DNA of 64,000 nt from Puniceicoccaceae bacterium (GTDB lineage Bacteria > Verrucomicrobiota > Verrucomicrobiia > Opitutales > Coraliomargaritaceae). Where the stretch lies: the NCBI GenBank assembly GCA_018402305.1, contig JAGYJE010000001.1, forward strand, positions 124,001-188,000, given 5' to 3'. Of this stretch, positions 1 to 64,000 are shown one piece after another (positions within the stretch are counted from its first letter, which is position 1; each line of letters opens with the position of its first letter). Both the position numbers and the translations under genes were made by a program. The notes beneath the pieces are model-generated. The model saw nothing but the letters and a program-made list of their open reading frames with translations, did not search any database and had not been told where the DNA came from.

Positions 1-1
1 C

Positions 2-310
2 TGGCCTCTCTATGCCGTTGAATCCGTGGGCAGCAAAGACTTCCATAAACCCTTTGCGTATCAAAACGGCGGCGACTGGCCCTGGTGGGGCGGTCGAATC
101 GTTCAGGGCTTGGCTGTCACCGGTCTAGTCGACGAAGCGGAGGAAGTCTTGATTCCGATACTGGAGATGGTGGAGGAATTTGACGGATTCTACGAATGGC
201 ATGGACCGGACGGCACACCGCACGGTTCAAAAAGTTTCCGGGGCGCGGCGGGTGCTGTCTGCAAAGCGATCAGGATGCTCAGCGCTGAACCCCTGAAATC
301 TTACCGATAG
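2..310 (+). CDS. C-terminal end of a six-hairpin glycosidase-like protein (5' truncated by window)
   Basis: The frame is open from base 2, so the GTG at 26 offered by the ORF track is internal and the gene begins before the window. About 102 residues are visible. The segment YQNGGDWPWWGGR followed by a short helical tail resembles the last hairpins of (alpha/alpha)6-barrel glycosidases and glycogen-debranching-like enzymes, where a Y-Q-N-G-G-x-W-P-W motif lines the active-site end. The exact family cannot be fixed from this fragment. It is followed by 152 bp without a gene and then the LacI regulator, which fits the carbohydrate theme. That it belongs to the same regulon is inference; no operator is visible after it. 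Confidence 0.6.
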   Translation, partial: WPLYAVESVGSKDFHKPFAYQNGGDWPWWGGRIVQGLAVTGLVDEAEEVLIPILEMVEEFDGFYEWHGPDGTPHGSKSFRGAAGAVCKAIRMLSAEPLKSYR

Positions 311-450
311 GCATTCCATTCTGGCGGCTCGAGATCCCCTGGGGGTGGGTTGCAGAGGGGATCAATGAAGAATGGTTCTAACAACTGTTAGGAGGGGAGA
401 ACGGGAGAGGGAGAATTATTGCTTGACGCCCCGAAGTCGGCCTATTGCCT

Positions 451-462
451 CCAATCGATTGT
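451..462. promoter_or_regulatory. Putative LacI operator (site A), directly before the regulator start
   Basis: The palindrome CAATCGATTG (452-461) ends one base before the ATG at 463 of the LacI-family gene. It matches the core of four other palindromes in the first 10.2 kb. A TTGACG box lies upstream at 423-428. A repressor bound here would cover the ribosome entry region, so autoregulation is a reasonable inference. Confidence 0.6.
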
Positions 463-1485
463 ATGAGTGCCACTCGATTGACTTTGAAAAAGATTTCCGC
501 GGATTTGGGGCTGGATCCGGGGACCGTCTCGCATATCCTGAATCATGATGATGATCGCTATAGTGCCGCGACGCGGGGTCGGGTCATCGGCTACGCCCGG
601 AGGGTGGGCTATCGCAGCAATACCCTGGCCCGAGCCATGCGCACGAAAAAGACCGGGATTGTGGGGGTGCTTTTCCGGAAGGAACCGGGGCATCCACTCG
701 CGAACGAAGGTTTCTACATGCGTCTAATCGAGGGTTTGGAGAGTGAATTGCTGGATCATCATTACAAGATTCTGCTCTCTTCGGTCAACGACTCTGATAT
801 CGCTGCCGCCAAGGTGCCCGATATCTTGCTGGATGGCCTCGTCGAGGGCTTGGTGATCATCGGAAGCCGTGATGAGAGGTGGCTGCGTGCCGTAGGCAAG
901 GAGAATCCTAATCTGGTCTTATTGGATCAGGACTTGGAGGAATTCCATTGTGTGATCGGTGATTATGTTCAAAGTGGCCAAATCGCCGCTGAACATCTAC
1001 TGGCCTTAGGACATCGCCGCATCGGTGTGATTACCAGCCTAGAGGAAGATCCCAATTTTTCCAGACGAATCGAAGGCTTTGTGGACGTTATCAAAGCACG
1101 GGGGGGATGCCCCCCGGTCAGAATCTTCAAGGGCGATCCCTGGGGGGACGGGGGTGGTGACGTCGCCCGGGAACTTCAGAAAGAGGGCTTGCAGGGTATC
1201 ACCGCGCTGTTCGCGGTCAACGATCACCTCGCCCTGGGAGCCATCCGTGAGTTTACCCGTGCCGGGGTGGGGATTCCGGCGGAACTTTCCATTGTCGGGT
1301 GTGATAATCTTCCAAGCGGCACTCTGATCGACCCCAATCTCACGACGATACAAATTCCCAAGCGGAAGATGGGGCAGGAGGGCGCACGCCGCTTAATCCA
1401 CCTATTGGAGGTGTCCGAATCCAGCCCGCAAACCATCATTCTTTCAACCTCTTTGGTAGCCAGAGAAAGTTCGGCGGAGGTGTAG
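463..1485 (+). CDS. LacI-family transcriptional regulator
   Basis: A 340-residue protein. I start at ATG 463 rather than TTG 445 because the helix-turn-helix (LTLKKISADLGLDPGTVSHI) begins a few residues later, as is normal for LacI proteins, and because 445-462 contains the operator palindrome. The N-terminal 60 residues are the DNA-binding domain with hinge helix (NTLARAMR); the rest is a periplasmic-binding-protein-like effector domain with the usual VGVLF opening and the SIVGCDN / LTTIQIP motifs near the end. Length is typical. It opens a plus-strand catabolic locus whose promoters carry the same palindrome as its own 5' region, so it is the likely repressor of the sulfatase, hydrolase, ThuA and PEP-CTERM genes. 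The effector is unknown. Confidence 0.9.
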   Translation: MSATRLTLKKISADLGLDPGTVSHILNHDDDRYSAATRGRVIGYARRVGYRSNTLARAMRTKKTGIVGVLFRKEPGHPLANEGFYMRLIEGLESELLDHHYKILLSSVNDSDIAAAKVPDILLDGLVEGLVIIGSRDERWLRAVGKENPNLVLLDQDLEEFHCVIGDYVQSGQIAAEHLLALGHRRIGVITSLEEDPNFSRRIEGFVDVIKARGGCPPVRIFKGDPWGDGGGDVARELQKEGLQGITALFAVNDHLALGAIREFTRAGVGIPAELSIVGCDNLPSGTLIDPNLTTIQIPKRKMGQEGARRLIHLLEVSESSPQTIILSTSLVARESSAEV

Positions 1486-1520
1486 CCTCAAAGCCGTCCC
1501 GGGACGTTTCCGATTCTACT

Positions 1521-1540
1521 AAATCCAATCGTTTGGATTT
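1521..1540. promoter_or_regulatory. Putative LacI operator (site B)
   Basis: AAATCCAATCGTTTGGATTT is a 20-bp palindrome with one mismatched pair and carries the same half-site (ATCCAAWC) as the other four sites. It lies 55 bp before the ATG at 1596 of the beta-propeller gene. A TTGACT box overlaps its right end (1539-1544). Confidence 0.65.
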
Positions 1541-1595
1541 GACTTTGGTAAATCCGGTTTCAACCTGTTCAGTTCTTACACTCTTACACACTTTT

Positions 1596-3638
1596 ATGAA
1601 TACCTCGCATCTGCCTGACAGATTCTTCCATCCCATTGGTGAAAACGGTGGCTATCGATTTATGGAGCTTCCCACGAGCGAGGGGCACAATGCCGCCTGG
1701 GACCTGGCATTGGCTCGCAGCGGGAATGTCTACATCCCGATGTGCGGCGAGGCTTCCAAGTCCGTGGAGGTCGAGCTTTTCCAATACGACGCGGAATCGG
1801 ATGAGTTGTCATCCTGTTTCAAGATGGGGGACGCTTTTTATCGGGAGCCGAACACGATCCCCCATAGCAAGATTCACACCAGCCTGGCGGAGATGGAGGA
1901 CGGCACTCTGCTCATGGCGACGCATACGACGGCCGCCTCAAAAGGCCGCCCGGCTTGGCTCTTCGAGCAAAACTATCTGGACTTGAACGAGGGCTTTCCG
2001 GGATCTCATGTGCTGCATTACAATCCTCAGAATGGAAGTGTGCGCAGCCTGGGCATTCCCTTCCCGAGGGATTCGATCTACGGGGCGGTCTATGATGCCG
2101 CCACCCACGCTTATTGGTTCACAACTTTTCTACGCGGCCATTTGTGCCGCTGGAGTCTGGACAGTGGCGAACTGGTGAATCTTGGCCAGTTCGCGGAAGT
2201 TGGATCGTATTGTCTCTTCAGTGATGATCGACGCAATTTATACGCATCGAGTCGGTCGGGGCATTTGTTCCGAGTGCAAATGGACAGTTTGAAGGTGGAG
2301 CATTTAGGGAAAATGGAGGGAGATGATCATCCGGACACAAGGGTGCACCGCATGGTGGCGAAAAAGACCCGGCATCCCGACGGGCGTATTTTTATGGTGG
2401 TTCATTTTTGCAATCGGCTGACAATTCTCGATCCGAAGAGCGGACAGATTTCCTACTCCCGCTCGCTCATACCGAGTTGCTGTCCGACTTTTCAAAAGAC
2501 CAAAATCAACATGGCGCATTGGGACAGTGACGGGGTCTTATGGTATGCCATGACCTTTCCCTACAACGAGGGAGGAGTCGGCTGCACTCTGCAACTTTTC
2601 CGCTGGAGCGGGAGTGACGCCTCCGAGCCGGATTACCTGGGCATGATAGGGTCCGAGGCCCGCGCATCCGCCTCCTGCGGCAGCTCGGCCTATTGCGCGA
2701 AAACCGACCGGATTTATCTGGCCGATACCAACCACGGCGAAATACCACCGGGCTTGGGTATCCTGGATCTGGCGAAACTCCGAGAGGGACGTCATCCGGT
2801 CGCCAGAAAAAAAACGGTGGATGCCAATGCCTACCTGCTCTTTGACGAAGCGGCCGATCTCTATCCGGGGAGCCATTACGAAGAGGCGGTCCATGAGTCG
2901 CGGGAGACTTTGAAATTTCTCCATTCGGCTCAAGCCTTCATCCATGAATCCGCCAATCCCTATGTGCAGGCAGGAAGTATTGATGCGCTGCGTGTCTGGG
3001 AGCAGGTGCCATTCGGCGAAGGCGCGGTGCTGGCCATGGATTTTGATAGCGAGGCCGAGAAGGTGATTTGCTGGACAGGGCACTGGAAGGGAGGTATAGC
3101 CAAATGGAGAATTGAAATCCGTGATGGCTTGGTGCTGAACATTGAAAGAGCCGAACGGGAGATTCCCCGATTTTCTCAAAAACCCTCGGATCGTGTTCAA
3201 TCGGTGGCCCGGGCAGGACGGCGTTATTGCGCGGAGGTCACTGCGGAGCTCCGTTTGGAGTCGGGCGGCCTGCTGCGAGGCACGGAGGATGGCTGTGTTT
3301 TTCTCGTTTCCCCTGATGGGGTTATGTGTTCCTATGGCTCGCTCTCGGGCGGAGTCTCGATCCGGATGTTGACCGGGGGCCGGAGTTCTACGAACGAGTT
3401 CGTGGTCTTTGGAGTGGCCTCCGGTCCGAATGATCTAGGACTGCTCTTTGTCTGGTCGGTAGAGCGGGGCCTGCTCGAACTGGGTCGGGTCTGTGCGCCC
3501 GGTTCAGCCCTCGATCCACAGCAGTGTTTCAGCACACAACCGTCCTGCTTGTTATTTGATCCAGCATCACAGCGTCTTTTGGTGGGTTGTTCCGATCAGT
3601 TGGGAACGGTCTACTCCTTGCATGGAGTGCTCGTGTAG
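1596..3638 (+). CDS. Predicted beta-propeller protein of unknown function
   Basis: 680 residues from ATG 1596. The TTG at 1533 in the ORF track would lie inside operator site B and adds a stretch unlike a protein start, so I reject it. No signal peptide is visible, so it should be cytoplasmic. Many short blade-like units are seen, each with a turn and an aromatic strand (for example SGNVYIPMCGEA, THAYWFTTFLRGHLCRW, SGHLFRVQMDSLKVEHLG, DGVLWYAMTF), the pattern of SMP-30/WD-like propellers. No catalytic motif is recognised. It is the first structural gene after the LacI regulator and is followed after 30 bp by the sulfatase, suggesting co-transcription and a role in handling the same substrate. 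Function is not assigned. Confidence 0.75.
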   Translation: MNTSHLPDRFFHPIGENGGYRFMELPTSEGHNAAWDLALARSGNVYIPMCGEASKSVEVELFQYDAESDELSSCFKMGDAFYREPNTIPHSKIHTSLAEMEDGTLLMATHTTAASKGRPAWLFEQNYLDLNEGFPGSHVLHYNPQNGSVRSLGIPFPRDSIYGAVYDAATHAYWFTTFLRGHLCRWSLDSGELVNLGQFAEVGSYCLFSDDRRNLYASSRSGHLFRVQMDSLKVEHLGKMEGDDHPDTRVHRMVAKKTRHPDGRIFMVVHFCNRLTILDPKSGQISYSRSLIPSCCPTFQKTKINMAHWDSDGVLWYAMTFPYNEGGVGCTLQLFRWSGSDASEPDYLGMIGSEARASASCGSSAYCAKTDRIYLADTNHGEIPPGLGILDLAKLREGRHPVARKKTVDANAYLLFDEAADLYPGSHYEEAVHESRETLKFLHSAQAFIHESANPYVQAGSIDALRVWEQVPFGEGAVLAMDFDSEAEKVICWTGHWKGGIAKWRIEIRDGLVLNIERAEREIPRFSQKPSDRVQSVARAGRRYCAEVTAELRLESGGLLRGTEDGCVFLVSPDGVMCSYGSLSGGVSIRMLTGGRSSTNEFVVFGVASGPNDLGLLFVWSVERGLLELGRVCAPGSALDPQQCFSTQPSCLLFDPASQRLLVGCSDQLGTVYSLHGVLV

Positions 3639-3668
3639 TATCGAGAATTTGCGAAGTCACGACTTAAA

Positions 3669-5195
3669 ATGAAATACAACGTTTTGATGATTCTAGCCGA
3701 CCAGCACCACGCGGGACTGCTCGGGTGTGCGGGCGATCCCCAGGTGAAGACTCCCAACCTGGACCGGTTTGCGGCGTCGGGCGTGCGCTTCGCTGAAGCC
3801 TATTGCCAAAATCCGATTTGCACACCCAGCCGGGTGAGTATTCTTTCGGGGCAGTATTGTCAAAACCATGGCTACTACGGCCTTTCCGGTCCGTCCGAGC
3901 CGAGGCTATCCAATTTGTTTCGTCATTTCAAACAGGGCGGATACCGGACGGCAGGGATCGGCAAACTTCATTTGCCGGACTCTCCGCGCAATTGGATTGC
4001 CGATGATGTCGACCTATTCGCCGACTCGTATGAAATGGAAACTGGAGGCGAGGGTGATTCCGAGTATCTGCGTGCGCTTCAGCGCGACGGCCTTCGCGAA
4101 CTCGAGGATAGCTGGCACAATCCATATGAATATGGCGAAGCTTTGATTCCTCTGGATGCCATGCCTTCGAAGATGCCTTTTGAGCGGACGCAGGAGATGT
4201 GGTGTGCCGACAAGGTCATCGAGTTCATCGGCTCGGGCGACGAACGACCGTTTTTCATTCAAGCCAATTTTCAGAAACCGCACCATCCGCTCCTGCCGGT
4301 GAAAGCGTTCTGGGACCAGTATCCCGAGGATCTCGATCTTCCGGAGAGCTATGGAGAAAATCTGCATCACCGAGCACCGCACTTTCGGCATACTGCGGAA
4401 AATGCCCGCAGCTATTCCTGGGACTTTGCCGAGCCGGGTGAGGATGAGCTGGCCGGACCGCGACGGGCATGGCGGGGCACCCTGGCCTGCGTCACACAGT
4501 TGGATGCGGTTTTCGGGCGGCTGATGGACTTCCTTGAAAACGCGGGTCTCGCGGAAAACACCATCGTCATTTACGGCAGCGACCACGGCAGCTACCATAC
4601 GCGGCATGGCTTGCTTGAAAAGGCACCGGGCATTTGCTCGCAGGATGTCTGCCGCGTCCCTATGCTCTGGCGCGTGCCCGGGTTGACGCCCGAGAGCGGC
4701 ACCGTCTGCGGGGAACTGGTTGAAAACATCGATATGGCATCGACGCTCCCGGAGCTCTGCGGACTCGAAGCGATGGAGTCGGCGGACGGGTGTTCCCTCC
4801 GCGGCCTTCTGGCAGGCGCTCAAGAGCCGATCCGGGAAGTCGCGGTCACGGAAAACCCCTGGAGCAAGTCGATCCGTTGGGATCGCTGGCGGATGGTCCA
4901 CTATGTCGACGGTACCTTTCCTGAAAAAGGGCTGGGGGAACTCTACGACCTGGTGGCCGATCCGGGAGAAAGGGAAAACCTCTACGCCGCCGAATCACAC
5001 CGGGGCGTCAGGGACGCGGGCATACGGAAACTCTGCGATTGGCTGATCCGTAGCCGCCGTGTCCGAACCTCCCATCCCGCCGTGTGGACGGTGGACGAAA
5101 CGAACCGAGCGGTCTGCTACCCGACCTGCGAAGACGGCTTCGCGCCTTCCCGGTATCAACCGAGGAATCGGAAAGGCGATATTAAATACCTTTGA
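3669..5195 (+). CDS. Sulfatase (arylsulfatase-type, Cys-type formylglycine site)
   Basis: 508 residues, the usual sulfatase length. Near the start, LMILADQHH supplies the first metal-binding Asp (D11), and the signature C-x-P-S-R (CTPSRVSILSGQ, Cys51) is the site converted to formylglycine. The later SDHGSYH (D305, H306) supplies further metal ligands. These enzymes hydrolyse sulfate esters, often on polysaccharides. No N-terminal signal peptide is visible, so either hydrolysis is cytoplasmic or the true start differs; the sequence starts directly with the first beta strand, which favours a cytoplasmic enzyme. Maturation would need a formylglycine-generating enzyme or anSME, neither of which is in the window. 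It follows the beta-propeller gene by 30 bp. The exact substrate is not determinable here. Confidence 0.93.
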   Translation: MKYNVLMILADQHHAGLLGCAGDPQVKTPNLDRFAASGVRFAEAYCQNPICTPSRVSILSGQYCQNHGYYGLSGPSEPRLSNLFRHFKQGGYRTAGIGKLHLPDSPRNWIADDVDLFADSYEMETGGEGDSEYLRALQRDGLRELEDSWHNPYEYGEALIPLDAMPSKMPFERTQEMWCADKVIEFIGSGDERPFFIQANFQKPHHPLLPVKAFWDQYPEDLDLPESYGENLHHRAPHFRHTAENARSYSWDFAEPGEDELAGPRRAWRGTLACVTQLDAVFGRLMDFLENAGLAENTIVIYGSDHGSYHTRHGLLEKAPGICSQDVCRVPMLWRVPGLTPESGTVCGELVENIDMASTLPELCGLEAMESADGCSLRGLLAGAQEPIREVAVTENPWSKSIRWDRWRMVHYVDGTFPEKGLGELYDLVADPGERENLYAAESHRGVRDAGIRKLCDWLIRSRRVRTSHPAVWTVDETNRAVCYPTCEDGFAPSRYQPRNRKGDIKYL

Positions 5196-5229
5196 CTGGA
5201 AAATCTGTCAACAGGGCTATGAATCCCCC

Positions 5230-5258
5230 TTGACTCCAATCGATTGGATTCTATCTAT
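5230..5258 (+). promoter_or_regulatory. Promoter with LacI operator (site C) before the prepilin-like gene
   Basis: TTGACT (5230-5235) is overlapped at its last base by the perfect 14-bp palindrome TCCAATCGATTGGA (5235-5248). AT-rich DNA (ATTCTATCTATT) follows at the -10 distance. The ATG at 5270 is close behind. An operator lying in the spacer is classical steric repression geometry; the -10 assignment is weak. Confidence 0.65.
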
Positions 5259-5269
5259 TACTTAAAACA

Positions 5270-5986
5270 ATGAGTATCTTTTCCATGAAGTCTCCGTCCC
5301 TCCGCTCCCCGCTGAACGGAAGGCATCCCCGTGTGACCGCCGGATTCACTTTGATCGAGCTACTGGCCGTGATTGTGATCGTGGCGATTCTATTCGCCAT
5401 CCTGATACCAGTTCTGGGAAAAATGCGAGCACGTGCGAACGAGACGAAATGCGTGCAGAATCTGCGTACGATTGGCACCGGGATCCAGCTTTATGCGAAT
5501 GACAACGAGGGGGCGATTCCGAGTGGTTTTTCCATCGACGCTGAAGGCAATCCAACTCAGTTGTGGCAAAATGCGCTAGAACCTTATCTGGAGCTTCCCA
5601 AGTGGAGTTTGAGATCTCGCACCGTCTTTCAGTGTCCCTCCGCCAAGGGTCTTCCGGATGGCAGCACAACTGTTGGAGGTGCCACTACCTATGGGATGAA
5701 TTATTGGTTAGGTTTCAGGCCGCCTGGGAGCACCCCCATGACGGATCGTTTTTTAGGGATACCGGATGGGAGACGACTCGTCCTGGTGATGGATCAGCCT
5801 TTGATCAACAAAGATTATACGACGCCTGCGTCCTTCAGTCTCTCGACCGAGCGAAACGCTGAATATTTCCGTCACAACGGGAAGGCGAATGTCCTCTGGA
5901 CCGATTTATCCGTCTCGGCGGCCACTGAGGAGGCGTTAACAAAGGATTTGGGCAACTTGGAAAAGTCACTTTGGCGATTCAGGTAA
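5270..5986 (+). CDS. Prepilin-type N-terminal cleavage/methylation domain protein (type II secretion pseudopilin-like)
   Basis: 238 residues. A short basic leader is followed by GFTLIELLAVIVIVAIL (about residues 25-42), the prepilin peptidase recognition and hydrophobic stalk, with Glu at +5 of the mature protein. A globular region follows with NLRTIGTGIQLYANDNEG and, near the end, FRHNGKANVLWTDLSV, an H-x9-D variant of the motif seen in the large prepilin-like families of Planctomycetes and Verrucomicrobia. No pilus or secretion ATPase genes are nearby. It has its own LacI-type operator, so it is probably induced with the polysaccharide genes; a role in surface handling of substrate or secretion is inference. 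An in-frame ATG at 5285 is an alternative start. Confidence 0.85.
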   Translation: MSIFSMKSPSLRSPLNGRHPRVTAGFTLIELLAVIVIVAILFAILIPVLGKMRARANETKCVQNLRTIGTGIQLYANDNEGAIPSGFSIDAEGNPTQLWQNALEPYLELPKWSLRSRTVFQCPSAKGLPDGSTTVGGATTYGMNYWLGFRPPGSTPMTDRFLGIPDGRRLVLVMDQPLINKDYTTPASFSLSTERNAEYFRHNGKANVLWTDLSVSAATEEALTKDLGNLEKSLWRFR

Positions 5987-6058
5987 AAAAATCACCAATC
6001 CGATTCTCTCGTGTGCCCAATCTCGCAAATATCTTTCACTCAATACTAATCAAACATC

Positions 6059-8143
6059 ATGAAAAAATACTTCTTCCTTTCGCTCTTATCGTTTTGTCTC
6101 AGTCTCTTCGCATGGGCGGGGGACGAGTTCTCCTATGAGGACGTTTTCAAAACCCTTAAACTGCCACCTACCTTTTCAATTGATCCCGAGGGTGCCCGCG
6201 ACGGTGGGCCCGCGCTGATGCAAAGCAAGCAGCCGGATGATAAACATCAATTCCTGGTTTTGCATGCCTTCAAACCGGAATACCCCAAATACCAGTTTGG
6301 TGGATGGGTGCGGGTGGATCCAGAGCTTACTGGCTCCAGGGATGCTGCCGGATTTTTCATGCAGACCTCCGGCATCGACGGGATGCAAAGGAGCTATTAT
6401 ATCGGCGGTGCCGGAGACGCGGGACGAGTTCTCCCGGCCGATGGCACTTGGCAGTATGTTGAGGCCGTCTTGGAAATTCCGGACGAAGCAGTGTATGTTC
6501 AGTTTGGTGTCAGTTTTCGGGGAGGTTTAAGCAGAACAAAAGGAAAGTATTGGGTCGACGGTGCCTTCGTCAAACCTCTACCCATGGATCAGGCTTCGGC
6601 CTCGGTTGCGGTGAGGCATCCTCTGGGAGGGCGACTGGTTGGTGATTCGACGGTAAATGTTCGGGTAGAAGGATCGTTTTTCGGCACCTACGGCGAGGAT
6701 ATGAATGACTTTTTTAAAGTGATTGAATTGGGCGAGGGGGATCATGTGATCCGTCGGGTCTACCACATTGACGAAGCGATTGAGTTCGAGTTGTCGCCAG
6801 CGGATTATCCTACGGGAGTGGACATTCCGATCCGCTTTCATCTGGAAGAAAAAGAGTCCGGCAAAGTGCGTTCTGAAATTGCCTCGACCAGCTTGCGACG
6901 GGTCGAGATCGACCCCGCCAACAGTGTGACTGTCGACGAAAGAGGGCGGACGCTTGTCAATGGCCAGCCGTTCATGCCGATCGGGCTTTACATGGGGGTC
7001 GAGAATCGGGTCGATACGCTGATGACGGAACACTTCGAGTTGATTGCGGACTCTGACTTCAATACCGTCAAACCAAACACGATTCTTAAATCTTCAATCT
7101 TAAGAAGAGAACGGACTGCCGAAGAAATACTTGCCATCTTTGATGAGCTGGAGGCTTTTGGTCTTAAGTGTGTTCTGCACATCTCGAACGTCAAAGATTT
7201 CAGGGATGATGCACATCGGAAGAAATATCTTGGTATGTCTTACAACGCAGTAGAGAAGTGGCAAGGGCTGGAAGGATCAAATGCGATCCTCCGAAAGGTA
7301 GTCGAAACACTGAAAGGCCACCCGGCACTCCTTGCATACTACACCGGAGATGAACTGCGTTATTCCTGGAAGGATGTCTTGGTTGAAAAGCGATTACTCC
7401 TGCGGGAGATAGATCCTTCCCGTCCAACCTGGGGCGTTTTCATGCACATGCATTTAATCCCTCGAATGCTCGACTGCTATGACATCATTGGTGTGGATCC
7501 TTATCCGATCCGTCCATTCTATGGAAGTATCGGAGAAGTGCAAAAGTGGGCATGGGAGGCCAATCGCTCCGGTTGGCCACACTGGGATGTACCACAGTTG
7601 CATAATTTCGGACAATATAATTCAGCCCCACGGCGCTATCAGGACGACCCCGAGGCTTTCAAGCAACGAGACCAGCGTGCACCCAATCTTGACGAGCTGA
7701 AGGCCATGGTCTTGACCATGGCTGTTGAGGGGAGTAAGGGCTTTCTCTTTTACGCCTACAATGGCTTGCTCTTCGAGGCTCCCACAATTGGCGAAACCTT
7801 CGAGCAGCGCTGGCAAGATGCCAAAGATGTGGCAACGCTTCTCAAGCACTTGGAGCCTTTCATCATGTCCGACCATGACCGGGAGGAAATCAGCTGGGTC
7901 CGCGGTAACCCGGATGTAGTCGGGACTCGTATGCTTGCGGATGACGGTCGAGAGGCGGTGATCGTCGTCAATATGGTCAATCAGACGCGTGAAGTGGTCT
8001 TTCGGGTCTCTTCATCTGTGCAACCGGAAGTTGTCAGTGGTCACCGCGTCGTCATGTCGCCCTTCGATGGCGGCTATGAGCTGACTTGGAGCTCGGACCT
8101 GGTGGATTCCCTGGTTTTGCAAATATCCGACACTGAAAGCTGA
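6059..8143 (+). CDS. Secreted TIM-barrel glycoside-hydrolase-like protein
   Basis: 694 residues with a clear signal peptide (MKKYFFLSLLSFCLSLFAWAG, cleavage near residue 20). Residues about 25-180 look like a carbohydrate-binding beta-sandwich. A linker sandwich leads to VDERGRTLVNGQPFMPIGLYMG (about residue 295 on), the phrase that opens TIM-barrel domains of GH2/GH5/GH42-like enzymes. The barrel then shows LAYYTGDE (candidate acid/base Glu) and DIIGVDPYP. A final small beta domain follows. The exact GH family is not recognised. It lies 72 bp after the prepilin-like gene, probably in the same transcript, and should act in the periplasm or outside the cell on the same substrate as the sulfatase. 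Confidence 0.75.
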   Translation: MKKYFFLSLLSFCLSLFAWAGDEFSYEDVFKTLKLPPTFSIDPEGARDGGPALMQSKQPDDKHQFLVLHAFKPEYPKYQFGGWVRVDPELTGSRDAAGFFMQTSGIDGMQRSYYIGGAGDAGRVLPADGTWQYVEAVLEIPDEAVYVQFGVSFRGGLSRTKGKYWVDGAFVKPLPMDQASASVAVRHPLGGRLVGDSTVNVRVEGSFFGTYGEDMNDFFKVIELGEGDHVIRRVYHIDEAIEFELSPADYPTGVDIPIRFHLEEKESGKVRSEIASTSLRRVEIDPANSVTVDERGRTLVNGQPFMPIGLYMGVENRVDTLMTEHFELIADSDFNTVKPNTILKSSILRRERTAEEILAIFDELEAFGLKCVLHISNVKDFRDDAHRKKYLGMSYNAVEKWQGLEGSNAILRKVVETLKGHPALLAYYTGDELRYSWKDVLVEKRLLLREIDPSRPTWGVFMHMHLIPRMLDCYDIIGVDPYPIRPFYGSIGEVQKWAWEANRSGWPHWDVPQLHNFGQYNSAPRRYQDDPEAFKQRDQRAPNLDELKAMVLTMAVEGSKGFLFYAYNGLLFEAPTIGETFEQRWQDAKDVATLLKHLEPFIMSDHDREEISWVRGNPDVVGTRMLADDGREAVIVVNMVNQTREVVFRVSSSVQPEVVSGHRVVMSPFDGGYELTWSSDLVDSLVLQISDTES

Positions 8144-8260
8144 ATTGTCAGGGACAGGCGTAGCGGCCTCCTTCTGGATATTAAAGATTGAATGAATTTC
8201 TGACACAAAACCCTCGGCTATGCTATGTGAAATTTTCCCAAAAGATGGTCAAAAATTTAT

Positions 8261-8289
8261 TTGACAATCCAATCGATTGGATCATTGAT
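8261..8289 (+). promoter_or_regulatory. Promoter with LacI operator (site D) before the ThuA gene
   Basis: A consensus TTGACA (8261-8266) is followed immediately by the perfect 16-bp palindrome ATCCAATCGATTGGAT (8267-8282), which fills a 17-bp spacer before ATTGAT (a weak -10). The surrounding ~90 bp (8235-8325) aligns without gaps to the promoter at 10103-10193. It serves the ThuA gene at 8354. Confidence 0.7.
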
Positions 8290-8353
8290 GAAATATCTTC
8301 AGCCAAATCTGTTGCTCTCACCATCCGAAAAACAAAACCCTATCAACTGAACA

Positions 8354-8989
8354 ATGCAGGACGACAAGCCTATCAAGGTCATGGTTATGGGTGGACACAC
8401 CCAGGGCTTTCACCAGTTCTCCATCATGGGACCGATCTATGAGGACTTCCTCACAGCGGCCGGTTTCGAGGTAACGCTCACGGAGGACCGTGACGATTTC
8501 ACCAAGGAGCGGATCGCGCCGTATGATGTGATTGTGGATTATACAACCGGAGGGGACCTGACCGACGAGCAGCGAACCGGTTTGCTGGGCGGCATCATCT
8601 CCGGAAAGGGATTCATCCCCGTTCATTCGGCGGCGGACTCATTCAAGGGAACACAGGGGTATATCCCCATGGTCGGCGGCAAGTTCCTGACGCATCCGGC
8701 GGGCACGGTCGATTTGACCTTCAATATCCTCGACCGCCATCATCCGGTCGTTGCGGGTATCCCGGACTTCACGATGCCCGAAGAACTGTACCTGATGGAG
8801 ACCTACGGTCATTTCGAGCTTCTGATGAGCACATGGTACAAGGGTTTCGCCCGTCCCATCACATGGATAAAACCCTACGGGCACGGACGTGTGCTCTACA
8901 CCGCCCTGGGACATGGCGAACCCCAGACCCGCAATGCAAACTTCCAGCGCCTCATCGTCAACGGTGTCAAATGGTGTATGGATAAATAA
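8354..8989 (+). CDS. ThuA-like domain protein (trehalose-utilization type)
   Basis: 211 residues, a full single ThuA-like (glutamine-amidotransferase-fold) domain: KVMVMGGHTQGFH at the start, DVIVDYTTGGDLTDEQ, GFIPVHSAADSF in the middle (the usual nucleophile-elbow region), PVVAGIPDF and GRVLYTALGHGEPQ near the end. These match the general G-x-H-P-V and R-V-F-Y-x-x-L-G-H pattern of the family. ThuA proteins accompany sugar oxidoreductases, and 3-keto-sugar chemistry has been proposed for such pairs. Here the GFO/IDH/MocA gene follows after 35 bp, the common pairing. It starts a new transcript under operator site D. No signal peptide. Confidence 0.88.
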   Translation: MQDDKPIKVMVMGGHTQGFHQFSIMGPIYEDFLTAAGFEVTLTEDRDDFTKERIAPYDVIVDYTTGGDLTDEQRTGLLGGIISGKGFIPVHSAADSFKGTQGYIPMVGGKFLTHPAGTVDLTFNILDRHHPVVAGIPDFTMPEELYLMETYGHFELLMSTWYKGFARPITWIKPYGHGRVLYTALGHGEPQTRNANFQRLIVNGVKWCMDK

Positions 8990-9024
8990 CGGCTTCCAAT
9001 ACCAACAACGCAAGGAGTCAATAG

Positions 9025-10059
9025 ATGGCCAGGTTTGAACACGCGCAAGATATCAAGGTCGGGATCATCGGCTACGGCGGTGCCTTCAACATGGGCAAGG
9101 GGCACATGAGCCAGCTTATCGCCCAGGGGGCGACGCCCGTCGCGGTGGCGGAGCCGGATGCCGCGCGGCGCGCCGTCGCAGCCGAGGAGTTCCCAGGGAT
9201 CGAAACGTACGCCTCCGGCAAGGAACTCTTGGAGAAATCCGACGCCAACTTCATCGCGATCATCACGCCGCACAACACGCATTTCGAGCTGGCAGCGGAA
9301 TGCCTGAAGGCCGGACGGAGCGTCTGCTGCGAAAAACCGCTGGCGGTGACGACCGCGCATTGCCGCGAGCTGATCAAACTGGCCGACGAGAACAATGTGC
9401 TCTTGACGACCTATCATAACCGGCACTGGGACGGCGGCATCTGCAAGGCGATGGACTTCGTGAAGCAGGGACTCATCGGTGAGGTCGTGCGGGTCGATGT
9501 GCGTACGGGCGGTCACCGCTGCCCGGGGAAATCTTGGCGCGGCAGCAAATCAATCTCGGGTGGCCTGCTCTACGACTTCGGCGTCCATTTTACGGAATAT
9601 GCGCTGCAACTGCTCGACGACGAGATGGTCGAGATCTTCGGCTGGGCCCGGTGCGGCTACTGGAACGACAAGAGCCCCTGGGGGGACGACGTCAATGAGG
9701 ACGAAGCCATGGCCGTGGTGCGCTTTCGTGGTGGCGCCCTGTATACCCTGCGGATGACAAGCCTGGACCCCGAAGTCGACCCGTACAGCGTCAAAGTCAC
9801 AGGCACCCAGGGAACGATACTGTTCAGTCCACATGGCAACTATCGCCTGGTGTCCATCCAGCATGGCGAAAAGCTCATCGCCGAGGGTCAGGAGCCGCCC
9901 CCCCAGTGGCACCGTTTCTATGAGAACGTTGTCGATCATCTCGTCAACGATGCCGACCTGGTGATCACGGCGGCGTATGCAACGCGTTGCATTCACGTCT
10001 TGGAGCTCGCCGGTCGCAGCGCCCGCGAAGGCCGCACCCTCCCCACGGAAATGGGCTGA
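9025..10059 (+). CDS. GFO/IDH/MocA-family NAD(P)-dependent oxidoreductase
   Basis: 344 residues, normal for the family. It opens with VGIIGYGGAFNMGKGH, a Rossmann G-x-G-x-x dinucleotide site. The active-site lysine motif CEKPLAV is at about residue 110, and the substrate domain has LLYDFGVHFTEYALQLL, where the family places the catalytic histidine. An AAGGAG ribosome site (9012-9017) is well spaced from the ATG. It probably oxidises or reduces a sugar or sugar derivative together with the upstream ThuA protein, in the cytoplasm. The substrate cannot be read from the sequence. Confidence 0.92.
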   Translation: MARFEHAQDIKVGIIGYGGAFNMGKGHMSQLIAQGATPVAVAEPDAARRAVAAEEFPGIETYASGKELLEKSDANFIAIITPHNTHFELAAECLKAGRSVCCEKPLAVTTAHCRELIKLADENNVLLTTYHNRHWDGGICKAMDFVKQGLIGEVVRVDVRTGGHRCPGKSWRGSKSISGGLLYDFGVHFTEYALQLLDDEMVEIFGWARCGYWNDKSPWGDDVNEDEAMAVVRFRGGALYTLRMTSLDPEVDPYSVKVTGTQGTILFSPHGNYRLVSIQHGEKLIAEGQEPPPQWHRFYENVVDHLVNDADLVITAAYATRCIHVLELAGRSAREGRTLPTEMG

Positions 10060-10128
10060 GCGCTTCTGCCGCGCTACCCACGCCGAAAAAGGGGAAAGGA
10101 CATTTCCAAAAAATGGTCAAAAATTTCA

Positions 10129-10155
10129 TTGACAATCCAAACGATTGGATATGTT
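10129..10155 (+). promoter_or_regulatory. Promoter with LacI operator (site E) before the PEP-CTERM gene
   Basis: TTGACA (10129-10134) is followed immediately by ATCCAAACGATTGGAT (10135-10150), a 16-bp palindrome with one mismatched pair. TATGTT (10150-10155) is a possible though close -10. This is the gap-free counterpart of promoter D, including the upstream ATGGTCAAAAATTT block and a downstream CTCTCACCATC block. Confidence 0.65.
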
Positions 10156-10208
10156 CTGGAATTTTCTGCTGAAATTCTGTTTCTCTCACCATCAAAAAAA
10201 GTATACCA

Positions 10209-12122
10209 ATGAAAAAAAACCTCATAGCTCTAGCGCTCGGTGCGGCCTTGGCAGCGCCGCATCTTCACGCCGCCGACTTCTACTGGGCACCGTCAACCGG
10301 TGCCGGAGGGAATGGCGACTGGAACACGTCCGATGCATTCTGGGCTCCCAACTCAGACGGCACTGGCACCAAAACCATCTGGAATAACACACCTGTCGAC
10401 AACGATGCGGTCTTTGGCGGCACCGCCGGGACGGTTTCTGTCGTCACTGGAGTGAACACCAATCGTCTGACGTTTGCCGTCGATGGCTACACTTTGGGTG
10501 GAGCCAGCACGATCACACTCAACGGCTCCGCGCCGGTTTTCGAGGTCGCCTCCGGTTCCACCGCCAATGTTTCGGCAGTGATTGGAAGCACGGCCTCGGG
10601 CAACATTTCCTTCCAGGGAGGGGGCACTTTGATTTTGACGGGTGCCAATACTTTTTCGAACCAACTGAATCTGAATGCGGGCGAGTTCCGTCTGGGATCG
10701 GGTGGGGTGGTAAACCTCGGATCGAATTCGATTTTTATGGGGCAGAACTCGAATGACGGGAATTTGCTGCGCATTGATTCCGGTGGCTCCCTGAGCGTCA
10801 GTAATCTCAACCTAGTCAATGGAGACGGACGGCGCACCGGGACGGTCACTCAGAATGGAGGTACTGTGACGGTCTCCTCTAATCTGATGATGTCATCCAC
10901 CGGTGGAGTGGGGAATTCGGGTCCAGGTTGGAATGCCACCTATAATATGAATGGCGGTAATCTAGCCGTCGTGAATATTTTATCGGTTGGCAGAAACGGT
11001 GCGGCGACTTTCAACCATTCCGGAGGCGTGACCAACTTGACCCGAACATTCGACGCCCTGCAAATCGGCGATTATGCGGAAGGGTCCTTCAATCTCACCG
11101 GAGGCACAGTCAATGCGGTTTCAGGTACTCTTAGCTCGACAAGGAACCTGTTGATCGGGCATCGTGGCGGTGACGGAACGTTGACGATCAATGGCGCAGG
11201 CGCGGAGCTTCTGGTTAGAGGCACTGGATCCTTGGCCAATAACGATTCGAGCACCACCGGATCGACTGCTACCGTCAATTTGCAGGAAGGCACACTGGCC
11301 ATCAACGGCTTGACCCGTGGTTCCGGTACCGGCACCGTTAATTTCAATCTCTCGGGGGGAACACTACGTCCCTACGATGCCGATTTCATCGTCGGTTCCA
11401 GCACTGCCGCGAATAATTTCGATATCGTCCTCTCCGGCAGTGGGTCCGAGATCTCAGGCATTGATGCCGCCACATCGACCGATCGGGAGGTGACGATTCA
11501 TTCAGCGCTCACGGGATCTGGTTCCATCACATTCAACGGAGGGACCATCCGACTCATGACGAGCAACAGCTTCGGCGGTGATGCCACAGTTTCTTCCGGC
11601 TCCTTGATTCTGGAATCCGGCGCATCCATGACGAATGCAGCTTCCATTCACGTCTCGAATGGAGCGACCTTGAATAATTCAAGTCTGGCTTCCGTCGACA
11701 ACGCATTGAGTCTGCAAGAGGGTGCCATTCTTGCGGTCAGCGGTTCAGGCAGCGCATTTGGGCCAGCTGGCGTCACTCTATCGGCCAATCTCGCGGATGG
11801 TTTTGATCTCATCGATGTCGGCAGTTTTTTTACCAAGGGCGGCGAGTTGAGTTTTGATCTGACCGGAATTTCAGAGGGCACGTATTCTCTCTTCTCGTCT
11901 GCCCCCTCGGGCGCTTTTGATTCGGTATCAATTGGTGCTTCCGCTCTGTTTTCCGGAGATGGCGGCAATACATTCAGCGGCGCGGGTCCGGGCGGATTTA
12001 CCTACACGTTCTCCAACTTGGACAACACCTTGGCGGTCATCCCCGAACCATCCGTATACACGCTTTTGCTGGGAGCCATGGCTGTTGGTCTTGCCTCGCT
12101 CCGCCGCCGCCGTCGGAATTAG
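10209..12122 (+). CDS. PEP-CTERM sorted beta-solenoid protein with autotransporter-type repeats
   Basis: 637 residues. The signal peptide (MKKNLIALALGAALAAPHLHA) is followed by FYWAPSTGAGGNGDWNT, the W-rich opening of many verrucomicrobial solenoid proteins. Repeated Gly/Asn/Thr-rich beta strands follow, including GGGTLILTGANTFSNQLNLNAGEFRLG (about residue 137 on), an autotransporter-associated beta-strand repeat. The C-terminus, IPEPSVYTLLLGAMAVGLASLRRRRRN, is a complete PEP-CTERM signal (motif, hydrophobic segment, Arg cluster) recognised by exosortase systems. It is expected at the cell surface. It is the last gene with a LacI-type operator, so it probably belongs to the regulon. Ligand unknown. 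Confidence 0.88.
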   Translation: MKKNLIALALGAALAAPHLHAADFYWAPSTGAGGNGDWNTSDAFWAPNSDGTGTKTIWNNTPVDNDAVFGGTAGTVSVVTGVNTNRLTFAVDGYTLGGASTITLNGSAPVFEVASGSTANVSAVIGSTASGNISFQGGGTLILTGANTFSNQLNLNAGEFRLGSGGVVNLGSNSIFMGQNSNDGNLLRIDSGGSLSVSNLNLVNGDGRRTGTVTQNGGTVTVSSNLMMSSTGGVGNSGPGWNATYNMNGGNLAVVNILSVGRNGAATFNHSGGVTNLTRTFDALQIGDYAEGSFNLTGGTVNAVSGTLSSTRNLLIGHRGGDGTLTINGAGAELLVRGTGSLANNDSSTTGSTATVNLQEGTLAINGLTRGSGTGTVNFNLSGGTLRPYDADFIVGSSTAANNFDIVLSGSGSEISGIDAATSTDREVTIHSALTGSGSITFNGGTIRLMTSNSFGGDATVSSGSLILESGASMTNAASIHVSNGATLNNSSLASVDNALSLQEGAILAVSGSGSAFGPAGVTLSANLADGFDLIDVGSFFTKGGELSFDLTGISEGTYSLFSSAPSGAFDSVSIGASALFSGDGGNTFSGAGPGGFTYTFSNLDNTLAVIPEPSVYTLLLGAMAVGLASLRRRRRN

Positions 12123-12158
12123 TCACCTGTTCCAGCTCACATCAAATTGTATTATAGT

Positions 12159-12267
12159 TGCTGCCTCCTGGCGATGGATCCACGCAAAGCGGAAGTCTGA
12201 GATGCCTGTCATCTCAAACAGTTCCGTCCGGATGACGATGGCTTCATGCTCAGGAGGCAGCATTTTT
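12159..12267 (+). terminator. Large imperfect hairpin with T-run after the PEP-CTERM gene
   Basis: TGCTGCCTCCTG (12159-12170) is the exact reverse complement of CAGGAGGCAGCA (12251-12262), which is followed by TTTTTG. Inside lies a second stem, TGAGATG-cctgt-CATCTCA (12198-12216). The outer stem plus T-run suits a terminator for the gene ending at 12122. The 80-nt loop is unusually long, so a structured RNA or palindromic element is an alternative. Nothing else is recognised in 12123-12389. Confidence 0.45.
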
Positions 12268-12389
12268 GTGCCAGGAATGACGACCACTCAGGGTGCGTGC
12301 TCCGGTCGATAAAATCACAGTGCGCATCTTTAAAGATTTTTGGAATCCCTTCCGCCTGGTAGTTCTTATTTAATCATTAAGTTTGTTAG

Positions 12390-14117
12390 ATGACTTTCAA
12401 AAAACACTTCAATAGATTTTCCAGTTTCTTGCTTGCATTGGGCTTCACCCTGCCATCCGTTCACGGGCAGGAACTTTATGTCGTAGACCCGATGGAGTCG
12501 ATCTATGCGGATGCCCGGCCCTCTCCATTGGGAGGTACGATTTTGAGTTCTGGCGTGGGTGGGGAAATGATACTGCAAATCGCTTATTTTCCGAGAAATC
12601 TGGAAGAAAGGTATCCCAGCTTAAGCTTGGAAGATGAGAGCGGCGCAACCATTGAGGCAGAATGGTTTAAGTTATCCTTTGTTCCAGTAGAGCAAAATAC
12701 AGCACTGTCCCATGGAACAGTAAAAAGGGATCCGCGTAACAATCCTTTTATCATCCGCAAGGCCCCGTTTGATATGGCGGATGTGATGATACCCTTTGGC
12801 TCAGATGAGGGGGGCTTGCTCGCTCGCGGCACGGAAGAGCTTCCGGAAGGCCTCAAAAGAGAATACTACGCCGTGCGCTGGCTGATAGAGGAAACGATCA
12901 CGAGGGGTCTGCAGACACTCGTGGTGCGAGCGGTTGATGCAAGCGGCAAGGAAACCACGACTCATTTTCAACTGGAGGTCGCCCCCGTGCGTATTCCTCC
13001 CGCCTCTCAGGGTTCATTCCGCCTGACGCAAACCAGCAGTCTCTCGGCGATTGCCAAGTATCATAATTTGGAGCTTTGGAGCGAGGAATTCTGGGAGATG
13101 TACAAAAAATATGCCGAAATGCTGGTTCAAGGCCGACAAAATACAGCACGTCTGTTGTTTGCGGATTTGGCGCGCGGCTGTCCCACTGGAGAAGAGCCTG
13201 AGTTTAGTGAGAGGCTGCGCCGAAACATACAGGTATGCCTCGAAGCTGGAATGAGGGATTTCACCGGTGTCGGACTACTCTACGGCATTCTGCCACGAAG
13301 CGACACCACGAACCCGCGAATGGGAGTTCTTCATTACAGCGATTACATGCTGAATACCCCAAAGGGCGATGCCAAGTTTCACGCTCTACTCGATCAGATT
13401 AATGAGGTCGTGGTTGAGAATGACCTCCATGATCGTTTTAGAATGCAGGTCTTCGATGAGGTGCCCGAGCATTTCAACAATCTTTACGGGCAAGCTGCCG
13501 CAACGATACGCGCACGCATACCCGGCGTCAAAATTTATGAAGTGATCAATTCTCCCAACCTGGGTATTGCCGAGCATGTGGACGAATGGATTCCGATGCC
13601 GAATGTCTACATGGCACAGAGAGAATTTTTTGAGGCAAGAAAAAGGGAAGGAGCCGATGTGGGCTTTTATGTCTGCACGGGCCCCGGGGGGGCTTGGATA
13701 AATCGACTACTTGACCAGGAGAGGGTGCGCATTGCGCTCACTCCCTGGTTTGCGCATGGCTACGGATTCTCTACCTTTCTTCACTGGGGCGCCAACAGCT
13801 GGCTGGCAAATCCATTTGAACAGTCTGCCGTATTCGTGGGCTACGGTGACCGGGAAACGAATTTTTTGCCTGCGGGTGACACGCATATTCTTTACCCGGG
13901 CCCCGGCGGGCCATGGCCCAGCCTTCGCCATGAAGTCCAGAGGCTTGGAATCGAAGATTATGAGGTTTTGCGCAAGATTTCAAAAAACGACGAAACGTTT
14001 TCCAGGCAGTTGGTCTTTGAGCATTTCCCATTGATGAATGATCACCCTCGCGATGGCGCATCTTACTGGAAGGCGAGGCGCACGCTTCTATCGGCTGCCA
14101 GTAGTCTCGCGGATTAG
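12390..14117 (+). CDS. Exported DUF4091 (GH123-like) glycosidase-like protein
   Basis: 575 residues with a signal peptide ending near SVHGQ (residue ~27). A beta-sandwich N-terminal half (residues ~30-200) precedes a TIM-barrel-like half. The barrel region contains RMQVFDEVPEHFNN (candidate catalytic Asp-Glu pair), WIPMPNVYMAQREFF, GYGFSTFLHWGANSW, and ends with LRHEVQRLGIEDYEVL, the hallmark close of DUF4091 proteins (R-x-E-x-x-R-x-G-x-E-D-Y-E). GH123-type members hydrolyse N-acetylgalactosaminyl linkages, but the family-level specificity here is unknown. The next gene begins 17 bp later, so the two are probably co-transcribed. Confidence 0.82.
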   Translation: MTFKKHFNRFSSFLLALGFTLPSVHGQELYVVDPMESIYADARPSPLGGTILSSGVGGEMILQIAYFPRNLEERYPSLSLEDESGATIEAEWFKLSFVPVEQNTALSHGTVKRDPRNNPFIIRKAPFDMADVMIPFGSDEGGLLARGTEELPEGLKREYYAVRWLIEETITRGLQTLVVRAVDASGKETTTHFQLEVAPVRIPPASQGSFRLTQTSSLSAIAKYHNLELWSEEFWEMYKKYAEMLVQGRQNTARLLFADLARGCPTGEEPEFSERLRRNIQVCLEAGMRDFTGVGLLYGILPRSDTTNPRMGVLHYSDYMLNTPKGDAKFHALLDQINEVVVENDLHDRFRMQVFDEVPEHFNNLYGQAAATIRARIPGVKIYEVINSPNLGIAEHVDEWIPMPNVYMAQREFFEARKREGADVGFYVCTGPGGAWINRLLDQERVRIALTPWFAHGYGFSTFLHWGANSWLANPFEQSAVFVGYGDRETNFLPAGDTHILYPGPGGPWPSLRHEVQRLGIEDYEVLRKISKNDETFSRQLVFEHFPLMNDHPRDGASYWKARRTLLSAASSLAD

Positions 14118-14134
14118 TCTACGAATGAGATCGC

Positions 14135-15877
14135 ATGCAATTTAACATCTTCCACCGTATAGGATCTGAAAGTCATTTGTCGATCGTCAGCCGTCAGCAA
14201 GAGCTGGTGCATGGCCTGGGAATGAATGCCACTTTGTTTCTGAGTTACCGGAACCTCTTTGAGCCCGAAGTCCTCGCTTTTGCGCTTGAGCAGTCTGCCA
14301 AGTATGGCGATGAGATTGGCCTGGGCCTGCATGATCTCGGGGGGCCGGGGATGGAAGACATCGAAGGCAATAACCCGGCCTTTTGGCTCTTTGATTTTGC
14401 CACGAAGAAAATCGTTCTGGAGCGGATTCGCCATCGATGGGAGGAGCTTATGCCCGGATTGCCCACCTCGGCGGCTTGCTACCATCTCGACAGCAGCAGT
14501 CTGGATGCCTTGGAGGAATTCTGGCCAACAGTAAAAACAGCGGTGGGCGGCTGCTTCGAGGAAGGGGTGCGGGTTTTTCACGGCTGCAATCACTCTTGGC
14601 ATCTTTTTAATGAAGGCATGCCCTGGAATCCTTACGTGCCCTCACGCAACCACTCTCTGCGGCCAGCCGCCAATACCGGGGAGGCCCGCGACATAGTATT
14701 GGTTCCCCATCTGATGCGTGATATGAGTCTGGCCTATGAGGGCAGAAATGATTTTTGGGCCAGCCATCCGCCGAATGTGGCAAGGGGCATGGGCAATGAG
14801 GCCACATTCTGTCCTTATGACCTGAACCTGGTCGATCAATTTCGCTGGCAGGAGAAATTCAACCATGGCTATGCCTATTATAATACATTTGTCGGTGCTT
14901 CCTGGTTAAAATGGGGCCCCAACAGCGAGCACCCTCCGGAAGTCAATTGGCGGCTTTACGAGCAGATGCTGACTTATCTGGCTGAGTTGAAATCCGAAGG
15001 GAAGGTGAAAGCAATGACACTCTCGGCTTACGGGGAATGGCATCGGCAACATCGGAAGCCGTCCTCTCCGCAACGCTATTGGGCGAAGGAAATGCTCTAT
15101 GGTTCAGGTAAGCACTACTTTTGGTATCAAGACACTGCCATGCGCTGTCTGATTGATACGACCCAAGGTGGCAGCATCGGAGACCTGCGTCCCTATTGTT
15201 CGCAATATCCTGTGCGCCTGGGAGCGGATACACCGCATCTGCAATTTGGAACCTACCCTTACCTGATTCAGTCGCAGCACCGCGTCGGTTTCCCCAACCA
15301 CCACGAGGACGGAACGAGGACGACCTTTTTGCTCGTCTGCGGCGAGGAGACTCTCGACTTCGCGACCAAGCGGACAAAGATTCAGCGGCTGGCCTTGGGA
15401 GACGACGAGGATCAGGTGATTTTGGAAGCCATCCCATTCGCTTTCGCGAATGGGTGCCAGGGTGTCGTCCGAAGTAGAATTGTCTTCCCGCACCGGAGCG
15501 GACGTATCGTTTTTCGGCGTGAAATCGAATTGGAAAGCGAGGGAGCGAACCCGCTCTTTGCCCATGAGTATTGCAAGCTAGCCCCCGGGATCACTGAGTA
15601 TCCTCAACGAATGGATACAGTTGCCATGGTATTGGAGGCAGAGCGCAAACCCTATAAATATTCAGGTTTGGCTCAGTCTATGGACACGACTGAGGTCGGG
15701 GCGGAGTTTCCCGACTTTAACCTTTCGGTAGCGTTGGCAACAACCCATTCCGCGTGCCGGGGTTCCGTCAGAGACGGAAATCTTTTCTCTCCCTTTGTGA
15801 CGCTTCAGTTGGAGCTGCCTATTCAATCCTCAACAACAATAGAATCATGGCTGACGCTTTCAAAGATACCAGAGTAA
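14135..15877 (+). CDS. Unassigned protein, possibly deacetylase/TIM-barrel fold
   Basis: 580 residues, no signal peptide. The first third (NATLFLSYRNLFEPEVLAFALEQSAKYGDEIGLGLHDLGGP...) has the alternating strand/helix and the EIGLGLHDL pattern of polysaccharide-deacetylase-like or TIM barrels; CYHLDSSSLDALEEFWP supports this. The last third is beta-rich (FGTYPYLIQSQHRVGFPNHHEDGT... on). I cannot assign a family or a catalytic residue. It follows the DUF4091 gene by 17 bp, so action on the same sugar is inferred. Its 3' end overlaps the zinc-ribbon gene by 31 nt in another frame. Confidence 0.65.
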   Translation: MQFNIFHRIGSESHLSIVSRQQELVHGLGMNATLFLSYRNLFEPEVLAFALEQSAKYGDEIGLGLHDLGGPGMEDIEGNNPAFWLFDFATKKIVLERIRHRWEELMPGLPTSAACYHLDSSSLDALEEFWPTVKTAVGGCFEEGVRVFHGCNHSWHLFNEGMPWNPYVPSRNHSLRPAANTGEARDIVLVPHLMRDMSLAYEGRNDFWASHPPNVARGMGNEATFCPYDLNLVDQFRWQEKFNHGYAYYNTFVGASWLKWGPNSEHPPEVNWRLYEQMLTYLAELKSEGKVKAMTLSAYGEWHRQHRKPSSPQRYWAKEMLYGSGKHYFWYQDTAMRCLIDTTQGGSIGDLRPYCSQYPVRLGADTPHLQFGTYPYLIQSQHRVGFPNHHEDGTRTTFLLVCGEETLDFATKRTKIQRLALGDDEDQVILEAIPFAFANGCQGVVRSRIVFPHRSGRIVFRREIELESEGANPLFAHEYCKLAPGITEYPQRMDTVAMVLEAERKPYKYSGLAQSMDTTEVGAEFPDFNLSVALATTHSACRGSVRDGNLFSPFVTLQLELPIQSSTTIESWLTLSKIPE

Positions 15878-16065
15878 TGCGCTGCCCGGTTTGTTTCTCA
15901 AGGGACACGGATGTGCTGCTTGAGCGCGAAGATGAACTATTCTACTGTGTAAAATGCAGTTTCACCGGGAGGGAATCGGAGATTCGCAGTATGTATAAGG
16001 ATATTCAGAAGAAATTCCAAAGAGCGTCACATCGTATAGATATTCAAGCAATCGAAGAGATGTAA
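15847..16065 (+). CDS. Small zinc-ribbon protein
   Basis: 72 residues from ATG 15847; the longer ORF in the track (from 15754) would overlap the upstream gene more deeply and adds no domain. It contains RCPVCF and, 15 residues further, FYCVKCSF, two C-x-x-C knuckles that can bind one zinc. A basic helical C-terminus (YKDIQKKFQRASHRIDI) follows. Small proteins of this layout occur in Verrucomicrobia, but I know no assigned function. It overlaps the preceding gene by 31 nt, suggesting coupled translation. Confidence 0.7.
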   Translation: MADAFKDTRVMRCPVCFSRDTDVLLEREDELFYCVKCSFTGRESEIRSMYKDIQKKFQRASHRIDIQAIEEM

Positions 16066-16171
16066 AAAAATGAATCTGAACATTTAGGCGTAATTAATTT
16101 TAAACAGGAATATATGGATTTCGCCGAGTGGTTATTTTCACGGTGCCCATGACCGCCGTGGATGGTTTAGT

Positions 16172-16531
16172 GTGGGTTATCGCTCCCCGAATGACCGGAC
16201 TTTCTCGCTCGTTCGCCGTCCACTGGAATGCACCAGGGATGTGCTTAAATGCTTCGAAGTAGTGAAGGTTTTGGGCGAGCTGATTCCCGACGCTTGGGAA
16301 GCCGCAGCACGATCCAATCTCAATGCTATCTGCAAAACACTCAGCAAATTTGTAATTAGTGGCCACACTCATCCACTGAGCACATGGCCGGAGATTGCCT
16401 TATTGCTTAGTTTGAGGGAACTTCCCCAGGAAATCTTGGCAGAGGTTTTTCCACAGGGATCTTTGATTTTCGGGGCAAAAAGAAACAACATAGAAATGTT
16501 GCTTTTGAAGCTTCCGGGGATTTTGGTTTGA
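16172..16531 (+). CDS. Doubtful ORF, possibly a remnant gene
   Basis: 119 residues from GTG 16172. The frame is open from 16094 without an ATG, and reads as protein-like (GYFHGAHDRRGWFSVGYRS, then a helical stretch VLGELIPDAWEAAARSNLNAICKTL and LLLSLRELPQEILAEVF). No family is recognised. Its last ~70 bases fall inside the 312-bp duplicated GntR upstream region, so its 3' end is borrowed sequence. Most likely the tail of a decayed gene cut by the arrival of the GntR copy. The rest of 16066-16171 shows nothing. Confidence 0.3.
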   Translation: MGYRSPNDRTFSLVRRPLECTRDVLKCFEVVKVLGELIPDAWEAAARSNLNAICKTLSKFVISGHTHPLSTWPEIALLLSLRELPQEILAEVFPQGSLIFGAKRNNIEMLLLKLPGILV

Positions 16532-16770
16532 AGGATGCCCAGAAAACCCACAGCCATCGCCAGAGAGGCGCGCGAGCGCATCATCGAGACCGTTGCCGGA
16601 ATGCCTGAGGGGGCTATGTTGCCGACCACGCGCGAACTGGGGGAGACGCACGATCTGCATCCTTCGACGATTTTCCGGCTCTTGCGGGATTTGGCGGCGG
16701 AGGGCTACGTTTGGCAGAGTCCGAATCGTCGGTTTTATCCGGCGGGGGCGCAGAGCCACACTCTGCCGGG
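16459..16770 (+). repeat. 312-bp duplicated segment, copy 1 (GntR 5' region)
   Basis: This segment is nearly identical to 32290-32600. It covers about 75 bp upstream of the GntR start and about 78 codons of the DNA-binding domain. Differences are scattered single bases, many at third codon positions, so the copies derive from related GntR paralogues rather than a very recent duplication. Confidence 0.9.
16486..16501. promoter_or_regulatory. Inverted repeat upstream of the broken GntR gene
   Basis: CAACAT-agaa-ATGTTG is a perfect 6-bp inverted repeat 33 bp before the ATG at 16535. The intact copy has the same element with one change (32316-32331). A GntR autoregulatory operator is the likely reading. 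Confidence 0.35.
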
Positions 16771-16845
16771 AGAAGCCGCTTGTTTTTCGTTTCGCCGGAG
16801 GACAACACGGCCTTGGCCTTGAGCGAGTTGATTTCTTTGGGTTAA
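16535..16845 (+). pseudogene. Broken GntR-type regulator with internal deletion
   Basis: The first ~78 codons match the intact regulator at 32364 (MPRKPTAIAREARERIIETV, winged helix). After GAQSHTL the sequence jumps: a second frame reads LFFVSPEDNTALALSELISLG and stops at 16845. This matches VVFVSPEDNAALALCEMI of the intact protein some 190 codons further on. So about 560-570 bp of the effector domain are missing, the join is out of frame, and the 3' end is lost. The 95-residue ORF in the track (16535-16822) is the out-of-frame product. The XylR-type gene starts 9 bp later. Confidence 0.85.
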
Positions 16846-16853
16846 GCACTAGA

Positions 16854-18089
16854 ATGGTTTCATTCGACATGAAAAAGCGGAAACTTAAAAACTTAAGGCA
16901 ACCTCTCTTGAGTAAATTCGGGGTATCAACGATTGCGCTTTGGATCGGCTTGGATACCTTGTATGGTCGGGCGGCTTTATCTGGAATTTTGAGCTACATG
17001 AAACGTAATCCTGGCTGGTCCATTCCGATGAATGGAATCGAGCCAGTCAACCAATCGAGTGAAACCGTTTCCCGACTAGCAACCGGCCTGATTGGCCAAT
17101 TTTACACGGAAGCTGAAGTTTCTCAGGCCTTATCCTTTGGTATCCCGGTGGTGAATTTGACCGAAGGTCCGTCCGGTTGTAATTTGCCGACAATCTGTCT
17201 TGATAATGTGGCAGTGGGTCGGACGGCGGCAAAGCATCTAGTCGAAGTCGGCTGCCGTTTTCTGTATTGTCTCCATGACCCAAAGATGGGGTATTCACGC
17301 AAGCGATGGGAGGGGTTTCAGGCATTTGCCATGGAGGAAGGTCTTGACGTTACCGCGATACCACAGGATTTGAGCAAACCATTGGCTGCGATTATTGATA
17401 AAAGAAATTTTCAGGAAATTGCCAGGCATCTGCCTTCGGGCAGTGGGGTATTTGGAGTCAACGACACGGTGGTTTTCGGCTTCATGCGACATTGTGTGGA
17501 TATTGGAAGATCCATACCTTCGGAAATCGCGGTGATGGGTTGCAATGATGACGATGTCCTCTGCCAACTGGCTTCGCCCTCCATTACCAGCATCCAAGTT
17601 CTTGGGCACGATATCGGGTTCAAAGCCGCAGAACTCTTGGATACCTTAATCGGTCGCCGACTTGCGGAACTCCCGCACAGGCAAAAAGTCTTACCAGGCA
17701 GACTCATCTCAAGGGAGTCATCGGACCGGCTTGCGACGTTGGATCCGAATTTGGCCCAAGCGTTACGATTTATCCGGGAGCATGCGACACAGCCGATTTA
17801 CGCGTCGGATGTGGTTGAGGCAAATAAACTGAGAAGGCGCGCTCTGGAGAATCTTTTTAAGCAACATGTGGGGCATGGCATTTACGAGGAAATACGTCTC
17901 TCGCACTTAAGATCCGTTGAGGATTTGCTTGAAAATTCGGATCTTACGATCGCTCAAATTGCAACGCAAACAGGTTTTGTTACGGCACCCTCTTTAGAAC
18001 GGGCGTTCATGAAGAAAAACGCTTGCACTGCTTCAGCCTGGAGGCAGTCGAATCCAAAATACATAAACCGAATTCGATGCGCTAAATAG
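16854..18089 (+). CDS. XylR-type transcriptional regulator (PBP-like sensor + AraC HTH)
   Basis: 411 residues from ATG 16854; the 498-residue ORF in the track includes out-of-frame GntR remnant at its start. Residues ~20-285 are a LacI/XylR-like ligand-binding domain (VSTIALWIGLDTLYGRAALSGIL, IPVVNLTEG, SEIAVMGCNDDDVLCQLASPSITSI). Residues ~300-400 are an AraC domain with two HTH motifs (ALRFIREHATQPIYASDVV and LTIAQIATQTGFVTAPSLERAF). The second HTH has GFVTAPSLERAF instead of the usual GFSSxSYFSRxF, a divergent version. It likely controls the following PEP-CTERM / DUF2264 genes in response to a sugar. An in-frame ATG at 16869 is a possible start. Confidence 0.85.
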   Translation: MVSFDMKKRKLKNLRQPLLSKFGVSTIALWIGLDTLYGRAALSGILSYMKRNPGWSIPMNGIEPVNQSSETVSRLATGLIGQFYTEAEVSQALSFGIPVVNLTEGPSGCNLPTICLDNVAVGRTAAKHLVEVGCRFLYCLHDPKMGYSRKRWEGFQAFAMEEGLDVTAIPQDLSKPLAAIIDKRNFQEIARHLPSGSGVFGVNDTVVFGFMRHCVDIGRSIPSEIAVMGCNDDDVLCQLASPSITSIQVLGHDIGFKAAELLDTLIGRRLAELPHRQKVLPGRLISRESSDRLATLDPNLAQALRFIREHATQPIYASDVVEANKLRRRALENLFKQHVGHGIYEEIRLSHLRSVEDLLENSDLTIAQIATQTGFVTAPSLERAFMKKNACTASAWRQSNPKYINRIRCAK

Positions 18090-18187
18090 ATATTTCTATG
18101 CGCATTCCGTCACTTGCCACATGGGATGGGGCGGGTAAATTCATCGCTGACACTTTTTCCAACTAACATGAAACCACCACAAAAATT

Positions 18188-19063
18188 ATGAAAAATAAAA
18201 TGAGTCACACATTAGTTATTGCAGCGCTTGGCTTCACCCTGCTTGCAACTACAAATCATGCACAAACATTGGTAGAATACCGTTTCAATGATGCAGTAGC
18301 TGCTACCAGCACAATAAACAGCGGATCTGCTGGCGGGTCTGCAAGCTTGAGCGGTGCTGCGGTGATATCTGCTGACACTCTTGGAGTCTCGGGTCTGGTC
18401 GGCGACCGTGCCTTGGATAATTCGGCTGTGCAAATGGGTGCCAGTCCTTCAGACCCGGGTGGTCGGGCAAGTCAAAGTTTAACATTCAGCAGTGGGATCC
18501 AATCCGGAACCTTTGTTCTTTGGTTTAATGCCGACTCGAATCCACTGGGCACGAATGCCCGGCTAATTGGCGACAGTCCACGCCAGCAGGTGCTTTTTGC
18601 TGAGACGGGTTTGCAGATCCAGGGCTTCGGTTTGGGCGGAGTGACCGCGCCCACAGCCAGTATCGGCTCACTGGACGACCCGGGTGAATGGGTGTTTTTG
18701 GCGATAACCTTCGATGCCATTGCAACCAGCAACAACATAAACGTCTACTCTGGTAGCACGACGGGTGCAGTCTCACTGATCAGCACCTTGTCTGATGCCA
18801 CTCAAGGGGCATTCACCTCCACAGAAAACCTGAACATCGCAAGTAGCGCCTCCGATACGTTCCGTCCCTTCGAAGGTTTTCTTGATAATGTCCGCATTTA
18901 TGCGGCAGAGGACGCTTCAGGGGCATTGGGACTGGGGGCTCTTGAGAGCATAAGGCAATATGATCTGGTCACCGTTCCTGAACCTTCGGCCGCTGCGGTC
19001 ATTATGGGGCTATTGGTCTCAGCTGTGATATTTCAACGCCGCCCGGTCATGTCGCGCCGATAA
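18188..19063 (+). CDS. LamG/concanavalin-like PEP-CTERM protein
   Basis: 291 residues. Signal peptide (MKNKMSHTLVIAALGFTLLATTNHAQ), then LVEYRFNDAVAATST, the standard opening of a LamG-like jelly-roll, continuing through SGTFVLWFNADS, WVFLAITFDAI and FEGFLDNVRIYAAE. The C-terminus VPEPSAAAVIMGLLVSAVIFQRRPVMSRR is a PEP-CTERM sorting signal. It is probably a surface-anchored carbohydrate-binding protein. It follows the XylR-type regulator by 98 bp and is closed by a clear terminator. Confidence 0.88.
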   Translation: MKNKMSHTLVIAALGFTLLATTNHAQTLVEYRFNDAVAATSTINSGSAGGSASLSGAAVISADTLGVSGLVGDRALDNSAVQMGASPSDPGGRASQSLTFSSGIQSGTFVLWFNADSNPLGTNARLIGDSPRQQVLFAETGLQIQGFGLGGVTAPTASIGSLDDPGEWVFLAITFDAIATSNNINVYSGSTTGAVSLISTLSDATQGAFTSTENLNIASSASDTFRPFEGFLDNVRIYAAEDASGALGLGALESIRQYDLVTVPEPSAAAVIMGLLVSAVIFQRRPVMSRR

Positions 19064-19085
19064 TCAATCATTCACATTTCTGCGC

Positions 19086-19126
19086 AACCGGGTGACCTCT
19101 CTTGTATAGGCCACCCGGTTTTTTTT
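19086..19126 (+). terminator. Rho-independent terminator after the LamG/PEP-CTERM gene
   Basis: AACCGGGTG (19086-19094) pairs with CACCCGGTT (19112-19120) and is followed by a run of T. A 9-bp perfect stem with a 17-nt loop, 22 bp after the stop codon. Confidence 0.85.
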
Positions 19127-19161
19127 CAGCCTGCATAAATATTTAACCTAAACGTAAATAG

Positions 19162-20358
19162 ATGGATCTCGAATACTGCCAAGGTGGTGCAAGATCAGGA
19201 GTCTCTGGTGCACGTGAGCAGTGGGAAGCCTGGTTTTTAGAACTGGTCGCACCGCTATTCAATAACCCAACGGCTTGGGGTGAAACTGACTCGAAACTAT
19301 TTTCCAGTTCAGTGGCCTCACTTGAGGCATTTTCTAGAACTCTGTGCGGCATCGCTCCCTGGTGTGAATGTGAGGGACATTTCGGGCGCGCACCGACCAC
19401 TCAAGTCATTGAATCCATAGAGGCATTCTTTCTCAATAAAACGAACATTAATAAAGTATTTGGTGACGATCTCTCAGCCCAGCCTCTGGTCGAAGCAGCT
19501 CTCATTTCACAGGCGTTATTACGTGCTCCGAATTCGATCGGCAAGCACTTAAAAGGGCGGGCACGGGATAATCTAATCTTTGCACTCAGGAGATCGCGAC
19601 GTGTTAAACCTTGCTTTAATAATTGGATACTTTTTTCGGCAATGGTGGAGTGTGGACTACGTGCACTCGGTTGTGAGGATTGGGATTGCGTCCGGATCGA
19701 CTACGCCCTGCGTCAATTCGATCAGTGGTATGCAGGAGATGGACACTACAGTGACGGTCCGAATTTCGTATTTGATTACTACAATTCCTATACCATCCAT
19801 CCTATCCTCGTAGACATTGTGCGATGTTTCACTGGAGAGCGGCTTATAGAAGGTAATGAGCGGAAAATTATTGAGCGAGCGACGCGTATGGCCGGCCATT
19901 TGGAAGCTATGATTTCCCCGGAGGGAACTTTCCCCTTGATTGGGCGTTCGCTAGCCTATCGATTTGGCATCCTTCACGGTCTGGCTCAAGCTGCATTACA
20001 CGACAACCTCCCCTCGGAATTGCCCTCCGCTGCGGTACGCTGTGCCATGTCAGCAGTGATGTCTCGTTTCTTCACTGCGGATGGTTTTTTTGATGATAAG
20101 GGCCTACTTACTATTGGCTTCATCGGATCACAATCCGAAGTTGGAGAATCCTATGTCAGCCAGGGAAGTGCGTATTTTTGTGCGATGGCATTTCTCCCTC
20201 TTGGATTGCCAAAAGAACATCCATTCTGGTCGGAGCCCGATGCTCCCTGGAGTACGAAGTCTGCTTGGAATGGAGTTTTTCCAAAGAAGAAAGGCATCTC
20301 TGAGGTGAATAGTCAGCTTGCCGCCCCTAAAGCTTTGTCTCCGGCTTTTGTGGTATGA
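19162..20358 (+). CDS. DUF2264 domain protein
   Basis: 398 residues, cytoplasmic by appearance. The sequence matches the DUF2264 pattern: REQWEAWFLELVAPLF, NNWILFSAMVE, QFDQWYAGDGHYSDGPNFVFDYYNSYTIHPILVD (the family's most conserved stretch), GTFPLIGRSLAYRFG and VGESYVSQGSAYFCAMAFLPLGLP. The family is an (alpha/alpha)-barrel related to glycoside lyases/hydrolases and is found in polysaccharide loci. Many members carry a further C-terminal region; this one ends shortly after PFWSEPDAPW, so it is the single-domain form or shortened. The enzymatic reaction is not established to my knowledge. Confidence 0.85.
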   Translation: MDLEYCQGGARSGVSGAREQWEAWFLELVAPLFNNPTAWGETDSKLFSSSVASLEAFSRTLCGIAPWCECEGHFGRAPTTQVIESIEAFFLNKTNINKVFGDDLSAQPLVEAALISQALLRAPNSIGKHLKGRARDNLIFALRRSRRVKPCFNNWILFSAMVECGLRALGCEDWDCVRIDYALRQFDQWYAGDGHYSDGPNFVFDYYNSYTIHPILVDIVRCFTGERLIEGNERKIIERATRMAGHLEAMISPEGTFPLIGRSLAYRFGILHGLAQAALHDNLPSELPSAAVRCAMSAVMSRFFTADGFFDDKGLLTIGFIGSQSEVGESYVSQGSAYFCAMAFLPLGLPKEHPFWSEPDAPWSTKSAWNGVFPKKKGISEVNSQLAAPKALSPAFVV

Positions 20359-20437
20359 AATGCCAGGCTTCCACTCGATGAACCGGGTGTGCTGCGTCCT
20401 TTTAGATGCGGCCTGCTTTGGGGGTGCCGTTGATAGT

Positions 20438-22834
20438 TCAAGCGGGGTGCAGTAAGTAGCTACCTCCGGATTCAGTTGGAAGAGCGAGAATGCGACCTTC
20501 CTGCTCAATGATTTTCGGGTTCGGAGAATTCTCAGTTTCAACTATCGGCAGACTGTTTGACCAGGGGTTTTCGATTCGAAAAAGGCCACCTGCCTCGCTA
20601 AGAATTTCTATGGATTGTACCGCACCATCCTTACGACTGGCGGACAGCAGAAAAGCACCTTCTGCGCGCAAAGTTTGAAAGCTAGCATCCTGGCAAAGAG
20701 GCAATCCCGGAAATAAGCGGATGTATCCCTCCCAGCTTTGCAGAAGCATCTCCTGTATGGCACCCACGATGCCGAGAGATTCCGACCAGGCACCGACGTG
20801 GCCGTAGTTACCCACGGACATTGCCCAGAGAAGCCCGTTGTCATGAGTCCAGCGATCAAGTAGTGACACGGTGGGAAGAAAATCACGGTCGGGAATAAAA
20901 CGGCGGGTGCGGAGAGCCTGAATGATTTGAAAGGCGAGCTTGCCAGGATACCAGCGGTAACTTTCACTGTCGGGATCGAGGAAGGCTGGTTGTGCGCTTG
21001 GATCATCCGAAATTTCGCCGCCGTCAAAGCAGTAGAGTTCAGGAGCCAGATCGAGACTTAGTTTCGTTGCTTCTGCGGGAAGGCGGACGAGAATATGACT
21101 CCAGGTTTCAATCAAATCGGGATCGACTCCAAGCACCTTTGCCGCTCCAACCGCAATGTGCAGGCAATAGCGGGCATGGCGAAGAATCTGTGGACGATCC
21201 ATGAAATCCTCCGACTTGCCGGAGAATCCGTCCTCCCCCTGATTTGAGGGAAAGGCATGGTAGAGACCGTCCGCACCTAACTGTAGAAAGTCAGTATAAA
21301 ATAGAGCACAGTCGCGAAGCACCGGATATCCGGTTTTAACCAGCCAATCATGATTCTGAGTGTATTGAAAACGCCACCAATACCGGTTTGCCGCCCATCC
21401 CGTCATGTAGGCCATGCGGCCCATGGGGACAGCACCCAGAGGGTCATCGGACGGATGTGTGGCGAACCCGCTAAGCTGAATAAATAGGCCACGGCAGCCA
21501 TAGTAGTCCCGTGCGATCTTTCGGCCGATTGGGAGAAAGAAATCCATTGCTCTAAAGTAGGCGTCGCCGATTTCCGGATGGTTGGCTGCGTAGTCTCCAA
21601 GAAAGATCGACTGTAAATTATAATTCGTATGGTAGTCGCCATGCCAAAGAGAATAATCACCAAGCGTGCTAGGTAGGAAAAGGCCCGGAGGTACCGTGTC
21701 TGCCCGATAGGTAGAACGCTTGGCATGAAGCGATGCAGTCCACAAATCCTGGAGACGCGTCTCGGCGAGCGTCAGGCTGGAACGTTCCCAGAATTTTTGT
21801 GCTTCGTTACGGGAGGAAGAGCGCCAACCCGAAAAGCTTCCCTTCGCCATCGTCGGAAGTCTGGTAGCGGTGCCTTCGGGATCGGAACTTGTCGAAACGC
21901 CTATGGCAAGCGTTCCTTCCTCGGCATCGGGAAGCAAGTGAAGCATGGCACCCCCCATCGCTTCGGATGTAAGCGGCTCTATTTGCAGTCCTTCTGTAGA
22001 GAGCGGAGCCATCGCACATTGGAATCCATTTTGGAAAACAGTGTCTGCAGGGAAATGTTGGACGATCGCGCCATTTTCGATCAAAACCGGCGGCAGGGGA
22101 CTTGCCTTGGGGCCGGCTTTGGATCGAATGCCGGGATGCCGGTGTTGTGCAAAATGCGCTTCCCCGGCTTTTGCGATTGTCGGGTCGTTCCATCGGTAGA
22201 GTCGAAACCAGACGGGCTGGGCTGGGCCCACGCCTTTAAAGTCGCCGGTCGTACGCGTCAATTCATTCCAGCCCTCAAGCTTCCACTTCAGGCAAAAAAC
22301 ATTATCCAATGCAGCAATAAAGCAGACGAGGGATAGGTGCAGGCCACCCTTCCAGCGGCATTCCACGGTGATCTCTGCCGATTCAATATCAAGCGTCTGG
22401 TTGATTTCCAAGCCCTGTGCATCGGAAGGAAGTCGCATCGCAAGTTCACCCACGGGTTTGGGACATGGGTAAGGAAAGGCTTTATAGCTTGGGGGATTGC
22501 CCTGGCAAATCTCCCGCATCCGGGCCTCGTTGCTACTACCGTTTTTGGCATGGACGGGACCTCCGTAGGGTCCGCACTCCCAGCCTTCGACTTCGATGCC
22601 CCGACGCACCTCGTCGATATGTGCCGGTTTTGGATCCTGACTACAATCATGCCTTCGATCCCATACATCACCTTTACCGAAGCGAAAGCGGATTTCATCC
22701 GCTGCTTGATAAACACTGACTGAAAGGTCGCCGTTTCCAAGTATCAGGCCATCCTGAGGAACAAGTAACAGGCGATTAATCACGATTTTATTCATAGTGG
22801 AAATAGGTTGATATTGAGTGTTAAAGATCTTCAT
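20438..22834 (-). CDS. GH95-like glycoside hydrolase
   Basis: 798 residues; an in-frame ATG at 22795 would also be possible and starts nearer the first beta strand (NKIVINRLLL). Layout fits GH95/(alpha/alpha)6 enzymes: an N-terminal beta-sandwich (GLILGNGDLSVSVYQ...), a helical barrel from about residue 355 with LGDYSLWHGDYHTNYNLQSIFLGDY (the family's characteristic W-x-x-D-Y-H-x-N-x-N-x-Q), and a C-terminal beta domain (FQTLRAEGAFLLSASRKDGAVQSIEILSEAGGLFRIENPW). GH95 members are alpha-L-fucosidases or galactosidases. No signal peptide is visible. It is convergent with the DUF2264 gene and divergent from the DUF6259 gene. Confidence 0.8.
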   Translation of the reverse strand: MKIFNTQYQPISTMNKIVINRLLLVPQDGLILGNGDLSVSVYQAADEIRFRFGKGDVWDRRHDCSQDPKPAHIDEVRRGIEVEGWECGPYGGPVHAKNGSSNEARMREICQGNPPSYKAFPYPCPKPVGELAMRLPSDAQGLEINQTLDIESAEITVECRWKGGLHLSLVCFIAALDNVFCLKWKLEGWNELTRTTGDFKGVGPAQPVWFRLYRWNDPTIAKAGEAHFAQHRHPGIRSKAGPKASPLPPVLIENGAIVQHFPADTVFQNGFQCAMAPLSTEGLQIEPLTSEAMGGAMLHLLPDAEEGTLAIGVSTSSDPEGTATRLPTMAKGSFSGWRSSSRNEAQKFWERSSLTLAETRLQDLWTASLHAKRSTYRADTVPPGLFLPSTLGDYSLWHGDYHTNYNLQSIFLGDYAANHPEIGDAYFRAMDFFLPIGRKIARDYYGCRGLFIQLSGFATHPSDDPLGAVPMGRMAYMTGWAANRYWWRFQYTQNHDWLVKTGYPVLRDCALFYTDFLQLGADGLYHAFPSNQGEDGFSGKSEDFMDRPQILRHARYCLHIAVGAAKVLGVDPDLIETWSHILVRLPAEATKLSLDLAPELYCFDGGEISDDPSAQPAFLDPDSESYRWYPGKLAFQIIQALRTRRFIPDRDFLPTVSLLDRWTHDNGLLWAMSVGNYGHVGAWSESLGIVGAIQEMLLQSWEGYIRLFPGLPLCQDASFQTLRAEGAFLLSASRKDGAVQSIEILSEAGGLFRIENPWSNSLPIVETENSPNPKIIEQEGRILALPTESGGSYLLHPA

Positions 22835-23173
22835 TTAAGCTTATTTATAATTAGTTATACATTTTTATAATACCTAAGTAATAAAACGTTAAACTAATGC
22901 TTTTCAGGTAAGCAATTCGATGAAATTTGAATTCAATATCACCGTCGGAACTCGTTTCATTGCTACTTGTCAATGCTGATCACGAAAACAGATAAAATTA
23001 ATTAAGACGTATGAATGTAGCCGACAGAGGGTTTTTTTACGAGTTGACGAGCACCTCCAGGATTAAATCGGCAGTCGAAGATCGCTTTTTAAAAGTATAA
23101 TAAATAAGTTTCAAAATTACAATATCCGTAATCGATCTACGCCGCTATACTGGCAATTCCATCAGTAAAAATC
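22835..23173. other. AT-rich divergent intergenic region
   Basis: 339 bp between the start codons of the GH95-like (- strand) and DUF6259 (+ strand) genes. It is much richer in A+T than its neighbours and must hold both promoters. TATTAT on the minus strand (22867-22872) and TATAAT on the plus strand (23096-23101) are possible -10 boxes without convincing -35 partners. No LacI-type palindrome of region 1 is present. Confidence 0.4.
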
Positions 23174-26100
23174 ATGTATAGATCCCATTTAACTTCCTGC
23201 ATCGTCACGCTTGTTCTCGTCATGGCTTGCCACTTAAATGCACAGGCAATCCTCGAAGAGCTCCTGAGAGACGACTTCGACCGTTACAATTCGCAGACAT
23301 GGGGCACCGCTCCTGTCGGCGCCGAGATCGTCTTTCGCAATCAACTGAATCAAACGAATGGCTCCATTCGGATGAATCCGCGGGCCGGGGGATGCTACAT
23401 TATTAGTGACGAGATGTTCAGGGAAGCTTCAATGGAGTTTGAAGTTAAGGTGAATTCGTTAAGCACGGATTCGACGAATTTCTATTATTTCGGGTTTCAC
23501 AACACACAGCCGTGGACGCGCGATCTCCTTTGGTTGGTTGTCCAGGACAGTTCAATCAAATTGCAGGCGAGGGAGAACGGCGGAGCCTTTTTTGAGCAGC
23601 AAATCGGCAATATCCCCTTTGACCGATGGGTCAAATTCGTTATAAGTCGCAAAGGGAAACAGGTTGTGGTCGAAATGGACGGCAGAGCCGTTCTCGACCT
23701 AAAGAGGCCGGAGTTCTCAGATTCACCAATGTCTGCGTTTTTTGGTGCAAACACAATTTCTGGATCGAAGCGCGCTGATCTGCAAGTGGACAGTGTTCAG
23801 GTTAACGGGGATCCTGCATTGCAAGCTGCGGCTTTACGGGAGACACGGCTGATCAGCGAAGAAGAAAAGGTTATAGCGAGCCGGTCACAGTCTGTTTCCG
23901 GTGGCGACTGGGAGGTTGTTATGCACGACGGGGAAATTCGTCTCTCGAACCCTGAAGCGTCCTACGCGTTCTCTTTGCTGGAGGGAATTCAGTGGAGTGC
24001 GGTGGACCGCCGCGAAGGTGATGGCAGCGTCCCTGCCATCAGTCCGGGAACCGCCTGTCCGCTGTATGTCTTGAGGGCGGGAGATCAGAATCTTGATTCC
24101 AGGGACTTTCCTCTGGAGGAGGTTTCCGTTTCACCGGGCAAGCCACGCTTTGAGGTCGTTCAGTATGATCCGACTTCAGGACTCTCCACTCGCTTCGAGG
24201 CGGAGCTTCGCGACGACTCCAGTTTGGGTCTTTCCCTTGAGGTGACAAACCGAAGTGGCGTGGAGCAGGTCTTGCAGACAACATTCCCGGTTCTTCAGAA
24301 TATCGAGATCGACGGCAAATTGGATAATTTGAACTACTTTTTTCCCTGGCGGGGAGGGTTGCTGGGAACGGTGGCTTCAAGCTTGGCGACAGAGTATGGA
24401 GGACTGGGTTGGATGCAGGTTATGGCAGTATTTAATTCGGAAGCCCGCAGCGGAATCTTTTTCTATCCGGAGGATGCCACCGGCACTACCAAGGGTCTGA
24501 TGCTTAAGAAGGCTTTTCCCGGAAGTGAGGATAGGGTTAACTTCAGCGAAGTTCTCTATCCCGAAGAAATGCCCAGTATAAATCTGGCTCCCTCTAGCGG
24601 GATGGGCATGGCGGTTTACTACAAGAGGCAAGCTCTGCAGCCGGGGGGGGCCATTGCCTTCCCGACCACCCGACTGAAGGCGTATGACGGTGACTGGCGC
24701 GAGCCTTTGGACGAGTATGTCGCGTGGACACGGGAGTGGTACCGACCGGTCAAGGTGCCTCGTTGGTTCAAAGAGAGTTACACTTTTTTGAATCAGCATC
24801 CCCAGTCCTATTACGACAACGAAAAGGACGAGTATATTGGGGCGAGGGCGTTGGTTGGATCGGAGCATGTGGTGCAATGGGCTTTCTGGGAGAGCTTGAA
24901 AGTGCCTCATGTCGGACCCAATTACAATGGGCACCCAGAATACCAACCGGGAGACTTTGTTCCATCTATCCACCGAGGCGGTCTTGCTACCTTTAATGCC
25001 GAGATCGCAGCGTATCGGGCGAAGGGAACCCGGTTTGTTCCCTATATTAATTATCGTTTTTGCTTGCGGGCCAGTGAAGTCGGCACCCAGCACACAGACT
25101 GGGCTGCGATCAGGAAGCCGGGAGGCGATTATATCTGGTCTCCTTGGCCGGAGGAGAATCTAAACATGTGTTTTTATGATCAAGATAAGTGGGCTGCCTT
25201 CATCGCCAGCACGACACAGAGGTTGGTTCGGGATACCGGGATGAGCGGGATCTATCTTGACGAGTTGCCGCTTCAGCACGCCTGCTTCAATCCCGCCCAC
25301 AGGCATTTGCAGAACGGCAGCCCGACCTCCAAGCAAGACATGGCGGAAAGCCTGACCATGGTCCGGGATGCCATGAAAGCGGCCGATCCTCAAGCGGTTC
25401 TGTGGACCGAGCATGTGGGGAGTGATTATATGTCTCAGTTTATCGACGGATCCTGGACGCAGACCTACTGCCGGGCTTTTCCCTTCACGGAGAAATACTT
25501 CGATGCCAACCGACTGGTCTATTTCCGTTTTCTTTTCCCCTCGGTCAAGTTGGCTGAATGGGGAAGTAGTGAGCGGCACATCAACCGCTACTTTTTTAAT
25601 GGGATGGGATGGGATTTCGGCACGGGAGACCGTGCGCTCTCCAGAGTCTTGGGTAATATTTTGAAAGCCAATTCGGATGCCATTCAGACAATGACTCCCG
25701 AGCCTTTGGTGCCGACCAGCCATCCCGGTCTCCTCGCCAATCGCTTTGATGCACCCGGTAAAATCGTTTACACCTTGTATAACGTGCATGATCAAGGGAT
25801 CACCGCGTTCATTTCCGAACCAGCTCCTTTCGAAGGGCATTATGTTGAATTGGTCGACGATGTGGAGATCAGTCCAGACGGGACCGGTCAGATGCAACTA
25901 ACGATGGCTCCGGAGACAGTCAAAGCAGTCGTCTTACTCAGAAACATCCTCGAAGTCTCCCAGACAGGCGGCAAGGTGGTTGTGAGTGTGCCGGAGGAAT
26001 TTGCCAGCAGTGAATTACTAGTCTACGCCGACGTGGATGATTCGCACTTGCTCTCTTCGAAGGGAATAGCCATGAGCTTGAATGATGGCAGCGCAGAGTT

Positions 26101-26209
26101 TACAGTTGAGCAAACATTTGACTTCCATCCCCGACGACTGATCATCAAATTGCAGGAAGATGGCTATCTTCAGGATCAGCGTGTTCTCGTAATCAGTCCG
26201 GCTGGATAA
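23174..26209 (+). CDS. Secreted DUF6259-type glycosidase-like protein with jelly-roll N-domain
   Basis: 1011 residues. Signal peptide to about residue 24 (SCIVTLVLVMACHLNAQA). Residues ~30-210 form a LamG/3-keto-disaccharide-hydrolase-like jelly roll (DDFDRYNSQTWG ... FDRWVKFVISRKGKQVVVEMDGRAVLDL). The large middle part carries the DUF6259 pattern, a distant glycosidase superfamily with beta-sandwich plus TIM barrel: DEYVAWTREWYRPVKVPRWFKES, FVPYINYRF, SGIYLDELPLQHACFNPAH, VLWTEHVGSDYMSQF. The Asp-Glu in YLDELP and Glu in WTEHVG are candidate catalytic residues by position only. It probably acts outside the cytoplasm on a complex glycan. Confidence 0.8.
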   Translation: MYRSHLTSCIVTLVLVMACHLNAQAILEELLRDDFDRYNSQTWGTAPVGAEIVFRNQLNQTNGSIRMNPRAGGCYIISDEMFREASMEFEVKVNSLSTDSTNFYYFGFHNTQPWTRDLLWLVVQDSSIKLQARENGGAFFEQQIGNIPFDRWVKFVISRKGKQVVVEMDGRAVLDLKRPEFSDSPMSAFFGANTISGSKRADLQVDSVQVNGDPALQAAALRETRLISEEEKVIASRSQSVSGGDWEVVMHDGEIRLSNPEASYAFSLLEGIQWSAVDRREGDGSVPAISPGTACPLYVLRAGDQNLDSRDFPLEEVSVSPGKPRFEVVQYDPTSGLSTRFEAELRDDSSLGLSLEVTNRSGVEQVLQTTFPVLQNIEIDGKLDNLNYFFPWRGGLLGTVASSLATEYGGLGWMQVMAVFNSEARSGIFFYPEDATGTTKGLMLKKAFPGSEDRVNFSEVLYPEEMPSINLAPSSGMGMAVYYKRQALQPGGAIAFPTTRLKAYDGDWREPLDEYVAWTREWYRPVKVPRWFKESYTFLNQHPQSYYDNEKDEYIGARALVGSEHVVQWAFWESLKVPHVGPNYNGHPEYQPGDFVPSIHRGGLATFNAEIAAYRAKGTRFVPYINYRFCLRASEVGTQHTDWAAIRKPGGDYIWSPWPEENLNMCFYDQDKWAAFIASTTQRLVRDTGMSGIYLDELPLQHACFNPAHRHLQNGSPTSKQDMAESLTMVRDAMKAADPQAVLWTEHVGSDYMSQFIDGSWTQTYCRAFPFTEKYFDANRLVYFRFLFPSVKLAEWGSSERHINRYFFNGMGWDFGTGDRALSRVLGNILKANSDAIQTMTPEPLVPTSHPGLLANRFDAPGKIVYTLYNVHDQGITAFISEPAPFEGHYVELVDDVEISPDGTGQMQLTMAPETVKAVVLLRNILEVSQTGGKVVVSVPEEFASSELLVYADVDDSHLLSSKGIAMSLNDGSAEFTVEQTFDFHPRRLIIKLQEDGYLQDQRVLVISPAG

Positions 26210-26262
26210 TTCTAATGGGTATTCATTCACTGTATCATTAAAGGAAGGGTCGATCAAAGCTT

Positions 26263-26934
26263 ATGAGAATTCGATCTTCGACTAAAAGTGCCGCCTTCAC
26301 GCTACTGGAGCTGCTTGTGGTGATTGCAGTTATTGCTATTCTGTCCGCGATTCTTATCCCTGCCATCAAAGGTGCAAGGGAAAGAGCCAATGAGGCGACA
26401 TGCCTTGCCAACTTGCGGCAGTGCGGCACGCTCATTCTCATGTATGCCGCTGACGCAAATGGCCGGATGCCAGCCTCGGGGCCTGATGGTAGTTGGGATG
26501 ACGAATTGCTGAGGAACGGCCTTATATCGGACTTTTCTCTGACGCGTCAGGGCTGTCCTGAACACCGTGAAACGCTCTCCGCTACCTACGGCTATAATTA
26601 CATGCAGCTGGGGAATGCCCAATCGCCCCAGATCGGAAGTCGTCCGGTCCTTCAGATTGAAAATCCTTCAGAGACAATTATGGTAGCCGACGGTCATAAT
26701 CTTCCTTCGACCACATGGCCACATCTCGTGTATTGGGAGGATTCTTTTTGGACAGGAGACAGGGCACCACTTGGGCACCGGGAAGGTATTAATGTAGTCT
26801 GGGCAGATGGGCATGCCAGTTGGATATCGATCGATAAGGTCTACCCCATGCCACCTCAAAAACTGCCCGACCTGACGCAAGGGTACAACCTTCCCGTGCC
26901 CTACCACTTTGCCCGGATCAAAACAGCCCCGTGA
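26263..26934 (+). CDS. Prepilin-type N-terminal domain protein (pseudopilin-like)
   Basis: 223 residues. The leader is short and basic, followed by AFTLLELLVVIAVIAILSAILIPAI, the prepilin signal and stalk with Ala instead of Gly before the cleavage site Phe. The globular part has NLRQCGTLILMYAADANG and the family closing motif LGHREGINVVWADGHASWI (H-x9-DG). It lies 53 bp after the DUF6259 gene and is probably co-transcribed. It is the second such protein attached to a hydrolase module in this window. Confidence 0.87.
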   Translation: MRIRSSTKSAAFTLLELLVVIAVIAILSAILIPAIKGARERANEATCLANLRQCGTLILMYAADANGRMPASGPDGSWDDELLRNGLISDFSLTRQGCPEHRETLSATYGYNYMQLGNAQSPQIGSRPVLQIENPSETIMVADGHNLPSTTWPHLVYWEDSFWTGDRAPLGHREGINVVWADGHASWISIDKVYPMPPQKLPDLTQGYNLPVPYHFARIKTAP

Positions 26935-26952
26935 CAAGAATACTAGCTGTAA

Positions 26953-28128
26953 CTATTGCTCTTTTCTGCTTTTTTCATTATGCAAATATTTCGCGGCCCA
27001 TCTGCGCGGTGTCGTGCCAGTGGCTTTGACAAAGGTGTTATTGAAATAATTTGGTGAGCTAAACCCGCAGGCTGCGGCCACTTTCTTCGCAGGAAAATTC
27101 CCACTGCGGAGTAGAGATTTAGCTTTTTCGATACGACTTCGGTTTATTTCCTTAATGATCGAGCGGTTGAGGTGCTGCCGAAAAAGCTGGCTTAGTATTG
27201 TTGACGAAAGTTCGACATGGGCTGCGACTTCACCAACACTGATTGACTTATCCAGATTATCCTCGATGAAGCGGATGGCTCGTGCGACTCGAATATCCGG
27301 AACCGCGACCGAATTCGTGCTTTGTCGTACCACGATTTCTATGGGTGCCAGAACCTTGACCGCACTTTTGTGTGCTTTTCCGTTCATTACTTTATCTAAA
27401 AGTTTGCCACCTTCGTAGCCCAGCCCAGAGATGCCGACTCGGATACTGGAGAGCGGTACGGGTGCGTAATCGCAGATCATTTCCTGATTGTCAGTTCCGA
27501 GCACTGACACTTCTTCAGGAACGTGAAGGCCAAGTGCGAGTGCACAGCTGATAACATGCACACTGGTTACATCGGCTGGTACGTAGACAGCCACTGGCTT
27601 TTTTGCCCGCTTAAGTGCAAGTTCAATCGGATGTTGCATATTGGCACGGGAAAGTGATTCGCCGATCCATACAGATTCAACAGTATTTCCTTTGGTCTCA
27701 ACCGTATCAACAAAACTCCGGATTCGCTCGCGAAAGAACGTACGTCGTTTCTTACCCACCGTCAGGAAGTTTTTATAACCAAGGCCCAAAAAGTAATCAG
27801 CGGCCAAGCGACCGCATTCATGGTCGTTGATCATGACTCTTGGAAAGCCTGCTAAAAGGCCTTCATCGCTGTTGTTCAGAACAACGGTTGGCACTTTCAT
27901 CTTTTTGATGATTTCCGCCGCTTTTCTTTCTGGCCCGATCATGCAAAGAATGCCATCCACCTTGAGTGACTCGCTCGACCATTGGTGAACCATGGCAAAA
28001 TCAAAGATCACCGACCAGCGATTTTCTTTTGCGAATCGAGCAAATCCGGTCAGGATTCTCTGGTCATACCAACCCAGATAGACGGCTACTGTTTTGCATG
28101 TTTTTTCTTTGGATCCAGTCTGTTTCAC
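26953..28128 (-). CDS. XylR-type transcriptional regulator (PBP-like sensor + AraC HTH)
   Basis: 391 residues. A LacI/XylR-like sensor (CKTVAVYLGWYDQRILTGFARFAKE, VDGILCMIG, VPTVVLNNSDEGLLAGFPRVMINDHECGRLAADYFLGLGYKNFL, EEVSVLGTDNQEMICDYAPVPLSSI) precedes an AraC domain (ARAIRFIEDNLDKSISVGEVAAHVELSSTILSQLFRQHL and KKVAAACGFSSPNYFNNTFVKATGTTPRRW). Unlike the first XylR-type protein, both HTH motifs are canonical. It is convergent with the prepilin-like gene and divergent from the LamG / alpha-mannosidase pair, so control of one or both neighbouring modules is likely. Confidence 0.92.
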   Translation of the reverse strand: MKQTGSKEKTCKTVAVYLGWYDQRILTGFARFAKENRWSVIFDFAMVHQWSSESLKVDGILCMIGPERKAAEIIKKMKVPTVVLNNSDEGLLAGFPRVMINDHECGRLAADYFLGLGYKNFLTVGKKRRTFFRERIRSFVDTVETKGNTVESVWIGESLSRANMQHPIELALKRAKKPVAVYVPADVTSVHVISCALALGLHVPEEVSVLGTDNQEMICDYAPVPLSSIRVGISGLGYEGGKLLDKVMNGKAHKSAVKVLAPIEIVVRQSTNSVAVPDIRVARAIRFIEDNLDKSISVGEVAAHVELSSTILSQLFRQHLNRSIIKEINRSRIEKAKSLLRSGNFPAKKVAAACGFSSPNYFNNTFVKATGTTPRRWAAKYLHNEKSRKEQ

Positions 28129-28330
28129 AGGTTTAACTATTTCGTGAATCGTAAAAATAACAACGGAAATGTATTAACTTTGCCTCTGCAAAAATGCAAC
28201 AATCTTTCTTATAAAGTGCAATAGCTGAGATCTCAAACGAGTGTTATCATGCTAAGAGTTATCGTATAGTATTGGGTCGCTTAATGCCTTTTATACAAAT
28301 ATTCAATACAAACCAAAAATACAAAACCTA

Positions 28331-29083
28331 ATGAACGAAAAATCATTCAATCGAGCCATCTTTTTCTCACATAATGTCAGAGTATTCAGTGTAGTTTCAC
28401 TCTCTATCTTGATAGTCCAAGTCCTCACACTCGCGGGTCAAACCGAGGGGCGCGACAAAGTTCTGCTTGACTGGTCATTTGATTCGGCCTTCGGCCAGCG
28501 TCTAATCGGCAAGGCGGATGGTGTCATTGCCCTGCCGATTGGACTCGGCGGTGACGCCCTTGCCTCGGAAACGGCCGGGCCTTCCGCCAATGAAGAAGCA
28601 TGGCAGTTTCATGTTATCCCGGATGGAGAGAGTGGGGGCTTGGAAACCTTCCTGGAGTCTGGCATCGAATCTTTTTCATTAGGAGTAGTCTTTAAGCCGA
28701 AGGAGGCAAGCGTGCCGGAGCACGTTCAGTATTTAGCTGGGATCAGCGATCGGGCCTTTCTTAGGATAACCGAAGCCAATATGTTGGAGGCGGGTCTTCG
28801 TGGCACTGACGATGTGTGGGTGCAGGTGCGATTCCCCTTGTATAAGATTCGGCCGCTCAACCAGTGGATCCAGGTGGAAGTGCGCTATGAGAGCCAAGAG
28901 CTTTCCCTCATTGTTAATGGTCAAGTTGAAGATAGCTTGACTCTCAAACATTATAGAATTTTCAGCGGTGCACGCTTTGTAGTCGCAACCTGTCCATGGG
29001 ATTCCTCGACCGGGCATTTTGTGGGTTCAATCGCTTCTCTAAAGCTTGCGATGATCGACGAATCATCTGGGTCGTCACGCTAA
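28331..29083 (+). CDS. LamG-like jelly-roll protein with N-terminal membrane segment
   Basis: 250 residues. An N-terminal hydrophobic stretch (FSVVSLSILIVQVLTLAG) serves as signal peptide or anchor after an unusually long polar leader. Then KVLLDWSFDSAFGQRLIGKADG, FSLGVVFKPKEAS, QWIQVEVRYESQELSLIVNGQVED and SGARFVVATCPWDSSTGHFVGSIASLKLAM fit a concanavalin-like fold. There is no PEP-CTERM tail. It precedes the alpha-mannosidase by 95 bp and may bind its substrate. Confidence 0.7.
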   Translation: MNEKSFNRAIFFSHNVRVFSVVSLSILIVQVLTLAGQTEGRDKVLLDWSFDSAFGQRLIGKADGVIALPIGLGGDALASETAGPSANEEAWQFHVIPDGESGGLETFLESGIESFSLGVVFKPKEASVPEHVQYLAGISDRAFLRITEANMLEAGLRGTDDVWVQVRFPLYKIRPLNQWIQVEVRYESQELSLIVNGQVEDSLTLKHYRIFSGARFVVATCPWDSSTGHFVGSIASLKLAMIDESSGSSR

Positions 29084-29178
29084 GAGTTTGCCGTAAGCGA
29101 CTGATGACCGGCGGTGTGGGTCGCATTTTGGTTTGTTGTCTATTAACCGGTTACAGGGGGATTTTACCCCAGCAGCTT

Positions 29179-32100
29179 ATGAGTGTTCCGAAGACTCCCT
29201 ATATCCAGCTTGTCATTCCTCGAATTGCCGCTGCGATCCCCAGACTTGAGAAAAGGATATGGAAAATAGATCCCGATCCGCTCCCCGTCGCGATGACGGC
29301 TCCTTGTTCCGCGCACAAAAACTATGGCGGATTTGACTGGAACGCTGCGGAGCGGATCCAGAGCTATCCGTACTTCTGGGGACGAATTTACGATCAGGCG
29401 TGGTTCCGAATTGCCGTCTCCCGTGAGTCTCTACTGGAACGGCAGTTTCTTTTTTGGAAGGACCAGGCGGAGGCCACGCTTTACGTGGACGGCCATCCTT
29501 GGTCCGGCTTCGATGTCGCTCATCGCCATGCCCTGCTTCCTGCGCACTTTCAAGAATTAAGCGTCGAAGCCATCTGCTGCCAATCGGCTATTTGGCATCC
29601 CGACGCTACCGGTATCGATTCTCCTGGAAGTCGTTTTGAAGGCGCATTCCTGGGAACTCGCGACGAGGCAGCATGGAAACTGTACCATGATTTCAAAGTT
29701 CTTTTCGATTTGGCCATCTACCTTTGCCGGAGGGATGGCTACGATCCGGAGGATCTGGTCAAAAGTGAGCGCTACAGGAAACCTTTGGAGAGATTGTCAC
29801 CTCAAGCGCGTAGGATCTTCACTGAGTTGGATCGCTTGGTCGATTATTTTGAATCCGGTAGGATCGATGTTGTCGATGAAAGACTTGTCCATCTTTATGA
29901 GGTCTTGCGTTCCGAGATTAGTTCCATGCGGATAACGTTGACTGGGCACGCACATATCGATCTTGTCTGGCTTTGGCCGGAGGCAGTAGGTGAGGCGAAA
30001 GCCGTGCATACTTTCGCCACTGTCAACCGCCTGATGGATCACTATCCCGAATTCTATTTCGCTTATTCTCAACCGGCGAGCTATGAAGCAGTGGCACGAA
30101 GGTCGCCTGCGCTCATGGCTGAAGTCGAGCGTCGGATCGCCGACGGGCGTTGGGAGCCGACCGGCGCATTGTATGTCGAAAGCGACACGCAATTACCCTG
30201 TGGCGAGGCACTGCTCCGGAGCTTCACAGTCGGACAGGAGGCGTTTGAGAAACTCACGGGAAAACCGAGCAAGGTTGTTTGGTTGCCCGATGTCTTCGGC
30301 TACTCCGCATGCCTTCCGCAGCTCATGAGGGCAACCGGAGCGGAGTATTTCTTTACGACAAAGCAAGCGTGGAGCAACTCCACCCGATTTCCTTTCAGCA
30401 GCTTCCGTTGGCGCGGTCAGGATGGGACTGAAGTGATCGCGCATGTGCTCCATAGTCTCTTGGCCAATGGATATAACACCACTACGATGATCGAAGAGAT
30501 GGTGGAACCTGCGCTTTCCCATCAACAAAGTGGCCTCCACCCAGAGGCGCTGATTCCAGTGGGCTACGGGGATGGGGGCGGCGGGCCGACCGAGGAGATG
30601 TGCGAACGGGTTCAGCGGATTAGAGCGCTTGATGGGGTCCCGCCACCCGAATGGGGACGCGTCGACCGGTTCTTCGAACGAATGGAGCCTATCCGGGAAT
30701 CTCTGCCCGTCTGGCATGGTGAAATTTATCTCGAGTATCATCGAGGGGTGCAAACAACCCACGTACGCTTGAAGCAGGATTTCAGGGGTCTTGAACGAGC
30801 CCTGCAAACGCTTGAGGCGACTCATGCTTTGCATGGGGAGGGCCCGATACCAGAGCGGTTTTGGAAGCGCCTGATTTTTGCTCAATTCCATGATTACATA
30901 CCCGGTAGCAGCGTCCACGAAGTGTATGCAGAAGCACTGCCCGAATTAAGATCTCTGGCTGAAGAGGCACTTCAAGGTGTGGAGAACTTTGGCCAAGGCA
31001 GCCGCTCGGCTTGGTTCAACCCGCTTCCCTATGTGATTGACCATGTATTTGAGGAGGAAGGTGTAGGGCGTCAGATCCGTCTGCCACCACTCTCCAAAAC
31101 AGTTCTCGAAGAATCGGTCGGCTTAAAGTTCAAACCCGTGGAAGCGACGGAGACCTTGCTACAGAATGAACGGGTCCAGGCCACGTTCAACGCAGATGGT
31201 GAAATAGGTGGCCTGCGCATCGACGATTACCCGATCGCCATCAAGAACTCCCTTAACCAGCTGTTTGTTTATCCTGATCATCCGGTTATGTTTGAGGCAT
31301 GGGATATCGACCGGCAATGCCCTGCGAATCCGGTTAAACCGGTCGGGGTGTGCGGAGCGGCCCAAGTTGAGAAGAGTGCTACCGAGGCGAGCCTTCGTTT
31401 CTGTATTCGATTGACGAAAAAGAGCACGGCGGATATATGCTACATGCTTCGAGTAGGGGAGCCCTTTCTCCGCATTGTTTACAAGATTGACTGGCAGGAT
31501 ACGGAGACTTTGCTCCAAGCGCATTTTCCAACCGCATATATCGGTCATAGTGCGCGCTTCGGCGCTCCGTTCGGAAGCACGAAAAGGCCGCAGATGGCCT
31601 CGAATGCCGCAGCGGACGCCCAATTCGAGGTGCCGGCGAGTCGGTGGGCGGTCGTGTCTGATGACAACGAGCGGGATGCTCTTGCTCTTATTTCCAAAGA
31701 CCGCTATGGCTTCGGGTGTCGCGACGGACTGTTGCACGTAAGCCTTCTGCGCAGTGCTTTGATCACCGATGCCGTCCGCAATCGGGATCTGCGGCAGCGG
31801 GAATACCCGCACGATTATTCCGACTTGGGACAGCATCGTTTCGAACTTCTAATTGCGGCAGGCGGTGCAGATGCGCCTCGTTTCGAGCAAGCCGCCGCGC
31901 TCGCGGACATTGCCTATAGCGCGCCAATTCTGTGCCGTTGCGGGGAATCCATGTCCGCGGGTTTAGTTGGGATCACCGGAGGCGATACGCTCATTCCCTC
32001 TTGGGTGAAGCCGATAGATGGAGGAAACGGTTATATACTAAGGCTTCACGAAACCCGCGGCTACGGCGGTGAGGTAATGTTTGAGGTGGCCCCGGGATGG

Positions 32101-32214
32101 AAAGTTGAACATTGCGATGTTTCGGAGTTGTCAGCAAGCCCGCTTCTTGGGAACTGTCTTACCTTCAAGCCGTATTCGATTGAGTCCGTCCGTTTTTCTC
32201 ATATGACACTCTGA
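29179..32214 (+). CDS. GH38 alpha-mannosidase
   Basis: 1011 residues from ATG 29179. The track's start at 28996 would overlap the LamG-like gene by 88 bp, and the sequence before 29179 is not family-like. After an N-terminal beta region (lectin-like, FYFWGRIYDQAWFRI), the GH38 catalytic domain shows GHAHIDLVWLWP (zinc ligands His259 and Asp261), a helical scaffold, and WLPDVFGYS with the likely nucleophile Asp371. The mid helical domain and beta-rich C-terminal domains complete the normal ~1000-residue layout. GH38 enzymes cleave alpha-mannosides with a divalent metal. No signal peptide is seen, so it is probably cytoplasmic and acts on imported oligosaccharides. Regulation could come from the divergent XylR-type protein or the downstream GntR protein. 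Confidence 0.92.
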   Translation: MSVPKTPYIQLVIPRIAAAIPRLEKRIWKIDPDPLPVAMTAPCSAHKNYGGFDWNAAERIQSYPYFWGRIYDQAWFRIAVSRESLLERQFLFWKDQAEATLYVDGHPWSGFDVAHRHALLPAHFQELSVEAICCQSAIWHPDATGIDSPGSRFEGAFLGTRDEAAWKLYHDFKVLFDLAIYLCRRDGYDPEDLVKSERYRKPLERLSPQARRIFTELDRLVDYFESGRIDVVDERLVHLYEVLRSEISSMRITLTGHAHIDLVWLWPEAVGEAKAVHTFATVNRLMDHYPEFYFAYSQPASYEAVARRSPALMAEVERRIADGRWEPTGALYVESDTQLPCGEALLRSFTVGQEAFEKLTGKPSKVVWLPDVFGYSACLPQLMRATGAEYFFTTKQAWSNSTRFPFSSFRWRGQDGTEVIAHVLHSLLANGYNTTTMIEEMVEPALSHQQSGLHPEALIPVGYGDGGGGPTEEMCERVQRIRALDGVPPPEWGRVDRFFERMEPIRESLPVWHGEIYLEYHRGVQTTHVRLKQDFRGLERALQTLEATHALHGEGPIPERFWKRLIFAQFHDYIPGSSVHEVYAEALPELRSLAEEALQGVENFGQGSRSAWFNPLPYVIDHVFEEEGVGRQIRLPPLSKTVLEESVGLKFKPVEATETLLQNERVQATFNADGEIGGLRIDDYPIAIKNSLNQLFVYPDHPVMFEAWDIDRQCPANPVKPVGVCGAAQVEKSATEASLRFCIRLTKKSTADICYMLRVGEPFLRIVYKIDWQDTETLLQAHFPTAYIGHSARFGAPFGSTKRPQMASNAAADAQFEVPASRWAVVSDDNERDALALISKDRYGFGCRDGLLHVSLLRSALITDAVRNRDLRQREYPHDYSDLGQHRFELLIAAGGADAPRFEQAAALADIAYSAPILCRCGESMSAGLVGITGGDTLIPSWVKPIDGGNGYILRLHETRGYGGEVMFEVAPGWKVEHCDVSELSASPLLGNCLTFKPYSIESVRFSHMTL

Positions 32215-32289
32215 CAGAATGCTGGATTTTGTCTTTTCCGCGATTCGAGACACTTCATCAGAAGTGCCTAAAGATGGTCTTCTTTCAAA

Positions 32290-32600
32290 TCTTCAGTTTT
32301 CGGGGCAAAAGAAACAATATAGAAATGTTGCTTTTGAGGCCTCCGGAGATTTTGGTTTGAAGAATGCCCAGAAAACCCACAGCCATTGCCAGAGAGGCGC
32401 GCGAACGCATCATCGAGACCGTTACCGGAATGCCTGAAGGGGCTATGTTGCCGACTACGCGCGAACTGGGGGAGACGCACGATCTGCATCCTTCGACGAT
32501 TTTCCGGCTGTTGCGGGATTTGGCGGCGGAGGGCTATGTTTGGCAGAGTCCGAATGGTCGGTTTTATCCGGCGGGGGCGCAGAGCCACACCCTGCGGGGG
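32290..32600 (+). repeat. 312-bp duplicated segment, copy 2 (GntR 5' region)
   Basis: Counterpart of 16459-16770, in the same orientation about 15.8 kb away. It includes the upstream inverted repeat and the DNA-binding domain of the intact GntR gene. Confidence 0.9.
32316..32331. promoter_or_regulatory. Inverted repeat upstream of the intact GntR gene
   Basis: CAATAT-agaa-ATGTTG, one mismatch in the 6-bp stem, 32 bp before the ATG at 32364. Conserved position and loop with 16486-16501. Possible autoregulatory operator. Confidence 0.35.
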
Positions 32601-33398
32601 GCACCGCTTTGTTTCATCGGGCGCGAGTTGCTCCAGTGGAGCCGCCTCTATCAGGAGATACTGGAGGGAGTCTCTGAAGTCTGTGCGGCCAATGGGAGTC
32701 CGCTGGTTTTGCTTTCTTCGCCCACGCTGGTGCGGCAGGAGGCTCCGGCTAGTCCGATTGAGCGGGCTAGCTTAAAGCAGCAGGGTGTAGAGATGACCCG
32801 ATTGACTTCGGCCATTCCGAAGGGCTGCGCGGGCTATGTATTCGACCACTTATGGAAGGGGGCGGTCATTCAGACGGCGCAGACGGGCGGGGGGACTTCG
32901 CTCCAGTTGCTGCATCCGAAGTCGCCGATGGAGTCGGTCCAGCCGGACTATTTGGCTGGGGCGGGAATGGTGGCTGAGCACTTGCGGTCTGAACCCGTGC
33001 CGCGGGTTTATCTGATCCATCCGTTCGAGGGGGATCCCGCTGTGGATGCGATGTTAGATGCGCTACGGCAGGCGTTGGCACCTTTCGGTCCCAGGGAAAT
33101 GTCTCTGTCTGATGCTGGCCGGGCTTTTTCGGGCAGGGCCGGAAGCAGTCGAGTGGTTTTCGTTTCGCCCGAGGATAATGCGGCTTTGGCTCTGTGTGAG
33201 ATGATCCGGCGGAGCCGTTCTGCCATCTCGAAGACGGCGCAGGTGATCGCGACTCAGGGGACGGGTTTGGTCACTGCGCCCACTTTGAGGCTGCGCTATG
33301 ACTATCGTCGGCTTGGGCGCAGTGCAGCGGCACGTATTTTGCACGGGACTCAGTTGATCCCGGTGCCTCCGATGTGGATTCAGCCAGAGATTGACTAA
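32364..33398 (+). CDS. GntR-type transcriptional regulator with PBP-like effector domain
   Basis: 344 residues. Residues 1-75 are a GntR winged helix (AREARERIIETVTGMPEGAMLPTTRELGETHDLHPSTIFRLLRDLAAEGYVWQ). Residues ~80-340 resemble a LacI-like sugar-sensor (LYQEILEGVSEVCAANGSPLVLLSSP, GCAGYVFDHLW, PDYLAGAGMVAEHL, FVSPEDNAALALCEMI). This GntR-plus-sensor architecture is typical of carbohydrate regulators. Its stop overlaps the AraC gene on the opposite strand by 4 bp. It may control the alpha-mannosidase module upstream or itself; the conserved inverted repeat at 32316 is a candidate site. Confidence 0.88.
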   Translation: MPRKPTAIAREARERIIETVTGMPEGAMLPTTRELGETHDLHPSTIFRLLRDLAAEGYVWQSPNGRFYPAGAQSHTLRGAPLCFIGRELLQWSRLYQEILEGVSEVCAANGSPLVLLSSPTLVRQEAPASPIERASLKQQGVEMTRLTSAIPKGCAGYVFDHLWKGAVIQTAQTGGGTSLQLLHPKSPMESVQPDYLAGAGMVAEHLRSEPVPRVYLIHPFEGDPAVDAMLDALRQALAPFGPREMSLSDAGRAFSGRAGSSRVVFVSPEDNAALALCEMIRRSRSAISKTAQVIATQGTGLVTAPTLRLRYDYRRLGRSAAARILHGTQLIPVPPMWIQPEID

Positions 33399-34180
33399 GC
33401 CGCGCTGGCACCCAGTCGTCGAAAGGCAGCTGGGCTGATGCCGCGCACGCGGGTGAAGGCTCGGGTGAAATGGTGGCGGTCGCAAAATCCACAATCGATA
33501 GCCACTTGCTCGATACTATCCTCGCTATGGTGAAGTCGCAGACAGGCCGCGGCGATGCGGCGTTCGCTCTGATAGCGGGCGGGTGTTTGCCCGAGATCTT
33601 CCCTGAAGCGTCGGATAAAAGCGTTCAGATTCATGCCGATTTCCTGTGCGACCTTGGTGACCGACACAGACTTCGGCAGATTGCTGTCAATGATGCGGAG
33701 GGCTTGGCGGATGCGCGCGGAATGCGCGGCTTGCCCCCGGCCAAAGTGCGCCTTTGGGAGTCGGGAGAGTGCCTCGCTAACGAGCGCCACGATCTGCCAT
33801 GGGTGGGCCTCGTCCGGACGGGCTGAAGTGATGGAGCGTAAGGTGGCCTGCTGTTCTTTGTTCGCTGTCAGGCGGATCACCTCCTGCCTCGCAGCGTCAC
33901 CGGAGATTAGAAAGTGCACATAGAGGTGGAGGGGTGATGACTTGCTTTCGGTTGCGTAATTCGTCTCCGGTGGGATGAGGAAGAGTGCCCCGGGATCCAT
34001 CTCGATGCGCCTTGACTCGACCTTAATGACCGCTCCAGGCTGAGCGTTCCAGTAGAATCTCCAGTAGGGCGCCCGAAGGTTGGCGTGGCACCAGGCTTCC
34101 AGCGGATACCAGTCCGCAGTCAGGATATCGAGGCTTGCGGGACCCTTACTGCCGATCTCAGATGCGTAAAACATGCACAA
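33395..34180 (-). CDS. AraC-family transcriptional regulator
   Basis: 261 residues. The N-terminal half is a cupin-like sensor (APYWRFYWNAQPGAVIKVESRRIEMDPGALFLIPPETNYA). The C-terminal half holds two HTH motifs (ALRIIDSNLPKSVSVTKVAQEIGMNLNAFIRRFREDLGQTPARY and EDSIEQVAIDCGFCDRHHFTRAFTRVRGISPAAFR). An in-frame ATG two codons later is an alternative start. It is divergent from the glycosidase-like gene at 34234 with about 50 bp between, so it is the probable regulator of that gene. Confidence 0.9.
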   Translation of the reverse strand: MCMFYASEIGSKGPASLDILTADWYPLEAWCHANLRAPYWRFYWNAQPGAVIKVESRRIEMDPGALFLIPPETNYATESKSSPLHLYVHFLISGDAARQEVIRLTANKEQQATLRSITSARPDEAHPWQIVALVSEALSRLPKAHFGRGQAAHSARIRQALRIIDSNLPKSVSVTKVAQEIGMNLNAFIRRFREDLGQTPARYQSERRIAAACLRLHHSEDSIEQVAIDCGFCDRHHFTRAFTRVRGISPAAFRRLGASAA

Positions 34181-34233
34181 AATAAGTGATTGAATCTATA
34201 GCTTTGGCGAGTCTGTTTCTGCTAAAGTTGGGC

Positions 34234-36291
34234 ATGAAAGAATTGATGACCCAACTCCGTTTCCGCCAGATCCATCTGGATTTTCACACCTCACCGGCCA
34301 TCCCCGGGATTGGTGTCGACTTTGAGAAGAAGGAATGGCAGGCCTGTCTGAAGTCGGCGGCAGTCGATTCGGTCACCTTGTTCGCCAAATGCCATCACGG
34401 CGTCAGCTATCATCCAACCGGTGTGGGGCGAATGCATCCGCACCTTGAATTCGACTTGCTGAAAGCGCAATACGAGGCGACCAAGGAAATCGGAGTAAAC
34501 GCGCCAATTTATTTGTCTGCAGGGGTCGATAATCTGGCATCAGAGATCCATCCGGAATGGCGGGAAGTGGACAAGGGCGGGCGCTACACAGGCTGGGCGA
34601 GGTCGCCCTTGGAGGCTGGCTTCCATATGATGGATTTCCACAGCCCCTACCTCGATTATCTCTGCGAGCAGATCCGTGAAGTGGTTGAGCTTTTCCCGGA
34701 CTGTGACGGCATCTTTCTGGACATTATCACGCAAAGCCAGTCCTGCGGCCGTTGGAGTCTGGAGTTTATGCAGGCCAACGGTCTGGATCCCAAAGTCGAG
34801 GCGGACCGCAAGGAGTCGTCGCGGTTAGCCTTGGAGAAATACTACAAAATGACGACCGAGGCCGCGCGGAGCGGACGCCCCGACATGCCGGTCTTCCACA
34901 ACGCGGGGCACATCCCACGGGGCCAGCGCAGCATCTTGCAGTATTTCAGCCATTTGGAATTGGAATCGCTGCCGACCGGAGGCTGGGGCTACGATCACTT
35001 TCCGATGTCGGCTAAATACGCTTGCAACCTGGAGCATGACTTTCTCGGGATGACGGGTAAGTTCCACACCACCTGGGGTGAGTTCGGGGGCTACAAGCAT
35101 CCCAATGCGCTGCGCTATGAATGCGCCGCCATGCTCGCGTATGGTGCGAAATGCAGCGTTGGGGACCAGCTGCATCCAAATGGTAAACTTGATCCGTCGA
35201 CCTATGAAATTATCGGGGCGGCCTACCGCGAAGTCGAAGCCAAGGAGGCCTGGTGCAAGGGCGCCGAGCAAGTCTTCGACCTCGGTGTCCTTTCCAGTGA
35301 GGCTGAGAGTGGATCCTTTCGCGACAGTCCAGCGGACGAAGGCGCCTGTCGGGTTTTATTGGAAGGGCACATTCTGTTCGGGCTGGTCGATCGTCAGATG
35401 GATTTTGCGCCTTACAAAGCACTCGTACTTCCGGATGACATTCGCATCGATTCCGAACTGAAAAACAAACTCGACAGCTATCTGGCGCAAGGGGGCAAGC
35501 TGATTTTGTCCGGTGAAAGCGGATTGGAAAAAGACGCGGAGCGGTTCGCCTTCGACATTGGAGCGGATTATGAAGGATTGAGCCCTTACTTCCCGGATGA
35601 CGAAGAGGCCAATCGCGGGCACGACTACGTGTTGCCGGTCGAGACCCTGCGTGCCGATTTCGTCAATCAACCGCAGATCATGTATGATCGCTCGCATCGT
35701 ATCCGGGTAACCACGGGGGCGTCTCTGGGCGACATTTACGACCCCTATTTCAATCGCACCTGGGAGCATTTCTGCAGTCACCAGCACACCCCCAACCAAC
35801 CGGAGGCTTCAGGCTATCATTGTGGGGTGCGCAAAGGAAACATTCTCTATTTCAGCCACCCTGTTTTTCGGCATTATCGTCAATACGGAGCTGTGGCCTA
35901 CCGCGAATTCATTATCAGGGCGATCCGTTCGTTGCTTGGCACCGACCTGAGTTTGGAGACCAATCTACCCTCGACCGCGCGGATTAGCCTGACCCGGCAA
36001 CCGGCGCACAACCGCCACGTGCTACACCTGCTCTACGCTCCGACCATCAGCCGTGGCGGAGTGGTGCAACTTTCCGGAGGCAATGCCAGCGGCGGTCGAA
36101 GCGTCGAAGTGATCGAGGAGTTGCCGTCGCTGCATGACGTTAACGTGTGCCTCAAACTGCCGGGTTCGGTCGGGAAAATCGAGGCGCTGGACCCCGCAGT
36201 CGAATTTGTGTCCGAGCAGAGCGACGGCAAAGTAGAAATCAAAGTAGTCCAGTTTAGCTGCCACGCCATGTTCGCCATTGCCGCGGACTAA
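34234..36291 (+). CDS. Glycosidase-like TIM-barrel protein (alpha-amylase/beta-galactosidase trimerisation type)
   Basis: 685 residues from ATG 34234; the TTG-type start at 34186 would nearly abut the divergent AraC gene, and ATG 34246 is also possible. It opens with RFRQIHLDFHTSPAIPG and SVTLFAKCHHGVSYHPT, as in hypothetical glycosyl hydrolases related to GH29/GH42-like barrels, with DGIFLDIITQSQSC as a barrel strand bearing candidate acids. After residue ~370 comes a Rossmann-like trimerisation domain (DFAPYKALVLPDDIRIDSELKNKLDSYLAQGGKLILSGESGLE), and a beta domain ends the protein. No signal peptide, so probably cytoplasmic. Substrate unknown. Confidence 0.78.
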   Translation: MKELMTQLRFRQIHLDFHTSPAIPGIGVDFEKKEWQACLKSAAVDSVTLFAKCHHGVSYHPTGVGRMHPHLEFDLLKAQYEATKEIGVNAPIYLSAGVDNLASEIHPEWREVDKGGRYTGWARSPLEAGFHMMDFHSPYLDYLCEQIREVVELFPDCDGIFLDIITQSQSCGRWSLEFMQANGLDPKVEADRKESSRLALEKYYKMTTEAARSGRPDMPVFHNAGHIPRGQRSILQYFSHLELESLPTGGWGYDHFPMSAKYACNLEHDFLGMTGKFHTTWGEFGGYKHPNALRYECAAMLAYGAKCSVGDQLHPNGKLDPSTYEIIGAAYREVEAKEAWCKGAEQVFDLGVLSSEAESGSFRDSPADEGACRVLLEGHILFGLVDRQMDFAPYKALVLPDDIRIDSELKNKLDSYLAQGGKLILSGESGLEKDAERFAFDIGADYEGLSPYFPDDEEANRGHDYVLPVETLRADFVNQPQIMYDRSHRIRVTTGASLGDIYDPYFNRTWEHFCSHQHTPNQPEASGYHCGVRKGNILYFSHPVFRHYRQYGAVAYREFIIRAIRSLLGTDLSLETNLPSTARISLTRQPAHNRHVLHLLYAPTISRGGVVQLSGGNASGGRSVEVIEELPSLHDVNVCLKLPGSVGKIEALDPAVEFVSEQSDGKVEIKVVQFSCHAMFAIAAD

Positions 36292-36371
36292 ACGGCCGTT
36301 TTCCTCCAAACATTCACTTCGAAACCAACCCGCGAAAAACAGAAAAATGCTCAAAATCCAACGTAATACAT

Positions 36372-36854
36372 TTGGTGCACTCCGGCAGCGACAAGTTTTC
36401 GCTCTACCCGATTATCAACAAGCTGATTAAGCAACATGGCGTAGGTCTGCACGTAAAGACCGCCGGCACAACTTGGTTGGAGGAAGTGATTGGTCTGGCA
36501 CGCGCTGGTGGCGAGGGACTTAAAATCGCCAAGAAAATCTATGCGGGCGGAGTCGAACACTTCGAGGCTCTGACCGCGCCCTATAGCACGGTCATCGATA
36601 TCGACCCAACCAAGCTGCCTTCAATCGACGAAGTTAACGATTGGACTTGGGGTCAATTTGTGGCCGCCCTTGAGCATGAACCGTCCAACCCGGCCTACAA
36701 TCCCCACCTGCGCCAACTCATCCATGTTGGCTTCAAAATCGCTGCAAAGATGGGAGACCGCTATGGCGACGCCCTCAAATTGCATGCCGACGTCATCGGC
36801 GCAGGAGTCACCAACAATCTCTGGGCTCGCCATATCAAACCGATCTTCGGCTAG
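36372..36854 (+). pseudogene. C-terminal remnant of tagaturonate epimerase (UxaE-like)
   Basis: The frame reads HSGSDKFSLYPIINKLIKQHG and HVKTAGTTWLEE, the conserved motifs of the tagaturonate/fructuronate epimerase family, and continues to a normal-looking C-terminus (RQLIHVGFKIAAKMGDRYGDAL). These enzymes are usually more than 450 residues; only about 160 are here. Upstream, the frame is open but has no family resemblance and no plausible ATG. It is therefore a truncated gene, not an intact enzyme. UxaE works in D-galacturonate catabolism, which may indicate a lost uronate capacity at this position. It ends 4 bp before the convergent PIG-L gene. Confidence 0.65.
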
Positions 36855-36858
36855 TTTT

Positions 36859-37722
36859 TTAGGTGAGGCTTTTGAGAAGGCCGAAGGTTTCGGAAGTGAA
36901 TGCGCCTAATTTGTCGTGCATGAAGTTTTCGAGGGGGGCTTTGCTGTTGATCAAGTCAGACAGATCGATTGCATACTGCACGCGGTTGGCATGATCGACA
37001 CAGTGTGAGCTGAAAAAAGTGGCATTGGCCATACGGCGGCCCTCAACGGCGAGGTCGTAGCGTTTGCCGCCGGTGATTTGGGAGTCGAAGACGCCGTTGA
37101 GGGCGGCGGCGAGGTTGGGATGGGCACTGACGTCATGGACCGTTTTCTCGGCATCGGGCAGCCAGTCCAGGCCGCGCCAGACTTCGCAGCCGAAAAGTTG
37201 CCGGGGGCGTTCGGCGGCGGGGAGTTGGTGGATGGCATCGAGGGTGGCCAGGAGCACACCGATATGGGTGGCGTGTTTGTCAAATGGGTTGTGGGTATAG
37301 ACGACTTCGGGCTGAGTGGCTTTTAAAAGTCCGAGCAGGTCTTCGCTCAAGGATGCACGTTGCCCGGCAGATTTAGCGTGGGCTGAAGGATGCGCGAGCT
37401 GCGCCATGAAGCTGTATTGTCCGATCTGTGCGGCGGTGTTCTGCTCGGCCACCCGAACGGTCTTCATCTGGTCATCGGAATAGTCGGCGTAGGCACCCGT
37501 TCTCGAACTACCCGCTCCATCGGTGCAAGTGATCCCGCCGAACCAGTGGTCGGTCCGCTGAAAACACGCAAGGATGCCATGCAGGGCCATGAACTCGAGA
37601 TCATCCTGATGGGCACCAATTCCAAGGTGGGTGGTTCGCGAGAGGGCAGCCTCGCCGGGCGTGCCGTCGGGAATGTGGAGGCTGTTATTGGGCTGCGAAA
37701 GAGTGGAGTGGACGTCGAACAT
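36859..37722 (-). CDS. PIG-L family deacetylase
   Basis: About 287 residues from the ATG at 37722. The 387-residue ORF in the track reads through a repeat block and the end of the neighbouring gene, so its first 100 residues are artefact. The start remains uncertain because the first ~15 residues here are also repeat-derived; LSRTTHLGIGAHQDDLEFM is the first true domain sequence. AHQDDLE is the family zinc site (usually AHPDDxE), and HNPFDKHATH supplies the downstream His. PIG-L proteins remove N-acetyl groups from amino sugars. It follows the ROK-like and NagB-fusion genes on the same strand, so an amino-sugar pathway is likely. Confidence 0.8.
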   Translation of the reverse strand: MFDVHSTLSQPNNSLHIPDGTPGEAALSRTTHLGIGAHQDDLEFMALHGILACFQRTDHWFGGITCTDGAGSSRTGAYADYSDDQMKTVRVAEQNTAAQIGQYSFMAQLAHPSAHAKSAGQRASLSEDLLGLLKATQPEVVYTHNPFDKHATHIGVLLATLDAIHQLPAAERPRQLFGCEVWRGLDWLPDAEKTVHDVSAHPNLAAALNGVFDSQITGGKRYDLAVEGRRMANATFFSSHCVDHANRVQYAIDLSDLINSKAPLENFMHDKLGAFTSETFGLLKSLT

Positions 37723-37733
37723 TGAACTCTGAA

Positions 37734-37860
37734 CGTTGAATATTGAATGGATAGTGAGGCGGCTGCACCGCGGCATTGAAAGGTGATTTAGGAAATTTGA
37801 AGCTTGTAGGAACCGGGTCGATTTGAATCGAAAATGTTCGATGTTCGATGTTCGATGTTC
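37734..37860. repeat. Heptamer repeat block with inverted arms
   Basis: ATGTTCG is repeated in tandem (37834-37860, three full copies plus ATGTTC), abutting the 3' end of the ROK-like gene. On the other side lies a degenerate reverse-orientation run (GAACATTGAA, GAACGTTGAA, TATTGAATGG; about 37718-37750). The two arms can pair. Translated, they give FDV/NIE-type strings, which I recall as common ORF artefacts in this phylum. Confidence 0.7.
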
Positions 37861-39247
37861 AAACCCTCGGTAGGCTGGCGGCGGCCACAGCCTGGCCGTG
37901 GCGTTTGGTGGTTTCGTCGGGCGTTTGAAAGGCGATTTTTGAGGAGAGCTCGGGGAACTCCAGGTCAAGGACCTCACGCGCTTGTTTGAGGATGTGCTCG
38001 CCGCCTGGTCCGGAGCTGACACGCCCTAGAACCAGGAGGTGGCGGAAGTCGTAGAAGTCGGCATAGTGAGCGATGCTGTAGCCGAGGTAGGTGCCGATGC
38101 TTTGGTAGATCCGGACAGCCCGCTCGTCTCCTGATTTAATTTTGCTTTGCACGAGTTCGAGCTTTTCGGGTGCGCCCATTGCCTCGTCAGTTACGATCCC
38201 GGAGGCGGGAAGCAGGCGGGCCACGGCTTGTTGGGAGAAATACTGAACCCCGCAGCCGCTATCGCCACTCCACTCGTCGGCCGGTGCGTCTTCGCGGTAG
38301 TCAACGGGCGTGAAGGCCAGTTCATTCAGCCAGCCGGTGACCTTACCATGGGGGTCGATGTAGCCGCCGGCCTGACTGGTCCCCATGGAAATGCCGAGGA
38401 CGGCGTTGTCTTGAATGGCCATGGCTCCGGCGATCGCGGTGACGTCACCATCGTTGGCCACCTCAAAAGGGATGCCGCCCCAGCGGTGCTTTAACTCTTT
38501 GAAAATCCCCCGAATGTGGCGTTCGAAATCGGCCTCGCGGATTCCGCGGAAGAGCGAGCCAACCCGCGGCTCGTTGTTGATATAAATACCAGCCGCGCTG
38601 CCACCGATCGCATCAACCGACGGCAGGTGCCGCGCGGCGCGTTCCAGGCTGTCCTGAATGCCAGCGATGTGGTAGTGGGGATCCCCTTCGAAGTAGGGGT
38701 CCCATTTAATTTCTTCCGAAAAGACAACCTCGCCGTCGATCAAAGCCGCGCACTTTCGGTCGCTGCCCCCCAGGTCGAAACCGATGCGATTGCCCGAAAG
38801 GTCAATGGGCTCGGCGTCTTTTGAAGGGGCACTTGGCTCAATTGCATCGTGAGCCGCCGCCTCAAACGTCAAAGGAGCGCCGAAGCAACGCGGGCCGATG
38901 AAGCAGCTATCAAAATGTCGCTCGCCGGATTCGCCGTAGACAGCGGACAGACTACGAATGATCTCCGGGGCTCCCGCAATACGAACGCGCGGCCCGCCCC
39001 AGGCCCAGAGCAAAAACTTTACGATACGCTCGACATACTTAAGGTTTAGACTTTTGAACTCGGGCGCATCCGGCAGGAGGATGGAGTCGAAGGTCCAGCG
39101 GGCCTGGGCATCCCGCTCGATAGCGATGCGTATTTGACGGCTGCCAGCGACGGACTGGGCCAGTTGACGATAGCTCCGGTTCCAAAGTGCGGCTGGTAAA
39201 AAGCCGGGGTCGAGGCTGGGCTTGATTTTTGGAGGGGTGATTTGCAT
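37859..39247 (-). CDS. ROK-like sugar kinase / transcription-associated protein
   Basis: 462 residues from ATG 39247, one base after the stop of the NagB-fusion gene, so translation is probably coupled. The 591-residue ORF in the track includes 129 codons antisense-like to the neighbour and is rejected. Residues ~1-150 are unrecognised. From IGFDLGGSDRKCAALIDGEVVFSEEIKW a ROK/ASKHA phosphate-binding site begins, followed by DAIGGSAAGIY, PFEVANDGDVTAIAGAM and GISMGTSQAGGYID (second phosphate motif). The usual ROK zinc motif (C-x-C-G-x-x-G-C) is absent. It likely phosphorylates an amino sugar before or after deacetylation. Confidence 0.78.
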   Translation of the reverse strand: MQITPPKIKPSLDPGFLPAALWNRSYRQLAQSVAGSRQIRIAIERDAQARWTFDSILLPDAPEFKSLNLKYVERIVKFLLWAWGGPRVRIAGAPEIIRSLSAVYGESGERHFDSCFIGPRCFGAPLTFEAAAHDAIEPSAPSKDAEPIDLSGNRIGFDLGGSDRKCAALIDGEVVFSEEIKWDPYFEGDPHYHIAGIQDSLERAARHLPSVDAIGGSAAGIYINNEPRVGSLFRGIREADFERHIRGIFKELKHRWGGIPFEVANDGDVTAIAGAMAIQDNAVLGISMGTSQAGGYIDPHGKVTGWLNELAFTPVDYREDAPADEWSGDSGCGVQYFSQQAVARLLPASGIVTDEAMGAPEKLELVQSKIKSGDERAVRIYQSIGTYLGYSIAHYADFYDFRHLLVLGRVSSGPGGEHILKQAREVLDLEFPELSSKIAFQTPDETTKRHGQAVAAASLPRV

Positions 39248-39248
39248 G

Positions 39249-41165
39249 TCAATGTGCGGGAGCCCAACGTTTGAAGCACTCGATGGCTTCGTAGTCGGCA
39301 AGGCCGAGGGCATCGTAGGTTGCGGCGGTGGCTTGGTTGATTTGATGGGCGAGGTCCCAGGTGTTATGGGTCTTTTTTTCGGCGGTCCCGGCGCTTTGAC
39401 TGCGCTGGCTTTGGTGTTGGTAGATGCCCTGGATCTTGTTTTCGAACTCATCGGGCGAGAGTGGCACGGCCATATCGATTTCGTGCGTTTCCCACTCCTG
39501 GCCGGGACCGCGGTAGAGCCAAATAATGCAATCCTGAACCCAGTCGGCATGACTGCACTCCTTGAGTGCGCGGCAGAGAATGTCAAAGCAGAGGGCGGGC
39601 ACGGAAAGCGGATCGTGGCCGTAGCCGGTCGCAAAAATTTGATGCGGTTTCAGGGAATCGAGCAGCGCACGCATAGCGGCCACATCGGCATCCTCGGCGA
39701 CGAAGCGGCGATAGCGGCCTTTTTCGTAAAAGGGTAGATCCATGAAGTGCAGTCGATCATTGGACACACCGAGTGTGCGGGCGGAGGCGCGCGCCTCACT
39801 GCGCCGGATTAGCCCCTTGAGGTGACGAATCTCAGCGGTGTCCGCTCCGAAGCTTCCCTTTGCCTCCAATTGACGCTCGACTAGCCGGGCAAAGGAGTTG
39901 TCCGTTCCGGATTGGCCTCCATCGGCCAATTCAATCATGAGCTCAATGGCGCCACGCACATCTTCGTCGGGAACGGCAAGATTACCCGTTGTTTGGTAGG
40001 CCACCGTCAACAGGTGGCCTTGCGTGGTCAATCGGTTGAGAGTGCCACCCATGCTGTAAACGTCATCCAGCGGTTCAGGACTAAGGACGAGTGAGCGCTT
40101 GGGGAATGGATCGGCGCGTTCCGGGCGGTTGGAGTCGTCGGCACCGGGCTTGCCGCCGGGCCAACCGGTAATGGTGTGCTGTGTTATGTTGAAGAGGTCA
40201 ATGTTGACGTCGTAGGCGCGGCCGCGCTCGGTCAGGAGGTCGGCCATGCCGTTTTCGGTGTAGTCCTCGTCGATCAATTTGAGGAGGGATTTGCCGGTTT
40301 TCCCAGCAAGCCAGAGGACGGCTTTGCGCGTCATCTCCGGAGTCCAATCGACCGGACCGACCAACCAGGGGCAACTGATGCGGGTGAGTTGACCGGCGGC
40401 GGCACGGTCGATGCAAAAACGGCAGTTAGCGTGCCGCTGCAGAAAGGTGGCCGGTATGGCCTCGGTGGGCGCTCCCTCCACCGTGCGGGCGATGACGGAG
40501 GCTTTCCCTTCCCCCCAGGCCAGAAGAAAGACCTGACGGGCGGCGAGGATGGTGCCAACGCCCATGGTAATGGCGTGGCGGGGAACGTTGGCCTCCCCGA
40601 GGAAATCGCGTGCGGCGTCGCGGCGCGTCAGGCTATCGAGCGTGACCAGGCGTGTGAGCGTCTCGGGGCCGGAGCCGGGCTCGTTGAATCCGATGTGCCC
40701 CGTCCGGCCAATCCCGAGTATCTGGATGTCGATGCCTCCGGCATCGGTGATCGCCTGTTCGTAGGCATGACAGGAGGCGTAGGCCGCTTCGCGTTCAACC
40801 CTGCCGTCTGGCACATGGGTGTTTTCAGGCTTCAAGTCCACATGGTCAAAGAGCTGGTCGCGCATGAAGCGGCGGTAGCTTTCCGGGTGGTCACCATCGA
40901 GTCCGTAGTATTCGTCGAGGTTAAAGGTCACTACATTGGCGAAGCTCAAGGCCTCTTCCTGGTGCATGCGAATGAGTTCGCGGTAGAGCCGGACGGGTGT
41001 CGAGCCGGTGGCCAGACCAAGGACAGTTGGTTTACCCTCAGCCTCGCGGTCACGAATCAATTCCGCAATGGCGGACGCAACAACCTGGCAGGCTTCGTCG
41101 GCGGACTCGTAAATGTGGGTGGGGATCTTCTCGCGCTGATTCAATTCAGAATTGGTAGATTGCAT
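39249..41165 (-). CDS. nagB: NagB-type glucosamine-6-phosphate deaminase fused to a PIG-L domain
   Basis: 638 residues from ATG 41165, the normal size of the long NagB form. Residues ~15-270 are the deaminase: LGLATGSTPVRLYREL, VVTFNLDEYYGL (catalytic Asp), LGIGRTGHIGFNEPGS, HAITMGVGTIL. The position of E. coli Asp141 reads Thr (GRTGHIGF), which I recall as normal for the long form. Residues ~370-638 are a PIG-L-like domain, but its zinc motif reads SPEPLDDVYSMGGT where SPHPDDD is expected, so the deacetylase half may be inactive. The reaction converts glucosamine-6-phosphate to fructose-6-phosphate and ammonia. It heads a minus-strand set with the kinase and the stand-alone PIG-L protein. 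The AraC gene starts divergently 34 bp away. Confidence 0.9.
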   Translation of the reverse strand: MQSTNSELNQREKIPTHIYESADEACQVVASAIAELIRDREAEGKPTVLGLATGSTPVRLYRELIRMHQEEALSFANVVTFNLDEYYGLDGDHPESYRRFMRDQLFDHVDLKPENTHVPDGRVEREAAYASCHAYEQAITDAGGIDIQILGIGRTGHIGFNEPGSGPETLTRLVTLDSLTRRDAARDFLGEANVPRHAITMGVGTILAARQVFLLAWGEGKASVIARTVEGAPTEAIPATFLQRHANCRFCIDRAAAGQLTRISCPWLVGPVDWTPEMTRKAVLWLAGKTGKSLLKLIDEDYTENGMADLLTERGRAYDVNIDLFNITQHTITGWPGGKPGADDSNRPERADPFPKRSLVLSPEPLDDVYSMGGTLNRLTTQGHLLTVAYQTTGNLAVPDEDVRGAIELMIELADGGQSGTDNSFARLVERQLEAKGSFGADTAEIRHLKGLIRRSEARASARTLGVSNDRLHFMDLPFYEKGRYRRFVAEDADVAAMRALLDSLKPHQIFATGYGHDPLSVPALCFDILCRALKECSHADWVQDCIIWLYRGPGQEWETHEIDMAVPLSPDEFENKIQGIYQHQSQRSQSAGTAEKKTHNTWDLAHQINQATAATYDALGLADYEAIECFKRWAPAH

Positions 41166-41199
41166 ACGAATAGAGTAGCAAAGAGGCGGTGTTAAAATC

Positions 41200-42153
41200 T
41201 TGCCTGTTTCGGACATATATTTGATTGTTTCGGAAGTGAAAAAGAGTGATGGAGTACCCAATGACCTTCCAAAGCATCTGCCGGAGCCGGTCGATTACTA
41301 CGAAGGGGTCGACGTGCCCGGCCGCTGTGTCAGCCGTCGGGTTTTGCTCTTTCAGCGGCTCAGCCGCGAGAGTCTCCAGCAGAGGCACCTCGCCAACCGC
41401 ATGCATCACCGCTATGTCCTCATGCATGTTCTGGAAACTGGTGGGATCGTGAGTGTGGACGGGAAGGGCCTGCGCCTCGAAGCGGGAGATTCATTGCTGG
41501 TGTTTCCCTATCAGTTCCACCACTACATCGACTTGGACGCGGATTCGCTGCGCTGGATTTTTGTGACCTTCGAGTTGCAGCAGGGTGGCCTGCATCTGGA
41601 GGGTCTGCGCCATTGTGTGTTGCGCACGGAGGACCCGCTTTTAGAGTCGCTAAAGCAGATCGCGGCGATCTGGGTCGAGGAGGCCCCGGCGGAGCGGGCA
41701 GGGGTCCTTCCCCTGGTCGACCAATTGCTCATGCGGTTGCCGCGAGTGGCCGCTCCCCAGAGACCAGGGCGGCGAGCGGGTATCGCCTCAGACAGCTTGG
41801 TCGCCGAAGCCGAAACACTGCTGCTGCGCTCGGTTCGCGAGGGGTGGACCCTGCACGAGGTGGCACGCAGGATGCACCTTTCGGAACGGCATCTGCGCAC
41901 GCGTTTCGAGCGGCAGACCGGCGTTTCCTTGCGGGACTACCGGAATAATTACCAATTGAACCGCGCAATCGATTTGATGCGTGATGCCACCCTCAGTCTA
42001 TCCGACGTCGCGGAACTCAGCGGGTTCAACTCGCAGTCCGTTTTCAGCCGATTCGTCAGGCGTCAAACGGGACAGGCCCCCCGGGAGCTCCGGAAACGTC
42101 TGCTTACCGGAGATACGAATTGGCTGACTGAAAATAGACACCTCAGTGAATAG
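41200..42153 (+). CDS. AraC-family transcriptional regulator
   Basis: 317 residues from TTG 41200; no ATG is well placed, and GTG 41236 is an alternative, so the start is uncertain. The N-terminal half is a cupin sensor (HHRYVLMHVLETGGIVSVDGKGLRLEAGDSLLVFPYQFHHY). The C-terminal half carries two HTH motifs (GWTLHEVARRMHLSERHLRTRFERQTGVSLRDYR and TLSLSDVAELSGFNSQSVFSRFVRRQTGQAPRELR). It is divergent from the NagB-fusion gene with a 34-bp gap, so the two share a promoter region and it is the likely activator of the amino-sugar genes. Confidence 0.88.
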   Translation: MPVSDIYLIVSEVKKSDGVPNDLPKHLPEPVDYYEGVDVPGRCVSRRVLLFQRLSRESLQQRHLANRMHHRYVLMHVLETGGIVSVDGKGLRLEAGDSLLVFPYQFHHYIDLDADSLRWIFVTFELQQGGLHLEGLRHCVLRTEDPLLESLKQIAAIWVEEAPAERAGVLPLVDQLLMRLPRVAAPQRPGRRAGIASDSLVAEAETLLLRSVREGWTLHEVARRMHLSERHLRTRFERQTGVSLRDYRNNYQLNRAIDLMRDATLSLSDVAELSGFNSQSVFSRFVRRQTGQAPRELRKRLLTGDTNWLTENRHLSE

Positions 42154-42448
42154 CTCTTGGGGGTATAAGAAGTCTGAATTTCCGGGAAATGGATTGCGCT
42201 CGGTTGGGTGGGCGGACGAGTGGTGATTCCAATGCCGAGAATTTGGGATCCTATGGTGCAGCCGCTTTCTCTCTCTGCCATTATGGCAATAATCCTAGAA
42301 GAATGAGTTGGAGCCCTGAGACCTGAATTAGTATATGTGCATCAATACGTTACAAACCCCAAGACTATCGCCCTTTTGGCAAAACAAAAAATGGCCATAA
42401 CTAGATGACTATCCATACTGGCCTCTGACTTCCTGACTTCCGAGTGAC

Positions 42449-42759
42449 CCGAAAATCAGGTTCTTCGCTATTTTTAATGGATAGCTGATATCTGCTCTGA
42501 TTTTTACCACCCGCTTACGCTGGAGGCACCGAGGCACAGAGGCGGGTTGGTTAAGATGCAGGGAAATTTCAGGGATGCGGTTTTGAGGAGGCAGATGGGC
42601 TCAAACGTCTCGTGTTGTCATTTCAAGTGAATCACCCCCTCCGTGCCTCCGTGGTGAAAACGAACCAGTATCGAATCCCATGCCCTTCCTCTTCCCGGAG
42701 ATCCATGCGTGTTCCAATTTTCATTCATCCATCAAAAATAGCGAAGAACCGAAAATCAG
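42449..42759. mobile_element. MITE-like element with 24-bp terminal inverted repeats
   Basis: The left arm 42459-42482 begins GGTTCTTCGCTATTTTT and matches the reverse complement of the right arm 42727-42750 at 23 of 24 positions. The 11-bp direct repeat CCGAAAATCAG stands just outside each arm (42449-42459 and 42749-42759, overlapping the arm ends by 1-2 bp), like a target-site duplication. The body has no transposase-sized ORF. These are the features of a non-autonomous transposable element about 290 bp long. It could instead be a long hairpin of another origin. Confidence 0.6.
42522..42656. repeat. Nested inverted repeat inside the MITE-like element
   Basis: GGAGGCACCGAGGCACAGAGG (42522-42542) faces CCTCCGTGCCTCCGTGGTG (42638-42656). 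The cores ACCGAGGCACAGAGG and ACGGAGGCACGGAGG agree at 13 of 15 positions. I recall GGAGGCACGGAG strings as frequent intergenic repeats in Planctomycetes and Verrucomicrobia. Confidence 0.6.
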
Positions 42760-42834
42760 ACTGTAAATATTTGATTATCAACAAACGAAACCGGTCATAG
42801 GGTGTCCCGCTGAAAATCGTAATTCTGATCGTCC

Positions 42835-42920
42835 TCGTAATCCTAATCGATTCATCGAACTTGTAGGTTTCCATGCAGTCAGTACCCTAGCTTTCGGAGT
42901 AACCTCGATTACGATTACGA
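42835..42920. repeat. Inverted repeat of GATTACGA-type units
   Basis: TCGTAATCCTAATCGA (42835-42850) and TCGATTACGATTACGA (42905-42920) are reverse complements except at one position. The right arm is a tandem of the hexamer GATTAC. GGTGTCCC stands on both outer sides (about 42801 and 42933) as a direct repeat. Confidence 0.6.
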
Positions 42921-43076
42921 TTATGAGCTAAAGGTGTCCCAATTCGGAAGTCAGGCGGGCTTGATGCTTTCCCAACCCGCGCAGCTTGCCCTCCGTGGTT
43001 CTCACGGAGCTTGGGCAGAAGTACCGATTAGCGACGTTTCGGCTGCGGGATCATCGAGGTAGCTTTCAATCGTCCC

Positions 43077-43190
43077 TCAAACCCTCTCGACCTGCCAGTT
43101 GAGCAAGGCGCGCTTCGTTTTGCTGAATTCGATGTCAATGAGATGGATGGGCTCGCCTTTTCCGCGGTAGGGGGCGGCGTAGTCGTTCCT
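43077..43190 (-). pseudogene. C-terminal remnant of a PD-(D/E)XK nuclease-like (DUF1703-type) protein
   Basis: On the minus strand the frame reads NDYAAPYRGKGEPIHLIDIEFSK, then TKRALLNWQVERV and a stop. An in-frame stop lies 37 codons upstream. The pattern Y-x-x-P-Y-x-x-x-G-K-x-I-x-x-I-x-x-x-F-S-x-x-x-R is that of the end of AAA-ATPase/PDDEXK_9 proteins common in gut and verrucomicrobial genomes. Only the tail survives. Too short for the ORF track. Confidence 0.45.
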
Positions 43191-43250
43191 TTATCCTATG
43201 GCAGAGCCATTCAGATTGACTTGATCGCTCGTGCCAAGCAGGCTCCGTTC

Positions 43251-44105
43251 ATGAACTTTTATGGTATCCTGGTTGGTCTGGTTCTCTTTAGTTTATCCAC
43301 TTTGTTTGCGGATGATGGAAGCGTTCACGATGCTTCAAGAGGTCCCGTTGTGTTAGGGGAACTGCCAACGGTTGAAGCGCTTTGGGCGGGCTATTTGGAC
43401 TCGAATGGAGGGCGTCGAAATATTGAAGCGGTGCAATCGATCCAAGTTGAGGGCCACATCCGTTTGCCGGGTGAGGCCCCGGCGGAGAGCTCCGCTTTTC
43501 GCGTCATACGCAAACGGCCCGGATTACTGCGTCAGCATATTACCTTCCCCAATGAGGTGGTTCGGCAGGTTCTAGTCAACGATCGCGGTGCGTGGGCCAA
43601 ACTTATTTTTTCGAATGGTGAGGAACGCAGCCAAGAGGTGAGCGAACGCGAGCAGGCAAGCCTGCGCCAGGCAGTCCGCATGGAGTCACCTTTTTTGCAG
43701 ACGGAGGGGCGCCCCGATTGGCTGCGGCTGCGCGGCCTGGAGACGATGGAGCGGCCGGATGGCGGGATAATGGAGGCCTACCGTGTGGAGGTTCTGCCCA
43801 AATCCGGTTTACCCTTTGCAGAGATTTGGCTCAACACTGAAGATTTTCAAGAGCGCAAAGTTGTCATGCGGCCGGAGGAAGCAATTCCGGGTGCGCTTTC
43901 GCAGACGGTGCTCTACCATGATTATGCGCAAGTGGACGGGGTTCACTATGCACGATCACTTCATTTCTATACCGACGGGCAGCCGCAGCAGCGAATTGAG
44001 GTCGAGCGTTTGCGGATCAATGTCGGGATATTTGACAGCTATTTTGAGGAAGTCCGCTTTATGGAGACTACCAAGCCCCTGGAGGGCAGTTCGGGCGAGA
44101 AGTAG
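43251..44105 (+). CDS. Exported LolA-like (outer-membrane lipoprotein-sorting fold) protein
   Basis: 284 residues from ATG 43251, where a good signal peptide begins (MNFYGILVGLVLFSLSTLFA). The longer ORF from 43143 overlaps the repeat-rich intergenic region and is rejected. The mature part, ALWAGYLDSNGGRRNIEAVQSIQVEGHIRLPG ... FRVIRKRPGLLRQHI ... VVRQVLVNDRGAWAKLIFSNGE and LHFYTDGQPQQRIEVERLRIN, is the closed beta-sheet pattern of LolA/LolB-like proteins. It is convergent with the next gene 30 bp away. A lipid- or lipoprotein-binding periplasmic role is a family-level guess. Confidence 0.65.
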   Translation: MNFYGILVGLVLFSLSTLFADDGSVHDASRGPVVLGELPTVEALWAGYLDSNGGRRNIEAVQSIQVEGHIRLPGEAPAESSAFRVIRKRPGLLRQHITFPNEVVRQVLVNDRGAWAKLIFSNGEERSQEVSEREQASLRQAVRMESPFLQTEGRPDWLRLRGLETMERPDGGIMEAYRVEVLPKSGLPFAEIWLNTEDFQERKVVMRPEEAIPGALSQTVLYHDYAQVDGVHYARSLHFYTDGQPQQRIEVERLRINVGIFDSYFEEVRFMETTKPLEGSSGEK

Positions 44106-44135
44106 ACGACTTTCCGGAGCGGGACGGGCGGCTTT

Positions 44136-44858
44136 TTAATCGCGGCGGAATTCAGGCACGACTTTGAGCATGACAGCGCCGAGGCGGGCGTTCTCGGAGG
44201 GGGCGATGAAGACGAGTCGGCGGCTGCGGGGGTCGTCGAGCCAAATGGTTGAGTAAACGATGGTGATGCCGCCGTCGTCCTCTTCGATAGCGATGACGAC
44301 GGATCGATTGCCACCGTCGCCGAGGGAGAAATTGACCGGTTTCCAGTTTCCCGGCAGGGTGAGGCGTTGCTCACGGGTGGCGAGGATAAGGTCGCGCTCG
44401 ACCGTGTTGACAATGCGAAATTGTCCCCAGGGGAAGTCATCCGTAGCGTCTTCGATCACAATGGAGCGGAGCCCGATGGGATTTCGGCTGGAGGGTAGGA
44501 GGATGACGAGGGGCTGACGCAGCCCTGCGGGCACATCGACGACGAGGTGAGGGATCGTTTCCCAGTTCAATTCTCCCTCGGGGAGCACCGTCTCGCGCGC
44601 GAGGAGCCTGAAGCTTCGCTGGCCCCCGGGCTCTGCCGGGGGCAGACTCAGTGGTTTGGAGCGTTGCAGGGGATGCAGACCGGCCACCGGGGTCCGCTGG
44701 CCCGCGCTGAGGAGGTCAAGTTCCTTTGCGGCGGTGCCCTCATCCCAGGCGAGGAAGCGAAGCTCGGCAGCCGCCAAGCCGGGGCCGCTGCCACAAAGAA
44801 GTAAGACGAGTAGGCAACCGCGCCAGCGGCGGAGAAAAACTGTTAAAAACGGATTCAT
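44136..44858 (-). CDS. Exported protein of unknown function, next to Verru_Chthon cassette A
   Basis: 240 residues from ATG 44858. The start overlaps the original stop of the cassette A gene (ATGA), so translation was coupled; the 277-residue ORF in the track runs back into that gene. A signal peptide (FLTVFLRRWRGCLLVLLLCGSGPGLAAAE) precedes a beta-rich domain (ELRFLAWDEGTAAKELDLLSAGQRTPVAGLHPLQRSKPLSLPPAEPGG ... FPWGQFRIVNTVERDLILATREQRLTLPGNWKPVNF). I do not recognise the family. Context suggests an envelope assembly part. Confidence 0.7.
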   Translation of the reverse strand: MNPFLTVFLRRWRGCLLVLLLCGSGPGLAAAELRFLAWDEGTAAKELDLLSAGQRTPVAGLHPLQRSKPLSLPPAEPGGQRSFRLLARETVLPEGELNWETIPHLVVDVPAGLRQPLVILLPSSRNPIGLRSIVIEDATDDFPWGQFRIVNTVERDLILATREQRLTLPGNWKPVNFSLGDGGNRSVVIAIEEDDGGITIVYSTIWLDDPRSRRLVFIAPSENARLGAVMLKVVPEFRRD

Positions 44859-45290
44859 AGGTCGATTTCCCGCAGGGCCACCACGACGAAGCGCCGCCCG
44901 AATGCCTGGTTGATCTCGGAAAGTGCGGCGAGCGGGGTCTTCTCGGGTGGATCGCTGGGGTCTGTCCAATCCGGCACGCGTTGCACAACGGCTTCGAAGC
45001 CGACGCGGATGGTGGCTTCGCCGAGCGGGTTGGTCGACTCACCGATTGAGCGGACGATGAAGGTGTCGGAGCGGACGGTCAGACTGTTGCCCAGCGAGTG
45101 CAACACGTCGGCCTGGGTGAGCCAGCCTGGGAGGCCGACCCCGGTGTAGGGGTCCGGGAGATTATTCCCGTGGGGGTAGGGTGCCGTGTCAAAACGCTGG
45201 ATCCGGTGGGCATTATTGAGACCGGCCCGGTCGATGGCCGCCTGCAGTGCGCCTTTTCGGGTGGATGGCTGGCGGCCGCTCCGAGTTGGC
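44855..45290 (-). pseudogene. Out-of-frame 3' end of the Verru_Chthon cassette protein A gene
   Basis: This minus-strand frame continues the cassette protein after a one-base shift near 45285: RSGRQPSTRKGALQAAIDRAGL, then GVGLPGWLTQADVLHSLGNSLTVRSDTFIVRSIGES and ends ALSEINQAFGRRFVVVALREIDL. The 83-residue ORF in the track (44855-45106) is its tail. The stop overlaps the next gene's ATG, as expected for the original gene end. The main ORF instead runs on through low-complexity Pro/Arg/Ser residues to 45079. Confidence 0.8.
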
Positions 45291-48270
45291 GCGCGACGAA
45301 TTCGCCCATCGATTGGAAGGGGCCGCGCTCGCGCACCTCGTCGACGATCTCGCGGGCGAGGGCTTGAATCTCGGGGTCGCTCAATTCCCGGAAGCCGACC
45401 CAGCTATCGTTGGCTTCGCCAATCGGCTGCGTCAGTCGGTGGAAGGTGCTGCCGCTGGGGGCGTGGGTTTCGGGCTGCCCATCGGGTGAGCGCGTATTCA
45501 GCTGCCGTCCGCGCAGGCTGGCCAGCGCGGCCGTCCAGGCCTCGACGGAGGTGGAGTTGACATTGAAGCCACCCTCCTGCAGGAGGTGTGCGGCTACTTT
45601 GAGGGGGCGGTCCGCCGCGGTCAGGCGCGCCTCGGTTTGGGCTCTATCAAAAGCGCCCAGCCAGGGGCGCAGGCGCGGGTTGCGCAGCGGTGCCTCGCGT
45701 GGGTCGTCCAGCCAATCGCTCAGCTCAGAGTTGCCGGTCCGAGCCACACCCGCGTCGAGGGAGGAGAAGAAAAATCCATCCCAGAGCGCATGATTGAGCA
45801 GGAAGGCGTGGTCGTAGATGGCTAAATTAGGGGAAAAAGACTCGCCTGTGCTGCTGCTGCGAACCTCGCGCGCCACCTCGTCGGTATCGAGATAGGGGGA
45901 GGCCCAGGCATTGCCAAAGGCCTGGGCCGGGGCGAATGCGGTGTCCACGAGGTCGGCGTTGCGAAGGGCCGCCAGGTTGAGGAGCGGCTCAGTGGGGAGC
46001 GAGAAAAAGGGCAGGCGGTCGCGCCCCCGGATACTTTCGTTGGATGCACCGTAGTAGGTGCGCTGGGCGTCGGGGGTCACTTGCAGACCGGAACCCAGGA
46101 AGTCGGCTACCGCTCGGAAGTCGGTCTGATAGTGCGGGCCGGAGGTAAAGTCGGCCCCGGACAGGAGGGTGTTGACGAAACGCTGCCGCGGGTTGGTGGT
46201 GAGCAGGAGATTCGACAAATTACCGACCTCCCCGGCCGTCCGGTTGAAGGTCTCCAGCACGGCGACGGGCCGGGGGGACTCTAATGCCGAAGCTGTTAAG
46301 CGCGGAGAAGTGACTATTTGATCTTCGTATTCGTCGACATCTACGAAGTTGTTGGTGGACTCACCATCATTGTCACGGTAGACCATGACTTCCGATAAGA
46401 TGGCGATCTCGGCCCGACGGTCAAGACGCCCCTCGTTCTCCAAGGTCATCATGTAGTGGAAGCGCCTGTTGGCGAAGTTTGCGGAAATGCGGATTTCGTC
46501 TGTGGGCTCGATGGGCATGGTCCAATTGGCTTTACTCTGGGTGGAAATTCCTCGATCAAGGCGGACCGCAAATCCTCCCCTGAAATTATTATAATCGGCC
46601 TCGCTTTCGAACGGCTTCATGCGAAGCGTCCTCAACGCATCGCTTCCTGTGCGATCGTAAGGAACCGGAATCGAAGTTGCCGGACCAAACAGCCGAACTT
46701 CGCCCGCGCCAATTACGATAGGACGCCGGGTGCTATCGCTGCCAGTGCGGGTTATTTGAAGCAGGAAATATGGATCGAGAGAACGGCCCGACCCTGGCGA
46801 GTTAGGTAGTCCCCTGCCGAGGTGACCGCCCATGTAACTGTGGCCGTATTTATATTCAAAGATATGATCTCCCTCCTCGTTCTTCCGGTATAAATCGATT
46901 TCGAATCCAAGTGGAAAATCGAGACGCGGATGCGCAAAAAAAGCGGGGGCCTCGATGGGCTGGTCGTAGGGGTTCCAAAGGACTATTAAGGGGCATATGA
47001 CCATACGGAGAACCGAGGGATCGTTTGGATCGACCCATGGACTGAAAAATAACAGAATACGGTTAAGAACGGGGGCGACACCGCCCTGCGTCGGCTCGGA
47101 ACCGCTCCAGTAGGGGCTCTTGTTTTTTGTGACGGAAAAGGGATCGCCGGGGTTGGTGACCTCCAGATACTTGCGGTAGAAGTCGCGCAGGTGATCAAAA
47201 GTCGGCACGGCGCCGGTGGTGAAGGTCCGTGTCTCGTCGGCGCGCCCGTCGTAGTCGACCGTGACGACCGGTGGTCGAGCCGAATTGATCGGGGTAAAGA
47301 GCGGTTGCTCGCCCCCCGGTGCCGGGCCGTCGCGAAAGGGATTGGGCGAATCGCCCCAGAGCCTCGCGTTGAAGTCGGAATCGCCCATTTCAAAGGCAGC
47401 GGTCAAGTCGGTCTTCAGCCCGCCCCGCGCCACATCGGCCAAGACCGAGCGGGAGACGGTGGTCCAGTCCGCCGAAAGTTGGTTTGGCGCGTCGCCGCTG
47501 TAGGCGTAGGCCGGATCCAGGCTCAGATCGCCCAGCGAACGAACGCGTTCGCGCCGCTGGGCCCAGCCCTCGCTTGGCTGGGTCAGTGTCGGGCCGCTGC
47601 TGTTAGCAATGCCGATGCCGGGGCCGGCCGGGCTGGCAATGGTGTCGGGCGTCGGGCGCGCGCCCGTATCCTCCCCAAGATTCAGGCGAGCCTTGAGCCC
47701 CTCATCCGACACCGCCCAGGCAAAGCCGCCCCGGCCATCGGTGTACGGCACAAATTGGGCCCGCAGATCGAAACCATCGGCTGCCTCCGTAAAGAGGGCG
47801 CGCTCTTCGTCGGGCTGAACCGGCGCGTCGATGAAACTGCTCGCTTGCAGAAGCGCCTCCGGACCGGAGACCAACCAGCGCTGGAAGGCCCGCTGCTTTT
47901 CGGCTGCGTAGCGCGGGGCACGCGCCCTCGGGTTGTCTAGCTGCGCGGCGCGGGCACTTTCCCACACGCCAACCATAGCGGAGCGGGCGGAGGCGGGGTC
48001 GAGCAGATCTGCTTGTGCTGTGACACGGCGATCCTCCCCCAGTTCGCGCTGGAGTGTGCCGATCGCTTGAAGTAGGCCCAAGCGGGCGTTTTCCCGGGCC
48101 TCGAGCCGGTCGAGCGTGGCTGCGGCATTGGTTGTTTCAACAGCGGCGAGTGAAAAGATCGAAAGGACCAGGATCAGGACAAAGGCCATCGCCGACAAGG
48201 CGAGCACCAGCGCAAAGCCCTCGCAGCGGCGTGGACAGGGTTTTGAATGGTTGATGGATTTCAGTGCCAT
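45079..48270 (-). CDS. Verru_Chthon cassette protein A (frameshifted near its 3' end)
   Basis: 1063 residues as an ORF. After a basic N-terminus, GFALVLALSAMAFVLILVLSIFSLAAVE is the single hydrophobic stalk typical of cassette protein A of Verrucomicrobia and Chthoniobacter, a large pilin-like or envelope protein; the region after it (ARENARLGLLQAIGTLQRELGEDRRVTAQADLLD) is strongly family-like. The last ~70 residues are out of frame: after GEFVARQLG the conserved sequence resumes in another frame down to 44855. The intact product would be about 1138 residues. The shift may be a real mutation or a sequencing error. Cassette proteins B, C and D are not recognised next to it. Confidence 0.85.
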   Translation of the reverse strand: MALKSINHSKPCPRRCEGFALVLALSAMAFVLILVLSIFSLAAVETTNAAATLDRLEARENARLGLLQAIGTLQRELGEDRRVTAQADLLDPASARSAMVGVWESARAAQLDNPRARAPRYAAEKQRAFQRWLVSGPEALLQASSFIDAPVQPDEERALFTEAADGFDLRAQFVPYTDGRGGFAWAVSDEGLKARLNLGEDTGARPTPDTIASPAGPGIGIANSSGPTLTQPSEGWAQRRERVRSLGDLSLDPAYAYSGDAPNQLSADWTTVSRSVLADVARGGLKTDLTAAFEMGDSDFNARLWGDSPNPFRDGPAPGGEQPLFTPINSARPPVVTVDYDGRADETRTFTTGAVPTFDHLRDFYRKYLEVTNPGDPFSVTKNKSPYWSGSEPTQGGVAPVLNRILLFFSPWVDPNDPSVLRMVICPLIVLWNPYDQPIEAPAFFAHPRLDFPLGFEIDLYRKNEEGDHIFEYKYGHSYMGGHLGRGLPNSPGSGRSLDPYFLLQITRTGSDSTRRPIVIGAGEVRLFGPATSIPVPYDRTGSDALRTLRMKPFESEADYNNFRGGFAVRLDRGISTQSKANWTMPIEPTDEIRISANFANRRFHYMMTLENEGRLDRRAEIAILSEVMVYRDNDGESTNNFVDVDEYEDQIVTSPRLTASALESPRPVAVLETFNRTAGEVGNLSNLLLTTNPRQRFVNTLLSGADFTSGPHYQTDFRAVADFLGSGLQVTPDAQRTYYGASNESIRGRDRLPFFSLPTEPLLNLAALRNADLVDTAFAPAQAFGNAWASPYLDTDEVAREVRSSSTGESFSPNLAIYDHAFLLNHALWDGFFFSSLDAGVARTGNSELSDWLDDPREAPLRNPRLRPWLGAFDRAQTEARLTAADRPLKVAAHLLQEGGFNVNSTSVEAWTAALASLRGRQLNTRSPDGQPETHAPSGSTFHRLTQPIGEANDSWVGFRELSDPEIQALAREIVDEVRERGPFQSMGEFVARQLGAAASHPPEKAHCRRPSTGPVSIMPTGSSVLTRHPTPTGIISRTPTPGSASQAGSPRPTCCTRWATV

Positions 48271-48714
48271 TTGAGCGTAATCAGGCTTAATCAGGAAATT
48301 GGCTGTCGTTTATTGGTTTTATAAATCGACCAAATATTAACTCAGTCAACGCTTTAAAAGTGACAAACAAGTGAAATAAGAAGGGCGCAAACACGCGGTT
48401 GTTGAGCCCAAATAGCCCTAATTCAGAGGCAATCCGTGTTTTTAAATTAGCAGGAAGGTGGCCGTTGGTAGTGCGCCGGACCGCTCCTGTTGCGCTTAAA
48501 AAGCGACCACCGGGGTTCTTTTAAGTTATGTGCAAGGCGAAAAAACAAGATGGCTCGATCGCCCCCGTGCTTTTTGCCCGGCTGGCGGTACCAGGAAACT
48601 GGAATGTAAACTTAATAAGTTTATTTTGTTGCATTAAAGTAACAAAAAAACAATTGATTGAGTAAATTCATTCTTTATCCATAGCGATCTCTTCTCTAAA
48701 ACTAACATTCAATC
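48271..48714. other. Intergenic region upstream of the solenoid array
   Basis: 444 bp between divergent genes. No ORF is supported. TTTTGTT-gcattaaagt-AACAAAA (48624-48647) is a 7-bp inverted repeat in an AT-rich stretch 68 bp before the ATG at 48715 and could be an operator. The remainder shows no recognisable element. Confidence 0.4.
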
Positions 48715-49986
48715 ATGAAAGTCGATCCTATGAAAATGAAACCACTCGTTTCAACAGCCATTCTGAGCTCTGCGCTGGGAATGTTTTTCGCAAGCAACGC
48801 CGCCGCCCAAAGTCTTTGGACGGGTGGTACCGGTGACTATTCCACAGCCGGAAACTGGACCCCTTCCGGCGTGCCGAGCAGCGGCACCGCCATCGAGATT
48901 AACTCGGGGGAGGCGACATTTTCCGGTTCCGACGCGAACTACGAGCGCGCGGCGACCAGCACCATCGATGGCGGCGCCCTGGTTCTCGATAACGCCCGCT
49001 TTCTCAACGGGCGCGGCGGCCCCGCTATCTTTAATATGGAATCGGGCTCGCTCACTCAGAACGGCACTTACTTCATCGTTGCCCAAAATAATGCGGGCAC
49101 TTTCAACCAGAACGGCGGCACGGTCAACCTCGATCTGAGACGCGGGTTTTTTATAACCGACGGCTCCGCCGGGTCCAATACGGGAACCTATTCGTTAACC
49201 GGCGGCACGCTCGACGTCAACCTGAACGGTCTCGAGTCCAATAACGATGCCCACAATTTTCAGATGGGCCGCTCCAGCGCGGGGGCCGATTTGTTTCATG
49301 TCGACGGGGGCACCTTCAACCTCCGCAACTCCGGCACTCTTGGCACGACGGACAAGCGGGTCTATATCTTTCGAGACTCCACCTTCCGGGTCGATAGCGG
49401 AATTGTCGATGTCGCGGGCATGACTTTTTTCACAGTGGGCCGCGGTGTCAACGCCGGAAGAACGGCTAACTTCCTCGTCAACGGTGGCGATACCGACATC
49501 GCGGTGACCAACGCCTTCATTGTTGGCGGCGGTCAGGACGGCTACATGCAAATGACGAACGGAACACTGGATATTTTACAGTCCAACAACGGCGGCGGTA
49601 ATTTCTGGATCGGCGACACATCGACCACTGCGTCGGCTGTAGTGGAGCAGAGCGGGGGTGATATCACGGTGGCTGGGCAATTGTTACTGGCGCGAAATGT
49701 GAACAATAATGCCAGATACACAATGTCCGATGGGACATTGAGTGCCGAAGACATTGATGTGGTCAACGGCACGGGTCTTTTCGAATTCAACGGCGGCACG
49801 ATCACCCTCGACGGCGACCAAACCAGCTTGCTCAGTGAAGCCTGGTTTGATGCAGCGCCGGGTGCCTTTGCCGAGTTCGATGGGACCTCCACGACTCTGG
49901 CCATCCCTGAGCCTGCCATGGCTTCCGCCCTGGCCGCATTGCTCGCGCTGGGTGCGGCTGCGATGCGCCGCCGTCCGCGCGCTTAA
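48715..49986 (+). CDS. PEP-CTERM beta-solenoid protein, first member of the paralogous array
   Basis: 423 residues. Signal peptide (STAILSSALGMFFASNAAAQ), then SLWTGGTGDYSTAGNWTPSGVPSSG, the array's shared opening. Repeats of Gly/Asn-rich beta strands follow: ARFLNGRGGPAIFNMESGS, GTYFIVAQNNAGTFNQNGGTVNLDLRRGFF, HNFQMGRSSAGADLFHVDGGTFNLRNSGTL. The C-terminus IPEPAMASALAALLALGAAAMRRRPRA is a full PEP-CTERM signal. Residues 1-370 resemble the N-terminal third of the protein at 52428 closely, with long identical runs. It has its own promoter region and a terminator at 50032, so it is transcribed apart from the rest of the array. An in-frame ATG at 48730 is another possible start. Expected at the cell surface. 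Confidence 0.88.
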   Translation: MKVDPMKMKPLVSTAILSSALGMFFASNAAAQSLWTGGTGDYSTAGNWTPSGVPSSGTAIEINSGEATFSGSDANYERAATSTIDGGALVLDNARFLNGRGGPAIFNMESGSLTQNGTYFIVAQNNAGTFNQNGGTVNLDLRRGFFITDGSAGSNTGTYSLTGGTLDVNLNGLESNNDAHNFQMGRSSAGADLFHVDGGTFNLRNSGTLGTTDKRVYIFRDSTFRVDSGIVDVAGMTFFTVGRGVNAGRTANFLVNGGDTDIAVTNAFIVGGGQDGYMQMTNGTLDILQSNNGGGNFWIGDTSTTASAVVEQSGGDITVAGQLLLARNVNNNARYTMSDGTLSAEDIDVVNGTGLFEFNGGTITLDGDQTSLLSEAWFDAAPGAFAEFDGTSTTLAIPEPAMASALAALLALGAAAMRRRPRA

Positions 49987-50031
49987 TGGTATCGACTCCA
50001 ATGAAAGCCGAGCCTTGGCTTAGTTTCGCGG

Positions 50032-50061
50032 GGGCGGCGGTTGGCTGCCGTCGCCCTTTTT
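50032..50061 (+). terminator. Rho-independent terminator after the first array member
   Basis: GGGCGGCGG (50032-50040) pairs with CCGTCGCCC (50048-50056, one G-T pair), with a 7-nt loop and a T5 run. It lies 46 bp after the stop at 49986 and just before the next gene. Confidence 0.8.
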
Positions 50062-50080
50062 CCACAACACATACAAATCC

Positions 50081-51307
50081 ATGAGGCTTCCCGTTTTTTT
50101 ATTTTCAGTTTTTTTCGTATCCCTCGCTGCCAACAGCGCGTTTGGGGCAGAGCGTGAATCGCTCTGGCGCTCGGGCAAGGGTCTTTACAGCGACGAGCAG
50201 CGCTGGCGCCCGACGGGCGTCCCCGCCAGTGCAACGCCCATTCGGATCGAGGGTGGTCAGGTGGACTGGGTCGAGTCGGCGTCCTTCGATTTGAGTCGGG
50301 CGGCGGCTACCTTCATTGATGGCGGCACGCTCCATTTGGTGGGCACCTTCCGTAACGGGGTGGACGGTGCCGGGGAACTACAGCTTGAATCCGGTGAGAT
50401 TCGCCACAGCGGGAACTTTTTTGTCTTGGGGCACAACGCGCCGGGAAAGATGGTCATGACTGGAGGCCGCTTCGAAAGCGATGTGGCGAGCGGCTTTTTC
50501 TTTAGCGACCACGCAGGGGCACCGGTTGAATTCCTCATGCAGGATGGCGCTTTCGAGGTAAGCTTCCGAGAGCGTAGCGACTATGAGGAGCGCTGGCAGT
50601 CCTTCATGGGCAAGGCACAGAATGACCGATGGACGATTCAGGGCGGCAGTGTTGAAATCGATGCGGGCAACGCACCGTTTTTTGGTGATCGGGAAAACCC
50701 CGGGGATGCAAATCGCTTTCGCGCCATCGTTGTTCGCCGCAGCTCGACGATAGAGATCAATGGTGGTTCGGTGCGGTTTCTGCGTCCGGAACGTCTCGCC
50801 ATCGGTGAGAGGACCCCGGGCAATGCCTTGCTCAAACTGGATGGGGGGCGTCTTGAAGTTTTGGATACACGAGGACTGGACGGCGGCATCGCGGTGGGCG
50901 TCGACAGTGAGGGGGTTGTCGTGGTCAACGACGGCCAGCTCACGGTCAGCGTGGCCGAGAACGACGCCGGTCGAAACTGCGGTTTTTTGGTGGGTGCCGA
51001 TGGCGGCTACGGCAGTTTGGAGATCAACGGCGGGGTGGTTGATTTGGCCGGGCTGGACATTGAGATTGCACGCGGTCGCAACAGCGTGGGCCAGGTGCGG
51101 ATGACCGGTGGGGCGCTGCGGGCAGGCGATATCCGGCCCGCAGACTCCGCGACTTCGGCCCGGTTTCAATTTGAGGGCGGTCTCATCGTGCTCGCCGGTG
51201 ACCGCCGCGACATCCTCGACGAAGCCTTCTTTGAAGCGCGGGGCCGTGTTTCGGCCGATTACAACCCGCTCGCTGATGAAACCCGTCTCTCCCTCCCCAG
51301 CCGCTAA
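50081..51307 (+). CDS. Exported beta-solenoid protein, array member 2 (no PEP-CTERM)
   Basis: 408 residues. Signal peptide (PVFLFSVFFVSLAANSAFGAE), then ESLWRSGKGLYSDEQRWRPTGVPASATPI, a diverged form of the array opening. The same order of strands follows as in member 1 (FIDGGTLHLVGTFRNGVDGAGELQLESGEIRHSGNFFVLG ... FEGGLIVLAGDRRDILDEAFFEARG). It ends with LPSR; the PEP-CTERM tail is absent and the protein would be released or held by other means. The Tat phosphoesterase gene starts 2 bp after its stop, showing a tight operon. Confidence 0.8.
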   Translation: MRLPVFLFSVFFVSLAANSAFGAERESLWRSGKGLYSDEQRWRPTGVPASATPIRIEGGQVDWVESASFDLSRAAATFIDGGTLHLVGTFRNGVDGAGELQLESGEIRHSGNFFVLGHNAPGKMVMTGGRFESDVASGFFFSDHAGAPVEFLMQDGAFEVSFRERSDYEERWQSFMGKAQNDRWTIQGGSVEIDAGNAPFFGDRENPGDANRFRAIVVRRSSTIEINGGSVRFLRPERLAIGERTPGNALLKLDGGRLEVLDTRGLDGGIAVGVDSEGVVVVNDGQLTVSVAENDAGRNCGFLVGADGGYGSLEINGGVVDLAGLDIEIARGRNSVGQVRMTGGALRAGDIRPADSATSARFQFEGGLIVLAGDRRDILDEAFFEARGRVSADYNPLADETRLSLPSR

Positions 51308-51309
51308 GT

Positions 51310-52371
51310 ATGCTTATGTCGATCCCCCACCTACTCCCCCGTCGCCAATTTATCAAAACCGCTGCCCTCGGTGCAGGCGGTGGCCTCGCTGCGCAAGCAC
51401 TGGGCCCGTCCGCTCTATCGGCGGCCGCCGCTGAGAATCCGCGTCCGCTCCGTGTGATTCACATGACGGACCATCATTTGATGGATTTCATGAACCAGCG
51501 GGGCTCCCAAGCCGGCATCGAAGCCGCCTACGCGCATGCCATGAGTTTGAAGCCCGATGTGATCGCCAATGGCGGCGACTTCTTGACGCACTCCATCGAG
51601 CGCCCGCTGGCCGACATGCAGAAGGATGCCAAGATCATCAACGGCATCCTCCCGACCTCCGGGGTGCAAGTGGTCAACGCCTGTGGCAACCATGACATCT
51701 GGGGCTGGAAGAAATCGAAGTCCGGCGCGACCGGGCGGGAGCCGCTATTCGGGAAGAACTTTTTCCGGGAATACTTCGGGGAGGGTGCGCTCTACCGCCG
51801 CGTCGATTTGGGCACTTGGACGATGCTCGTGCTGGACTCCGTGCAACCCTGGGAAGAGGGCTATCAGGGCGGGCTCGACGATGCGCAGTTCGAGTGGCTG
51901 CAGGGCGAGCTGTCCGCCTCGGACCCGGCCAAACCCATCATCATTCTCTCGCATGTGCCCGTGCTCAGCGCGGGACTTATGCTGCAGGATACCCGCCTCG
52001 GTCCGCCCGATGACCACGCACGCGGCGTGACGATGCCAAAGGGGAGTTGCCATCAGGATCTCTGGCGGGTGGCGGATGCCTTTTGGCGGCACGGCAATGT
52101 GAAAGTCGTGCTGAGCGGCCATGTCCACGTCGATGAGCGGATCGATGTGCTCGGCAGTAGCTACCTGAGCGGTGGGGCGGTTTGTGGCTCCTGGTGGATC
52201 CCCCGCGAGCAGATGGCTATCCGTGCCACCCGGCGCGAGCGAAAAATGGGCAACCCGCACCTTATCCGCACCCCCCGGGCCGATCCCGGCTTCCGCGTCT
52301 TTGATCTCTATCCCGACGGTCGCTTCGACCACGAATATGTCCTGTTCCCCTGGGAGTTCGTCCGGGAATAG
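51310..52371 (+). CDS. Tat-exported calcineurin-like metallophosphoesterase
   Basis: 353 residues. The twin-arginine signal RRQFIKTAALGAGGGLAAQALG is clear. Metallophosphoesterase motifs appear in order: HMTDHHLMD (family D-x-H), ANGGDFLTH (GGD), NACGNHDIWGW (GNHD), ILSHVPVL, and LSGHVHVDERI (GHxH). The enzyme binds two metal ions and hydrolyses phosphate esters in the periplasm; the substrate is unknown. It is translationally close to array member 2 (2-bp gap) and 56 bp before array member 3, so it belongs to the array operon. A start at ATG 51316 would also keep the Tat signal. Confidence 0.92.
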   Translation: MLMSIPHLLPRRQFIKTAALGAGGGLAAQALGPSALSAAAAENPRPLRVIHMTDHHLMDFMNQRGSQAGIEAAYAHAMSLKPDVIANGGDFLTHSIERPLADMQKDAKIINGILPTSGVQVVNACGNHDIWGWKKSKSGATGREPLFGKNFFREYFGEGALYRRVDLGTWTMLVLDSVQPWEEGYQGGLDDAQFEWLQGELSASDPAKPIIILSHVPVLSAGLMLQDTRLGPPDDHARGVTMPKGSCHQDLWRVADAFWRHGNVKVVLSGHVHVDERIDVLGSSYLSGGAVCGSWWIPREQMAIRATRRERKMGNPHLIRTPRADPGFRVFDLYPDGRFDHEYVLFPWEFVRE

Positions 52372-52427
52372 CTGCCTGCATCCCTCGCTTTCATTACCAA
52401 TCCACTCACAGCCATCAAGGAACTCAA

Positions 52428-55400
52428 ATGAAAACTGCCTGCGCAAAGATCTCCCTCGCCCTCGCTGTCACGGCATCTCTGATACATCCCCTGCATGGCC
52501 AGTCCACCTGGACGGGCGGGGTCGGTGATTACAACGAAGCGGCCAACTGGTCCACCGGAATCGTGCCCGATGCCACCGCCGAAATCATTCTCGGCAGTGG
52601 AACGGCCCAGCTTAGCGGCTCGGACAACTTGTTTGAACGGGCTGCGGCGAGTCGAATTGACGGGGGTGCACTGGAGCTAGACGACTATCGCTTTCTCAAC
52701 GGTCGGGGTGGACCGGCCACCTTCGACATGGTCAGCGGCTCCCTGGACATGGCGGGCACGTATTTCATCGTCGCCCAGAACAACGCGGGCACCATCAACC
52801 AGAGCGGCGGCACGGTCACTCTGGATCTGCGCCGGGGCTTTTTCCTTGCCGACACCGCCGCCGGATCGAATACCGGGACCTATGCCTTAACCGGGGGCAC
52901 GCTCGATGTCAGCCTGAACGGCTTGGAGGCGAACAGCGATGGCCACAACTTTTGGTTGGGCCGTTCCAGCGCGGGCGCGGATTTGTTTCAGGTCGACGGG
53001 GGCACCTTCAACCTGCGCAACAGCGGGACGCTCGGCGATACGGACAAGCGGCTTTACATCCTGCGCAACTCCACTTTCCAGGTCGATAGCGGGGCTGTCG
53101 ATGTCGATGGTATGACCTACTTCGTAGTGGGCCGGGGCAATCACCCCGGCACCAAAGCGAATATGTTTATCAACGGCGGCACGACCGAGGTGGGCGTGAC
53201 CAATGCCTTCATCGTGGGCGGTGGGCAGAGCGGCCATCTTCGGGTTAACGACGGCACGCTCTCGGTTGTGCCCTCACACACCGGTGCGGGGGATTTTTGG
53301 ATTGGTGACGGTGGCAGCACCACCTATGCCACCGTCGAGCAGACCGGGGGCACCCTCGACATCGCGGGCACCCTCACCCTTGGACGCAATGCCAATGTCG
53401 ATGCGCCGGAATATTTGCTGCGCGGCGGCAACCTGGTGGCAGGCGCTTTGCAGGCGGGCCTCAGTCCCAACGGGCGTTTCTACTTTCAGGACGGGACGAT
53501 CCAGATCGCCGGTGACGGCAGTACCCTGGTGTCCGAGCCCTGGTTCATCACCTTGGGGACGCCCCAGGCGATTTACGACTCGATCAGCGATCGCACAACG
53601 ATCACGACCACGGCCCCCGCCACCACGCCGGCCAGCTACCGCTATTTCCGCTTTCAAGCCGACTTGCTGGGTTCCGCTCTGGAGGCAGGCACGGTGCAGC
53701 TGGCGGAATTTGAATTTCTCAATGCGGGTGCGGCGCTCGACCTAAGCGCCGCCACCGTGACCAACCCCGGCGGCGACAACCTGATCGTGGACGACGCACC
53801 GGTCCATCCAGCCGATTTAGTGGCCGATGGGAACGTCAACAGCAAATGGCTCGACTCGAACAACGCGCCCCTCGTTTTCGATTTCGGCAGCGAGGTCACG
53901 ATCGACGGCTATCGTTTCACCACGGCCAATGATTTGCCCGCGCGCGATCCTGTGCGCTGGACCTTGGAGGGCAGTGCTGACGGTTCCAATTGGGTGGTGA
54001 TCGACCGTAATATTCGGGCCGACCTCACGCCCCGTGGGCGGCAGCTGCGTACGCTCGACTTTCCGCTGCCCGCCTCGGTCGAGGAGGGGGATCTGGTTTG
54101 GACGGGCTCCGAAAGCGGCGACTGGGACTTGAGCGATCTCAACTGGGATGAAGGCGGTGCCCGCTCCTGGAACAACGCCGGTCTCCCCGCGAGGGCGACC
54201 TTTGACGGGGCCACGCCCCTGGCCATTACGGTGACCGAGCCCGTCACTATTGGTGAAATGGATTTTCAGGCACCCGGCTATGCGATCGGCGGCTCGGGGC
54301 CGCTCACACTGGCCGGTGCCGCGCGCGTCGAAACCAGCGAGGATGCCACCATCAGCACGCCCATCGAAGGCATCAGCGGTTTGAAAAAGACCGGTTCCGC
54401 CCAGCTTACGCTCTCCGGTGCCAACAGCTACAGCGGAAGCACCACGGTGGATGCGGGTGAATTGAACATTGCTGGGAATGGCTCCCTGAGCGGGGGCGGC
54501 GGTTTCATACTCGCAGGCGGCGCTAGCGCACGGGCCACGCTGCGTATCGACACCACCGATACGGTGGAGGCACCCGGCGCGATGATCGTCGGGGGCGGGC
54601 AGGACGCCGCCGCCGCGGTCCGTCTGTTGTCCGGGACCTTGGTCACAAACGGCCCCGGCGTGACGTACACGGAATTCGGAGGCGGTGCCAGCAGCACAAA
54701 AACCGCTGCCTACGGCGCACTGCACCTTGAGGGTGGACGCTTCGACGCGGGCGGCGGGGGAAGTGCTTCCGGGATTCGCGTGGGCAACGACGGCCTTGGC
54801 TTGATCGAACAGACGGGCGGCGAGCTGATCGTGCCCCGCTGGTTCGCCATCGGCGGCGAGGGGAATCTCGAAGGCGAAGGTGTCGTCAATCTGTTGGGTG
54901 GCACGACGGAGGTGGCGTCCGGCTTCCGCTTTCTCATCAGTGACCGTACCGGCTCCATCGGGACGTTGAACATCGGCAGCCTCGCGGGTGGCTCGGCTGA
55001 GGTGACGAGCCTGAACACGACTGGGCTGACCGTCGGTTCGAATACCAATGCCGAGCGCGCCACGCTCAATTTAAACGCCGGCCAATTGACCCTCGGCGGA
55101 CCGCTCTACCGGAACAGTGCGAATGCGACGGCAATTGTTAATTTAAATGGCGGCACGCTCCGGGCCGGTGCGGATGAGAGCGTTCTGGTGGCCGACAGTC
55201 TGACCGCCGCCAATCTTTTCCGTGGGGGTTTGACCGTTGATACCAACGACTTCGTGAGCCGCATCACCGCTGACCTGATCCGTCCGCTGGGCAGCGGGGT
55301 CTACCCGGCGGGTGGCGAAATCGCCGTGCCCGACGGCGGGAGCGGCTACCTCGGCGCGCCCATCGTGCGGGTGGCCACGGATGGTTCCGGCAGCGGTTTG

Positions 55401-56564
55401 ACGGCGACGGCCCGCCTCGATGGGGACGCCGTGGTGGCCGTCGTGCTGACCAGCCCGGGGGAAAGCTTTGCCGCGGGTGACCTCGTCAGTTTCACCTTCC
55501 ACGGAGGCGGCGCGACCGCGCCTGCCGTCGACTTTGACTACGAACTGACGCCGGGCGACCTCGCCGACAACGATGCAGGCACGCTCACCGTGACCGGCGG
55601 CGGCCGTTTGATTCTGGACGGCGAAGTCGCCTCGACCGGAGCCACGCAGGTGCTCGGTAACAGTATCCTCGAAGTGAATAACTTCCTCGGTGAGACCGAG
55701 CTAACGGTGGGTCCCGGGTCGACCTTGACCGGGGCCATCGATACACTCGGGGCGGTCAACATCAATGGGAGCTTCGCCCCCGGCACCGGGGTCGGTCTCG
55801 CGAGAGGCCTATCCGCCATCCGCTTCGGTCCCGATGCCAGCTATCAGTTTCAAGTCGTGGACTGGACCGGAACAGCTGGCTTGGGCTATGATTCAGCGGA
55901 ATTCGATGATACGGCGCTGAGCACGACCACGAGCCAGCCGTTCCGGGTGGAGATCGACGGCACCGGCATTCGTAACTTCGCCGAGGAGAACCGCAGCTTT
56001 GTTCTCGTCGACTCCTTCTCCGTGAGCGGATTGACGGCGGATAACTGGACCGTCTCGACCAGTAATTTTCCCGGTTCGGGTACATGGGCAGTGGAGGATC
56101 AGGACGGGCGTCTCGTGCTGGCCTACACCGCCGGCTCGGTGCCCTTCAGCCCCTACGCCTTCTGGGCCAGTGGATTCGAGGAACTCACGGACGCCGATCC
56201 CGCGGCCGATCCCGATGGCGACGGCCTGCCGAACCTACTCGAATTCGTCCTGCTAAGTGATCCCACCGTGCCCAACGCAGGCAATTTGGCTCAGGGCGCC
56301 CTCGACTCGGCGGGCGATTTTGTCTTCACCTTTGTCCGCAGCGCGGAGTCGGTGTCGGCAACGTCGCAGTCCTTCCAATACAGCGAGGATCTGGTCTCCT
56401 GGACGACCCTGCCGATCCCGGCCAGCAGCACCGGCAACATCCAGATTGAGACGGACGTGCCAGCCGCCGGCAGTGAAACGGTGACCGTTCGCATCCCTGC
56501 AACCGACCCGGCACGGGAACGCCTCTTCGGGCGGCTTCAAGTGCTGGAAGCTGCGGTGGATTGA
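52428..56564 (+). CDS. Giant exported protein: solenoid + discoidin-like + autotransporter repeats, array member 3
   Basis: 1378 residues. The signal peptide ends near PLHGQ (residue ~25). Residues 26-400 repeat the array solenoid (WTGGVGDYNEAANWSTGIVPDA, YRFLNGRGGPATFDMVSGS, GTYFIVAQNNAGTINQSGGTVTLDLRRGFF). Residues ~405-545 are an F5/8 type C (discoidin-like) domain (YRYFRFQADLLGSALEAGTVQLAEFEF, WTLEGSADGSNWVVIDR). Next, autotransporter-type repeats (GSAQLTLSGANSYSGSTTVDAGELNIAGNGSL). The C-terminus has ADPDGDGLPNLLEFVL, a calcium-loop-like segment seen in many verrucomicrobial surface proteins, followed by a beta domain. No PEP-CTERM and no autotransporter barrel is visible. Its TGA overlaps a TTG of the next ORF. 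Confidence 0.85.
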   Translation: MKTACAKISLALAVTASLIHPLHGQSTWTGGVGDYNEAANWSTGIVPDATAEIILGSGTAQLSGSDNLFERAAASRIDGGALELDDYRFLNGRGGPATFDMVSGSLDMAGTYFIVAQNNAGTINQSGGTVTLDLRRGFFLADTAAGSNTGTYALTGGTLDVSLNGLEANSDGHNFWLGRSSAGADLFQVDGGTFNLRNSGTLGDTDKRLYILRNSTFQVDSGAVDVDGMTYFVVGRGNHPGTKANMFINGGTTEVGVTNAFIVGGGQSGHLRVNDGTLSVVPSHTGAGDFWIGDGGSTTYATVEQTGGTLDIAGTLTLGRNANVDAPEYLLRGGNLVAGALQAGLSPNGRFYFQDGTIQIAGDGSTLVSEPWFITLGTPQAIYDSISDRTTITTTAPATTPASYRYFRFQADLLGSALEAGTVQLAEFEFLNAGAALDLSAATVTNPGGDNLIVDDAPVHPADLVADGNVNSKWLDSNNAPLVFDFGSEVTIDGYRFTTANDLPARDPVRWTLEGSADGSNWVVIDRNIRADLTPRGRQLRTLDFPLPASVEEGDLVWTGSESGDWDLSDLNWDEGGARSWNNAGLPARATFDGATPLAITVTEPVTIGEMDFQAPGYAIGGSGPLTLAGAARVETSEDATISTPIEGISGLKKTGSAQLTLSGANSYSGSTTVDAGELNIAGNGSLSGGGGFILAGGASARATLRIDTTDTVEAPGAMIVGGGQDAAAAVRLLSGTLVTNGPGVTYTEFGGGASSTKTAAYGALHLEGGRFDAGGGGSASGIRVGNDGLGLIEQTGGELIVPRWFAIGGEGNLEGEGVVNLLGGTTEVASGFRFLISDRTGSIGTLNIGSLAGGSAEVTSLNTTGLTVGSNTNAERATLNLNAGQLTLGGPLYRNSANATAIVNLNGGTLRAGADESVLVADSLTAANLFRGGLTVDTNDFVSRITADLIRPLGSGVYPAGGEIAVPDGGSGYLGAPIVRVATDGSGSGLTATARLDGDAVVAVVLTSPGESFAAGDLVSFTFHGGGATAPAVDFDYELTPGDLADNDAGTLTVTGGGRLILDGEVASTGATQVLGNSILEVNNFLGETELTVGPGSTLTGAIDTLGAVNINGSFAPGTGVGLARGLSAIRFGPDASYQFQVVDWTGTAGLGYDSAEFDDTALSTTTSQPFRVEIDGTGIRNFAEENRSFVLVDSFSVSGLTADNWTVSTSNFPGSGTWAVEDQDGRLVLAYTAGSVPFSPYAFWASGFEELTDADPAADPDGDGLPNLLEFVLLSDPTVPNAGNLAQGALDSAGDFVFTFVRSAESVSATSQSFQYSEDLVSWTTLPIPASSTGNIQIETDVPAAGSETVTVRIPATDPARERLFGRLQVLEAAVD

Positions 56565-56575
56565 GACCTTGGTCG

Positions 56576-59500
56576 ATGGTGCGATTTGATAGGTCCTGTT
56601 CTTTCATCAGCCTCTGCCTGGCACTGAGCGGCTCTGCCCTCGATGGCCAGGCAGTCTGGCTGGGCGGGACGGGCGACTTCGCGGAGGGCAGCGGATGGAG
56701 CGGTGGCACCGTGCCTCTGGAGACGGAGGCTGTGCGCATCAGCAGCGGCACCGCCTCGCTTGATGGAGAAAATCTGTTGCGCTCGGCCACGACCACGCTC
56801 GACGGCGGCGGTCTGTCCGTGTCCAACGCCTCCTTCCTGCAGGCGGGCACGGCCGCGGCGCGCTTGGAAATCTCTGATGGGCGCTTCGATTTTAACGGCC
56901 CCATCTTTAGCCTGGCCTCGCGCTATGAGGCTGAAGTGGTGCAGACGGGCGGCATCGTGGAGGCCACCGTGACGCGCGGCATGTACTTTAGCCGAAGCGG
57001 TGCCCTCTCCGGACGCCGCACGGATTTCCGCATGGAGGATGGCCTCTTTGAAGTGACCTACGCGGTGGCCAACCCATCGCCCTCGGAGTTTCAATTCATG
57101 GGGCAAAACGGCAACGACACCCTGGTCATCAACGGTGGACTCATGCGTTTTGATGGAGGCACCCGGAGGCGTATGGACTTGCAGCGCAATGCGCGCATCG
57201 AAATCAATGGCGGCGCATTTGAAGTGAGCGGATTCTCCCGCTTCTCCATCGGTCGGGACCGGGCGGGGGAGGCCTCGGTTACCGTCAATGACGGTGCCTT
57301 TCGCATGTTGGAGAGCCGGGTCGACGCGGGCGGTATCACCATCGGCGATTACACCGACGGCCGCCTGAACCTCAACGGAGGCCGCGTGGAAGTGACGCCC
57401 TCATCGACCAACGCGAGCTCCCGGCGGAGCGGTCTAATTGTCGGGCGTAAGGGGAAAACTGATACCGGGCGCTCGGAGGGAACGGTGTTCCAAAGCGGTG
57501 GCGTCTTCGACCTGAGCGGGCTGGATTTGACCCTGGGCGACAATGTGAACGGGAGTTTCGGCGGGCGGGGTCGCTATATTATGACGGGGGGGCGTTTGCT
57601 CGCCCGCAAGGCCGGGACCTGGAGTGGGGGCACTTACCAGGCCGACGAGCCGGGCGATTCCTACTTCTTTTTTCACGCGGGCGAAATTGTCTTGGCCGGC
57701 GACCAGCGGGATTGGCCCGATCAGGCCTTTGTTTATTCGCGCTCGGCCATCCAGCGCGAATACGATGCGGTGGCCGATGAAACACGGCTCACGGCGGTGC
57801 CGGATTTTAGCCACCCAGCCACCCACGCCTATTTTCGTTTCAGCATCGACCGGCGGCGGGGTGGTGGCTCCGACCCTCGGGAAATGGTGCAACTTTCGGA
57901 GTTTGTCCTGCTGCGGGACGGGCAGGCCATTGCCATGAGCGAGGCAACGGTCAGTAACCCAGGCGGCAGCAACCCGAGCGGGGAGGAGCCCTTCCGTAGT
58001 GTCGATGGGGATACAGAAACCAAATGGCTGGACTTTAATGGCGAACCTCTCGTCTTTAGTTTTCCGGAACCGGTTACGGTGGATGCGTATCAATTTGTCA
58101 CAGCCAACGACTTCCCCGACCGCGACCCGGCGCGTTGGACTCTGGAGGGCAGCGATGACGGCGAAATCTGGGTCGTGCTCGACCGACAGGCGCGGAACTA
58201 CCCGATCTCAAAGCGGCGCTTCGAGGCGAGCCTGCCCTTCGCTTTGCCTGCGACTCCCGATGCACCCTATGCACCCCCCGTTTTTCAGCTTCGTTACCTG
58301 CGCTTTCAGCCCACCTCCACACGCGAGCCCGAGGCCGGGGTGACCCGGCTGGCCCGCCTCGAATTTTACCGTGACGAGACGCGGGTCTTTCCCGATGCAA
58401 TCGAGTCAATCATCGCCGGCGGTGCGACGGCGGCCGAGCGCGAACGCGTCAACGACGGCCTCGTACGCAGCGAGTGGGAAGAACGGGCGAGTGGCGGCGG
58501 GCTGGAGTTTGATTTTGGCAGTGAGGTGGCGCTGGATTCTTTTTTGCTGGCGACCGGCGGCTCCGATTCGGGAGCGGATCCAATACGTTGGCTCATGGAG
58601 GGTAGTTTGGACGGGGTCTTTTGGTTTCCTCTGGATGATCGGCGGGTGCAGCCCTTTGGCACCCCGAGTGGGCGTTACACTGCCTCGGCGGTGACCGCTT
58701 TTCAGCCAGTCACACCAGACGGGCTCGGTCTGGAGTGGCGTGGCTTTCAGGATGGTGTTTGGAATACCAGCACGGCCAACTGGGACTCGGCGGGGCCGAC
58801 ACCTTGGCGCAATGGCGGTGGATTCATTGCGGAGTTTGGCTCGCTCGGGCCCAAACGCGTCGATGTCGAGGGCACGATCGAGGTGGATGGGCTCTTGGTG
58901 AGCGAGCCGAACTACCGATTCTCCGGCGACGGTCCGGTGGTCTGGCTTGGCAATGCCGAAGCTGATTTGAAGGCGGATGTCTTATGGTCGGTCCCCGTGG
59001 AAGGGGTATCGGGCTGGCGCAAACGCGGTGCGGGCGCGTTCCGGCTGCGTGCACCCGCGACACTGGCCGGGCGGGTCGATATTGAGGCGGGTGCGCTGAG
59101 CTTGGATAATGGTTCGGGCTGGTCGGGCGGGAGCGAGCTGCGAGTGGGCTCGGGGGCGGGCAGCCGGGGTCAATTGAGCTTTGTTGGAGCGGGGGATTAT
59201 GACTTTGCCTCCCCGACCTCCGAAACCTGGGTCGGTGCCGACATCGACGCCAGCGGCGGCGTCTGGCAAAGCTCGGGCGAGGTCCGGCTCGGCGGCCCTG
59301 CGAGCGGCTACCTGCGGCTCGGCGGCAGTGCGGGTGCCTACGGAGCTTGGCAGCTACAAGGCGGACGGCTCGACGCCTCCACCGGAGGGCGCTCGGGCGC
59401 ACGGGTCGGCGATGGCGGGCACGGTGTCTTTCACCAGAGCGGCGGGGTCTTTCTTTGCGAGCGTTGGTTCTCCATCGGTGGCGACGGGGGCGCGGCGGGT

Positions 59501-61186
59501 GCTTCGGTGGCCAGCTTCACGGGGGGGCGTGCGGAGCTTGTATCGATAGGTCGGATACAGCTGGCCGAGCGGACCGGCTCCATCGGGACGCTCAACCTCG
59601 GGACACAGGCCGGTGGCAATGCCGAAGTGGCGGCCCAGAGTGAACAGGGTATTATTGTTGGCCTGGGCGATGCCGCGACGCGGGCGGCCGTTCATTTGAA
59701 CGCGGGCACGCTCGTTTTGCACGGACCCCTGCACCGTTCAGGTAGCGGTGTCGACGCGGTCGTCGGGGCGGATGGCGGCACGCTGCAAGCGGGTCGGGCT
59801 GACATCGTGCTGGCCGCAGACTCGCTGAGCGGAATCGATTTCTACCGCGGTGGCCTGGAGGTCGCTACGGCTGGCTGGGATGTGACTCTGGATACCCCCC
59901 TGCGGCCCGCCGAAGGCGCGGGCTTCTACCCGCAAGGCGGCTGGCTTGCCGTCGCCGATGGCGGGGCCGGCTACGTCGGTCCGCCCCTCGTCGAGGTGAC
60001 AGGCTCCGGCAGTGGCTTGCCGCCGCAAGCCATTGTGGTGATTGAGGACGGGGTGGTCACGCGGGTGCTGATGACGGCCCCCGGGGAAAATCTCGCACCC
60101 GGTGAGACGCTGTCTTTTCGCTTCGTCGCGGGTGGCCCCGAGCGGGCGGCGCCGGATTTCACCCATATCCTGAGTGGCGACGAACTCTCCGCCGAGCGCG
60201 GTGGTTTGCGCAAAACCGGGAGCGGGCGATTGTTTCTGACCGAAGGCCTCGGTCCGGTGGGAAGGTCCCGTGTCGAAGCGGGAGAATTGGCCCTCGCCAC
60301 CGGCAGCACGAGTGAGGCGGCCATCGAGGTGGGCGCGAACGCCGTCCTCAGTGGCGCCTTCAACGCTTCGGGGGATCTGAAGATTGCCGGGCGTTTCGCG
60401 CCGGGACCGGCGGCGGCTGCAGTGGAACTCGACGGGGAGCTGGTCTTCGCTTCGGGTAGTGTATTGGAAATAGAGCTACAACGCATGGATGCCGTCCCCG
60501 GCACCGACTATCCGGATATCCGCGGGAAGCGGACTCGCTTTCAGGGGTCGGCCGCGAATCCGGTGCGCGTCGAGGTGGACCTGAGTGTTTGGGCGGCGGC
60601 CCCGGCGGGCAACCGCGATTGGGTCCTCCTCCGCAGTGACCAATTTTCTGGTTTTTCTGAGGACGCCGTCGAGCTGCAGCTTTCGGGCGCACCGGGCGGT
60701 GGTTGGTGGCGCTTGCAGCAAACGGGCAGCGAGCTTCGTCTGGCGTATCGAGTCGAGCCGGAGGGTGATTATCTGGACTGGTTGGGCGTCGAGGATGCGG
60801 GTGCGCGTCCCTCCCCCTTCGATGATTTAAACGGTAGTGGACGGGCCAATTTGCTCGAATATATCCTCGGTGGATCGGCCGATCAAAGCGGTCTGGCCAG
60901 TGAGTTCCGCTTCGATCGATCGGACGATTCGTCGGGTCCGGTGGTGCAGTTTCGCCGGAGGATCGCCGGGGCGGGCCTGGGACGTCATTTTTTGGAGTCG
61001 AGCCCGGATCTCGTGGAATGGGAGCGGCGTGAATTGTTGCCAAGCGCCGCTGACGGAATCATCGTGGAGATGATTCCCGAGCAGCCGACCATGGAAACCG
61101 TAACCGTTGAACTCGGCTCTGAAGAGCTTGCAGACCGCGCCTTTATTCGCTTCGTCGTGGAACCTTATCCAGAACTCATTCCTTAA
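56576..61186 (+). CDS. Giant exported protein: solenoid + two discoidin-like domains + repeats, array member 4
   Basis: 1536 residues from ATG 56576; the ORF track starts at TTG 56561, overlapping the previous stop. The signal peptide is CSFISLCLALSGSALDGQA, then VWLGGTGDFAEGSGWSGGTVP opens the array solenoid. Two discoidin-like units follow (AYFRFSIDRRRGG ... WTLEGSDDGEIWVVLDRQ, and LRYLRFQPTSTREPEAG ... WLMEGSLDGVFWFPLDDR). A long Gly-rich repeat region (WQLQGGRLDASTGGRSGARVGDGGHGVFHQSGGVF) and a C-terminal ADDLNGSGRANLLEYIL-like segment complete the layout of member 3. The calcium-loop analogue reads DDLNGSGRANLLEYI rather than DPDGDG. The symporter follows 22 bp later. Confidence 0.85.
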   Translation: MVRFDRSCSFISLCLALSGSALDGQAVWLGGTGDFAEGSGWSGGTVPLETEAVRISSGTASLDGENLLRSATTTLDGGGLSVSNASFLQAGTAAARLEISDGRFDFNGPIFSLASRYEAEVVQTGGIVEATVTRGMYFSRSGALSGRRTDFRMEDGLFEVTYAVANPSPSEFQFMGQNGNDTLVINGGLMRFDGGTRRRMDLQRNARIEINGGAFEVSGFSRFSIGRDRAGEASVTVNDGAFRMLESRVDAGGITIGDYTDGRLNLNGGRVEVTPSSTNASSRRSGLIVGRKGKTDTGRSEGTVFQSGGVFDLSGLDLTLGDNVNGSFGGRGRYIMTGGRLLARKAGTWSGGTYQADEPGDSYFFFHAGEIVLAGDQRDWPDQAFVYSRSAIQREYDAVADETRLTAVPDFSHPATHAYFRFSIDRRRGGGSDPREMVQLSEFVLLRDGQAIAMSEATVSNPGGSNPSGEEPFRSVDGDTETKWLDFNGEPLVFSFPEPVTVDAYQFVTANDFPDRDPARWTLEGSDDGEIWVVLDRQARNYPISKRRFEASLPFALPATPDAPYAPPVFQLRYLRFQPTSTREPEAGVTRLARLEFYRDETRVFPDAIESIIAGGATAAERERVNDGLVRSEWEERASGGGLEFDFGSEVALDSFLLATGGSDSGADPIRWLMEGSLDGVFWFPLDDRRVQPFGTPSGRYTASAVTAFQPVTPDGLGLEWRGFQDGVWNTSTANWDSAGPTPWRNGGGFIAEFGSLGPKRVDVEGTIEVDGLLVSEPNYRFSGDGPVVWLGNAEADLKADVLWSVPVEGVSGWRKRGAGAFRLRAPATLAGRVDIEAGALSLDNGSGWSGGSELRVGSGAGSRGQLSFVGAGDYDFASPTSETWVGADIDASGGVWQSSGEVRLGGPASGYLRLGGSAGAYGAWQLQGGRLDASTGGRSGARVGDGGHGVFHQSGGVFLCERWFSIGGDGGAAGASVASFTGGRAELVSIGRIQLAERTGSIGTLNLGTQAGGNAEVAAQSEQGIIVGLGDAATRAAVHLNAGTLVLHGPLHRSGSGVDAVVGADGGTLQAGRADIVLAADSLSGIDFYRGGLEVATAGWDVTLDTPLRPAEGAGFYPQGGWLAVADGGAGYVGPPLVEVTGSGSGLPPQAIVVIEDGVVTRVLMTAPGENLAPGETLSFRFVAGGPERAAPDFTHILSGDELSAERGGLRKTGSGRLFLTEGLGPVGRSRVEAGELALATGSTSEAAIEVGANAVLSGAFNASGDLKIAGRFAPGPAAAAVELDGELVFASGSVLEIELQRMDAVPGTDYPDIRGKRTRFQGSAANPVRVEVDLSVWAAAPAGNRDWVLLRSDQFSGFSEDAVELQLSGAPGGGWWRLQQTGSELRLAYRVEPEGDYLDWLGVEDAGARPSPFDDLNGSGRANLLEYILGGSADQSGLASEFRFDRSDDSSGPVVQFRRRIAGAGLGRHFLESSPDLVEWERRELLPSAADGIIVEMIPEQPTMETVTVELGSEELADRAFIRFVVEPYPELIP

Positions 61187-61208
61187 ATCCAATGAACCCT
61201 CAAAGCCC

Positions 61209-63191
61209 ATGAACATTCTGTCTCCACTCGACTGGACGATTATCGTCTGCTTTATTCTTCTCATCACGGGCGCAGGCCTATTGATGTCCAAGCGCGCCGC
61301 CAGCGGCTGGGATGACTACCTGCTGGGCGGGCGCAAGCTGCCCTGGTACCTCCTCGGCATGTCGGGGATGTCAAAGTGGTTCGACGTGGCCGGGACCATG
61401 ATCATCACCTCCTTTTTGTTCATGTTGGGGCCGCAGGGGCTCTTCGTGGAGTTCCGGGGTGGGGCTGTGCTGGTGCTGGCTTTTCTTCTCGTCGTGGCGG
61501 GCAAGTGGAACCGCCGCTCCGGTTGCCGGACGGAAGCGGACTGGCAAATTTTCCGCTATGGCACAGGTAAAGACGCCGACGCGGCCCGCTTTCTCGCAGC
61601 GATCGTGGGCATCCTCGCGGTGGTCGGAGGGCTCGGTTATCTCGTCAAGGGGGCCCAGCTCTTCCTCGGCATGTTTCTGCCCTTTTCCCCCACCGTGGCG
61701 GCACTCAGTCTGGTCGGGATCACTACACTCTACACCATGTTTGCCGGGTTCTACGGGGTGGTTATTACGGATTTGATTCAGGGCCTGGTCATCCTTCTTT
61801 GCTCCGTCATCATCGGGATCATCGCCTGGTCGGCCATTGGTAGTGTCGAGAGCCTCGGGGCGACGGCGACCGCCGTCACGGGGAACGCGGGCTGGCTGGA
61901 CTACGCACCGGCCTGGAATGTGGACATGCCGGAGGCTTACGGCGCCTATGAGGGGCTGATTTTGGTGATGCTCTTTTACCTCATCCGTAACACCTTCTCC
62001 GGGGTGGGCGGAGGCAGCGAGCCGCGCTTCTTCGGTGCCAAGAGCGACCGCGAGTGCGGGCTGCAATGTTTGCTTCAGGGTGCGGTGGTGATGTTTCGCT
62101 GGCCGATGATGATCGGGATTGCGGTGCTCGGTATTTTCTTTGTCTCCCGCGAGATGCCGGATGCGGCCATTCCCCAAGAAGCCGCCCAAATTCTCAAAGA
62201 GCAGCATCCCACTATTCGGGAATCCCAGTGGGTGGGAATGGTTTCCGGCTATGCCAATCGACCCGAGGCGGTCGATGCGGCGCTGCAAGCGGATTTAAGT
62301 CGGGTGCTGGGTGAGGACTGGCCGGAGAAACTGCGCCTGGTCGGTTACCACGGCACGGTCAACCCCGAGCTCATCCTGCCCGCCGTGATCAAAACGGAGC
62401 TCCCCGTCGGCCTGCGGGGGCTCCTTCTGGTGGCCATGCTGGCGGCCCTCATGTCGACCTTTGACTCGGCCCTCAACGTGGCCAGTGGGCTCTTCGTCAA
62501 CGACATCTACCGGCGCTGGTTGCGACCCAAGGCGAGCGAGAAGGAATGCGTGCGTGCCTCCTATGTGACGGTTCCCCTGCTTGTCATGCTGGGTGTCTGG
62601 CTGGGGCTCGGCGCACACAGCATCAATGACATCTGGGGCTGGTTGGTCATGGGGCTGGGCACGGGGTCGGCGGCACCCGCCATTCTGCGCATGATCTGGT
62701 GGCGGATGAACGGCTGGGGTGTGGCGGCCAGTCTCTTTTGCGGAACCATTGCCGCGATTTTGCAGCGCGCCCTCATTCCCGAATTGAATGAATGGTTTCA
62801 GTTTCTGCTCATGGGCACGATTTCCTTTTCCGCCGCGATTGGGGTCAGTCTGCTGACCCGCCGCACCGACGACGCCACGGTGCTTAACTTTTACCGAAAG
62901 ACCAAGCCCTTTGGCTGGTGGAGGCCGATCCGCAGTCAACTAGCGGAGTCCGAGCAGCAGGCCATCCTGCGGGAGAACCGCACCGACATGATCGCCATCC
63001 CCTTCGTCCTGCTCGCCCAGGTCACGCTCTTCTTGATCGCCATGCTCGTGGTCATTCACGACTACGCCGGGATGCTGACGGTGCTGCCGCTCTTCCTCAT
63101 CGGTGCGGCCGGTATGTGGTGGTTCTGGTGGCGTCCTCTGGATGGCATGGAGGGCGGCGGACGTCACAACACAATCCAGTCTTCCAAGTAA
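61209..63191 (+). CDS. Sodium/solute symporter (SSS family)
   Basis: 660 residues from ATG 61209; the track's start at 61107 lies inside the preceding gene. About 13 membrane segments are seen, beginning LDWTIIVCFILLITGAGLLM, with the SSS opening SGWDDYLLGGRKLPWYLLGMSGMSKWF and the sodium-site stretch LLVAMLAALMSTFDSALNVASGLFVNDIYRRW. A hydrophilic loop of about 95 residues after the FFVSREMPD segment and a polar stretch before the last two helices are larger than in short SSS members. It imports an organic solute with sodium. Lying between two array members, it may take up the product released at the cell surface. Substrate not readable. Confidence 0.9.
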   Translation: MNILSPLDWTIIVCFILLITGAGLLMSKRAASGWDDYLLGGRKLPWYLLGMSGMSKWFDVAGTMIITSFLFMLGPQGLFVEFRGGAVLVLAFLLVVAGKWNRRSGCRTEADWQIFRYGTGKDADAARFLAAIVGILAVVGGLGYLVKGAQLFLGMFLPFSPTVAALSLVGITTLYTMFAGFYGVVITDLIQGLVILLCSVIIGIIAWSAIGSVESLGATATAVTGNAGWLDYAPAWNVDMPEAYGAYEGLILVMLFYLIRNTFSGVGGGSEPRFFGAKSDRECGLQCLLQGAVVMFRWPMMIGIAVLGIFFVSREMPDAAIPQEAAQILKEQHPTIRESQWVGMVSGYANRPEAVDAALQADLSRVLGEDWPEKLRLVGYHGTVNPELILPAVIKTELPVGLRGLLLVAMLAALMSTFDSALNVASGLFVNDIYRRWLRPKASEKECVRASYVTVPLLVMLGVWLGLGAHSINDIWGWLVMGLGTGSAAPAILRMIWWRMNGWGVAASLFCGTIAAILQRALIPELNEWFQFLLMGTISFSAAIGVSLLTRRTDDATVLNFYRKTKPFGWWRPIRSQLAESEQQAILRENRTDMIAIPFVLLAQVTLFLIAMLVVIHDYAGMLTVLPLFLIGAAGMWWFWWRPLDGMEGGGRHNTIQSSK

Positions 63192-63202
63192 AGTTAAACC
63201 CA

Positions 63203-64000
63203 ATGCTCTCGAAATTCACCCAATTCCTCTCCCTGAGCATGAGCCTGACCCTGAGCCTGCCCCCGCTGAATGCCCAATCGACCTGGAATGGCGGCGCGGG
63301 CGATTTCAACGAAGCGTCCAACTGGTCGCCCTCGGGGGTGCCGGCACAGAACACGCCTTTGACCATCGCGGCGGGCACAGCTACGGCCAGCGGGAGCGAT
63401 AGCTTTTTCGAGCGCGGCGCGGATACCCGCATCGAGGGCGGCGATTTGGTTCTCAATAATCTACGCTTTCTCAACGCCCGGGGAGGGGAGGCTCGCTTCC
63501 GTTTGGATGCGGGCTCCCTCCAGCACACGGGCACGTATTTCATCGTTGGCCAAACCACGAGCGGGCAATTTATTCAGCAGGGTGGTGCGGTCCAGACAGC
63601 CGTCAGCCGGGGCTTCTTCCTCTCCGACGGCGGCGGCGGGAGCAGCCTTCTGCAGTTGTCCGGGGGCAGTTTTGCGGTGGAGATGAACGGAACTTACAAC
63701 ACAGAGCTGCATAATGTCTGGATGGGACGGGGCGTGGCCAACGGCGGAGCGAATGATCGCCTGGTCGTGGATGGCGGCAATCTTTCGATTCGCAATACCG
63801 CCACCGCTCCGAGCGAGCGCTGGTTTAAAATGACCCGAAACTCAAGCCTGCTACTCGAATCGGGCCGCATCGATTTGCTCGACTTTCAAGCCGTGGCCAT
63901 CGGCCAGGGGCGTTCCGGTGTGGAGGCCTCGGACACGGCCAGCATGATTTTGCGTGGCGGCACGATGCGGGCGGAGGTCCGGGTTGCCTTCGTGCTTGGC
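63203..64000 (+). CDS. Exported beta-solenoid protein, array member 5 (3' end outside window)
   Basis: Missing from the ORF track because no stop lies in the window. 266 residues are visible from ATG 63203, 11 bp after the symporter stop. The signal peptide is SLSMSLTLSLPPLNAQ, then STWNGGAGDFNEASNWSPSGVPAQN. It continues LRFLNARGGEARFRLDAGS, GTYFIVGQTTSGQFIQQGGAVQTAVSRGFFLSDGGG and LHNVWMGRGVANGGANDRLVVDGGNLSIRNTATA, the strand order of members 1 and 3. Whether it ends with PEP-CTERM cannot be seen. Confidence 0.88.
   Translation, partial: MLSKFTQFLSLSMSLTLSLPPLNAQSTWNGGAGDFNEASNWSPSGVPAQNTPLTIAAGTATASGSDSFFERGADTRIEGGDLVLNNLRFLNARGGEARFRLDAGSLQHTGTYFIVGQTTSGQFIQQGGAVQTAVSRGFFLSDGGGGSSLLQLSGGSFAVEMNGTYNTELHNVWMGRGVANGGANDRLVVDGGNLSIRNTATAPSERWFKMTRNSSLLLESGRIDLLDFQAVAIGQGRSGVEASDTASMILRGGTMRAEVRVAFVLG

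Follow-up and report, generated by a model that had tools for sequence, protein, structure and literature searches.

In Microcystis aeruginosa, a 187-nt non-autonomous transposon (MITE) of the ISL3 type has GGCTCTTCG ends and is bordered by 8-nt direct repeats (PMC11448079). An element of this kind, 292 bp long and intergenic, occupies positions 42459-42750 of the window (the whole 64-kb stretch of DNA that was analysed), where it lies between two genes and could be read base by base. It is like the Microcystis MITE (PMC11448079) in its ISL3-type ends (GGTTCTTCG here, GGCTCTTCG there), its 8-nt direct repeats, its lack of a transposase, and the existence of ISL3 transposases with matching ends; it is unlike it in its length, in belonging to another phylum and in having a remnant of a GxxExxY gene inside. 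The two also differ in that the matching ISL3 transposase is found in the same genome in Microcystis (PMC11448079) but not in the own genome of the window element. Another related class is that of the mobile insertion cassettes (MIC, the term being used as in PMC3129680), in which IS ends surround a passenger gene without a transposase, as they do in a 736-bp copy from a relative (G029); the window copy, unlike a MIC (PMC3129680), has lost the passenger gene and retains only its 3' remnant between the IS ends. In the literature searched, there was no MIC combining ISL3 ends with GxxExxY.

With the ISL3-family insertion sequences (ISs; NF033550 / PF01610), the window element shares terminal repeats and an 8-bp duplication, and it differs from them in having no transposase. 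It combines what characterises an ISL3-family MITE: ends in common with an autonomous ISL3 IS, an 8-bp duplication, the absence of a transposase, and several copies plus an empty site. The one feature missing is a cognate transposase in its own genome, which bears on present mobility and is not part of the definition of a MITE. The identification as a real MITE of the already known ISL3 type is well supported, and we hold with high confidence that the element as a whole is best explained as a non-autonomous ISL3-family transposon, most likely derived, by deletion, from an ISL3-mobilised GxxExxY cassette.

The boundaries of the element are based on a repeat search, which identified two arms of 24 nt each, 96% complementary (23/24) and 244 nt apart. 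The left terminal inverted repeat (42459-42482, plus strand) is GGTTCTTCGCTATTTTTAATGGAT, with ends as on the ISL3 IS of G104 described below, and the right one (42727-42750, minus strand) is GGTTCTTCGCTATTTTTGATGGAT as read on that strand; the consensus of the ends is GGTTCTTCGCTATTTTTA[A/G]TGGAT. The 17-nt end occurs twice in the 64-kb window against an expectation of 0.22, and the 22-nt end pattern has matches in 11 of 11 chosen genomes, the reversed control having none. The same search gave a 14-nt direct repeat (93%) containing CCGAAAATCAG, which lies at 42449-42459 and 42749-42759. The arms, the direct repeats and the nested inverted repeat described by an earlier note are all present at the coordinates given there. 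The 11-bp direct repeat CCGAAAATCAG that it gave does exist, but only 8 bp of it, GAAAATCA (42451-42458 and 42751-42758, an 8/8 match, and single in the empty paralogues), constitute the true target duplication; the other three bases, the leading CC and the trailing G, are the terminal bases of the element itself and are found in the empty host repeat too. An ORF scan of 42459-42750 revealed no transposase, in agreement with the earlier note: the sole ORF of at least 60 aa (62 aa) extends out of the element.

The sequence hit by the MITE is a host repeat (42432-42955) with the ends CCTGACTTCCGA and TCGGAAGTCAGG, of which uninterrupted paralogues exist elsewhere in the genome. When the joined flanks of the MITE were searched in this genome, paralogues were found on contigs C10, C56 (two), C6 and C7, each with a single copy of the target; the alignment through the junction is ungapped in C10, in the two copies of C56 and in C6, and has a one-base gap in C7. 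The C10 paralogue, for example, reads GTGACCCGAAAATCAGACTG without interruption. Empty sites with a single CCGAAAATCAG, for which a search had been proposed, therefore exist in the same genome in paralogous host repeats; an orthologous empty site was searched for in relatives with the joined flanks and not found. The evidence for the empty site is that of the paralogues. The host repeat, too, is a dispersed element, small and with inverted repeats (paralogues at C10:41566, C56:33821, C56:139006, C6:41206 and C7:42257 of the window's genome, G000), and its copies at C56:139006 and C6:41206 are only about 92 bp long. The host-repeat copy in the window also contains a GATTACG-type palindromic stretch (42809-42932), which is bounded by GGTGTCCC repeats at 42801-42808 and 42933-42940.

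Further copies of the MITE, which the earlier note had suggested looking for, are present in the window's genome and in several relatives, some of them with exact and differing 8-bp duplications. The window's genome has a copy with 91% identity on C45, a fragment with 93% identity on C2, and solo ends; these other copies are truncated. In the relatives, elements of 229 to 736 bp have the same or closely similar ends, and the exact 8-bp duplications at such copies include TTTAAATC, AATCCTTT, ACAGAACA, GCTAAAAT, CTCCGGTT and AATTAGAA; the sites with exact duplications, all of them different, include G009:C129, G029:C28, G029:C50, G029:C87 and one in G022. In 13 chosen flank pairs, 99 of 104 positions match within pairs and all wrong pairings remain below 7/8; these matches are not due to chance, and how frequent they are cannot be read from this set, which was picked for good matches and leaves out pairs without duplication (e.g., G009:C94, G009:C11, G104:C165, and the ISs of G032 and G040). 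All these comparisons were made on draft assemblies, that of the window's genome being 90% complete. A contig bearing the proteobacterial label SAR92 clade (L175, 55-76) carries one end of the element followed by IS66-like genes, which may reflect wrong binning or transfer.

A transposase with matching ends, another of the proposed checks, was found by scanning 373 genomes of the order. One of these, G104, contains on its contig C165 an ISL3-family IS of 1339 bp in which both 22-nt ends are identical to each other and the transposase (419 aa) scores 298 bits to NF033550 transpos_ISL3 (cut-off 180). The ends of the window element are identical to those of this IS over the first 17 nt at both sides; over 22 nt, the left end differs by one base (A for G) and the right end by two. 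Two further G104 copies are interrupted by contig breaks, across which their flanks match as the exact 8-bp duplications TTTATTTA and GAGACTTT; at the flanks of G104:C165 itself and of the ISs of G032 and G040, no duplication was seen. The latter are related ISL3 ISs with the closely similar ends GGTTCTTCGAGATTT and GGTTCTTCGACATTT, and the transposases of G032 and G104 have 54% identity to each other. In the 90% complete genome of the window, the cognate transposase is absent, the best ISL3 protein being 27% identical to that of G104, and the window copy may be immobile now because of this lack. The large ISL3 gene of this genome (C5) was considered as a partner and rejected, given this 27% identity and the absence of matching ends around it. 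A search of plasmid records with the G104 IS gave no match.

The interior of the element contains an inverted repeat, GGAGGCACCGAGGCACAGAGG near 42522-42542 and CCTCCGTGCCTCCGTGG at 42638-42654. Its left arm (TACCACCCGCTTACGCTGGAGGCACCGAGGCACAGAGG, 42506-42542, plus strand) flanks GxxExxY genes in relatives, and its right arm (CCTCCGTGCCTCCGTGGTGAAAACG, 42638-42662, plus strand) was likewise delimited by sequence and comparison with relatives. Local and DNA alignments show that 42565-42635, on the plus strand, is what remains of a GxxExxY gene at its 3' end, together with the spacer downstream of it (..DGLKRLVL..). When this interior is aligned locally with the corresponding part of a G009 copy, the score is 51, whereas 1000 dinucleotide shuffles gave at most 34, and a multiple alignment agrees with this result; no match above shuffles was obtained with the GxxExxY copies of G029 or G022. 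In G009 and G039, the elements contain truncated GxxExxY genes (PD-(D/E)XK-like) between inner repeats with the GGAGGCAC palindrome. The 736-bp element G029:C105, with the same ends and a different inner sequence, contains an intact GxxExxY gene of 126 aa (TIGR04256, 142 bits); its duplication matches at only 6/8 positions, it has no GGAGGCAC palindrome, and its GxxExxY protein has no sequence relative among solved structures. The proposal that the MITE was built on a palindromic repeat is therefore right in outline but incomplete, since the palindrome surrounds a GxxExxY gene in relatives, and the 3' end of such a gene is left in the window copy. The word "common", by which this repeat had been described, does not fit the window's genome, where it is found only inside this MITE family, the right arm occurring only at two copies of the MITE, and the many solo palindromes of a REP-type sequence with a RAYT-like mobiliser are not seen there.

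The window, C45 and C2 copies have a common shortened interior at different places, and G029:C50 and G029:C87, which differ in site and in their exact duplications, share an almost identical internal deletion. These observations indicate that the shortened forms moved as units. When the surroundings of GxxExxY genes were searched automatically for paired ends and duplications, only a minority proved to have ISL3-like ends; since most of these genes in the genomes studied have neither ISL3 ends nor the palindrome, the status of passenger can only be claimed for a subset of these genes. Elsewhere in the window's genome, a broken GxxExxY gene (C56:144649-144991, L244) is flanked by another inverted repeat (TCGCGCAGAGGCGCAGTGGCGCAGAGG). 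The MITE copy on C45 (about 3150, L041) is preceded by the same leading sequence as this broken gene, as if it had been inserted at the start of another such GxxExxY gene.

Could the ends have come from another family? The duplications of IS256 elements, of 8-9 bp, would also fit the footprint, and at C34:73737 of the window's genome, an IS256 transposase (NF033543, 321 bits) adjoins a left end that matches. However, no second matching end follows it, and the paired identical ends found elsewhere enclose ISL3 genes. Moreover, inside the C34 fragment, an inverted GTCTGTAAATTC/GAATTTACAGAC pair brackets the IS256 transposase region, and behind it there is a GxxExxY gene accompanied by the inner repeat, an arrangement that the insertion of an IS256 into a copy of the element would produce. 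IS256 was accordingly rejected as the source of the ends, and a MITE of this family is very improbable. The region concerned (L040, 2038-4143, from C34:73737 onward) appears as a fragment of the element family that is broken by an IS256-family transposase element and has a truncated GxxExxY gene after it. An origin in the IS1380 family deserves even less credence. It is suggested by the IS1380-like fragments between the ends of a 2050-bp element of G256, which has an exact 8-bp duplication, but it is refuted by a 306-bp copy without IS1380 in the same genome. The IS1380 of G256 lies inside the MITE together with an inverted repeat (CCTAAAAACGGCGAT) and a short ATTAG duplication that belong to it, and therefore looks like a later insertion. 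This insertion, with its 5-bp ATTAG duplication, lies in a 306-bp MITE with similar ends (L206, 145-2194; G256:C20). Equally little can be said for a regulatory hairpin or for inverted and direct repeats that arose by chance: the element is intergenic and its strand folds well (z -3.1), but the empty sites, the matching IS and the copies found elsewhere, whose exact duplications differ, refute this as the primary explanation, and promoter, terminator and Rfam scans gave no such signal. A secondary regulatory effect is possible.

A non-autonomous ISL3-family transposon, most likely the deletion derivative of an ISL3-mobilised cassette, is therefore the explanation that we retain. Movement in trans by an ISL3 transposase is the most likely mechanism, in view of the shared ends, the footprint and the established knowledge of ISL3. 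A full-length IS with the same ends would supply the ISL3 DDE transposase, which would recognise the terminal repeats of 22-24 bp and insert the element with duplication of an 8-bp, mostly AT-rich target, which in this case was an intergenic copy of a dispersed sequence with inverted repeats. The ancestor would have been a cassette-like ISL3 derivative with, in place of the transposase, a GxxExxY gene with the GGAGGCAC palindrome on its flanks and a predicted nuclease fold of the PD-(D/E)XK type; we infer that this gene-bearing form is ancestral and that its internal deletion would have produced the window element. As a variant of the same explanation, which concerns the inside of the element and overlaps with it in confidence, the palindrome-flanked GxxExxY unit may not be ancestral cargo but an independent mobile unit that entered an empty ISL3 MITE. 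G022, G004, G104 and G009 contain GxxExxY genes or gene remnants that have similar repeats at their flanks but no ISL3 ends, and the G029 copies have other inner and other subterminal sequences. On the other hand, no ISL3 MITE backbone without the inner unit was found, the unit has no clear flanking duplication, and the right arm of the inner repeat is confined to this MITE family in the window's genome. We regard this variant as a tentative possibility that deserves to be kept in mind.

An anonymous intergenic repeat becomes here part of a defined transposon family with ends, a footprint, empty sites and a candidate transposase. GxxExxY genes hardly appear in the open literature searched, which contains two passing mentions only, and their history as passengers appears to be undescribed there. 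The present findings offer one route for such genes, as passengers of insertion-sequence ends, followed by decay to miniature elements. It is conceivable, if rather unlikely, that the palindrome-flanked unit is moved or maintained with the help of its GxxExxY protein, a predicted nuclease of the PD-(D/E)XK type. If this were so, the ISL3 ends and the inner unit would be the two layers of a mobile system in which one carries the other and by which GxxExxY genes are spread among these bacteria.
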